Part shown: positions 1 to 33,162 of the stretch, piece by piece | Position numbering within the stretch: the first letter of the stretch is position 1 | Layout of the letters: every line of letters begins with the position of its first letter | Assembly (NCBI RefSeq): GCF_000328305.2 | Contig: NZ_ANPE02000178.1 | Coordinates: forward strand, 1 to 33,162 | Source: Arthrobacter crystallopoietes BAB-32 | GTDB taxonomy: Bacteria > Actinomycetota > Actinomycetes > Actinomycetales > Micrococcaceae | DNA: 33,162 nucleotides | Direction: 5' to 3' | Program-made: the position numbers and the translations under genes | The notes under the pieces: generated by a model | Databases searched by the model: none | What the model saw: the letters and a program-made list of their open reading frames with translations, nothing else | What the model was told of the DNA's origin: nothing

Positions 1-20
1 TGTGAATTACAGTGCGGCGA

Positions 21-1451
21 TCAGGAGAAGGGGTTGTACGTCGAGAAGCCGTAGCCGATCTGCTTGGATGCGGCGACGCGGTCAGCGGGGAGTTCGTAGT
101 AGCGGACGGTGCCGTTGCGGAACTTCACGATCATGCCGTTGGCACTGCCGGTGCCGAAGCCGGTTGCATCGGTGAAGGTGGCGGCGGTGGACCAGCCGGA
201 GCTGCCGACTGTTTTCCGGGCTTCGCTGACGAGTGCGCCCTTGCCGTTGGTGCGATAGAGCTTCAGGACGCCGGTGGTTTTGTGGGCTCCGAGGAGGTCC
301 TTGCGGCCGTCCTGGTCGAAGTCGGTGATGGCGATGGTGTAGTTGCCCCAGCCGGTGTTGAATTTGTTGCCGGCGGCGTGGAAGGCGGCGCCCTTGAGGT
401 TCTGGTAGAGCGAGAGGTTGCCGGAGGCGTCCTTGACGATCAGGCCGGGGAAGGGGTTGTTGCTGCAGAGCCGGTCGGCGATGACCGTGGAGGTCGTGGC
501 GATGCTGCCGGCGCTGAACCAGGGGGAGAACCCGCCGGTGGCCCTGCCTTTGTAGACGCGGATTTTGCCGTCGCTCCAGTGGGCGACGATGTCCAGGTAG
601 CCGTCGTTGTTCCAGTCGGCGACCGAGGTGGAGCGGGCGTGCTGCCACCCGCTGCTGCCGATCAGGACGCGCTTGCCGAGGGTGCGGTTGTCCTTCTCCG
701 GGTAGCGCCAGAGTTTGCCGGCGGAGTCGGCGGCGATGTAGTCCGCGGGACTCTTGATGCTTGCCTGGGAGAGGTCCCTGGCGGCCGCGGGGCTGCCGGC
801 GACGGAGGTGCACTGGGAGAGCGACTGTACCGCAGGCTCCGGTGTGGCGTAATAGGCGTTCGGCGAGGTGTAGACGCCCGTGGTGCGGTCCGGGTTGTAG
901 TCGAAGAAGTTCGCGGTGCCGTACATTTCGAAGCGGCCGCCGGCTTCGTCGGAGAAGGCGATGCCGACGCCGACGACCGTATAGTCCGGGTCGGACATGA
1001 TGTCGTTGTGGTCCTTGGACTTGATCCACTGGTCGACCAGGCCCTGGCCGACGCGGTCCGAGCGGGCGGCAATGATTTCGCCGGCGGTGCTCCAGCCGCT
1101 GACACGGGCGTCCTTGGCGTAGTACGGGTTGTGCTCGAAGACGCCGGTGTTGGCCATTCTCGTGGACCAGTCCTGGGCGACCTTGGCGGCATTGACGTAG
1201 AACTTCACCGGCTTGAGGCCCTTGGACCTGCGGAAGTTGTTGATGCCGTCGAAAACCTGCTGGACCTGCAGGCGGTTGCTGTCATTGAGGACGTTGCTGG
1301 CCGCCGCGGCAGGCTGGACCGGGGCGGCGTTTGCGGGCGCGGCCAGGGCTGCGGAACCGGCCAGCAGGCCCAGGGCGACGGCGCCCGCGCAGGCGTGGCG
1401 GGCGAATCGTGCGGTGCTTCCGGTGCGCAGGACACGGCGGATGAAAGTCAT
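21..1451 (-). CDS. Secreted CAP-domain protein with C-terminal FG-GAP/VCBS repeats
   Basis: A 476-residue exported protein. The N-terminus has a basic stretch, a hydrophobic core and an Ala-rich cleavage region ending near residue 42 (APANA), a typical Sec signal peptide. A CAP/SCP domain spans about residues 60-185; its candidate cavity residues are His107 (FEHN), Glu125 (AGEI) and His148 (KDHND). After a linker, residues 225-476 carry FG-GAP/VCBS-like repeats with Asp-rich calcium-type loops (DWNNDGYLD, DFDQDGRKD). CAP proteins are extracellular with varied functions; FG-GAP repeats form beta-propeller blades that usually mediate binding. The role is therefore probably extracellular, but substrate and activity are unknown. 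The start is supported by a purine-rich GGGGGA about 8 bases upstream. It is monocistronic as far as visible; the 3' flank lies outside the window. Confidence 0.88.
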   Translation of the reverse strand: MTFIRRVLRTGSTARFARHACAGAVALGLLAGSAALAAPANAAPVQPAAAASNVLNDSNRLQVQQVFDGINNFRRSKGLKPVKFYVNAAKVAQDWSTRMANTGVFEHNPYYAKDARVSGWSTAGEIIAARSDRVGQGLVDQWIKSKDHNDIMSDPDYTVVGVGIAFSDEAGGRFEMYGTANFFDYNPDRTTGVYTSPNAYYATPEPAVQSLSQCTSVAGSPAAARDLSQASIKSPADYIAADSAGKLWRYPEKDNRTLGKRVLIGSSGWQHARSTSVADWNNDGYLDIVAHWSDGKIRVYKGRATGGFSPWFSAGSIATTSTVIADRLCSNNPFPGLIVKDASGNLSLYQNLKGAAFHAAGNKFNTGWGNYTIAITDFDQDGRKDLLGAHKTTGVLKLYRTNGKGALVSEARKTVGSSGWSTAATFTDATGFGTGSANGMIVKFRNGTVRYYELPADRVAASKQIGYGFSTYNPFS

Positions 1452-1514
1452 GGATGTGTTCCCCCGAACAGTGGCTCATTGGGTGATCGGCGAGCCAAGA
1501 GACCTGTTCAAGGG

Positions 1515-1524
1515 TAATGCATTA
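1515..1524. promoter_or_regulatory. 10-bp palindrome upstream of the CAP-domain gene
   Basis: TAATGCATTA is a perfect palindrome, flanked by GG and ACC so that the symmetry nearly extends. It lies about 65 bases upstream of the CAP-domain gene start in an otherwise unremarkable 157-base gap. It could be an operator; no regulator is identified. Confidence 0.25.
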
Positions 1525-1581
1525 ACCGCTCGGTGAGAAGGGAAATCCCCTGCTGGAAACGGGCCTGCCGCGTCGTTCCTC

Positions 1582-1593
1582 CGAGGCGCCTCG
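1582..1593. terminator. Palindrome downstream of the small acidic gene, possible terminator stem
   Basis: CGAGGCGCCTCG is a perfect 12-bp palindrome about 16 bases past the stop codon of the small acidic gene and before the CAP-domain gene. It has no loop or U-tract, so a terminator role is only a possibility. Confidence 0.25.
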
Positions 1594-1608
1594 CAGATCA
1601 GGCGCGGG

Positions 1609-1908
1609 TCAAAGAGCCGGTGGTTTGTCCTCGCGCGGGCTGGCGATGCGTTCGATCGGATCCTCCGGGACCGGGCCGGTAAAGGAACCGCCAGCCGCGT
1701 CCTCGTCGGGGTCATAGGCATCATCCAACGGCGCTTCGTCAAGGTCCGGATGCGGATCGTCCAGCAGGTCGGGATCCTCATTCGCCGCGCCCATGGGCTC
1801 GGCTTCCGGGAATTCCGAAAGGTCCCTGTCCTGGGTCTCCTGTTTCCGGGCGCCGTGGCCGTGGAGCAGTTCGTCCGCGGCGTGCTTGATCTTGTCTCCG
1901 AGTCCCAT
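1609..1908 (-). CDS. Small acidic hypothetical protein
   Basis: A 99-residue soluble protein. The start ATG at 1906-1908 is chosen because AAGGAG precedes it by about 8 bases; an in-frame extension upstream has no such site. The N-terminus (MGLGDKIKHAADELLHG) resembles the opening of small CsbD-like actinobacterial stress proteins, but the rest is an acidic, Asp/Glu/Pro-rich low-complexity tail (DPDLLDDPHPDLDEA) without a recognisable fold. I see no signal peptide or membrane segment. It probably belongs to a class of abundant, disordered stress-associated proteins, but no function can be assigned. It lies 104 bases downstream of the metal transporter gene on the same strand. Confidence 0.7.
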   Translation of the reverse strand: MGLGDKIKHAADELLHGHGARKQETQDRDLSEFPEAEPMGAANEDPDLLDDPHPDLDEAPLDDAYDPDEDAAGGSFTGPVPEDPIERIASPREDKPPAL

Positions 1909-2012
1909 GAGGTTTCTCCTTAGCCCGGTCGGCTGTCCGCGGGGGATATGAGTACCCGCGGCTGATTTCACCCTAACCCCGGGGCAGCGCCGGTAGAAGA
2001 GCAGGGGCGGAG

Positions 2013-2768
2013 TTAGCCTTCCACGCTATGGATGGCGAATGCAGTGACGAAGCCGACGGCGGCGGTCAGGCCGGTGAGCAGGTGGTGTTCCTCGAAGGCC
2101 TCGGGGATCATCGTGTCGGCAAGCATGGCCAGGATGGCGCCGGCGGCCAGAGCGGTGATGAAGGCGACGAGTTCGGCGGGGGCCTGCTCCAGCGCAACGA
2201 AGCCGAGCAGGGAGGCGATGCCGCAGAGCACCGCAATGCTGCCCCAGACGGTGAACACATAGCCGGCGCTGCGTCCGGCCCGCTTCATGCCGGCAGCGCT
2301 GGAGAGCCCTTCGGGGACGTTGGAGATGAACACCGCGGCGAGCATGGTAGGGCTGATGGCGCCGGCGCTCACCAGACCGAGGCCGAGCACGAGGGATTCC
2401 GGGATGCCGTCGAGCAGGGCGCCGACGGCAATCGCGGTGCCGCTTCCCGGCTCTTCCCGCTCGCTGGGCTGTTGGTTGCCGGAGCGTTTGCGGTGCCGGG
2501 CGCCCCTGCGGGCCAGCACGAAGTTGGCGGCGACGAAGAGGCCGGAGCCGGCGAGGAAACCGCCCACCGTGGCGGGCACGCCGCCCCTGGTGGCCGCTTC
2601 GTCCACCAGCTCGAAGGCCAAGGCCGAGATGAGCACGCCGGAGCCGAAGGCCATGATCGTGGAGACGGTCTTGGGGCGGATGCGCCACCGCCAGGAGATC
2701 GCCGAGCCCAGGACAAGGGCCGCGCCCGCGATGGTGCCCCAGAGCAGCGCCTGCAGCCACAGCGGCAT
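2013..2768 (-). CDS. ZIP-family metal transporter
   Basis: A 251-residue integral membrane protein with about seven or eight hydrophobic helices and a central basic/polar cytoplasmic loop (about residues 86-110, RRGARHRKRSGNQQPSE). ZIP proteins move zinc or other divalent metals into the cytoplasm. Two ZIP-like helix motifs are visible: DGIPESLVLG and ISNVPEGLSS. They correspond to the paired HxxPE motifs of the family, but the usual metal-binding His is replaced by Asp and Ser respectively, so the metal preference or even transport activity is uncertain. A strong GGAGG lies about 8 bases before the ATG. It stands alone downstream of the ROK kinase gene, from which it is separated by 107 bases. 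Confidence 0.82.
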   Translation of the reverse strand: MPLWLQALLWGTIAGAALVLGSAISWRWRIRPKTVSTIMAFGSGVLISALAFELVDEAATRGGVPATVGGFLAGSGLFVAANFVLARRGARHRKRSGNQQPSEREEPGSGTAIAVGALLDGIPESLVLGLGLVSAGAISPTMLAAVFISNVPEGLSSAAGMKRAGRSAGYVFTVWGSIAVLCGIASLLGFVALEQAPAELVAFITALAAGAILAMLADTMIPEAFEEHHLLTGLTAAVGFVTAFAIHSVEG

Positions 2769-2875
2769 CGCCGACCTCCTTTCCGTTCCAGCCGAGCGGC
2801 AGCCGGTTCAGGGCCAGCTTACTGACGACGGCGGTGCAAGCGGCGGGGGTTGGGGAGGTGGCCTAACGCTTGACT

Positions 2876-3955
2876 TCAGCGCCAGGCAGCTGCGCGGGAC
2901 AGATCGGCGGCGCCGATGAGGCCGGCCTTCGGACCGAGGGCGGCCAGTTCGATTGGGGCAGCGGGGCGGAAACCGCGGCCGGTCAGGTTCCGGTTGAAGG
3001 CGCTGCGGGCGGGGTCGAGCAGCAACCGGCCGGCTTCGGACAATCCGCCGCCGATTACGAACATGCCCGGATCCAGCGCGGCGGCCAGATTGGCCAGGCC
3101 GAGGCCGAGCCACTCGCCAACGTCCTCCAGCAGGCTGATGCTGGCGGTGTCGCCCTGCCGGGCCAAGGCGGTCACCACCGCGCCGGTGATCTGCTCGGTT
3201 TGACCGCCGACCGCCCGCAGCCACTCCTGGGCCACCGGTGAATTGGCCCGGGCCAGCTCGCGCGCTTCCCGGCCGAGGGCGTTCCCGGAGGCGTACTGCT
3301 CCCAGCAGCCGCGGTTGCCGCATTCGCAGCGGTGGCCCTGCGGCACGATGACCTGGTGGCCGAACTCGCCGGCCACGCCCCAGTTGCCGCGCTCGAGCCG
3401 GCCGTCGATCATGATGGCCCCGCCGATCCCGGTGCCCAAGGTGATGCACACCAGCCGGTCCTGCCCAACGCCCGCGCCGAAGCGGAATTCCCCCCAAGCC
3501 GCCGCGTCGGCGTCGTTGGCCAGGGTGACGCGGCGGTGCAGCAGCTTCTCCAGGTTGGTGCGCACCGGCTCGTTGCGCCAGGCCAGATGCGGGCTGAAGA
3601 GCACCGTGCTGCCGCTGCGGTCCATCCAGCCTGCGGCCCCGATGCCAACGGACAGCACGCGGTGCTCGGCGGACAGCGCCTGCACGAGGGAGACGATCAC
3701 GCGCTCGACCTCGCGGGGATCGTGCCCGGGCGTGTCCCGGATTTCCTCCGCGAGGATCACGCCCTCCGAATTGACCACGCCGGCAGCGACTTTAGTGCCC
3801 CCAATATCGATCCCGATGGCCAGCCCGCGGCGGGCCAGCCGGCTGGGCAGCCGCATCCCGGGATGCAGGAGGCCGCTTCTGGTATCGCGGAACGCGAGCG
3901 GCCTGGCACCAAATGGGCGCAATCCTGCCCGATCATAGTTTGTCATCGGTTCCAT
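2876..3955 (-). CDS. ROK-family sugar kinase (glucokinase-like)
   Basis: A 359-residue member of the ROK family, which phosphorylates glucose or other hexoses with ATP. Visible marks are the N-terminal phosphate loop IGIDIGGTK (about residues 47-55), the sugar/catalytic region LANDADAAAWGE, the ATP site TLGTGIGGA, and the zinc motif ECGNRGCWEQ. There is no N-terminal helix-turn-helix, so it is a kinase rather than a ROK repressor. It is longer than the usual 300-320 residues because of about 45 extra N-terminal residues. Internal ATG codons (3946, 3856) also lack good ribosome sites, so the start is unsure. It is divergent from iolC across a 165-base region with IolR-like boxes and may be co-controlled with inositol catabolism. 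Its substrate is unknown. Confidence 0.85.
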   Translation of the reverse strand: MEPMTNYDRAGLRPFGARPLAFRDTRSGLLHPGMRLPSRLARRGLAIGIDIGGTKVAAGVVNSEGVILAEEIRDTPGHDPREVERVIVSLVQALSAEHRVLSVGIGAAGWMDRSGSTVLFSPHLAWRNEPVRTNLEKLLHRRVTLANDADAAAWGEFRFGAGVGQDRLVCITLGTGIGGAIMIDGRLERGNWGVAGEFGHQVIVPQGHRCECGNRGCWEQYASGNALGREARELARANSPVAQEWLRAVGGQTEQITGAVVTALARQGDTASISLLEDVGEWLGLGLANLAAALDPGMFVIGGGLSEAGRLLLDPARSAFNRNLTGRGFRPAAPIELAALGPKAGLIGAADLSRAAAWR

Positions 3956-3998
3956 AGTAGAGCCGCGCGCGAAGGGAGCCCTTCAAAGCTTGTAAATA

Positions 3999-4024
3999 TG
4001 TCAGCACAAAGGTTTGACAGGACA
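3999..4024. promoter_or_regulatory. Pair of IolR-like operator boxes between ROK kinase and iolC
   Basis: Two related boxes lie 16 bases apart. Read on the minus strand they are TGTGCTGACA (3999-4008) and TGTCCTGTCA (4015-4024). Each matches nine of ten positions of KGWCHTRACA, the motif I recall for the GntR-type inositol repressor IolR of Corynebacterium glutamicum. The second overlaps the iolC -35 element and belongs to a 13-mer repeated exactly at 18534-18546. Binding by the GntR regulator encoded in this window is inferred. Confidence 0.6.
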
Positions 4025-4042
4025 AACCCCTTGAGGCAAAGT
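4014..4042 (+). promoter_or_regulatory. Putative iolC operon promoter
   Basis: A consensus TTGACA at 4014-4019 is followed after 17 bases by CAAAGT (4037-4042), a weak -10 that keeps the A2 and T6 positions. The -35 lies inside an IolR-like box, as expected for a repressed promoter. The -10 assignment is tentative. Confidence 0.45.
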
Positions 4043-4047
4043 ATGAG

Positions 4048-4063
4048 TGTGTCTCGGCTCACA
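4048..4063. promoter_or_regulatory. CRP/GlxR-like site upstream of iolC
   Basis: TGTGTCTCGGCTCACA matches the CRP/GlxR consensus TGTGA-N6-TCACA at nine of ten defined positions. It sits just downstream of the proposed -10, where binding would repress, unless the true start of transcription lies further downstream. A similar site occurs at the ABC importer promoter. Confidence 0.5.
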
Positions 4064-4120
4064 TCACGCCGAGGAGGCGGTCGAGAAGCTCGCCCCGAAC
4101 AGAAAGGCCGACGATCTCAA

Positions 4121-5113
4121 GTGGCTCACGACTTACTTACCATGGGACGGATCAGCGTCGACATCTATCCGAATGACATCGGGGTCCGGCTGGCCGATGT
4201 TACGACATTCGGCAAATACCTGGGCGGATCGCCGTCGAACGTTGCCGTTGCGGCCGCCCGGCATGGCCGTCGGTGCGCCGTCATCACCCGGACAGGCGAA
4301 GACCCGTTCGGCGAGTACCTGCACCGGGAATTGCGGAAGTTCGGCGTCGACGACCGCTTCGTGACGGGCGTGCCGGGACTCCAGACCCCTGCGACCTTTT
4401 GCGCCATCCTCCCGCCGGATGACTTCCCCCTCTACTTCTACGGCCGTTTCCCCACCGCGCCCGACCTGCAGATTGCCGCGGACGAATTGGACCGAGCAGC
4501 CATCCGGGAAGCCGGGATTTTCTGGTCCACGGTGACCGGACTGAGCCAGGAGCCCAGCCGCTCGGCCCACGTGGCCGCGCATGAAGCCCGGCCGCGGAAC
4601 GAGTTGCTGCCCGGCCAGTTCACCATCCTGGACCTTGACTACCGTCCGATGTTCTGGGCTTCCGAGGAAGAAGCCCGCGAACAGGTGGCCGCCATCCTGC
4701 CGCACGTTACCGTCGCCATCGGCAACGACAAGGAATGCTCGGTGGCCGTCGGCGAGGGCACTCCGGATGAGCAGGCGGACCGTCTGCTGGATGCCGGTGT
4801 GGAAATCGCAGTGGTCAAGCTCGGTCCCGACGGCGTCATGGCCAAGACCCGGACGGAGCGTGTGGTGTCGGCTCCGGTTCCGGTCGAGACCTTGAACGGG
4901 CTGGGGGCCGGTGACGCCTTCGGCGGCGCCTTCTGCCACGGGCTGCTGGCCGGCTGGCCGCTCTCGGCGATCCTCGATTATGCCAATGCCTCCGGCGCCC
5001 TGGTGGCGTCGCGGGTGTCGTGTGCGGACGCGATGCCAACACCGGCGGAAGTCAATGCGCTCCTGGCCGAACGCGGGCGGTCTCTGCCCGGAACTGTGGA
5101 GGCTGTCCGATGA
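4121..5113 (+). CDS. iolC: 5-dehydro-2-deoxygluconokinase
   Basis: A 330-residue PfkB/ribokinase-family enzyme that phosphorylates 5-dehydro-2-deoxy-D-gluconate in the myo-inositol pathway. The N-terminal sugar site (FGKYLGGSPSNVAVAAAR) and the C-terminal catalytic motif LGAGDAFGGAF, with Asp265 as probable base, are intact. The opening MGRISVDIYP is characteristic of IolC. I chose GTG 4121 because the family begins at this point (AHDLLTMGR). AGAAAGG lies upstream at a longish spacing of about 13 bases. An in-frame ATG at 4043 preceded by GAGG would add 26 non-conserved residues that overlap the CRP-like site. It is the first gene of the iol operon, and its ATGA overlaps the next start. Confidence 0.93.
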   Translation: MAHDLLTMGRISVDIYPNDIGVRLADVTTFGKYLGGSPSNVAVAAARHGRRCAVITRTGEDPFGEYLHRELRKFGVDDRFVTGVPGLQTPATFCAILPPDDFPLYFYGRFPTAPDLQIAADELDRAAIREAGIFWSTVTGLSQEPSRSAHVAAHEARPRNELLPGQFTILDLDYRPMFWASEEEAREQVAAILPHVTVAIGNDKECSVAVGEGTPDEQADRLLDAGVEIAVVKLGPDGVMAKTRTERVVSAPVPVETLNGLGAGDAFGGAFCHGLLAGWPLSAILDYANASGALVASRVSCADAMPTPAEVNALLAERGRSLPGTVEAVR

Positions 5114-6027
5114 GCCGGTTCGACGACAACCCCCGCCGCTACGAGTATCTCTCCCGGATCCGGCTTGAGGACCCGGACGCGGTGGCGCGGGCAGCAGCGG
5201 GCCGCCGGCCCCACCCCGGACTGAAGCTGGGCGAACAGAACTTCATCGTCGCCGCCGACCACCCCGCCCGCGGGGCGCTCGCCGTAGGCGGCAACAAGAT
5301 GGCGATGGCGGACCGTCGGGACCTGCTGGACCGCATGCAGGTGGCGCTGGCCAATCCGGCCGTGGACGGCGTGCTCGCCAGCCCGGACATCATGGACGAC
5401 CTGCTCCTGCTTGGCGCCCTGGACGGCAAGCTGATCTTCGGCTCAATGAACCGCGGCGGACTGGCCGGCTTCGTCAACGAAATGGACGACCGCTTCACCG
5501 GACATACCGCAGAAGCCCTTCAGGCGCTGGGCGCCAACGGCGGCAAGATGCTCATGCGCATCTGCCTTGGTGATCCGGCCACCGTCGCCACCCTGGAATC
5601 GACGGCCAAGGCGATTGACAGTCTGGCCGAGCGTCGGCTGGTCGCGATGGTTGAGCCCTTCATCTCGGTCTGGGACAACGGGCGGATCCGCAACGACTTG
5701 AGCGCCGATGCCGTGATCAAGTCCGTTGCCATCGCCTCCGGCCTGGGCTCCACGAGCGCGTACACCTGGATGAAGCTGCCAGTGGTCGAAGACATGGAAC
5801 GCGTCATGGCCGCCACCACCATGCCCACGGTGCTCCTGGGCGGCGACCCCTCCGGCTCGCCCGAAGAGGTATTCGCCAGCTGGGGTGCCGCGCTGAAACT
5901 GCCCGGCGTCCAGGGACTCACGGTAGGCCGGGCTTTGCTGTACCCGAAGGAGGGGACAGTCGAGGAGGCCGTCGCCGCCGCCGCTTCGCTGTTGAACGCA
6001 CACACCGGACAGGAGATCGCCAGCTGA
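5110..6027 (+). CDS. Cgl0158-type (beta/alpha)8 aldolase, probable 6-phospho-5-dehydro-2-deoxygluconate aldolase
   Basis: A 305-residue TIM-barrel protein of the family named after Corynebacterium glutamicum Cgl0158, often annotated as deoxyribose-phosphate aldolase. In actinobacterial inositol clusters it occupies the position of iolJ, whose product splits 6-phospho-5-dehydro-2-deoxygluconate into dihydroxyacetone phosphate and malonate semialdehyde. That role is inferred from context, since no other aldolase is present in the operon. Barrel strand segments such as LIFGSMNRGGLAGFVNE, MVEPFISVWDNGR and TVLLGGDPSGSP are visible; I cannot name the Schiff-base lysine. The ATG overlaps the iolC stop (ATGA) and the TGA overlaps the iolD ATG, so translational coupling on both sides is likely. 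Confidence 0.85.
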   Translation: MSRFDDNPRRYEYLSRIRLEDPDAVARAAAGRRPHPGLKLGEQNFIVAADHPARGALAVGGNKMAMADRRDLLDRMQVALANPAVDGVLASPDIMDDLLLLGALDGKLIFGSMNRGGLAGFVNEMDDRFTGHTAEALQALGANGGKMLMRICLGDPATVATLESTAKAIDSLAERRLVAMVEPFISVWDNGRIRNDLSADAVIKSVAIASGLGSTSAYTWMKLPVVEDMERVMAATTMPTVLLGGDPSGSPEEVFASWGAALKLPGVQGLTVGRALLYPKEGTVEEAVAAAASLLNAHTGQEIAS

Positions 6028-7988
6028 TGTCTACCCGCAGAATGACCGTGGCCCAGGCAGTCGTAGAGTTCCTAGGCAGGCAGTACGCCGTTGACAGCGT
6101 CGGGGGAGAGGACTACCGCGAACGGCTGATCCCGGGCATGTTTGGCATCTTCGGCCACGGTAACGTTGCCGGCGTAGGCCAGGCGCTGAAGCAGTGGCAG
6201 GTCAAAGACCCCACGCTGATGCCGTACTACCAGGGCCGGAATGAGCAGGCGCAGGCGCACCAGGCGGTGGGCTATGCCCGGCACAACCGCCGGCGGGCCA
6301 CCTTTGCCATCTCGACGTCGATCGGTCCGGGGTCTTCCAACCTCCTGACCGGAGCGGCACTGTCGACCGCCAACCGCCTCCCGGTTCTGCTGCTGCCGTC
6401 CGACACCTTCGCGACCCGGGCCGCCGATCCCGTGCTGCAGCAGCTCGAGCGGCCCGAAGCCTACGACATTACGGTCAACGACGCGTTCCGCCCGCTGTCC
6501 AAGTACTTCGACCGGGTGTCCCGCCCGGAGCAGCTGTTCTCCGCCCTGCACCACGGGCTTCGCGTACTGACCGACCCGGCGGAGACCGGTGCCGTGACCA
6601 TCTCGCTGCCGCAGGACGTGCAGGCCGAGGTCTTCGACGTCCCGGAGGAGTTCCTCGCCGAGCGGGACTGGCGGATCCGCCGCCCCGAACCTGAGGAGCA
6701 GGACACCCGCCGCGCGGTGGAGATGATCCGCGCCGCCAAGCGTCCGTTGATTGTCGCCGGAGGCGGCGTCCTGTACGCCTTCGCCAACGAGCAGCTGGCC
6801 GAACTCGCCGAACTGACCGGCATTCCCGTGGCCTACACCCAGGCCGGCGTGGGCGTCCTGCCGTGGGACGCGCCGTACTGCCTCGGGGCCATCGGGTCCA
6901 CGGGTACGACGGCGGCGAACGCACTTGCGCGGGAAGCGGACCTGGTCATCGGGGTCGGGACGCGCTACGAGGACTTCACGACGGCGTCCCGCACGGCGTT
7001 CCAGAATCCGGACGTCAAGTTCGTCAACATCAACGTGGCACCGATCGACGCCTACAAACACGGCACCAGCCTGCCGGTCGTCGCCGACGCCCGCAAAGCG
7101 CTGGTGAAGCTGACCGCGGCACTGTCCGGCTACCGGGTCGGTGCCGACCTGGAGCAACTGGCCGCGGCCGAGAAGGAACGCTGGAACCGGACCGTCGACG
7201 AGGCCTTCGACACCCGGCACACACCATTGCCCAGCCAGAACGAGATCATCGGTGCCGTGAACCGCGCAATGGACGCCCGCGACGTCGTCATTTGCGCGGC
7301 CGGTTCGCTGCCCGGTGACCTGCATAAGATGTGGCGCGTGCGCGACCCCTTCGGCTACCACGTCGAGTACGCCTACTCCTGCATGGGCTACGAGATTCCC
7401 GGCGGCTTGGGCGTCAAGCGAGCAGCGGTTGACGAGGCGGACCGCGCAGCTGAAGGTACCGCGGAAGCGCAGCCGCGCGACGTCGTCGTTATGGTGGGGG
7501 ACGGTTCCTATCTGATGATGCACACCGAATTGGTCACCGCCGTGGCCGAGGGGATCAAGCTCATCACCGTGCTGATCCAGAACCACGGCTACGCCTCCAT
7601 CGGTGCGCTGTCGGAGGCGCTGGGCTCGCAGCGTTTCGGTACCAAGTACCGGACCCTGGACCGCAAACACCATACGTTCGACGACGGCGAGAAACTGCCG
7701 ATCGACCTGGCCACCAACGCCGAATCGCTCGGCGTGCGGGTGATCCGCGTTGAACCAGGGGAGAACGTGATTGCCGACTTGGAAGCCGCCGTGGCCAAGG
7801 CTAAGGCCGAGCCCGAAGGCAGCGGCCCGGTGCTCATCCACGTCGAGTCCGACCCCCTGATCGACGCACCGGATTCCGAGTCCTGGTGGGACGTGCCCGT
7901 GTCCGGCGCTTCCGAACTCGAATCCACCCAGGGCGCCTACCGTACCTACTCGGAGCACAAGTCCCGGCAGAAGCCGCTGCTCGGCTAA
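6027..7988 (+). CDS. iolD: 3D-(3,5/4)-trihydroxycyclohexane-1,2-dione acylhydrolase
   Basis: A 653-residue thiamine-diphosphate enzyme that opens the ring of trihydroxycyclohexanedione to give 5-deoxyglucuronate, the ring-cleavage step of myo-inositol breakdown. The N-terminal pyrimidine-binding domain has the ThDP-activating glutamate Glu73 (GRNEQAQAH). The middle domain runs from about residue 225 to 375. The C-terminal domain has the pyrophosphate/Mg motif VGDGSY (Asp492) ending in QNHGY. Length and the start sequence MTVAQAVVEFLGRQY fit IolD. The ATG overlaps the TGA of the aldolase gene. A Glu/Ala-rich insert near residues 470-485 (DEADRAAEGTAEAQPRD) is typical of a surface loop. Confidence 0.95.
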   Translation: MSTRRMTVAQAVVEFLGRQYAVDSVGGEDYRERLIPGMFGIFGHGNVAGVGQALKQWQVKDPTLMPYYQGRNEQAQAHQAVGYARHNRRRATFAISTSIGPGSSNLLTGAALSTANRLPVLLLPSDTFATRAADPVLQQLERPEAYDITVNDAFRPLSKYFDRVSRPEQLFSALHHGLRVLTDPAETGAVTISLPQDVQAEVFDVPEEFLAERDWRIRRPEPEEQDTRRAVEMIRAAKRPLIVAGGGVLYAFANEQLAELAELTGIPVAYTQAGVGVLPWDAPYCLGAIGSTGTTAANALAREADLVIGVGTRYEDFTTASRTAFQNPDVKFVNINVAPIDAYKHGTSLPVVADARKALVKLTAALSGYRVGADLEQLAAAEKERWNRTVDEAFDTRHTPLPSQNEIIGAVNRAMDARDVVICAAGSLPGDLHKMWRVRDPFGYHVEYAYSCMGYEIPGGLGVKRAAVDEADRAAEGTAEAQPRDVVVMVGDGSYLMMHTELVTAVAEGIKLITVLIQNHGYASIGALSEALGSQRFGTKYRTLDRKHHTFDDGEKLPIDLATNAESLGVRVIRVEPGENVIADLEAAVAKAKAEPEGSGPVLIHVESDPLIDAPDSESWWDVPVSGASELESTQGAYRTYSEHKSRQKPLLG

Positions 7989-8016
7989 GACCTGCAACAT
8001 CTTAAGGAGCACAAGA

Positions 8017-9513
8017 ATGACCACGACCATCACCCACTTCATCAACGGGGCGGACACCATTGGTGCCGGGGACCGCACCCAGACGGTCTACAACCCGGCC
8101 ACCGGCGAGGCGACCGGCGAGCTGCGGCTGGCCAACCGCGCGGACATCGACGACGTTGTCGCCGCGGCCAAGGCCGCCTCCGAGTCCTGGGCCGAGACAT
8201 CCCTGAGCAAGCGCGTGGCCGTGCTTTTCAAGTTCCGCGAACTGCTGGCGGAGAATGTCCAGGAACTGGCGAAGATTGTCACCAGCGAGCACGGCAAGGT
8301 GGTCTCCGACGCGGCCGGCGAGGTTGGCCGCGGCCTCGAGGTCGTGGAGTATGCCTGCGGCGCCGCGCAGTCGCTGAAGGGCGAATACTCGGACCAGGTC
8401 TCCGGCGGGATTGACGTCTTCTCCTTCCGCCAGCCGCTCGGCGTTGTCGCCGGTATCACCCCTTTCAACTTCCCGGTCATGGTGCCGCTGTGGATGGCCC
8501 CGGTAGCTATCGTGACGGGTAACGCCTTCATCCTGAAGCCTTCCGAGCGCGACCCCTCCGCGAGCTTGTTCCTGGCGCGGCTGTGGAAGGAAGCTGGCCT
8601 GCCGGACGGAGTCTTCAACGTGCTGCAGGGCGACAAGGAAGCCGTGGACGGCCTGCTGACCCACCCTGACGTCGACGGCATCTCCTTCGTCGGATCCACT
8701 CCGATCGCCAGGTACGTCTACGAGACCGGCACGCAGCACGGCAAGCGCGTGCAGGCGCTGGGCGGGGCGAAGAACCACGCCGTGGTGATGCCCGACGCCG
8801 ACATGGACCTTGCCGCCGACCACATCAATGCCGCTGCGTTCGGCTCCGCCGGCCAGCGCTGCATGGCAATCTCGGTCGCCGTGGCCGTAGGCGATGCGGC
8901 CGAGGGCCTGGTCGCCAAGCTCAAGGAGCGCGCGGAGGCGGTCAAAGTCGCCAACGGCATGGAGCCCGATGCGGACATGGGCCCGGTCATCACGCCGCAG
9001 TCCAAGGCCCGCCTGCAGAAGATCGTCGGAGAGGCACAGGACGCCGGCGCTGCGCTGATCGTGGACGGACGCGACCTGGTGGTCAAGGACCACGAGAACG
9101 GCTTCTTCGTCGGACCGACCGTGATCGACCACGTCCGCCGCGAGATGACTGCGTACCAGGAGGAGATCTTCGGTCCGGTCCTCGCCGTGGTCCGCGTGGC
9201 GAACATCGAAGAGGCGCTGGACGTCATCAACTCCAACCCGTACGGCAACGGCACCGCGATCTTCACCTCGTCCGGCGCCTACGCCCGCGCCTTCACTCGA
9301 GGCGTCAAGGTCGGCATGGTCGGCGTGAACATTCCGCTGCCGGTGCCGGTGGCCTGGCACTCCTTCGGCGGCTGGAAGGACTCGCTGTTCGGGGACCACC
9401 ACATCTACGGCCCGGACGGCATCCGTTTCTACACCCGCGGCAAGGTTGTCACCCAGCGCTGGCCCGAGCCGAAGCAGGCCTCCGGCGCATCCTTTGCTTT
9501 CCCGTCCAACTGA
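8017..9513 (+). CDS. iolA: CoA-acylating (methyl)malonate-semialdehyde dehydrogenase
   Basis: A 498-residue aldehyde dehydrogenase that converts malonate semialdehyde to acetyl-CoA with NAD and CoA; family members also take methylmalonate semialdehyde, hence the alternative name mmsA. Visible are the cofactor region GITPFNFPVMVPLWM and FVGSTPIARYVYE, and the catalytic Cys282 in GSAGQRCMA. The motif lacks the general-base glutamate context of ordinary aldehyde dehydrogenases, as in the CoA-acylating group. The start has AAGGAG eight bases upstream. It lies 28 bases after iolD in the operon and completes conversion of the aldolase product. Confidence 0.95.
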   Translation: MTTTITHFINGADTIGAGDRTQTVYNPATGEATGELRLANRADIDDVVAAAKAASESWAETSLSKRVAVLFKFRELLAENVQELAKIVTSEHGKVVSDAAGEVGRGLEVVEYACGAAQSLKGEYSDQVSGGIDVFSFRQPLGVVAGITPFNFPVMVPLWMAPVAIVTGNAFILKPSERDPSASLFLARLWKEAGLPDGVFNVLQGDKEAVDGLLTHPDVDGISFVGSTPIARYVYETGTQHGKRVQALGGAKNHAVVMPDADMDLAADHINAAAFGSAGQRCMAISVAVAVGDAAEGLVAKLKERAEAVKVANGMEPDADMGPVITPQSKARLQKIVGEAQDAGAALIVDGRDLVVKDHENGFFVGPTVIDHVRREMTAYQEEIFGPVLAVVRVANIEEALDVINSNPYGNGTAIFTSSGAYARAFTRGVKVGMVGVNIPLPVPVAWHSFGGWKDSLFGDHHIYGPDGIRFYTRGKVVTQRWPEPKQASGASFAFPSN

Positions 9514-9551
9514 CTCTTCCGGCCAAACCAAGCGTGCAGAAAGGACTACGA

Positions 9552-10472
9552 ATGTCCGAGGTTGAGAACAAGCTGATCATCGGGACCGCGCCGGACTCCT
9601 GGGGAGTCTGGTTCGCCGATGACCCGAAGCAGACCCCGTGGGAGCGGTTCCTCGACGAAGCAGCCGAATCCGGTTACAAGTGGATCGAGCTGGGCCCCTA
9701 CGGCTACCTGCCCACCGACCCGTCCAGGCTGGCCGACGAACTCGCCCAGCGGGACCTGAGGGTCTCCGCCGGCACGGTCTTCACGGCCTTCCACCGGGGC
9801 GTCGACCAGTGGGACGTCGCGTGGGAGCCCGCCCGCAAGGTCGCTGAGCTAACCGCGGCCATGGGCGGCAAGCACATCGTGGTCATCCCGGCGATGTGGC
9901 GCGACGACGTCACCGGCGAAGCGGTGGAGAACGGCGAGCTCACCGCCGAGCAGTGGGACGACCTCTTCTACGGGCACAACAAGCTGGGCAAGGTGCTGGC
10001 GGAGGAGTACGGACTCCAGCAGCAGTTCCACTCGCATGCGGACTCGCATGTCTGCGTGCAGCCGGATATCGAGCGGTTCCTGCAGGACACCGATCCGAAC
10101 CTGGTCACGCTGTGCCTGGACACCGGCCATGCCGAGTACGGCGGAGCCAGCAGCGTTGGCCTGATCGAAAAATATCCGGAGCGGATTGGCTACCTGCACC
10201 TGAAGCAGATCGATCCGGAGGTCCTCAAGATCGTGCGCGAGCAGAACATGACGTGGGCTGCTGCGAACCAGGCCGGCGTCATGACCGAGCCGCCCAACGG
10301 ATTGCCGGACCTGTCCAAGGTGATTGACGCCGTCGAAAAGCTGGACAAGCCCATCTTCGGCATTGTCGAACAGGACATGTACCCGGTGGCGGATTTCGGC
10401 GTGCCGATGCCCATCGCCCAGCGCACCTGCAAGTACCTCCTCTCGTGCGGCTCCCGCACCCGCGTCCAGTAA
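9552..10472 (+). CDS. iolE: Myo-inosose-2 dehydratase
   Basis: A 306-residue TIM-barrel enzyme of the xylose-isomerase-like superfamily. It dehydrates 2-keto-myo-inositol to 3D-(3,5/4)-trihydroxycyclohexane-1,2-dione, the substrate of IolD. The N-terminus IGTAPDSWGVWFADDPKQTPW is diagnostic for IolE. Candidate metal ligands lie in QFHSHADSHV and LCLDTGHAEYGG, with FGIVEQDMYP near the C-terminus. The start at ATG 9552 follows GAAAGGA seven bases upstream; the few in-frame residues before it are not conserved. It lies 38 bases after iolA and 10 bases before iolG. Confidence 0.94.
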   Translation: MSEVENKLIIGTAPDSWGVWFADDPKQTPWERFLDEAAESGYKWIELGPYGYLPTDPSRLADELAQRDLRVSAGTVFTAFHRGVDQWDVAWEPARKVAELTAAMGGKHIVVIPAMWRDDVTGEAVENGELTAEQWDDLFYGHNKLGKVLAEEYGLQQQFHSHADSHVCVQPDIERFLQDTDPNLVTLCLDTGHAEYGGASSVGLIEKYPERIGYLHLKQIDPEVLKIVREQNMTWAAANQAGVMTEPPNGLPDLSKVIDAVEKLDKPIFGIVEQDMYPVADFGVPMPIAQRTCKYLLSCGSRTRVQ

Positions 10473-10482
10473 AGGAACCACC

Positions 10483-11496
10483 ATGACCGAAAACCTGCGC
10501 GTGGCCGTTATCGGAGCCGGCCGCATGGGCATTGACCACATCCAGCGCCTCCACCGCCGCATCCACGGCGCTAAAGTTGCCGCCGTCGTCGACATCGACC
10601 AGGACCGTGCGCGCGCCGCCGTCGCGGACGTTCCCGGGGCCATCGCACTGACCGACGGCCAGGCGGCGCTGGACCACCCGGACGTGAACGCCGTACTGAT
10701 CGCCACCCCGGGATTCCTGCACGAGGAGATCCTGCACGCGGCACTGGAGAAGGACATCCCGATTCTGTGCGAGAAGCCGCTGACCCCGGACGCCGACTCG
10801 GCCTGGCGCGTCGTCCAAGCTGAGGAGAAGCTGGGGCGCCAGCGGATCCAGGTCGGCTTCATGCGCCGGTACGATGCCGAGTACGCGCAGCTGGGCGAGC
10901 TGATCCGCAGCGGCGAGCTGGGGGAGCTCCTGGTCCTGCACCACCAGCACCGCAATCCGAACACGCCGCCGGGCTTCACCAACGAAATGCTGATCAACGA
11001 CTCGGTGGTCCACGAGTTCGACGCCGTGCGGTTCTTCACGGGCGAGGAGATCACGTCCGTGCAGGTACGGCTGGGCAAGCCGACGCGCAATGCTCCGGCC
11101 GGCCAGCATGATCCGCAGCATGTGCTGCTGGAAACGTCGTCCGGTGTGCTGGCCGACGTCGAGATCTATGTCAACGCCCAGTACGGCTACGAGGTTGCCA
11201 CCCAGGCCTCCTTCGAGCAGGGCGTGGTCAGTATCGGCAACGACTCCGGACCTTACGTCCGCACCCAGGGCCGCTGGGGCGGGAAGGTTACTCCCGGCTT
11301 TGTGGAGCGGTTCGCCGCCGCCTACGACGTCGAGATCCAGGCGTGGGTGGACGCCGCCCTGGAGGGGCGCATCGGCGGACCCAGCGCCTGGGACGGCTAC
11401 GCGACGGCCGCCTGTTGCGAGGCCGGAGTGGAAGCCCAGAAGACCGGCGCCAAGGTCCCGGTCCGGCTGAACGAAAAGCCCGCGCTGTACAGCTAA
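10483..11496 (+). CDS. iolG: Myo-inositol 2-dehydrogenase
   Basis: A 337-residue Gfo/Idh/MocA enzyme that oxidises myo-inositol to 2-keto-myo-inositol (scyllo-inosose) with NAD, the first step of the pathway. The Rossmann motif is VIGAGRMG (residues 9-16). The catalytic set is complete: Lys98 in CEKP, Asp173 and His177 in NDSVVHEFD, equivalent to Lys97/Asp172/His176 of Bacillus subtilis IolG. The ATG has AAAGGAACC just upstream. Among the six paralogues in the window it is the one most likely to be the true myo-inositol enzyme, because of its operon position between iolE and iolH and its intact active site. Confidence 0.93.
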   Translation: MTENLRVAVIGAGRMGIDHIQRLHRRIHGAKVAAVVDIDQDRARAAVADVPGAIALTDGQAALDHPDVNAVLIATPGFLHEEILHAALEKDIPILCEKPLTPDADSAWRVVQAEEKLGRQRIQVGFMRRYDAEYAQLGELIRSGELGELLVLHHQHRNPNTPPGFTNEMLINDSVVHEFDAVRFFTGEEITSVQVRLGKPTRNAPAGQHDPQHVLLETSSGVLADVEIYVNAQYGYEVATQASFEQGVVSIGNDSGPYVRTQGRWGGKVTPGFVERFAAAYDVEIQAWVDAALEGRIGGPSAWDGYATAACCEAGVEAQKTGAKVPVRLNEKPALYS

Positions 11497-11519
11497 CGCC
11501 AACCCGAGGAGCGCCAGCG

Positions 11520-12392
11520 ATGAAGATCGCGCTTGATCCCACCCCGTTCCACCACACCCATTCGCTGCTGGAGTTCCCGCGGCTGGCCGCGGAGCTTGGT
11601 TACAATTACCTGCAGCTCACCCCGCACCGGGACTTCCTGCCGTTCTTTACCCACCCGAAGGCCGACGATGCCCTGGTCGCCGACTTGAAGAAGGCCTGCG
11701 CCGAGGCGGAGGTCGAGATCGCCTCGGTGCTACCGGTGCTGCGCTGGTCGTCACCGGACGAAACCCTTCGCGAAGCGTCGGCCCGGTACTGGAAGCGGAC
11801 GGTGCAGATCGCCGTCGACCTTGGCGTGACGCAGCTGAACACCGAATTCAGCGGACGTCCGGAGCAGCCCGAGGAGTCGGAGGCCGCGTTCTACCGCTCC
11901 ATGGAGGAACTCGTTCCGCTCTTCGAGCGCGAGGGAGTGCACGTGGCCATTGACCCGCACCCGGACGATTTCGTCGAGGAGGGCCTGGCCGCGTGGCGGG
12001 TCATCCGCGGCGTGAACTCGCCCAACCTCGGCTTCGTGTACGTCGCGGCCCATACCTTCCACATGAAGGACAGCCCGACGGACATTATGGAGGCGGTGGG
12101 CGACCGGCTGCGGGTGGTCCACGTCGCGGACACGATGGACCATCACGCCTCCCACGGCCTGCGCTACATCACCAATCCGCCGGGCAATCCGGTGCGTGTG
12201 CACCAGCACCTGAAGATCGGCGACGGCGACGTGGACTGGCAGGAGTTCTTTGGCGGCTTGGCGGAGAACGGCTTCCTGGACCGGCCGGAAACCGTCATGG
12301 TCTCCAGCGTCTTCGCCGAGAACGAGAACGCCCAGGAGGTCTCCCGGTACCAGCTGCGCACCATGAAGGAGTTCATCGGCGGCTTCCAGTAA
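11520..12392 (+). CDS. iolH: IolH-family sugar isomerase/epimerase-like protein
   Basis: A 290-residue TIM-barrel protein of the xylose-isomerase-like superfamily, matching the IolH proteins found at the end of actinobacterial and Bacillus inositol operons. Its biochemical role in the pathway is not settled. Visible segments are an opening MKIALDPTPFHHTHSLLEF, strand motifs VAIDPHPDDF and VVHVADTMDHHASHG, and a late EFFGGLAENGF. Conserved His, Asp and Glu residues suggest divalent metal binding. GAGGAG lies eight bases before the ATG. It is the last gene of the operon: a strong hairpin follows within 35 bases, and the next gene is convergent. Confidence 0.85.
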   Translation: MKIALDPTPFHHTHSLLEFPRLAAELGYNYLQLTPHRDFLPFFTHPKADDALVADLKKACAEAEVEIASVLPVLRWSSPDETLREASARYWKRTVQIAVDLGVTQLNTEFSGRPEQPEESEAAFYRSMEELVPLFEREGVHVAIDPHPDDFVEEGLAAWRVIRGVNSPNLGFVYVAAHTFHMKDSPTDIMEAVGDRLRVVHVADTMDHHASHGLRYITNPPGNPVRVHQHLKIGDGDVDWQEFFGGLAENGFLDRPETVMVSSVFAENENAQEVSRYQLRTMKEFIGGFQ

Positions 12393-12424
12393 GTCCGCAA
12401 GCAAGCAAACCCGCAAAACATGGC

Positions 12425-12455
12425 GGCCCGGCACAGCATGAAGCGGTGCCGGGCC
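12425..12455. terminator. Bidirectional hairpin terminator between the iol operon and the SDR gene
   Basis: GGCCCGGCAC (12425-12434) pairs perfectly with GTGCCGGGCC (12446-12455) across an 11-base loop. It sits between the convergent iolH and SDR genes, as expected for a shared terminator. There is no clear U-tract on either strand, which is common in high-GC actinobacteria. Confidence 0.7.
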
Positions 12456-12478
12456 ATCGTGTTGCTGCCCTGCCGCGG

Positions 12479-13267
12479 TCAGTCGTACGCGCCGGGAACG
12501 TTCTGATCCCAGTCGATGACCGAGCCGGTGACGACGCCGGAGCGCTCCGAGAGCAGGAACACCACGAAGTCCCCGATCTCCTCAACCTGGCCGAGCTTGC
12601 CCATCGGCTGGGAGGCGCTGGCCTTTTCCAGCCAGTCGTCGCCGGCGCCATGGAAGCGGCGTTGGACAGCGTCCTCGCCCTCGGTCGACGTCCAGCCGAT
12701 GTTCACGCCGTTGATCCGGATCCGGTCCCAGCGGTGCGCGTGAGCCGCGTTCCTGGTCAGGCCTGCAAGTCCCGCCTTGGTGGCCACATACGGGGCCAGG
12801 TACGGCTGGCCGCCGTGCGAACTCATGGTGATGATGTTGGCGATGTTGCCGGCGGCGCCGCGTTCCCGCAGATGCCGGATGGCCTGCTGCATCAGGAAGA
12901 ACGGCGCCTTCAGGTTCAGCGCCACGTGGGCGTCGAAGAGCTCCTCCGTAGTGTCCAGCATCGTCCCGCGGGTCGTCAGGCCCGCGGCATTGACCAGCGC
13001 ATCGACCCTCCCCAAGCGTTCGACGGCGGACTCCACGACGGTGCCGACCTGGACCATGTCGGTCAGGTCAGCTTTGATGAACGTGGCCTGCGTCCCGGAT
13101 GCTTCGAGCCGTTGCACCGTCTCCATCCCGTTGTCCGCGTTTCGGCCAACGACGGCGACCGCTTCGGCTTCCTGCGCGGCCGCGGCCAGCGCAATACCCG
13201 CCCCGAGCCCCTGGGTTCCGCCGCTGATCAGCAGGACCTTGCCCCGCATCAAGCCATCAAATCCCAC
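12479..13267 (-). CDS. Short-chain dehydrogenase/reductase
   Basis: A 262-residue classical SDR. The NAD(P) motif GGTQGLGAG lies at residues 16-24, the VNAAG motif at 92-96, and the catalytic set is Ser149/Ser150, Tyr160 and Lys164 (YVATK). Such enzymes oxidise or reduce secondary alcohols of sugars, polyols and similar substrates. I chose GTG 13267 because GGGAGG precedes it by about 9 bases; an internal ATG at 13249 is the alternative. Its start overlaps the end of the upstream Gfo/Idh/MocA gene by 11 bases, so it is the third gene of the dioxygenase operon. Its substrate is unknown, but context points to an oxidised cyclitol or sugar intermediate. Confidence 0.88.
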   Translation of the reverse strand: MGFDGLMRGKVLLISGGTQGLGAGIALAAAAQEAEAVAVVGRNADNGMETVQRLEASGTQATFIKADLTDMVQVGTVVESAVERLGRVDALVNAAGLTTRGTMLDTTEELFDAHVALNLKAPFFLMQQAIRHLRERGAAGNIANIITMSSHGGQPYLAPYVATKAGLAGLTRNAAHAHRWDRIRINGVNIGWTSTEGEDAVQRRFHGAGDDWLEKASASQPMGKLGQVEEIGDFVVFLLSERSGVVTGSVIDWDQNVPGAYD

Positions 13268-14351
13268 TACTGCTTACCTCCCGATTCGGTTGCTCACGTG
13301 CGGTTTCCCCGCCTGCGTGGATAAGTGCGCTGCCGACCGCTATGGTCCTGCCGGTGTCTGCCGACTCCACCGCTGCCTCGGCCAGTTCCAATGCCGCCAC
13401 ACCGTCGTCGATCCCCGGACTGGCCCAGGCACCGTCCCGGACGCGCTGCAGGAAGTGGTCCAGCTCCGCGCGGTAGGCGGCAGCATAGCGTTCCAGGAAG
13501 AACGGCTCGTAGGCGTCCGCCTGCGCGGTGCCCGCGGACGTGTAGCTGCGCACCGTCGTCGGCCTGGAGTTGCCGGCACTGAGCATCCCCTCCGCGCCGA
13601 ACGCCTCCAGCCGCTGGTCGTAGCCGTACGCGCTGTGCCGGGAGTTCGTGATGGTCACTTGCTCGCCGTCCGCGGCGGTGAGGACAACGACGGCGGAATC
13701 ATAGTCGCCGGCCGCCTGGATGTAGTCGCTGAACAGGTTGGAGCCGCGGGCCGTGACCTGCACGATGTCTGGCAGGAAGAACCGCGCCATGTCGAAATCG
13801 TGGATGGTCATGTCGCGGAAGATGCCGCCTGACGAGCGGATGTACGCCTCGGGGGCCGGCGCCGGATCCCGGCTGATGATAGTGAGCTGCTCCAGCCGCC
13901 CGATTTCTCCGGCGGCCACGCGCTGCCGGATGGACGCGAAGGAGGGATCGAACCGGCGGTTGAAGCCGACCATGACCGGGCGCGACGCGCCGGCGACGGC
14001 GGTCCGGCAGGTGCGTGCGCGGGCGAGGTCCAGATCCACGGGCTTCTCGCACAGCACCGCCAGATCGCGCTGCACTGCCGCCAGGATCAGGTCCACGTGG
14101 GTGGGCGTCGGCGAGCAGATGACCACGCCGTCCAGCCTGCCGTCCTCCAGCACCCTTTCGGCGGAGTCGGTGGCGGCGGCTCCGTACCGGGCCTCGAGCC
14201 GCCGGGCTTCTTCGACAAAGGGGTCTGCGATCCAGGCGAAGTCAACCCCGGGGTGCGCTGCCAGGTTGGCGGCGTGGACCGCGCCGATCCGGCCGGACCC
14301 GATGAGGCCCAGCCGGAGCGGGCGGCCGGAGCCGCTGGCGTCTGATGCCAC
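13257..14351 (-). CDS. Gfo/Idh/MocA-family dehydrogenase linked to the dioxygenase
   Basis: About 364 residues. The Rossmann motif LIGSGRIGAVH lies near residues 16-25, CEKPVDLD carries the catalytic lysine, and FRDMTIHDFD supplies the Asp-x3-His pair of the inositol dehydrogenase subgroup. It should oxidise a hydroxyl of a cyclitol or sugar with NAD(P). I chose GTG 14351, one base after the dioxygenase stop (TGA-C-GTG) with AGGTGGG upstream. An ATG at 14390 would overlap the dioxygenase gene by 38 bases and add 13 poorly conserved residues. It is the second gene of the dioxygenase-dehydrogenase-SDR operon. The substrate cannot be read from sequence. Confidence 0.88.
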   Translation of the reverse strand: MASDASGSGRPLRLGLIGSGRIGAVHAANLAAHPGVDFAWIADPFVEEARRLEARYGAAATDSAERVLEDGRLDGVVICSPTPTHVDLILAAVQRDLAVLCEKPVDLDLARARTCRTAVAGASRPVMVGFNRRFDPSFASIRQRVAAGEIGRLEQLTIISRDPAPAPEAYIRSSGGIFRDMTIHDFDMARFFLPDIVQVTARGSNLFSDYIQAAGDYDSAVVVLTAADGEQVTITNSRHSAYGYDQRLEAFGAEGMLSAGNSRPTTVRSYTSAGTAQADAYEPFFLERYAAAYRAELDHFLQRVRDGAWASPGIDDGVAALELAEAAVESADTGRTIAVGSALIHAGGETAREQPNREVSSSGI

Positions 14352-14352
14352 G

Positions 14353-15558
14353 TCAGCCCACCTGGGCCTGGCGGCGCTGCTGCTGGACATCCAGTTCCGT
14401 TTCGAAGGCCGCGGGGTCCATGTCTGCTGCCAACGCCCGCAGCACCAATTGGGCCTGGCTTTCCGGTGCTATGCCACCAATCGGCTGGTCTTGGTCGAGG
14501 TTGGTCGGGAACGCGTAGCCCTCGGCGGAGGCGGCTACGACGTTGCGGACGGAGCGCTCCGAGGCTCCCGCAGCCCGGCGTTCCTGCAGCACTGGATACA
14601 GCGCCTTGCACATGCTGGTGCGGTCGACGGTTTCCATCGCCCGCCCAAACGCGGAAGAGACCTGGAGGAGGTTGGCCATCCGGCGGATGCCGGCGCTGCG
14701 GTTGTGGCCTGCGCCGTGGAACAGCGCAGGGTTGAAGAAGGCGGCGTCGCCCTTCTCCAGCGGCAGCTGGACGTAGTTCTCCTCGAAGTACCGGGTGAAC
14801 TCGGGCCGGTGGAATGCAACGTAGCCGGCCGGATACTTGTGCGAGTGGGGCAGGTACAGGGTGGGGCCGGATTCGACTGGCATGTCGCAGTGCGCAACCG
14901 CCCCCTGCAGAGTCAGGGCGGGGGAGAGCAGATGGACGTGCGCCGGGTAGGACTCGGCTTCTTCCAGGCCCATGAACCCGAGATGGTAGTCGCGGTGGGC
15001 CGTTTGGGAGGCGCCACCGGGATTGACCACGTTGACCTGGGACGTGACCTGGTAGTTGGGGCCGAGCCAGGCTTCGCTGATGAGGGCCAGGATGTCATTG
15101 CCGTAGTAGTCCGCGAAGACTCGGGGTTCCGCAACGGCGAGCTTGTCCAGCGCGCCCCACACCCGATCGTTGGCGCCGGGCTTCGCGAAATGGTCGCCCG
15201 CTGCCGTCCCGGCCGCCTTCTGGGCGTCGATCAACCGGTTGAAGGCGGCGGTGGCGCGATCCACGACGGTGGTGTCGGCGAAGGCGCCCTTGAAGACCAC
15301 GATGCCGGGCCCCTCCGTGAGCGCACGGACGAGTTCGGCCTGGATGGCGCGGCGTCCGGCTGGCCCGTCCGCCCGCTCCTGCAGGCCGGGTCCGTAGATG
15401 AGGACGTTTTGTTCCACCTTGTCCGCGAAGGGGTAATCCACTTGCCGGGTTTCGGCGGACACCGTCTGCACGAAGTCCTGCAGTTGGCAATCCTCGGAGT
15501 GGAACCATTGGGCGCCGGCGTTCAAACCTACGGTGCCGTTCTGGGCGGTGATGGACAT
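14353..15558 (-). CDS. Phytanoyl-CoA dioxygenase (PhyH)-family Fe(II)/2-oxoglutarate oxygenase
   Basis: A 401-residue protein with the double-stranded beta-helix signature of PhyH-type oxygenases. His188 and Asp190 (TAHRDYH) form the HxD part of the iron triad. His281 (LFHGAGHNRS) is the likely distal ligand, with Arg287 or Arg292 placed to bind 2-oxoglutarate. The motif SGPTLYLPHSHKY before it is typical of the family. These enzymes hydroxylate or oxidatively dealkylate small molecules. At about 400 residues it is longer than most 250-300-residue members, with about 130 extra N-terminal residues. AAGGAG lies about 8 bases before the ATG. It is first in an operon with a Gfo/Idh/MocA dehydrogenase and an SDR, divergent from a LacI-type regulator and inserted within the inositol locus. 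An O-methyl or otherwise substituted inositol is a plausible substrate, by inference only. Confidence 0.85.
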   Translation of the reverse strand: MSITAQNGTVGLNAGAQWFHSEDCQLQDFVQTVSAETRQVDYPFADKVEQNVLIYGPGLQERADGPAGRRAIQAELVRALTEGPGIVVFKGAFADTTVVDRATAAFNRLIDAQKAAGTAAGDHFAKPGANDRVWGALDKLAVAEPRVFADYYGNDILALISEAWLGPNYQVTSQVNVVNPGGASQTAHRDYHLGFMGLEEAESYPAHVHLLSPALTLQGAVAHCDMPVESGPTLYLPHSHKYPAGYVAFHRPEFTRYFEENYVQLPLEKGDAAFFNPALFHGAGHNRSAGIRRMANLLQVSSAFGRAMETVDRTSMCKALYPVLQERRAAGASERSVRNVVAASAEGYAFPTNLDQDQPIGGIAPESQAQLVLRALAADMDPAAFETELDVQQQRRQAQVG

Positions 15559-15586
15559 AGCAGCTCCTTCGCTGGATGAGGCTGAT

Positions 15587-15597
15587 CGGAAATTCCG
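15587..15597. promoter_or_regulatory. Inverted repeat in the dioxygenase/LacI divergent region
   Basis: CGGAAATTCCG is an 11-base inverted repeat about 30 bases upstream of the dioxygenase start, within the 216-base divergent region. It could be the operator of the adjacent LacI-type regulator. No second copy or typical LacI motif with a central CG was found. Confidence 0.3.
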
Positions 15598-15774
15598 TCA
15601 GCGGATGCGGGCGGTGAAGAGTCAGGAGATGGATCGTCTGCCGGTGAGCTGTCGGCGCAGCTGCACTGAGACCAGTCTTGTGCCTGCGCCAACCTCGGAC
15701 AAGGGGTAAAGTACCTCAGGAATCCATCAGGAACACCTCATCGCAGGGCACTACCCCGCGGCGAAGGAGGCGGC

Positions 15775-16800
15775 GTGGCACACCAGTTCACCGTTCGCGA
15801 AATTGCACAGCAGGCAGGCGTCAGCGATGCCACCGTGGATCGGGTCCTGCACGGCCGCCCGGGGGTCCGCCCGTCGACGGCAGGCCAGGTGCGGCGCGCG
15901 ATGCAGGAACTCGAGGCGCAACGGCACCAGCTGGAGTTGACCGGGCGCCGCTTCCTCATCGATGTGGTGACCGACGCGCCCGCCCGGTTCAACAACGCCG
16001 TGCGGGCGGCGCTGGAGCACGAGCTCCCGCTGCTGCGCCCGGCGGTCTTCCGGGCCCGTTTCCACCAGCACGAGCGCTGGACCGCGGGTGAGTGCGTCGT
16101 TGAACTGGACCGGATTGCGTCCCTCGGCAGCCACGGAGTAATCCTCAAGGCGCCCGACGCACCGGAGATGGCCGCCGCCGTCGACCGTTTATTGGCTCGC
16201 GGGGTACCGGTGGTGACGCTGGCGACGGATGTTCCGGTCAGCCGCCGGCTCGCCTATGTGGGGATCGACAACCGTTCCGCGGGGGCGACGGCGGCGTACC
16301 TCATCTCGCAGTGGCTGGGTAGCCGGCCGGGAGGCGTTGCAGTGACGGTGAGCAACGACTCGTTCCGCGGCGAGGAGGAGCGCGAAATGGGCTTCCGCGC
16401 CGCGATGCGAAGGCTGGATCCGGACCGGCCGGTGAGCTACCTGGGCGGATCGGACGGCCTCGACGACAGTGCGCGGACGATCATGGCGGCCGCGCTGGCC
16501 GCAGATCCCGCGCTGGCCGGCGTGTATTCCATCGGCGGCGGCAATCGGGGACTGCTGGCCGCCTTCGAGGAGGCGGGCCGGGAGCCAGCCGTGTTCGTCG
16601 GGCATGACCTGAATCCGGACAACGTCGCCCTGCTGCGTGCCGGCCGGATCAATGCGCTGTTGCACCATGACCTCCACCAGGACCTTAACCGCTGCTGCCG
16701 GATCCTGATGTGCCATCACGGCGCGCTGCCGGAGGTGCCGGCCACCGAGGAGTCGAAGATCGACGTCGTTACCCCGCACAACATTCCGGCCGGGCTGTAG
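15775..16800 (+). CDS. LacI-family transcriptional regulator (dioxygenase module)
   Basis: A 341-residue repressor or activator. The helix-turn-helix lies at residues 5-50 (TVREIAQQAGVSDATVDRVLHG), followed by a periplasmic-binding-protein-like sensor domain (about residues 60-335; GSHGVILKAPDAPEMAAAVDRLL, YVGIDNRSAGATAAYL, VFVGHDLNPDNVALL). The usual hinge-helix motif YxPNxxAR is missing: the linker reads LEAQRHQLELTGRR, so operator binding may differ from classical LacI proteins. The GTG start has GAAGGAGG about 6 bases upstream. It is divergent from the PhyH-dehydrogenase-SDR operon and probably controls it in response to that module's sugar or cyclitol substrate. Confidence 0.9.
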   Translation: MAHQFTVREIAQQAGVSDATVDRVLHGRPGVRPSTAGQVRRAMQELEAQRHQLELTGRRFLIDVVTDAPARFNNAVRAALEHELPLLRPAVFRARFHQHERWTAGECVVELDRIASLGSHGVILKAPDAPEMAAAVDRLLARGVPVVTLATDVPVSRRLAYVGIDNRSAGATAAYLISQWLGSRPGGVAVTVSNDSFRGEEEREMGFRAAMRRLDPDRPVSYLGGSDGLDDSARTIMAAALAADPALAGVYSIGGGNRGLLAAFEEAGREPAVFVGHDLNPDNVALLRAGRINALLHHDLHQDLNRCCRILMCHHGALPEVPATEESKIDVVTPHNIPAGL

Positions 16801-16813
16801 CAGCTCTGCCGGA

Positions 16814-17716
16814 TCAGTCCGTGAAGGGCAGCCGCGGGTCCACCTGCTGGCCTTCCCACGTACGGCGGATCCAGCCGTGGTGCGGGTCGTCGCTGATCAG
16901 CCATTCCCGCACGCGGCCCGGGCCGGCCATCACGTTCAGGTAGTAGAGGTCGTAGCCGGGGGCAGCCATCGCGGGTCCGTGCCAGCCGTAGGGAACCAGG
17001 ACCACGTCGCCAGTGCGGACCTCGGCGTTGACATCGATGGGCCGTTCGTCGGAGGCATAGACCCTTGCGTACCCGATCGGGTCCGCCTCATGGGGAGCAG
17101 GCGAGTCCTTGGCTAGGCGGGTTTCGAAGTAGTAGATCTCCTCGAGGCTGCTCTCGCCTTCCCTCTCCTCATCATGCTTGTGCGGGGGATAGGAGGACCA
17201 GTTGCCAGCGGGTGTGATGACCTCGCAGACGATGAAGCGGTCCGCCTCGAGCGCGGCCGGAGTGCCGAAATTGTGCACTTGCCGGGAGCAGATGCCCGAG
17301 CCGCGCAGTTCCACCGGGGTCTCCTCGGCCGGGATGAGCCGGACCGGATAGCTCGCTTTGGCCGGCGCCAAGGCCACGGCGACGCGGCCGCCGTCCCGCG
17401 AGGAGATCGAGAGGGCGGTCTCGATTCCGGAGTACAGCACGTCTGAGGGGCCGGCGAAGACGTTGGCGCGCCCGCGGAGCGGGTAGTCCGTGCCGTCTAC
17501 CGACACTGTGAAGGCACCCTCTAGGGGAACAACGATCCGCTCCTCTGCCTCGGCGGCCAGTTTGATGGCCTCGCCGGGTGCCAGTTCGGCGACTTTGAGC
17601 CCGGTGTGGGCCCAACCCGCGACCTGGGTGGCACTGTCGGCGGCTCCTAGCGATACTTGCCACGCGCCGTCGTTGGCGGAACCGAGCGGATAGACCCAGG
17701 TGGGTGTTTCGGGCAT
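16814..17716 (-). CDS. iolB: 5-deoxy-glucuronate isomerase
   Basis: A 300-residue bicupin that isomerises 5-deoxyglucuronate, made by IolD, to 5-dehydro-2-deoxygluconate, the IolC substrate. The metal site is visible in the second cupin: His179 and His181 (PPHKHDEE), Glu192 or Glu193 (LEEIYYF) and His246 (VPYGWHGPA), followed by DLYYLNVMAGP. AGAAAGG lies upstream of the ATG. It fills the one step missing from the plus-strand iol operon, 4 kb away and on the opposite strand. It lies 18 bases downstream of the GntR regulator gene, so the two are probably co-transcribed. Its 3' end converges with the LacI-type gene, leaving only 13 bases and no room for a terminator. Confidence 0.93.
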   Translation of the reverse strand: MPETPTWVYPLGSANDGAWQVSLGAADSATQVAGWAHTGLKVAELAPGEAIKLAAEAEERIVVPLEGAFTVSVDGTDYPLRGRANVFAGPSDVLYSGIETALSISSRDGGRVAVALAPAKASYPVRLIPAEETPVELRGSGICSRQVHNFGTPAALEADRFIVCEVITPAGNWSSYPPHKHDEEREGESSLEEIYYFETRLAKDSPAPHEADPIGYARVYASDERPIDVNAEVRTGDVVLVPYGWHGPAMAAPGYDLYYLNVMAGPGRVREWLISDDPHHGWIRRTWEGQQVDPRLPFTD

Positions 17717-17734
17717 GGAATGGCCTTTCTGTAA

Positions 17735-18475
17735 TTAACGCTGGACCAACGTCATTTCGAAGCTGTAGGAGTCCGCACGGTAGACGTGGTGGCCGGTCTC
17801 GACGTTGCGGCCGGCATCGTCGACGGCGGTGCGTTCCATGGTCACCAGTGCTGCACCCGTGTCGGTTTCCAGCAGGCTGGCCTGGCGGCTGTCGGCGATG
17901 GTCGCGCCGATCCGCTGGGTGGCCAGCCGGAAGTTTACCCCGGCGTCCCGCAGGATCTGGTAGAGGCCAAGCTTGCGGAGTCCGTCCTCGGTGATCTCGG
18001 TGATGTCGTCCCGCACCCAGTTCTCCATCAGGGCCAGGGGCTTTCCCCCGACACTGCGCAGCCGCGTGAAGTGGTAGACATTCACTCCAGCGGGAAGGTC
18101 AAGCGCCTTCGCGATCTCCGGGTCGGCGACACCGTGCCGGAACTCGAGGACTTCGGTGGTCGGCTTCTGGCCCGTACGCTTGAGGTCGTCGAAGAGGCTC
18201 GAGAGCTCCAAATGGCGCCGCACCTGGTTCGAGACCACCTGGGTGCCCACGCCGCGCTTGCGTACGAGCAGGCCCGAGCGGACGAGCTCGTCCATCGCCT
18301 TCCGCATTGTGGGCCTGGACAGCTTCAGTTTGCTGGCCAACTCGATCTCGTTGTCTAGGCGGGAGCCGGATTCGAGTGCCCCGCTGTGGATCGCTGCTTC
18401 GATTCCCTGGACCACCTGGTGGTAGAGGGGGACCGGCGACGACCGGTCGATGGGGATGTTGAGCTCTGTACTCAT
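17735..18475 (-). CDS. iolR: GntR-family (HutC/UTRA) regulator, probable inositol repressor
   Basis: A 246-residue regulator. The winged helix-turn-helix spans about residues 16-82 (VPLYHQVVQGIEAAIHSG, LSRPTMRKAMDELVRSGLLVRKRGVGT). A UTRA ligand-binding domain follows, about residues 100-240 (YHFTRLRSVGGKPLALMENWV, TMERTAVDDAGRNVETGHHVYRADSY). Context makes it the inositol-responsive repressor: it adjoins iolB and faces the importer genes. Boxes matching the known GntR-type IolR motif lie in front of it, in front of the importer and at iolC. The ligand is probably inositol or a pathway intermediate, by inference. One box lies about 60 bases upstream of its own ATG, so autoregulation is likely. 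Confidence 0.85.
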   Translation of the reverse strand: MSTELNIPIDRSSPVPLYHQVVQGIEAAIHSGALESGSRLDNEIELASKLKLSRPTMRKAMDELVRSGLLVRKRGVGTQVVSNQVRRHLELSSLFDDLKRTGQKPTTEVLEFRHGVADPEIAKALDLPAGVNVYHFTRLRSVGGKPLALMENWVRDDITEITEDGLRKLGLYQILRDAGVNFRLATQRIGATIADSRQASLLETDTGAALVTMERTAVDDAGRNVETGHHVYRADSYSFEMTLVQR

Positions 18476-18533
18476 GGTCCTCGTCCACCTTCTTCCTGGT
18501 GCTGAATCCCTATGGATGAGCGGGGCTGCCGTA

Positions 18534-18546
18534 TTGACAGGACAAA
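18534..18546. promoter_or_regulatory. IolR-like box upstream of the GntR regulator gene
   Basis: TTGACAGGACAAA is an exact copy of the 13-mer at 4014-4026 in front of iolC. On the minus strand it contains TGTCCTGTCA, nine of ten positions of the IolR motif. It lies 59 bases upstream of the GntR start and about 230 bases before the importer lipoprotein gene, so it most likely controls the regulator gene itself. Confidence 0.6.
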
Positions 18547-18643
18547 TAGTCCTGCGATCGTATCAGTGGCTCCCGGGACTTCCGCTTGTTCCCGGGCCGC
18601 TGCGGTAACACCGAACCGGGACTTGTCTTCGTGAATGTGAATA

Positions 18644-18653
18644 TGTCCTGACA
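18644..18653. promoter_or_regulatory. Full-match IolR-like box at the ABC importer promoter
   Basis: TGTCCTGACA fits all ten positions of KGWCHTRACA. It is embedded in the palindrome ATGTC-CT-GACAT and lies five bases before a TTGACT -35 candidate. This placement suggests repression of the importer by the adjacent GntR protein. Confidence 0.6.
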
Positions 18654-18658
18654 TTCTA

Positions 18659-18688
18659 TTGACTTTTGTGATTCCTGTCACCCATTCT
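18659..18688 (+). promoter_or_regulatory. Putative promoter of the ABC importer operon
   Basis: TTGACT (18659-18664) and CATTCT (18683-18688) are 18 bases apart; the -10 keeps A2, T3 and T6. A long leader of about 80 bases would precede the GTG at 18775. An 11-base inverted repeat, CTTGTGACAAG (18687-18697), lies at the expected transcription start. Confidence 0.4.
18667..18682. promoter_or_regulatory. CRP/GlxR-like site at the ABC importer promoter
   Basis: TGTGATTCCTGTCACC matches TGTGA-N6-TCACA at nine of ten defined positions. It lies between the candidate -35 and -10 elements, so either it represses or the promoter is placed differently. It parallels the site at 4048-4063 in front of iolC and suggests shared cAMP-type catabolite control. 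Confidence 0.5.
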
Positions 18689-18774
18689 TGTGACAAGGCG
18701 CTGCGCCGGCAGGAGTGCCGGACAGGCCATCGGCCTTCGGGGAAGGCCGAATCACGAAGACGAAGGAGAACCTC

Positions 18775-19773
18775 GTGTCACACAAGCTTTCCTGGCGGAA
18801 ACTGGCAGCCGCGGCAGTCATGGTTCCGGCACTCGCACTCACAGCCTGTTCCTCTTCCGGTGGCCGTGCCCCCGAAGCGAACGATGGCGGTGGCGGAGGC
18901 GCCGTCGCCGACACCGAACGGATGAGCGTCGCGCTGATTACCCATGCTGCTCCCGGCGACACGTTCTGGGACATCGTCCGCAAGGGCGCGGAAGAGGCAT
19001 CCGCCAAGGACAACGTTGAACTCCAGTACCTGTCCGATCCGGAAGGCGGGCGCCAGGCCCAGCTGATCGAACAGGCCGTCGACCAGGGCGTGGACGGGAT
19101 CGCAGTCACACTGGCCAAGCCTGACGCGCTCGCCTCCGCCCTGAAGAAGGCGACGGATGCAGGAATCCCGGTCGTCAGCCTCAACGCCGGCGAAGACCGT
19201 TTCTCGGAGCTCGGAGCCTTCACGCACTTTGGTTCCAACGAGAAGCTGGCCGGCGAGGCGGTCGGCGAACGCCTGGCTTCGGAGGGCTACGAGCACCCCA
19301 TCTGCGTCATCCAGGAGCAGGGCCACGTTGGGCTGGAGAATCGCTGCGCCGGCGTGAAGGCCAAAGTGCCGGACACCGAGATCCTGTACGTGCAGGGCAC
19401 GGATATGACCCAGGTCGAGTCTACGGTGACGGCTAAACTGCAGGCCACGGCGGCGGCCGACGTCGTAATTGGTTTGGGTGCTCCGTTTACGCTGACCATC
19501 CTCAAGGCCGTCGGCAACGCCGGCAGCGACGCGAAGGTCGCCTCCTTCGACATGAATGCCGAGCTCGCCCAGAAGATTGTCGACGGCGATGTCATCTTCA
19601 CCGTCGACCAGCAGCCTTGGCTCCAGGGCTACGGGGCGGTGGACGCGCTGTGGCAGAACCAGCGCGGCGGCTTCGAGATCGGCGGCGGCCAGCCGGTCCT
19701 GACCGGTCCGACCATCGTGGACCAGGAGAGCGCCCAGCAGGTGCTCGAGTTCGCTGAACAAGGCGTCCGCTAA
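18775..19773 (+). CDS. Sugar ABC transporter substrate-binding lipoprotein
   Basis: A 332-residue lipoprotein of the ribose/galactose-type periplasmic-binding family. The signal peptide ends in the lipobox LTAC with Cys25 as the lipidated residue, followed by a Ser/Gly-rich linker. The mature part has two lobes: ALITHAAPGDTFWDIVRKGAEEA, QLIEQAVDQGVDGIAVTLAKP and DAGIPVVSLNAGED in the first, DVVIGLGAPFTLTILKAVG and TVDQQPWLQGYGAVDAL in the second. I chose GTG 18775 because GAAGGAG precedes it by 7 bases; an upstream ATG frame is not conserved. It captures sugar or cyclitol outside the membrane for the following permease and ATPase. Inositol is the likely ligand from regulation and context; this is not provable from sequence. 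Confidence 0.9.
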   Translation: MSHKLSWRKLAAAAVMVPALALTACSSSGGRAPEANDGGGGGAVADTERMSVALITHAAPGDTFWDIVRKGAEEASAKDNVELQYLSDPEGGRQAQLIEQAVDQGVDGIAVTLAKPDALASALKKATDAGIPVVSLNAGEDRFSELGAFTHFGSNEKLAGEAVGERLASEGYEHPICVIQEQGHVGLENRCAGVKAKVPDTEILYVQGTDMTQVESTVTAKLQATAAADVVIGLGAPFTLTILKAVGNAGSDAKVASFDMNAELAQKIVDGDVIFTVDQQPWLQGYGAVDALWQNQRGGFEIGGGQPVLTGPTIVDQESAQQVLEFAEQGVR

Positions 19774-19783
19774 CCAGACGACA

Positions 19784-19817
19784 GCTGCGGCGGGACCTTC
19801 GCCCGTTCCGCCGCAGC
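19784..19817 (+). terminator. Intercistronic stem-loop between binding-protein and permease genes
   Basis: Thirteen base pairs (19784-19796 with 19805-19817; GCTGCGGCGGGAC against GTTCCGCCGCAGC, one G-U) close an 8-base loop. There is no U-tract, and the permease ribosome site follows five bases later. Such hairpins often stabilise the binding-protein message or partly terminate transcription, so that binding protein exceeds permease. Confidence 0.65.
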
Positions 19818-19835
19818 CTCCAAGGAGTAAATGAC

Positions 19836-20876
19836 ATGACCATTGCAGCAACAGCTCCCGTGACTGATGAACGGGTTGCCAAGAAAAGCACCGTAAGCAA
19901 GCTCCTGGGCCGTCCCGAGATCGGCGCGCTGGTCGGAGCCGTGGCCCTCTTTGTCTTCTTCGCTGCGGTTGCGCCCGTCTTCCTGCAGCCCGGCTCCATC
20001 GCCACGGTGCTGTACGGAGCGTCCACCATCGGGATCATGGCCGTTGGCGTTTCCTTGCTGATGATCGGCGGAGAATTCGACCTTTCCACCGGCGTCGCGG
20101 TGATCAGTTCGGCCCTGATGGCTTCGCTGTTCAGCTGGTACTTCTCGATGAATGTCTGGGTCGGAGTGCTCTTGGCCCTGGTCATGTCGCTGGGAGTGGG
20201 CTTCATCAACGGCTGGATCCTGATCAAGACCAAGCTGCCCTCCTTCATCGTCACGCTCGCCACGTTCCTGATGCTGACCGGCCTGAACCTCGGCCTGACC
20301 CGTGCCATCGGCGGCAGCGTTTCAACGCCGTCCGTCTCCAACATGGACGGTTTCGAATCCGCCCGGGCCATCTTCGCCTCCTCGGTGAACATTGCCGGCG
20401 TGGACGTGAAGATCACGGTGTTCATCTGGCTCGGGATGGTCGCGGTTGCGTCGTGGGTGCTGCTGCGGACCAAGATCGGCAACTGGATCTTCGCTTCGGG
20501 CGGCGACGCCAACGCGGCAAGAGCAGTGGGTGTCCCGGTGGTCAAGACCAAGATCGGCCTCTTCATGGCCGTCGGCTTCTGCGCCTGGGTGCTGGGCATG
20601 CACAATCTGTTCGCGTTCGCCACGGTGCAGTCGGGTGAAGGCATCGGCAACGAGTTCCTCTACATCATCGCTGCAGTGATCGGCGGCTGCCTGCTCACCG
20701 GCGGCTACGGCTCGGCCATCGGCGGCGCGATCGGCGCCTTCATCTTCGGCATGGCCAACAAAGGCATCGTGTACGCCGAATGGAACCCGGACTGGTTCAA
20801 GTTCTTCCTGGGCCTGATGCTCCTGCTGGCGACCATCGTCAACCTCGTCGTCAAGCGCCGGGCCGAGCAGAAGTAA
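19836..20876 (+). CDS. Ribose-type ABC transporter permease
   Basis: A 346-residue membrane protein of the RbsC/BPD_transp_2 class with eight to ten hydrophobic helices. Characteristic segments are MAVGVSLLMIGGEFDLSTGVAVISSALMA, the cytoplasmic loop ASGGDANAARAVGVPVVKTKIGLFM and GGCLLTGGYGSAIGGAIGAFIFGMANKGI. It forms the membrane channel, probably as a homodimer, of the importer encoded with the adjacent lipoprotein and ATPase. AAGGAG lies about 8 bases before the ATG. It is separated from the lipoprotein gene by a strong hairpin and from the ATPase gene by 15 bases. Confidence 0.92.
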   Translation: MTIAATAPVTDERVAKKSTVSKLLGRPEIGALVGAVALFVFFAAVAPVFLQPGSIATVLYGASTIGIMAVGVSLLMIGGEFDLSTGVAVISSALMASLFSWYFSMNVWVGVLLALVMSLGVGFINGWILIKTKLPSFIVTLATFLMLTGLNLGLTRAIGGSVSTPSVSNMDGFESARAIFASSVNIAGVDVKITVFIWLGMVAVASWVLLRTKIGNWIFASGGDANAARAVGVPVVKTKIGLFMAVGFCAWVLGMHNLFAFATVQSGEGIGNEFLYIIAAVIGGCLLTGGYGSAIGGAIGAFIFGMANKGIVYAEWNPDWFKFFLGLMLLLATIVNLVVKRRAEQK

Positions 20877-20891
20877 CGGAGACGTAAGGAA

Positions 20892-21806
20892 ATGGCCATC
20901 ATGGAAAACGACCAAATCACCCAGGAAACCCTGCTCCAGGGTGAGACCGACCCGCTGACCTCCACGCCGGTGCACCTGCTGCACCTGGACAAGGTCGGCA
21001 AGCACTACGGCAACATCATCGCGCTGCGGGATGTCACCATGGCCGTCGACGCCGGAAGGGTCACCTGCGTGCTCGGCGACAACGGTGCCGGCAAGTCCAC
21101 GCTGATCAAGATCATTGCCGGCCTGCACCAGCACGACGAGGGCACCTTCACCATCCTCGGCGAGGAACGCAAGCTGTCCTCTCCGCGGGAGGCGCTCGAC
21201 GCTGGCATTGCTGCCGTCTACCAAGACCTCGCCGTCGTCTCGCTCATGCCGATCTGGCGCAACTTCTTCCTCGGCTCCGAGCTGACGACGGGTTTCGGGC
21301 CCTTCAAGCGGCTCGACGTCGACCGGATGAAAGAGATCACGAAGAAAGAACTGCAGGACATGGGCATCGACCTGCGCGATGTGGAGCAGCCGATCGGCCA
21401 GCTCTCCGGCGGTGAGCGCCAATGTGTCGCGATCGCCCGCGCGGTGCACTTCGGAGCCAAGGTCCTGATCCTCGACGAGCCGACGGCTGCGCTCGGCGTC
21501 AAGCAGTCCGGCGTCGTGCTGCGCTACATTCTCCAGGCCCGCGACCGCGGCCTCGGCGTCATCTTCATCACCCACAACCCGCACCACGCCTTCCCGGTGG
21601 GCGACCGGTTCCTGCTGCTCAAGCGCGGCAAGTCGATCGGCTACTACAACAAGAAGGACATCACCCTCGAGGAACTCACCGCGCAGATGGCCGGTGGCGC
21701 CGAGCTGGCCGAGCTGGCGCACGAGCTTGAGGCTCTCGGCGGCCATACGGACGTTGTCGCGGAAGTGGAAGCGGAAGTAGGCGCGACGGAAGCCCGCCGC
21801 ACCTAG
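20892..21806 (+). CDS. Single-domain sugar ABC transporter ATPase
   Basis: A 304-residue ATPase with one ABC domain. Walker A is GDNGAGKST (residues 62-70), the Q-loop lies in VYQDLAVV, the signature is LSGGE (171-175), Walker B is VLILDEP (191-197) and the switch His is His228 (ITHNPHH). Ribose-type importers usually carry a tandem ATPase of about 500 residues (RbsA). This one has a single domain, like FrcA of rhizobial fructose importers, so it should work as a homodimer. The C-terminal tail is rich in Glu and Ala. An ATG at 20901 has better spacing to AAGGA and would shorten the protein by three residues. It is the third gene of the importer operon. Confidence 0.92.
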
Positions 21807-21844
21807 CCGGTACGACCTGGACAGCAGCACATGAAGGAGGGAAT

Positions 21845-22846
21845 GTGACCATACGGACGGGAGTGGTCGGTGCGGGCATCATGGGCGCCGACCACGCTGA
21901 GAACCTGGCCAGGAACGTGGGCGGGAGCACGCTGGCCTGCGTGGCGGACATTGACGCAGAGCGTGCCAAGGCGGTGGCCTCGGAACTGGGCGCGCGGGCG
22001 GTAACCGATCCGCTGGAACTCATCGAGGACGACGGAATCGACGCGGTGGTTATCGCCTCGCACGACACGACCCATCCGGAGCTGGTCCAGGCTTGCCTGG
22101 CCGCGAGCAAGCCCGTGCTGTGCGAAAAGCCGCTGGCCACAACCGCGGATGAAGCCCGGCGGCTTGTCGAAGCCGAGCGTGCAGTAGTGGACCAGCTTGG
22201 CCGGTCCCTCATCAGCGTGGGGTTCATGCGCCGCTTCGATCCCGGCCACGTGGAGCTCCGCCGGTCCCTGGCCGCGGGGGAACTGGGACGGCCCCTGTTG
22301 CTGCACGGCATCAGCCGAAATGTCTCGGCCGCGCCCGGCGCCACCAACGAATCCGCCATCACCAACTCGGCCATCCATGAACTGGACTCCTTTCCCTGGC
22401 TGCTGGACAGTCCCATCGAGGAAGTTTCCTGGGTGCCCGGCATCCCCACCTCGTCCGAGGCGGCGGCCGGGCTCCAAGACCCTGCCTTCATGATGATCCG
22501 CCTGCGCTCAGGCGTGCTGGCCACCTTGGAGCTGTTCCTCAATGCCGGTCACGGCTATTCCACCCAGTGCGAAGTGGTCGGGGAGCGGGGCACCGGCCGG
22601 CTGGTAGAGCCGGCCGGGGCATCCTACAGCCTGGACCGAAAAAACTACGTGTCCTTCCCGGCCGACTGGCGGCCGCGGTTTGCGGCGGCCTACCGGCGCC
22701 AGCTGCAGGCCTGGATCCGCTCCCTGCAGGAGGGGACGCTGTCGCCCATGGCCTCTGCCGAAGACGGCTTGCGCGCCTCCCTCGCGGCCGAAGCGATGGT
22801 GCGTTCGATGCATAACGGCGGCGCCTTCACGCAGGTGGCGGCATGA
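21845..22846 (+). CDS. Gfo/Idh/MocA-family dehydrogenase, IolG-like with Asp-to-Asn active-site change
   Basis: A 333-residue oxidoreductase closely resembling IolG in layout: Rossmann motif GAGIMGADHAEN, CEKPLATT with Lys95, and TNSAIHELD with His178. The residue that is Asp173 in the IolG of this window is Asn174 here, which may alter substrate orientation or rate. The GTG start has GAAGGAGG five bases upstream; an ATG two bases earlier is out of frame and hits a stop at once. It lies 38 bases after the ATPase gene and its stop overlaps the next start (ATGA), so it probably belongs to the importer operon. It likely oxidises an inositol isomer or related sugar brought in by the transporter. 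Confidence 0.9.
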   Translation: MTIRTGVVGAGIMGADHAENLARNVGGSTLACVADIDAERAKAVASELGARAVTDPLELIEDDGIDAVVIASHDTTHPELVQACLAASKPVLCEKPLATTADEARRLVEAERAVVDQLGRSLISVGFMRRFDPGHVELRRSLAAGELGRPLLLHGISRNVSAAPGATNESAITNSAIHELDSFPWLLDSPIEEVSWVPGIPTSSEAAAGLQDPAFMMIRLRSGVLATLELFLNAGHGYSTQCEVVGERGTGRLVEPAGASYSLDRKNYVSFPADWRPRFAAAYRRQLQAWIRSLQEGTLSPMASAEDGLRASLAAEAMVRSMHNGGAFTQVAA

Positions 22847-23916
22847 GGGCCGGGTTGCCCGACCGCCTTCCGGAGAGCCGCGTTCCCGACTCATGGGACG
22901 CCCCGCCGCTGCGCTGGGGGATCGCCGGACCAGGGTGGATCGCGGAGCGGTTCGCCGCCTCGCTGCAGCAGCACACCCGGCAGGTCCTGGCGGCTGTCGG
23001 CTCCCGGTCGACGGACCGGTCCGCCGGGTTTGCCGGCCGGCTGGGAATCCCGGCGGCATATGGCAGCTACCGCGAGCTCGCCGAGGCGCCGGACGTGGAC
23101 ATTATCTACGTGGCGACCCCTCACAACCACCACCACAGGGTGGCCCTCGAAGCCCTAGAGGCAGGCAAGCACGTGCTGGTGGAAAAGCCCATCTGCATCA
23201 ATGCCGAGCAGGCCGAGGAGATTGCCGCGCTTGCGGAGTCCAAGGGGCTGCTCGCGACGGAGGCGCTCTGGACGTTCTTCCTGCCAAAGTTCGACGTCGT
23301 GCGGCAGCTTTTGGACGAAGGGTACCTGGGGCAGGTGGTTTCCGTGATGGCCGAATACGGCGAGCACTTCGAGCCCGGCCACCGGATTTTCGACGGCTCA
23401 CTGGCGGGCGGCCCCTTGCTGGACCTCGGCACTTATCCGCTCGCGTTAATTACCGCCTTGCTCGGCGACCCGGAAGAAGTCCGCGCTCTCGGGACCAGCC
23501 ATCCGTCCGGCGTGAACGGACAGATTTCGGCCGTGATGCGCTTCCCGGACGGGGCGCACGCGGTGACCAATACCAACCTCTACGGGTTCACCCCGACGGT
23601 TGCCACCGTCGTCGGGACGCAGGCAACGCTGACCATCGACGGTCCGTTCAACTTCCCTGGCGGCTTCAGCGTGAAAAGCCATGACGGCCGGGAGCTGCGC
23701 TACGACGCCGAACCCGGCGAGCATCTCGAAGGCCTGCACTACCAGGCGGCGGCCGTGGCGCGTGCCCTAGCCGCCGGCCGGCGCGAAGTCGTGGAGCGGC
23801 CGCTGGCGGAGTCCATTCGCTGCCTGCGGCTGGCGGACGAGCTGCGCCGGCAGATCGGGATCCGCTTTCCGGACGAAGCACCCCAGGCGTCAGCCGCCAC
23901 CCTACTCAACCAATGA
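22843..23916 (+). CDS. Gfo/Idh/MocA-family oxidoreductase, GFOR/dihydrodiol-dehydrogenase-like subgroup
   Basis: A 357-residue protein of a different branch from the neighbouring IolG-like enzymes. The Rossmann motif is unusual (GIAGPGWIAERF), VEKPICIN carries the lysine, and the active-site segment is GGPLLDLGTYPLAL. That segment has the Asp-x3-Tyr arrangement of glucose-fructose oxidoreductase and dimeric dihydrodiol dehydrogenase instead of Asp-x3-His. It probably uses NAD(P) on a sugar or 1,5-anhydro-type substrate; the exact reaction is unknown. A proline-rich N-terminal extension of about 22 residues precedes the domain. Starts and stops overlap on both sides (ATGA), so it is translationally coupled within the dehydrogenase series. 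Confidence 0.88.
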   Translation: MRAGLPDRLPESRVPDSWDAPPLRWGIAGPGWIAERFAASLQQHTRQVLAAVGSRSTDRSAGFAGRLGIPAAYGSYRELAEAPDVDIIYVATPHNHHHRVALEALEAGKHVLVEKPICINAEQAEEIAALAESKGLLATEALWTFFLPKFDVVRQLLDEGYLGQVVSVMAEYGEHFEPGHRIFDGSLAGGPLLDLGTYPLALITALLGDPEEVRALGTSHPSGVNGQISAVMRFPDGAHAVTNTNLYGFTPTVATVVGTQATLTIDGPFNFPGGFSVKSHDGRELRYDAEPGEHLEGLHYQAAAVARALAAGRREVVERPLAESIRCLRLADELRRQIGIRFPDEAPQASAATLLNQ

Positions 23917-23924
23917 AGGAATCC

Positions 23925-24947
23925 ATGAAGCACCTGACCCTGGGCCTCGTCGGCGTCGGCCGGATCGGCAGCATGCACGCGCACAACATCATGGCCTTGA
24001 AGCCCGGGCTGGAAGAGCGCGACATCCAACTCCGCCTGCTCGTTACCGACGTAGCGGCAGAGTATGCACGCTCGGTGTCCGATTCGCTGGGCGCCGAGTT
24101 TGTGCCGTCGGTCGACGTGATGCTCGACGGGGGTGTCGACGGCATGGTGGTCGCCACCGGCACACAGACCCATCCCGAGCTGATCCGCGCCGGAGTGGAC
24201 GCTGGCGTGCCGGTCTTCTGCGAGAAGCCGGTCGCCGGGAACGTGGCCGATTCGCTGCCGGTGCTGGACTATATCCGTGAAGGCGGCGGGGTGGTCCAGA
24301 TCGGACACCAGCGGCGCTTCGACGCCGGCTACCTGGAGGCCAAGCGCAGCTTCGATGCGGGGGAGCTCGGCTGGATCCACTCCCTGCGCGCCGTCACAGG
24401 GGACATGTTCCCGCCGCCGGTCGAATTCCTCGCCACCTCGGGCGGGCTCTTCCGCGACTGCTCGGTGCACGATTTCGACATCCTGCGGTGGCTGACCGGC
24501 CGGGAGATCGTGGAGGTCTACGCCCGCGGCTCCAACAACGGTGATCCAGCGATCGGCGAGACAGGAGACGTGGACACGGCGCTCGCCGTCGTTACTTTCG
24601 ACGACGGTACGGTCGGCACCGTATCCGCCACCCGCTACAACGGCGCCGGGCACGACGTGCGGCTGGAGATCCAGGGGTCGAAGTCCTCGGTGATGGTGGG
24701 GCTGGACGACAAGGCTGCTCTGCGGTCCACCGAGGTTGGCGTGTCGTTCCCCCATGGCGGGGCCCACAAGACGTTCGCCGAGCGGTTCGATGCCGCCTAC
24801 CGCGCCGAGATGCTGGCGTTCCTGGAGCTTATCCAGGGGGAGCGGGAGAATCCCTGCACGCCCGAGGACGCGGTGGCGGCGTCCAAGGTCGCGGACGCCG
24901 CCCAGCTGTCCCTGGAGACGGGCGTTCCGGTCAAAGTGGAGCTCTGA
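23925..24947 (+). CDS. Gfo/Idh/MocA-family inositol dehydrogenase-like protein
   Basis: A 340-residue oxidoreductase. The Rossmann motif is LVGVGRIGSMHAHN, CEKPVAGN carries the catalytic lysine, and FRDCSVHDFD supplies Asp and His as in inositol dehydrogenases. The best start is ATG 23925, preceded by AAGGA; an ATG at 23913 overlaps the previous stop but has no ribosome site. It is the last gene of the series that begins with the importer. Downstream it converges on the hydroxypyruvate-isomerase-like gene across a 39-base GC-rich repeat. The similar FRD-x-x-x-HDFD motif in the dioxygenase-linked enzyme suggests those two are closer to each other than to IolG. The substrate is likely a cyclitol or sugar. 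Confidence 0.9.
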   Translation: MKHLTLGLVGVGRIGSMHAHNIMALKPGLEERDIQLRLLVTDVAAEYARSVSDSLGAEFVPSVDVMLDGGVDGMVVATGTQTHPELIRAGVDAGVPVFCEKPVAGNVADSLPVLDYIREGGGVVQIGHQRRFDAGYLEAKRSFDAGELGWIHSLRAVTGDMFPPPVEFLATSGGLFRDCSVHDFDILRWLTGREIVEVYARGSNNGDPAIGETGDVDTALAVVTFDDGTVGTVSATRYNGAGHDVRLEIQGSKSSVMVGLDDKAALRSTEVGVSFPHGGAHKTFAERFDAAYRAEMLAFLELIQGERENPCTPEDAVAASKVADAAQLSLETGVPVKVEL

Positions 24948-24950
24948 TCT

Positions 24951-24973
24951 GCCCGGCCGCCCGGCCGCCCGGC
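24951..24973. repeat. Tandem 8-bp repeat between convergent genes
   Basis: GCCCGGCC occurs at 24951-24958 and 24959-24966, with a third copy short of one base at 24967-24973. It fills most of the 39-base gap between convergent operons. No clear stem with a loop forms beyond short CGGCCG units. It may be polymorphic between strains. Confidence 0.5.
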
Positions 24974-24986
24974 TGTCCCCGGATGG

Positions 24987-25799
24987 TCAGGCTGTGAAGG
25001 CTTCACGGAAGCGCTTCAGGGCAAGCCCGGAGTCCGACTCGGCCCAAGCTTCCAGGCCGACTGTGCCGCGGTAGCCCAGGTCCGCCAGCGCCCGGGCGAT
25101 GGCGGGGTAATTGATCTCACCGGTCCCCGGTTCGCAACGGCCGGGCACATCCGCCACTTGGATCTCGCCGATGTGCGGCAACGCGTGGCGGAGCAGTTCA
25201 ATCAGGTTTCCCTCGCCGATCTGCGCGTGGTAAAGGTCCAGCATCAGTTTCACATTCGGGTGGTCGACGGCCTCGACTAGAGCGAGAGTGTCCTTAGCCC
25301 GGGCCAGCGGAATGCCGGGGTGGTCCACGACGGTGTTGAGGTTTTCGAGGGCGAACACGACACCATGCTTCGCGCCGAGTTCACCGAGCTTTTCCAGGGT
25401 CCTCAGCCCGGTGACCCACATCGTTCCGGTGGCCCGGTAGGCGGGGCGCGCAGCCTGCCCGTCGATCAGTTCGGAGGGATGGACCACCATGCGGCCGGCT
25501 CCCAGTTCCAGGGCCGTCGGAATGAGCTCGGCTGCGGTGCGGAGGACATCGGCGGAGCTGTCCGGGTCGATGAGGCTGCCCGCGCAATAGCCGGTCATGG
25601 AGGAGAAGGTGGCGCCCGTGGCCGTGAGCTTGCCAATGTCATGCCTGCGGGTGTCCCAGAGTTCGACGTCGAAGCCGGCCTCGGCGATGCGGCGGACCCG
25701 TTCCTCGATGGGCAGGTCCAGGTAGACCATTTCCGCGCAGACAGCCAGGCGGATGCCGCCCGCGTTCTGGTCTGCCACCGTTCCGCCCTGCGCGCTCAT
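24987..25799 (-). CDS. Hydroxypyruvate isomerase-like sugar isomerase (Hyi family)
   Basis: A 270-residue TIM-barrel enzyme of the xylose-isomerase-like superfamily. The C-terminal half is strongly Hyi-like: LMLDLYHAQIGEGNL, IQVADVPGRCEPGTGEINYPAI and GYRGTVGLEAW. Candidate metal and acid/base residues are Glu152 (ALENLN), Asp188, His191, Gln214 and Glu250. Relatives interconvert hydroxypyruvate and tartronate semialdehyde, or 2- and 3-oxo-tetronates; here a ketose-type product of the partner dehydrogenase is a plausible substrate. The ATG overlaps the stop of the upstream dehydrogenase gene (ATGA), so the two form an operon. A run of about 14 polar residues precedes the domain. Confidence 0.85.
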   Translation of the reverse strand: MSAQGGTVADQNAGGIRLAVCAEMVYLDLPIEERVRRIAEAGFDVELWDTRRHDIGKLTATGATFSSMTGYCAGSLIDPDSSADVLRTAAELIPTALELGAGRMVVHPSELIDGQAARPAYRATGTMWVTGLRTLEKLGELGAKHGVVFALENLNTVVDHPGIPLARAKDTLALVEAVDHPNVKLMLDLYHAQIGEGNLIELLRHALPHIGEIQVADVPGRCEPGTGEINYPAIARALADLGYRGTVGLEAWAESDSGLALKRFREAFTA

Positions 25800-26899
25800 C
25801 GGGCAGCCTCCGGAAGGACGCCGGAGGGCAGGATATCGGCCACGTTCACCGGGGCGCCCGTCTCGACGGACCGGATGCAGGCCAGGGCGACGGCGAGGGC
25901 TGTGCGCGCGTCGGCGCCGCCCGGTGCGGCGGGTTCCGGCGCGGGAGTGCCATCCCGGCGGTGGCGTATGACGTCGGCGAAGTGTGCGAGTTCCGCAGTG
26001 TACGCGTCGTGGAAGAGTTCGACGTTCAACCGCGGAGTCCCGCCGCCAAAACCTTGCTCGGTGTAGACAGTGGCGGCTGTTTCCTGCAGCGACCCGGCCG
26101 TAGTCATACCCGCAGAGCCGAAGACCTCCCCGCGGACGTCGTAGCCGTATAGGGCACTGAAGTTGGCTTCGGCGACGGCGATGGCACCATTGCTGTAGCG
26201 GATCGTCGCGACGGCGGTGTCGAGGAAACCTTGGTCCTTCAGGCCCGGCTCGACCAGCGCGTCGGCCATGACATGGACCTGCTGGGGCACGGCGCCCTGG
26301 TTGAACCAGTTGAGGGTGTCGAAGTCATGGATGAGCGTCTCGAGGAAGATCGTTCCGGGTGGGATCCGGCCGGCGTGCGGGATGCCCTCGGCGGTGCCCG
26401 GGTCGCGGGTGAGGGAGCGCAGCAGCCGGGGTACGCCGATCGCTCCGGCCTCGACGACGCGTTTGGCGGCGGCAAAGTCCGCTGCGAAGCGGCGGTTGAA
26501 CCCGATCTGGAGTTCGACGCCGGCGGCCTCCACCGCGGCAAGAGCGCCGTCCAGTTCTTCGAGGGACCGGGCGGCCGGCTTTTCGCAGAATATGTGCTTG
26601 CCGGCGGCCGCGGCCTCGGTGATCAGCGATGCGTGAAAGCGCGCCGGAGCGGCGATGATGACGCCGTCGATGTCCGGGTCACGCCACAGGTCCGCAGCCT
26701 CCGCTGTCACTTTGGCGGTGCCGAGCCGGTCCGCCAAGGCAGTGGCCGCGTCGAGGGCCGGGTCGGCGATGGCTTCCAAACGGGTTCCGGCGATGCGATT
26801 TGCCACGCTCTCGGCGTGGAAAGCACCGATCCAGCCGCAGCCGGCCAGGGCCAGCCGGACCGGCTCCGGTTGCGCGGGGGGCCGCTCAAGGTACGCCAT
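25796..26899 (-). CDS. Gfo/Idh/MocA-family dehydrogenase with Glu in place of the active-site Asp
   Basis: A 367-residue oxidoreductase. The Rossmann motif is ALAGCGWIGAFHAE, FCEKPAARS contains Lys107, and FLETLIHDFD contains His191. The position four residues before the histidine, Asp in IolG, is Glu187 here. It probably oxidises a cyclitol or sugar hydroxyl with NAD(P). GAGGAGAACCT lies directly upstream of the ATG. It is first in a two-gene operon with the Hyi-like isomerase, divergent from a LacI regulator across paired CTAG-type palindromes, which suggests substrate-induced expression independent of the GntR regulator. It is the sixth paralogue of its family in the window. Confidence 0.9.
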   Translation of the reverse strand: MAYLERPPAQPEPVRLALAGCGWIGAFHAESVANRIAGTRLEAIADPALDAATALADRLGTAKVTAEAADLWRDPDIDGVIIAAPARFHASLITEAAAAGKHIFCEKPAARSLEELDGALAAVEAAGVELQIGFNRRFAADFAAAKRVVEAGAIGVPRLLRSLTRDPGTAEGIPHAGRIPPGTIFLETLIHDFDTLNWFNQGAVPQQVHVMADALVEPGLKDQGFLDTAVATIRYSNGAIAVAEANFSALYGYDVRGEVFGSAGMTTAGSLQETAATVYTEQGFGGGTPRLNVELFHDAYTAELAHFADVIRHRRDGTPAPEPAAPGGADARTALAVALACIRSVETGAPVNVADILPSGVLPEAAR

Positions 26900-26943
26900 A
26901 GGTTCTCCTCTGTAGGGCGGAAACTAATGCCGCCACGCCTGTT

Positions 26944-26957
26944 CTAGATCGATCTAG
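26944..26957. promoter_or_regulatory. LacI-type operator palindrome, copy 1
   Basis: CTAGATCGATCTAG is a perfect 14-bp palindrome with the central CG typical of LacI-family operators. It lies 45 bases upstream of the dehydrogenase start, and its partner copy is at 26999-27012. The adjacent LacI-type protein is the obvious ligand. Confidence 0.8.
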
Positions 26958-26961
26958 TTGA

Positions 26962-26983
26962 CTGTGCCACAACTGTCGCACAG
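26962..26983. promoter_or_regulatory. 22-base inverted repeat between the two LacI-type operators
   Basis: CTGTGC (26962-26967) and GCACAG (26978-26983) are perfect inverted arms, with inner ACA/TGT arms at 26969-26971 and 26974-26976. Nine of eleven positions are symmetric. It lies between the two operators and could bind a second regulator; the spacing does not fit CRP (TGTG arms too far apart). Confidence 0.45.
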
Positions 26984-26998
26984 GTTGGATGCTCGTGT

Positions 26999-27012
26999 CT
27001 AGATCGATCTAG
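26999..27012. promoter_or_regulatory. LacI-type operator palindrome, copy 2
   Basis: An exact second copy of CTAGATCGATCTAG, centred 55 bases from the first, about five helical turns. It overlaps a possible -10 (TAGTAT, 27010-27015) for the LacI gene, with TTGGAT 19 bases before it. Binding here would give autorepression, and the pair could form a loop. Confidence 0.8.
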
Positions 27013-27095
27013 TATCCTGCTGGTGGACGGATCGGGCACCGCAGCGCCTGGACGAAGAAAATAGCAGCGCCAACTGGAGAGAGGGACGAGGACGG

Positions 27096-28109
27096 ATGGA
27101 GCGTGATCCGAAAACCGGAACGGAAGCGGGCCGCCGGCCGACGCTGGCTGACGTCGCCGCCGCCGCCGGAGTGTCGCGCGCCCTAGCGTCGATCGTGATG
27201 CGCGGGGCTTCAGGAGCCAGTCCCGCGACCCGCGAACGCGTGCTCGAAACGGCCCGGCAGCTCGGCTATCGCCCGGATTCCCGCGCGCGGCTTCTGCGGA
27301 GCAGCCGGACGCGTCTGCTGGGCATTACCTTCATGGTTGCCGAGCCCTTCCACGGCGACATTGTCGAGTCGATTTACGCTGCCGCGGAGGACGCCGGCTT
27401 TGAGGTCTTGCTGAGCGCCGTGGGCGGCCGACGACAGGAAGACCGGGCGGTGGAGACCTTGCTCGACGCCGGAGTCGAGGCCGCCTTGATGATCTCTCCG
27501 TCGTCCACGCCCGAAGCGCTGGCGGTGCTCGCCCGGCAGGTGCCCGTGATCAGCCTGCTCAGCGCCGCAGCTGTACCGGGCGTTGATGCCGTGCGCAGCG
27601 ACGACGCCGAAGGAATCCGTACCGCCGTGGAGCACCTGCTGTCGCTCGGGCACCGGGATATCGCCCACGTGGACGGCGGGTCCGCCGTCGCCTCGGCCGA
27701 ACGGCGGGCCGGCTACGAAGAGAGCATGCGGCGGGCCGGCTTGGCCGAGTATATCCGGGTAGTCCCCGGCGGTCCGCACGAAGCCGAAGGTATCGCTGCG
27801 GCGGGCAAGCTGTTCGCCGACCGCAAGCCCTCCGCCGTCCTGGCTTTCAACGACCGCTGCGCGCTCGGGATCCTCGAGGCCTCCTGGCGTGCGGGGCTGA
27901 AGGTTCCGGATGATCTTTCGGTGGTCGGCTACGACGACAGCCAGCTGGCCCGGCTCGACCACGTCCGGCTCACGACAGTGAGCCAAGATGCGGCAGGGCT
28001 CGCGGAAGCTGCCGTGGGCTGTGCCGCTGCACGGATCCGAACTGAGGAGCCCGGCGAACTGGTGCTGCAGCCGCGCTTGGTTGTCCGCTCGACCACGGGG
28101 CCCGCATAG
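27096..28109 (+). CDS. LacI-family transcriptional regulator (dehydrogenase/isomerase operon)
   Basis: A 337-residue classical LacI-type regulator. The helix-turn-helix lies at about residues 16-35 (TLADVAAAAGVSRALASIVMRG), the hinge motif is LGYRPDSRARLLRSSRT, and the sensor domain follows (GITFMVAEPFHGDIVESIYAAAEDAG, LGHRDIAHVDG, AVLAFNDRCALGILEASWRAGLKVPDDLSVVGYDD). Unlike the other LacI-type protein in this window, its hinge is intact. It is divergent from the dehydrogenase/Hyi operon, and two identical palindromes lie between them. It probably represses that operon and itself until a sugar or cyclitol binds. GAGGACGG precedes the ATG. No clear terminator follows. Confidence 0.93.
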   Translation: MERDPKTGTEAGRRPTLADVAAAAGVSRALASIVMRGASGASPATRERVLETARQLGYRPDSRARLLRSSRTRLLGITFMVAEPFHGDIVESIYAAAEDAGFEVLLSAVGGRRQEDRAVETLLDAGVEAALMISPSSTPEALAVLARQVPVISLLSAAAVPGVDAVRSDDAEGIRTAVEHLLSLGHRDIAHVDGGSAVASAERRAGYEESMRRAGLAEYIRVVPGGPHEAEGIAAAGKLFADRKPSAVLAFNDRCALGILEASWRAGLKVPDDLSVVGYDDSQLARLDHVRLTTVSQDAAGLAEAAVGCAAARIRTEEPGELVLQPRLVVRSTTGPA

Positions 28110-28209
28110 AACCGCAGCGGAGACGAGGCGGACCGGGTAGCCGCGGACGGGCAGCCGTGTGCCGGCCGTAACGCTTGCGCCGCCAGGCATTCCGATCCGG
28201 TCACACCCG

Positions 28210-28238
28210 TTGACCTCTCCCTAAGGCGTTCCTACCGT
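28210..28238 (+). promoter_or_regulatory. Putative promoter of the 28.3-kb lipoprotein gene
   Basis: TTGACC (28210-28215) and TACCGT (28233-28238) are separated by 17 bases, a good actinobacterial housekeeping promoter of the TAnnnT type. It lies in the 199-base gap after the LacI gene and probably drives the lipoprotein and PRC-barrel genes. Confidence 0.5.
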
Positions 28239-28308
28239 GGAAGAACGGGGGACGAGCAGGGGCACCAATCCGCAGCTGCCATTGGCTGCGCGGAAGGAGC
28301 GGTAACAG

Positions 28309-28812
28309 TTGGTTCACCAGGATGCCACCCGGGCCGCCCGGACAGGCCTGATGGTCTTGGCCGGGGCGGTGCTCGCAGGCGTCCTGGTCGGCTGCGCTCC
28401 TGATCCGCAGTCCGGATCCGGCCCGCCGGCGTCCGCTCCCGCAACCGTGGCCCCGCCGGTGTTCGACGGCCCCTTCGGGCCGGATTTCACCGAAAGGATG
28501 GACTCGCTGGAGGGCCAAACGGTCAAGGTCAGCGGGCGCGTGGACGCCGTGGTCGACCCCACCGCCTTTACAATCCGGGCCGAGGAAGGGCAGCCAACCG
28601 AGCCTTTGCTGGTGATTTACGACGGCGACCTGGCGGATTTGGAGCCCGGCCAGCCGATCCGGGTGAGCGGCATCGCGCACACCGTGTTCGACTTGCCCTT
28701 CGTCGAGCAGGACCTTGGCCGGGAGCTGGACGACAACGTCTTCGGCCCGTGGGACCACGAGCCGTACATTAAGGCATCCGAGGTGGAGGCCGACGTCCGG
28801 GCCAACGAGTGA
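28309..28812 (+). CDS. Hypothetical lipoprotein with OB-fold-like domain
   Basis: A 167-residue exported lipoprotein. A short polar N-terminus, the hydrophobic stretch TGLMVLAGAVLAGVLVG and a lipobox ending at Cys29 (LVGC) are followed by a Pro/Ser/Ala-rich linker. Residues about 60-150 contain beta-rich segments, LEGQTVKVSGRVDAVVDPTAFTI and LEPGQPIRVSGIAHTVFD, which look like a small OB-fold domain, though no family function is known to me. I chose TTG 28309 because AAGGAG lies nine bases upstream and an earlier ATG or GTG is absent in frame. The PRC-barrel gene follows after 37 bases, so the two may share a transcript. Confidence 0.75.
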   Translation: MVHQDATRAARTGLMVLAGAVLAGVLVGCAPDPQSGSGPPASAPATVAPPVFDGPFGPDFTERMDSLEGQTVKVSGRVDAVVDPTAFTIRAEEGQPTEPLLVIYDGDLADLEPGQPIRVSGIAHTVFDLPFVEQDLGRELDDNVFGPWDHEPYIKASEVEADVRANE

Positions 28813-28849
28813 TGCAGTGCCGGAATGCCGGGCTGCAGGAAAGGACAGC

Positions 28850-29272
28850 ATGGACAACAGCAATCAGACGGCAACACTGGTCAAGCTCGGCGAAACCGGC
28901 AGGACCATCGCGCTGGGGGATGAGGACATCCGCGGCCGCGACGTGAAGTCGCGCAGCGGCGAGGACATCGGCAAAGTCGAGGACCTGCTGATTGATCCCG
29001 GCGACGACAAGGTGCGGTTCTTGATCGTGGCCTCCGGCGGCTTCCTCGGCCTGGGCAAGGACAAGGCCTTCATCCCGGTGGACGCCGTCACCGCGGTGGG
29101 CGGCGAGGAAGTCACGGTTGACCAGTCCCGCGAGCACATTGCCGGAGCTCCGGCCTACGATCCGGACCTGATCAGCCAGCGCGAATACCAGGAAGAGGTG
29201 TACGGGCACTACAACTACACGCCGTACTGGGCCGCCGGGTACATGTATCCGGGCTACCCGTACTTCCGCTAG
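28850..29272 (+). CDS. PRC-barrel domain protein with tyrosine-rich tail
   Basis: A 140-residue soluble protein. The PRC-barrel domain spans about residues 25-95 (EDIRGRDVKSRSGEDIGKVEDLLID, VRFLIVASGGFLGLGKDKAFIPVDAV). PRC barrels occur in ribosome maturation factors, photosynthetic reaction centres and many small actinobacterial stress proteins. The C-terminal 25 residues are unusually rich in Tyr, Pro and Gly (EVYGHYNYTPYWAAGYMYPG), a feature with no obvious catalytic purpose. GGAAAGGA precedes the ATG; an in-frame upstream start would overlap the lipoprotein gene. Its neighbours are envelope proteins. Function unknown. Confidence 0.82.
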   Translation: MDNSNQTATLVKLGETGRTIALGDEDIRGRDVKSRSGEDIGKVEDLLIDPGDDKVRFLIVASGGFLGLGKDKAFIPVDAVTAVGGEEVTVDQSREHIAGAPAYDPDLISQREYQEEVYGHYNYTPYWAAGYMYPGYPYFR

Positions 29273-29313
29273 GAGCCGGCGCCGGCCCCCGCCGCGCCAC
29301 GAAGGGAGAAGCC

Positions 29314-29799
29314 ATGAACAGGACAACAGCAGACCGGACGGACGGAACCAGGCACCGCACGCCGGTGCAGACCATGTCCCGGGTTGCCGCCGTCGTACTT
29401 TTGATTATTGGGGTGCTGGGGTTCATCCCCGGAATCACCGCCAACTACGGCCAGCTGGCGCTGATGGGCGACCGGTCCGAGGCCATGCTGCTGGGCGTGC
29501 TGCCGGTGTCCATCCTGCACAACGTCCTGCTGCTCGTATTCGCGGCGGTGCTCTGGTGGGCCGCCCGGAGCGTGGCGGCGGCCAAGACCACGCTGCTGGT
29601 GCTGGCCGTGGTCAACTGGCTGATGGCGCTCTACGGGCTGCTGAACGAACGCGGCACGTCGCCGTACTGGGAGCCGGCCGGCGTCGGCGACAACTGGTTC
29701 CACCTGGTGCTGGGGCTGGTGCTGTTCGCCTTCGGGCTGGTGCGCGGAACCAAGACGGTCGGACGCCCGCGGCGCGCGATCCATCCGGGCACTGCCTGA
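29314..29799 (+). CDS. DUF4383-type integral membrane protein
   Basis: A 161-residue protein with four predicted transmembrane helices: about residues 23-43 (VAAVVLLIIGVLGFIPGI), 62-85 (GVLPVSILHNVLLLVFAAVLW), 90-111 (AAKTTLLVLAVVNWLMALYGL) and 127-146 (WFHLVLGLVLFAFGLV). The layout and motifs such as FIPGIT and ILHN fit DUF4383, a common actinobacterial family of unknown function often found near stress and envelope genes. AGGGAG lies upstream of the ATG. The first 20 residues are polar and basic. Confidence 0.82.
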   Translation: MNRTTADRTDGTRHRTPVQTMSRVAAVVLLIIGVLGFIPGITANYGQLALMGDRSEAMLLGVLPVSILHNVLLLVFAAVLWWAARSVAAAKTTLLVLAVVNWLMALYGLLNERGTSPYWEPAGVGDNWFHLVLGLVLFAFGLVRGTKTVGRPRRAIHPGTA

Positions 29800-29836
29800 G
29801 CCTGCCTGAAGCCCAGCACGGTTCGGGGACGCCGGC

Positions 29837-31189
29837 GTGAACAGGCGCGGCCAACGCCTCAAGGACGCGCTGCGCACCCAGTTGTGGCCAGTGCCGGCGC
29901 TGGCCGTGGTGCTCGCGGTTGTACTGGGCGCCGTCCTGCCGCCGCTGGATGCCGCGCTGGACGGTCACATGCCCGCGGCGCTCGCCGCCTGGCTGTTCGG
30001 CGGCGGGCCGGAAGCGGCCCGTTCCGTCCTGCAGGCGGTGTCAGGCTCGCTGATCACGGTCACCTCGCTGACGTTCTCGCTCACGGTGGTGACACTGCAG
30101 CTGGCCAGCAGCCAGTTCTCGCCCCGGCTGCTGCGCACGTTCAGCCGCGATCGGGTGGTCCATCTGACCCTGGCGCTGTTCCTGGCGACGTTCGCCTATG
30201 CGCTGACGGTGCTGCGGAGCATCCGGACCGGGGAGGACGACGGCGGTGCTTTCGTTCCCGAAATAGCGGTCACCGTTGCCTTCGTGCTGGCGGTTGCCAG
30301 CGTCATGGGGCTGGTGGTGTTCCTGGCCCACTTGGCGCGCGAGCTGCGGGTGGAGACCATGATGCACCGGGTGCACGCCGAGGCCGTTGAAACGGCCGAC
30401 GTGGTCTTCCCGCCGGATGCGCCGGGACAGCCGGAGCTGCTGGAGCCGCCGGAGCTGCCGGGTCCGCCGGCGGCCACTGCTGTGGTTGAGGCAGAGGCCT
30501 CCGGTTTCCTGACCGCGGTGGATGAAGCAGCCCTGCTGGAGGCGGCGCGTTCGGCCGGGGCAGTGGTGCGGATCGACCGCGAACCGGGCACTTCGCTCAT
30601 CCGCGGCGTGCCGTTTGCCTCCGTTTGGGGCCTGGAGCCGGGCGGACCGCCGGAAGGGGAAGTCCTTGCCAGGCTGGGTAAGGAGATCAATGCAGCGGTG
30701 ACGGTCGGCTATGAGCGCACCAGCGTGCAGGATGTCGGGTTCGGATTCCGCCAGCTGGCCGATGTGGCCTCACGGGCGCTCTCGCCGGGCATCAATGATC
30801 CGACCACGGCGGCACACGCGCTGGGGCACCTGTCCAGCCTGCTCTGCCGGCTGGTGGAACGGGCCCCGGGGCCACGCGCCGTCACTGATCCGGAGGGCAG
30901 GGTGCGCGTGATCCTGGCGCTGCCGCAGCTTGCCGGCCTGCTGGACCTCGCGCTGTGCCAGCCGCGGCTCTACGGGAGCAAGGATCCGGTGGTGATGGCG
31001 CGGATGCTGCAGTTGCTGTGCGAGGTCTCTTGGCTGGACCATGTGGGCAGGTACCGGCCGGTGCTGTCCGCCCAACTGGCACAGCTGCGCCAGGCCATGG
31101 ACGCCGCCGACTACTCCGACGCGGACCGGCGGAGCCTCGAGCAGCTGGCCTGCGAAACCGCGGCCCGGCCGCGGGACAGTGCGCAGTAG
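29837..31189 (+). CDS. DUF2254-family membrane protein
   Basis: A 450-residue protein. Four hydrophobic helices lie in the N-terminal 165 residues, including WPVPALAVVLAVVLGAVLPPL, SGSLITVTSLTFSLTVVTLQLAS, LTLALFLATFAYALTVL and VTVAFVLAVASVMGLVVFLAHLA. A large soluble C-terminal domain follows (about residues 215-445). The motif SQFSPRLLRTFSRD after the second helix and the segment SPGINDPTTAAHALGHLSSLL are hallmarks of DUF2254. Function is unknown. The GTG start has only a weak GGGGAC upstream. It follows the DUF4383 gene by 37 bases, so the two may be co-transcribed. A Pro/Leu/Glu-rich linker (residues 195-215) separates the two parts. Confidence 0.82.
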   Translation: MNRRGQRLKDALRTQLWPVPALAVVLAVVLGAVLPPLDAALDGHMPAALAAWLFGGGPEAARSVLQAVSGSLITVTSLTFSLTVVTLQLASSQFSPRLLRTFSRDRVVHLTLALFLATFAYALTVLRSIRTGEDDGGAFVPEIAVTVAFVLAVASVMGLVVFLAHLARELRVETMMHRVHAEAVETADVVFPPDAPGQPELLEPPELPGPPAATAVVEAEASGFLTAVDEAALLEAARSAGAVVRIDREPGTSLIRGVPFASVWGLEPGGPPEGEVLARLGKEINAAVTVGYERTSVQDVGFGFRQLADVASRALSPGINDPTTAAHALGHLSSLLCRLVERAPGPRAVTDPEGRVRVILALPQLAGLLDLALCQPRLYGSKDPVVMARMLQLLCEVSWLDHVGRYRPVLSAQLAQLRQAMDAADYSDADRRSLEQLACETAARPRDSAQ

Positions 31190-31258
31190 CCCGCGGCGAA
31201 CCATCGCCCTGAACCGGCGGCTGCGTGCGAAAGGCGCGCGGCCGCCGTCGTTGTTTAC

Positions 31259-31294
31259 TCCAATCCACCCGCGATCTAATCCAATCCACCCGCG
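31259..31294. repeat. Direct repeat with 21-bp period upstream of the fasciclin gene
   Basis: TCCAATCCACCCGCG occurs at 31259-31273 and 31280-31294, exactly 21 bases (two helical turns) apart. The second copy supplies the -35 of a SigK-like promoter; the first could be a duplicated -35 or an activator site. Confidence 0.7.
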
Positions 31295-31308
31295 CGACGG
31301 CTCCGAAT
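31282..31308 (+). promoter_or_regulatory. SigK-like promoter of the fasciclin lipoprotein gene
   Basis: CAATCC (31282-31287) and CCGAAT (31303-31308) are 15 bases apart. The mycobacterial SigK consensus, as I recall it, is CCATCC with CCGAAT at 16-17 bases, so the -10 is exact and the -35 differs at one base. It lies about 75 bases upstream of the MPT70/MPT83-like gene, whose mycobacterial relatives are SigK targets. Confidence 0.6.
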
Positions 31309-31384
31309 CATGATGGACAGCCTGCACCCGAGGGTGCGGGACCGGCGGCGGCCCGGACGGCTGCCGATGAGAAGGAGGTCCACC

Positions 31385-32047
31385 ATGAACACGAGGATGA
31401 GAGCGATGATCGGCCTGGCGGCTGCGGCGGCGCTGGGGCTGACGGCCTGCGGGTCGGACGCCGGCAGTTCCGGCGGGGCGGCGGAGGAGACGACGGCGGC
31501 CGAAGCGCCCATGGAGACGTCAGCGCCGGCCACCGGGGAGCAGATGGACCCGGCCGCCAACCTGGTGGGCCCGGGCTGCGCGGACTATGCCGCCCAGGTG
31601 CCCGACGGTGCCGGGTCGGTTGCCGGCATGGCGCAGGATCCGGTGGCGACGGCGGCGTCGAACAACCCGCTGCTGACCACGCTGACCGCAGCGGTCTCCG
31701 GGAAGCTGAATCCCGACGTCGACCTGGTGGACACGCTCAACGGCGGCGAGTTCACCGTGTTCGCGCCCGTGGACTCGGCCTTTGAGGAGGTGCCGGCGGA
31801 GAGCATCGAGGCGCTGAAGACCGACGCGGACATGCTGACCAGCATCCTGACCTACCACGTGGTACCCGGCCAGCTGGCGCCGGATGAGGTGGCCGGCGAG
31901 CTGGAGACGGTGCAGGGCGGGATGGTGGAGGTGACCGGCAGCGGCGACGAGCTGATGGTCAACGACGCTGCGGTGGTGTGCGGCGGCGTGCAGACCGCCA
32001 ACGCGACCGTGTACCTGATCGACTCGGTGCTGATGCCGGCCGAGTAG
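31385..32047 (+). CDS. Fasciclin-domain lipoprotein, MPT70/MPT83-like
   Basis: A 220-residue surface lipoprotein. The signal peptide ends in LTAC (Cys22), followed by a Gly/Ser/Ala/Glu-rich linker. Residues 60-220 form a FAS1 domain very close in sequence to mycobacterial MPT70 and MPT83: [60 protein letters not shown] and [16 protein letters not shown]1 domains mediate adhesion or cell-surface interactions. GAAGGAGG lies six bases before the ATG; an upstream in-frame ATG is not conserved. A SigK-like promoter precedes it and a strong hairpin follows. The sigma and anti-sigma genes come next, as in the SigK system. Confidence 0.93.
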
Positions 32048-32052
32048 GGGCT

Positions 32053-32094
32053 GCGGCCGGGTGCGGAGTCGAGGAGCCACCCGCATCCGGCCGC
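32053..32094 (+). terminator. Hairpin terminator after the fasciclin gene
   Basis: A 14-bp stem (32053-32066 with 32081-32094; GCGGCCGGGTGCGG against CCGCATCCGGCCGC, one G-U) closes a 14-base loop. It lies five bases after the fasciclin stop codon, so it probably separates that transcript from the sigma factor gene. No U-tract is present. Confidence 0.7.
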
Positions 32095-32166
32095 TCCGGC
32101 TCCGGCCGGTCCTGGTCTGGCCCGGGGCCCGGCCCATCCGCCCGTTCTGAAATCCGGAGGTGCGCT

Positions 32167-32775
32167 GTGCCCGACGGGCATGAGAGTCTTGACCCCATGC
32201 GCCTGCCTTGGCTGCGGTCCGCCGCGCCGCTCCCGCCCACCCACGAGGACCTGGTCCGCCGGGTAGCGCTGGGCGATGAGGCGGCGTTCGAGGATCTGTA
32301 CGACGCGGTGTCGCCGCAGGTTTTCGGCCTGATCCGGCGGGTCGTGCGGGATCCGGCGCAGAGCGAGGAAGTCACCCAGGAAGTGTTCGTGGAGGTCTGG
32401 CAGCAGGCGGCGCGCTTCGACGCGGACCGCGGCCGGGCCGTCTCGTGGATCCTGGTGATCGCGCACCGCCGCGCCGTGGACCGGATCCGGGCGAGCCAGG
32501 CCAGCGCGGACCGGGACCTGCGGCAGGGCATCAAGGAGTTCCAGGAGAGTTACGACGACGTGCAGGACATCGTGGAGGCGAAGCTTGAGGGCGAGCGGGT
32601 GCTCAAGGCGCTGGAGAGCCTCACGCAGGCGCAGCAGGAGGCAATCCGGCTGGCCTACTATGGCGGTTACACGCAGCAGGAAGTGGCCAACCTGCTCAAA
32701 GTGCCCGTGGGCACGGTGAAGACGCGGATCCGCGACGGCATGATCAGGCTCAGGGACAAGTTGGGAGTGGCGTGA
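32167..32775 (+). CDS. sigK: ECF sigma factor, SigK type
   Basis: A 202-residue sigma-70 factor of the extracytoplasmic-function class. Region 2 spans about residues 33-100 (EDLVRRVALGDEAAFEDLYD, SEEVTQEVFVEVWQQAARFD, AVSWILVIAHRRAVDRIR) and region 4 about residues 145-200 (ALESLTQAQQEAIRLAYYGGYTQQEVANLLKVPVGTVKTRIRDG). The sequence and the downstream RskA-like gene place it with SigK. I chose GTG 32167 because CGGAGG lies six bases upstream; ATG 32197, ten codons later, is the alternative. Its stop overlaps the anti-sigma ATG (TGATG). It should be held inactive by the membrane anti-sigma factor and direct transcription of the fasciclin gene. Confidence 0.9.
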   Translation: MPDGHESLDPMRLPWLRSAAPLPPTHEDLVRRVALGDEAAFEDLYDAVSPQVFGLIRRVVRDPAQSEEVTQEVFVEVWQQAARFDADRGRAVSWILVIAHRRAVDRIRASQASADRDLRQGIKEFQESYDDVQDIVEAKLEGERVLKALESLTQAQQEAIRLAYYGGYTQQEVANLLKVPVGTVKTRIRDGMIRLRDKLGVA

Positions 32776-33162
32776 TGGACGAGCAGCTGCACATCCTGAC
32801 CGGCGCCTACGCCCTGAACGCCCTGGAGGAACCCGAGCGCGAGGCCTCGAGCGGCACGCGCTGGCGTCCGAGCAGACGCGCGAGGAGGTCCGCGGGCTGA
32901 GCGCGACGGCGGCAATGCTGGCGTACGGGGCGGAGCCGGTGCGTCCGCCGCAGCGCGTGAAGGACAACGTCATGGCGGCCATCCGCAACACCCGCCAACT
33001 GCCGGCGGAGGCGGTCGTCACCAACGGCGGGGTGGTCAGCGGCGGCGGGTCCAAGTACGACGGCGAGGGCCGGGCGGCGGCTCAGCTTCCGGCGGACAGG
33101 GGTACTTCAGTCGCCGAACTAGGCGGGCGCGGCAGCCGTTCCCGGCCGGCGAATCGCCCGGG
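32775..33162 (+). pseudogene. rskA: RskA-type anti-sigma-K factor gene, frameshifted and cut by the window end
   Basis: Translation from ATG 32775 gives MDEQLHILTGAYALNALEEP, the typical N-terminus of RskA-family anti-sigma domains. Near 32845-32848 the frame is lost and a stop comes at 32898-32900 (41 residues). Reading on in the +1-shifted frame from 32849 restores family-like sequence (ERHALASEQTREEVRGLSA, PPQRVKDNVMAAIRNTRQLP) and stays open to the window end. One missing T, making GCC-TTC-GAG into GCC-TCGAG, would explain it. It could be a sequencing error or a real loss of anti-sigma function. The membrane helix and extracellular part lie beyond the window. Confidence 0.8.

Follow-up and report, generated by a model that had tools for sequence, protein, structure and literature searches.

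A predicted GntR regulon for myo-inositol uptake and catabolism around the gntR/importer intergenic region of Arthrobacter crystallopoietes BAB-32

Repressors of the HutC subfamily of GntR regulators, such as DasR and YvoA, recognize short palindromic operators. In Streptomyces coelicolor, SCO6974 and SCO6256 are reportedly GntR regulators of myo-inositol catabolism. Repressor control of inositol uptake and breakdown is already known as a general mechanism. One study links SCO6974 to the control of myo-inositol genes (PMC6295645). In Corynebacterium glutamicum, IolR represses the transporter gene iolT1, and myo-inositol relieves this repression (excerpts of PMC8634428). IolR is described as a GntR-type inositol repressor for which negative autoregulation has been proposed (excerpts of PMC8634428 and PMC12298647). 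For Arthrobacter, no paper on inositol regulation was found among the matches listed from the open-licence literature.

The window, by which we mean the whole 33,162-nt stretch of A. crystallopoietes BAB-32 analyzed here, contains a myo-inositol locus according to profile searches of its genes. The catabolic operon begins with iolC (4133..5113, + strand), which scores over the NCBIfam iolC cut-off, and continues with a gene that has a Pfam Cgl0159 match, iolD, mmsA, an iolE-like gene, and an iolG-like gene. The iolD and mmsA products are over their NCBIfam cut-offs, and the iolE and iolG models are below theirs. On the - strand, gntR (17735..18475) encodes the proposed repressor of the regulon, and iolB (16814..17716; NCBIfam TIGR04378, 8.1e-81, over cut-off) lies directly 3' of it. 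Divergent from gntR, an importer operon on the + strand encodes the substrate-binding protein of an inositol-type ABC importer (18775..19773), a permease (19836..20876; NCBIfam sugar ABC permease matches, all below cut-offs), and an ATPase (20892..21806), followed 3' by three inositol-dehydrogenase-like genes of the IolG type (21845..24947; NCBIfam, all below cut-offs). A gap of approximately 300 bp separates gntR from the importer operon and contains the sites at 18534-18682. We consider it highly probable, jointly with the explanation as a whole, that this stretch is the divergent control region of a myo-inositol regulon.

Other features of the window were recorded alongside. Only one ABC domain was found in the 304-aa importer ATPase (Pfam ABC_tran, 1.7e-27, in one stretch; NCBIfam); ATPases of such importers are typically two-domain proteins of about 500 aa. 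Three minus-strand genes (12479-15558) lie between the catabolic operon and a gene for a LacI-family protein (15775-16800); their products are an SDR dehydrogenase, a GFO/IDH/MocA oxidoreductase, and a PhyH-type dioxygenase. A second LacI-type regulator is encoded at 27096-28109, to the right of the dehydrogenase genes.

The importer's binding protein in the window matches 4ru1_A with an E value of 8e-86 in a sequence search. Its predicted model (mean pLDDT 78, residues 1-43 unreliable) aligns with 4ru1 with Z 38.1 and rmsd 1.9 over 286 residues at 48% identity; the next structure has Z 30.6. 4ru1 is called a verified myo-inositol transporter in the excerpted text of PMC10747050, and the closeness of the two proteins points to an ABC importer of the myo-inositol type in the window. 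The importer missed the cut-off of the rhizopine importer model NF052284 (171.7 bits vs. 420).

The GntR protein combines an N-terminal GntR helix-turn-helix (Pfam PF00392, 8.8e-15) with a C-terminal UTRA domain (PF07702, 8.1e-33), both over cut-off, which is the HutC-type architecture. It fell below the NCBIfam equivalog cut-offs for PhnF (124.8 bits vs. 156.8 required) and HutC (117 bits vs. 220 required). Its best solved match is 2ra5, which we take to be SCO6256, over the full length (E 9.5e-67); 2ra5 and 2p19 are the nearest solved chains. The gene is linked to the iol cluster, as expected of an IolR-type repressor, with iolB adjoining and iolC, iolD, and mmsA within the window. We group the protein, as a predicted member, with the GntR repressors of inositol genes of the IolR/SCO6974 type.

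A sequence-only reading of this DNA had reported a 13-mer common to the iolC and gntR/importer regions, and TTGACAGGACAAA does occur exactly at 4014-4026 and 18534-18546, both on the + strand. Allowing up to two mismatches, the window still has only these 2 matches; dinucleotide shuffling predicts 0.18, and two matches were reached in 2 of 100 shuffled sequences. TGTCCTGNCA has three exact matches, at 4015-4024 (-), 18535-18544 (-), and 18644-18653 (+). With one mismatch it has 7 matches vs. 6.8 by chance, and this 10-mer alone is weak evidence. A genome scan with TGTCCTGNCA had been proposed as a way of listing all targets; we ran it and obtained 45 matches vs. 21 for the reversed control, so as a target list it discriminates poorly. 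Genome-wide, TGTMCTRWCA gave 14 matches, the same number as its control. From these comparisons, short motifs fail to define the regulon.

Eleven of the TGTMCTRWCA matches are outside the window. By ORF layout, four of these are inside long ORFs, one (L116) is in a stretch that looks coding by eye, and the remaining six are L111, L113, L114, L117, L118, and L119. Pfam searches of six proteins flanking L111, L113, L114, and L117 (four matched) revealed no recognized inositol gene. Match L111, located on contig C52 of the same genome, was found through its TGATAGTACA; positions 1487-1525 of that locus, which separate a gene of the enolase superfamily from an aldo/keto reductase gene, contain a 15-nt inverted repeat (93% complementary, arms 9 nt apart), and this repeat is probably the operator of another regulator. 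In the window, no inverted repeat of at least 10 nt was found at 3956-4132, and two weak inverted-repeat pairs (71% and 77% complementary) were found at 18476-18775.

TTGACA is the -35 consensus, and the shared 13-mer and motif could be chance or promoter-consensus matches without regulatory meaning. The chance-level count of one-mismatch TGTCCTGNCA sites in the window and the control-level count of TGTMCTRWCA in the genome agree with that reading. It is contradicted by conservation, position, and specificity across relatives, and we give it next to no probability. Because the background of short motifs is high, our case rests on conservation.

For this comparison, the best 80 of 182 GntR relatives were kept (74-94% identical), with up to 10 kb on either side; the nearest named ones are from Arthrobacter mangrovi, Arthrobacter sp. 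SF27, and VKM Ac-2550 (GntR 91-94% identical). TGTMCTRNCA was present upstream of gntR in 73 of 80 loci, and the regions preceding the binding-protein gene and iolC had it in 56 of 59 and 10 of 10 cases, respectively; the gntR and importer upstream windows overlap where the genes are adjacent, so 73 and 56 are not fully separate counts. Upstream of operon-internal genes it was found at iolB in 1/78 and IolG2 in 1/14 and at none of iolD (0/23), iolE (0/45), mmsA (0/36), the Cgl0159-like gene (0/18), the permease (0/56), the ATPase (0/54), and ORF11343 (0/12). The reversed motif, used as a control, was found at none of the three promoters, once at iolD, twice at the permease, and at none of the other genes. 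These counts leave out three queries: IolG1, which was out of frame (13 upstream regions, 0 sites), and ORF12777 and ORF13738, which are opposite minus-strand genes.

The gntR operator TGTCCTGTCA (18535..18544, - strand) is the core of the second 13-mer copy. It is just 3' of a putative gntR -10 box, TACGAT (18557..18562, - strand), which was assigned by eye from relatives; by eye, relatives have TATTAT, TACTAT, or TACCAT. In the relatives listed, too, the site is immediately 3' of a likely gntR -10 box. TGATAGGACA is present in 63 of 81 gntR upstream regions, and the window, which is one of the 81, has TGACAGGACA in its place. An operator just 3' of the -10 box is in a position that suits an autorepressor, and 18535-18544 is likely the autoregulation site of gntR. 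The window operator is also part of a local inverted repeat, CAGGAC-AAATA-GTCCTG (18538-18554), that by eye is absent from the listed relatives.

The importer operator TGTCCTGACA (18644..18653, + strand) is 5 bp upstream of a putative -35 box, TTGACT (18659..18664, + strand), and a putative -10 box, CATTCT (18683..18688, + strand), follows after an 18-bp spacer. In all 60 importer promoters, including that of the window, TGTnnnnACA is followed by N5 and then by TTGACA (46) or TTGACT (14); CATGAT at 17 bp is present in 28 of 60. The operator is TGTCAGGACA in 40 promoters, TGTCCTGACA in 8, another variant that keeps TGTC in 7, and degenerate, with TGTG or TGTA, in 5 (TGTGTGGACA, TGTGTAGACA, and TGTATGGACA). 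TGTCCTGACA is the core of TGTCAGGACA reversed in the same place, and a core found in both orientations at one place is expected for a dimer site. A match to the IolR motif, which we take to be KGWCHTRACA, had been claimed at 18644-18653 and is present there: TGTCCTGACA fits the motif, and the gntR and iolC operators of the window are each one position off it. KGWCHTRACA occurs in 39 of 81 gntR regions (1.15 by shuffling), 22 of 22 distant importer promoters (0.25 by shuffling), and 0 of 12 iolC regions.

Within the importer -35/-10 spacer, the CRP-like palindrome TGTGATTCCTGTCACC (18667..18682, + strand) is present as previously noted and is the sole TGTGA-N6-TCAC site, or its reverse, in the window (about 0.1 expected, mononucleotide shuffling). 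Of the 60 importer promoters, 50 conserve GTGA-N6-TCAC, a palindrome of the CRP/GlxR type, at an offset of 9 or 10 from the -35 box; shuffling gives a rate of 0.00017. The genome encodes a CRP homologue close to mycobacterial CRP; its best match is 3d0s (E 6.4e-82), and 4cyd and 3r6s, presumably GlxR, also match. A protein bound between the -35 and -10 boxes should block polymerase, so the location of the site inside the core promoter suggests that a CRP-type protein would repress there. Alternatively, the palindrome may be the site of another regulator or a mere constraint on promoter sequence. The spacer is not a usual position for CRP to act from, the palindrome is missing from 10 of 60 importer promoters, and the iolC counterpart has another position and is present in only 19 of 63 regions. 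We regard this alternative as unlikely, though worth keeping in mind, in view of a CRP-type palindrome far above chance in the 50 promoters and the close CRP homologue in the genome.

Upstream of iolC there are two operators. Operator 1, TGTCAGCACA (3999..4008, + strand), is 5 bp upstream of a putative -35 box, TTGACA (4014..4019, + strand), assigned from conservation in IolC upstream regions, and operator 2, TGACAGGACA (4015..4024, + strand), overlaps this box and is the core of the first 13-mer copy. The putative -10 box, CAAAGT (4037..4042, + strand), is at 17-bp spacing; 20 of 63 regions have CAAAGT and 19 of 63 have CAGAGT. Upstream regions were taken from 76 of 78 IolC matches, leaving out one at a contig end and one partial match. 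Operator 1-N5-TTGAC was present in 60 of 76 by script and in 2 more by eye, and TTGACnGGACA, the operator on the -35 box, was present in 51 of 76. By script, 63 of 76 had one or both; by eye, the other 13 comprise five with a missed site (three at 4-bp spacing and two too near the stretch end), six that follow the end of another gene, and two site-less cases, one a second IolC copy and the other the IolC of a genome without a GntR gene.

These arrangements change how the repeated elements should be read. The two 13-mer copies are not equivalent: the one at 18534 is the gntR operator, and the one at 4014 is the second iolC operator plus the -35 box. For the operator half of the pair of site types that the importer and iolC promoters were proposed to share, the true counterparts are 18644-18653 and 3999-4008, both exactly 5 bp upstream of TTGAC. 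The CRP-like half of the pair is well conserved at the importer and weak at iolC, where TGTGTCTCGGCTCACA (4048..4063, + strand) lies near the presumed transcription start; GTG-N8-CAC at the matching offset is present in 19 of 63 iolC promoters (shuffle rate 0.010 anywhere) and in 9 of 11 of a smaller first set (offset 35 or 36).

The composite of operator and -35 box, operator-N4..6-TTGAC, is found at 3999 and 18644 and nowhere else in the window (0.04 expected, mononucleotide shuffling). The exact composite TGTCNNNACA-N5-TTGAC, 20 bases long with 12 fixed, has 2 matches in the 4.35-Mb assembly of this strain, at the importer and at iolC, so it finds both structural promoters and nothing else. 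One mismatch adds one further match, compared to 4 for the reversed control.

In 197 genomes of the window's family, the GntR gene (E 1e-60) and the IolC gene (E 1e-70) were each found in 76: 75 genomes have both, one has only the first, one has only the second, and 120 have neither. The exact composite is present in 64 of 76 genomes with the GntR gene (108 matches) and in 11 of 121 without it (11 matches, a low background across the family), leaving 12 of the former without the composite. These counts are not independent, since the 197 genomes are related and include species also represented among the 80 named loci. The reversed composite gave 16 matches in genomes with the GntR gene and 15 in those without (31 in 197 genomes). 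In six genomes of one genus (g135), two composites are separated by approximately 1.3 kb and lie at a distance of 4 to 6 kb from gntR, which may reflect a duplication of the importer promoter or of the first importer gene.

The LacI-family protein encoded at 15775-16800 is a candidate for reading these sites in place of GntR, which would then do something else. Its gene belongs to the cluster and is at the same locus in three of the loci compared, and the protein carries a Peripla_BP_4 ligand domain. Its gene (E 1e-50) is found in 15 of 197 family genomes, compared to a composite in 64 of 76 genomes with the GntR gene, and the operator next to gntR points to autoregulation by GntR. We consider the LacI reading highly improbable. 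The LacI gene is patchy in distribution and has stops inside it in 2 of the 15 genomes, both from one genus.

At the class level, a relative of GntR reaches E 1e-50 or better in 91 of 296 genomes. We examined 47 gntR upstream regions from outside the family, which are part of the listed matches: 27 of 30 loci (the strain's own genome and two family members were left out) and 20 chosen stretches. The site is present in 37 of them (2.6% by shuffling) and absent from 10; operator-N4..6-TTGAC is present in 20 (0.02% by shuffling) and absent from 27, so the layout extends to other families of the class. In five loci gntR and iolC are divergently oriented, and the operator lies in the interval separating them. 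A perfect palindrome, TGTCTAGACA or TGTCCGGACA, is found in some distant gntR regions, which would suit binding by a dimer.

The spacing between operator and -35 box is strict. It is N5 in 60 of 60 importer promoters; in the 76 IolC regions it is N5 in 62 and N4 in 3 (script and eye), and in the 20 distant composites, for which only N4 to N6 was allowed, it is N5 in 14, N6 in 5, and N4 in 1. If the boxes are right, the operator is near -46, a position that suits an activator. GntR could then be an activator or a dual regulator that aids polymerase at the importer and iolC but acts negatively on gntR. Repression agrees with the second iolC operator, which covers the -35 box, and the fixed spacing can also be explained by shared descent. 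SCO6974 is said, by the title of the paper on it, to be a repressor of inositol genes. Among known relatives acting on inositol genes, IolR is likewise a repressor (excerpts of PMC8634428), and we judge activation by GntR very improbable.

Plain blocking leaves the strict -35 spacing unexplained; shared descent is the simplest reason for it, and contact between GntR and polymerase is possible. In a stronger version of this idea, GntR and polymerase would share one composite, TGTCnnnACA-N5-TTGAC, with the operator phase-locked to the -35 box. The GACA of TTGACA, 11 bp or about one helical turn from the GACA of the operator, could possibly act as an extra half-site. The window importer has TTGACT, like 14 of 60 importer promoters in all, which makes this half-site imperfect there and phase-locking less probable; we consider it improbable. 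If true, control would depend on the two proteins touching or competing at a fixed helical phase, instead of on simple road-blocking, and with the CRP site in the spacer, two regulators would be stacked within the importer core promoter.

Repression by GntR remains the reading we prefer. That uptake and catabolism form one regulon governed by this protein was the main claim of the sequence-only reading, and it is supported by the conserved operators at three promoters, the co-occurrence of GntR and IolC, the association of the composite with the GntR gene, and an importer of inositol type. The GntR protein most likely controls its own promoter, the importer promoter, and the iolC promoter, and we hold the explanation as a whole, an inositol regulon with a GntR repressor at three promoters, with high confidence. 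A GntR dimer would bind TGTCnnGACA-type operators at each: just 3' of the -10 box at its own promoter, resulting in autorepression; directly upstream of the -35 box at the importer; and at iolC on an operator pair, one upstream of the -35 box and one on it. In the absence of inositol, bound GntR would deny RNA polymerase access; inositol, or an early product of its breakdown, would release GntR, turning on uptake and catabolism together. A CRP/GlxR-type protein probably adds catabolite control, at the importer as a repressor. GntR binding, the identity of the inducer, the promoter boxes, and whether GntR and CRP act negatively or positively are inferences; release by inositol would follow the known behavior of IolR in C. 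glutamicum (excerpts of PMC8634428 and PMC12298647).

The analysis gives the inositol regulon of this family a testable definition, consisting of three promoters, one operator type, and one composite signature. It also connects an ABC importer with an IolR-type GntR regulator, and the CRP-like site in the importer core promoter predicts catabolite repression there.

Compared to known systems, the importer resembles that of Acidothermus most closely: 4ru1 shares the fold of the window binding protein and is its clear best match. The Caulobacter protein 4irx, likewise from a myo-inositol ABC importer, has this fold too, but at 21% identity, with Z 29.4 and rmsd 2.5 over 276 residues, it is as distant as ribose- and glucose-binding proteins. 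Like the window GntR, DasR and YvoA have a GntR helix-turn-helix with a UTRA domain in about 246 aa, but DasR/YvoA-type structures match it more weakly than 2ra5 does (E approximately 1e-24 to 1e-26), and these repressors act on other sugars through another operator core. SCO6974 and SCO6256 are reportedly GntR regulators of myo-inositol catabolic genes. IolR, as presented in the excerpts, is similarly a GntR-type regulator tied to inositol genes, as proposed here for the window GntR; the uptake target differs, being the symporter gene iolT1 for IolR and, as predicted here, an ABC importer for the GntR protein of A. crystallopoietes.
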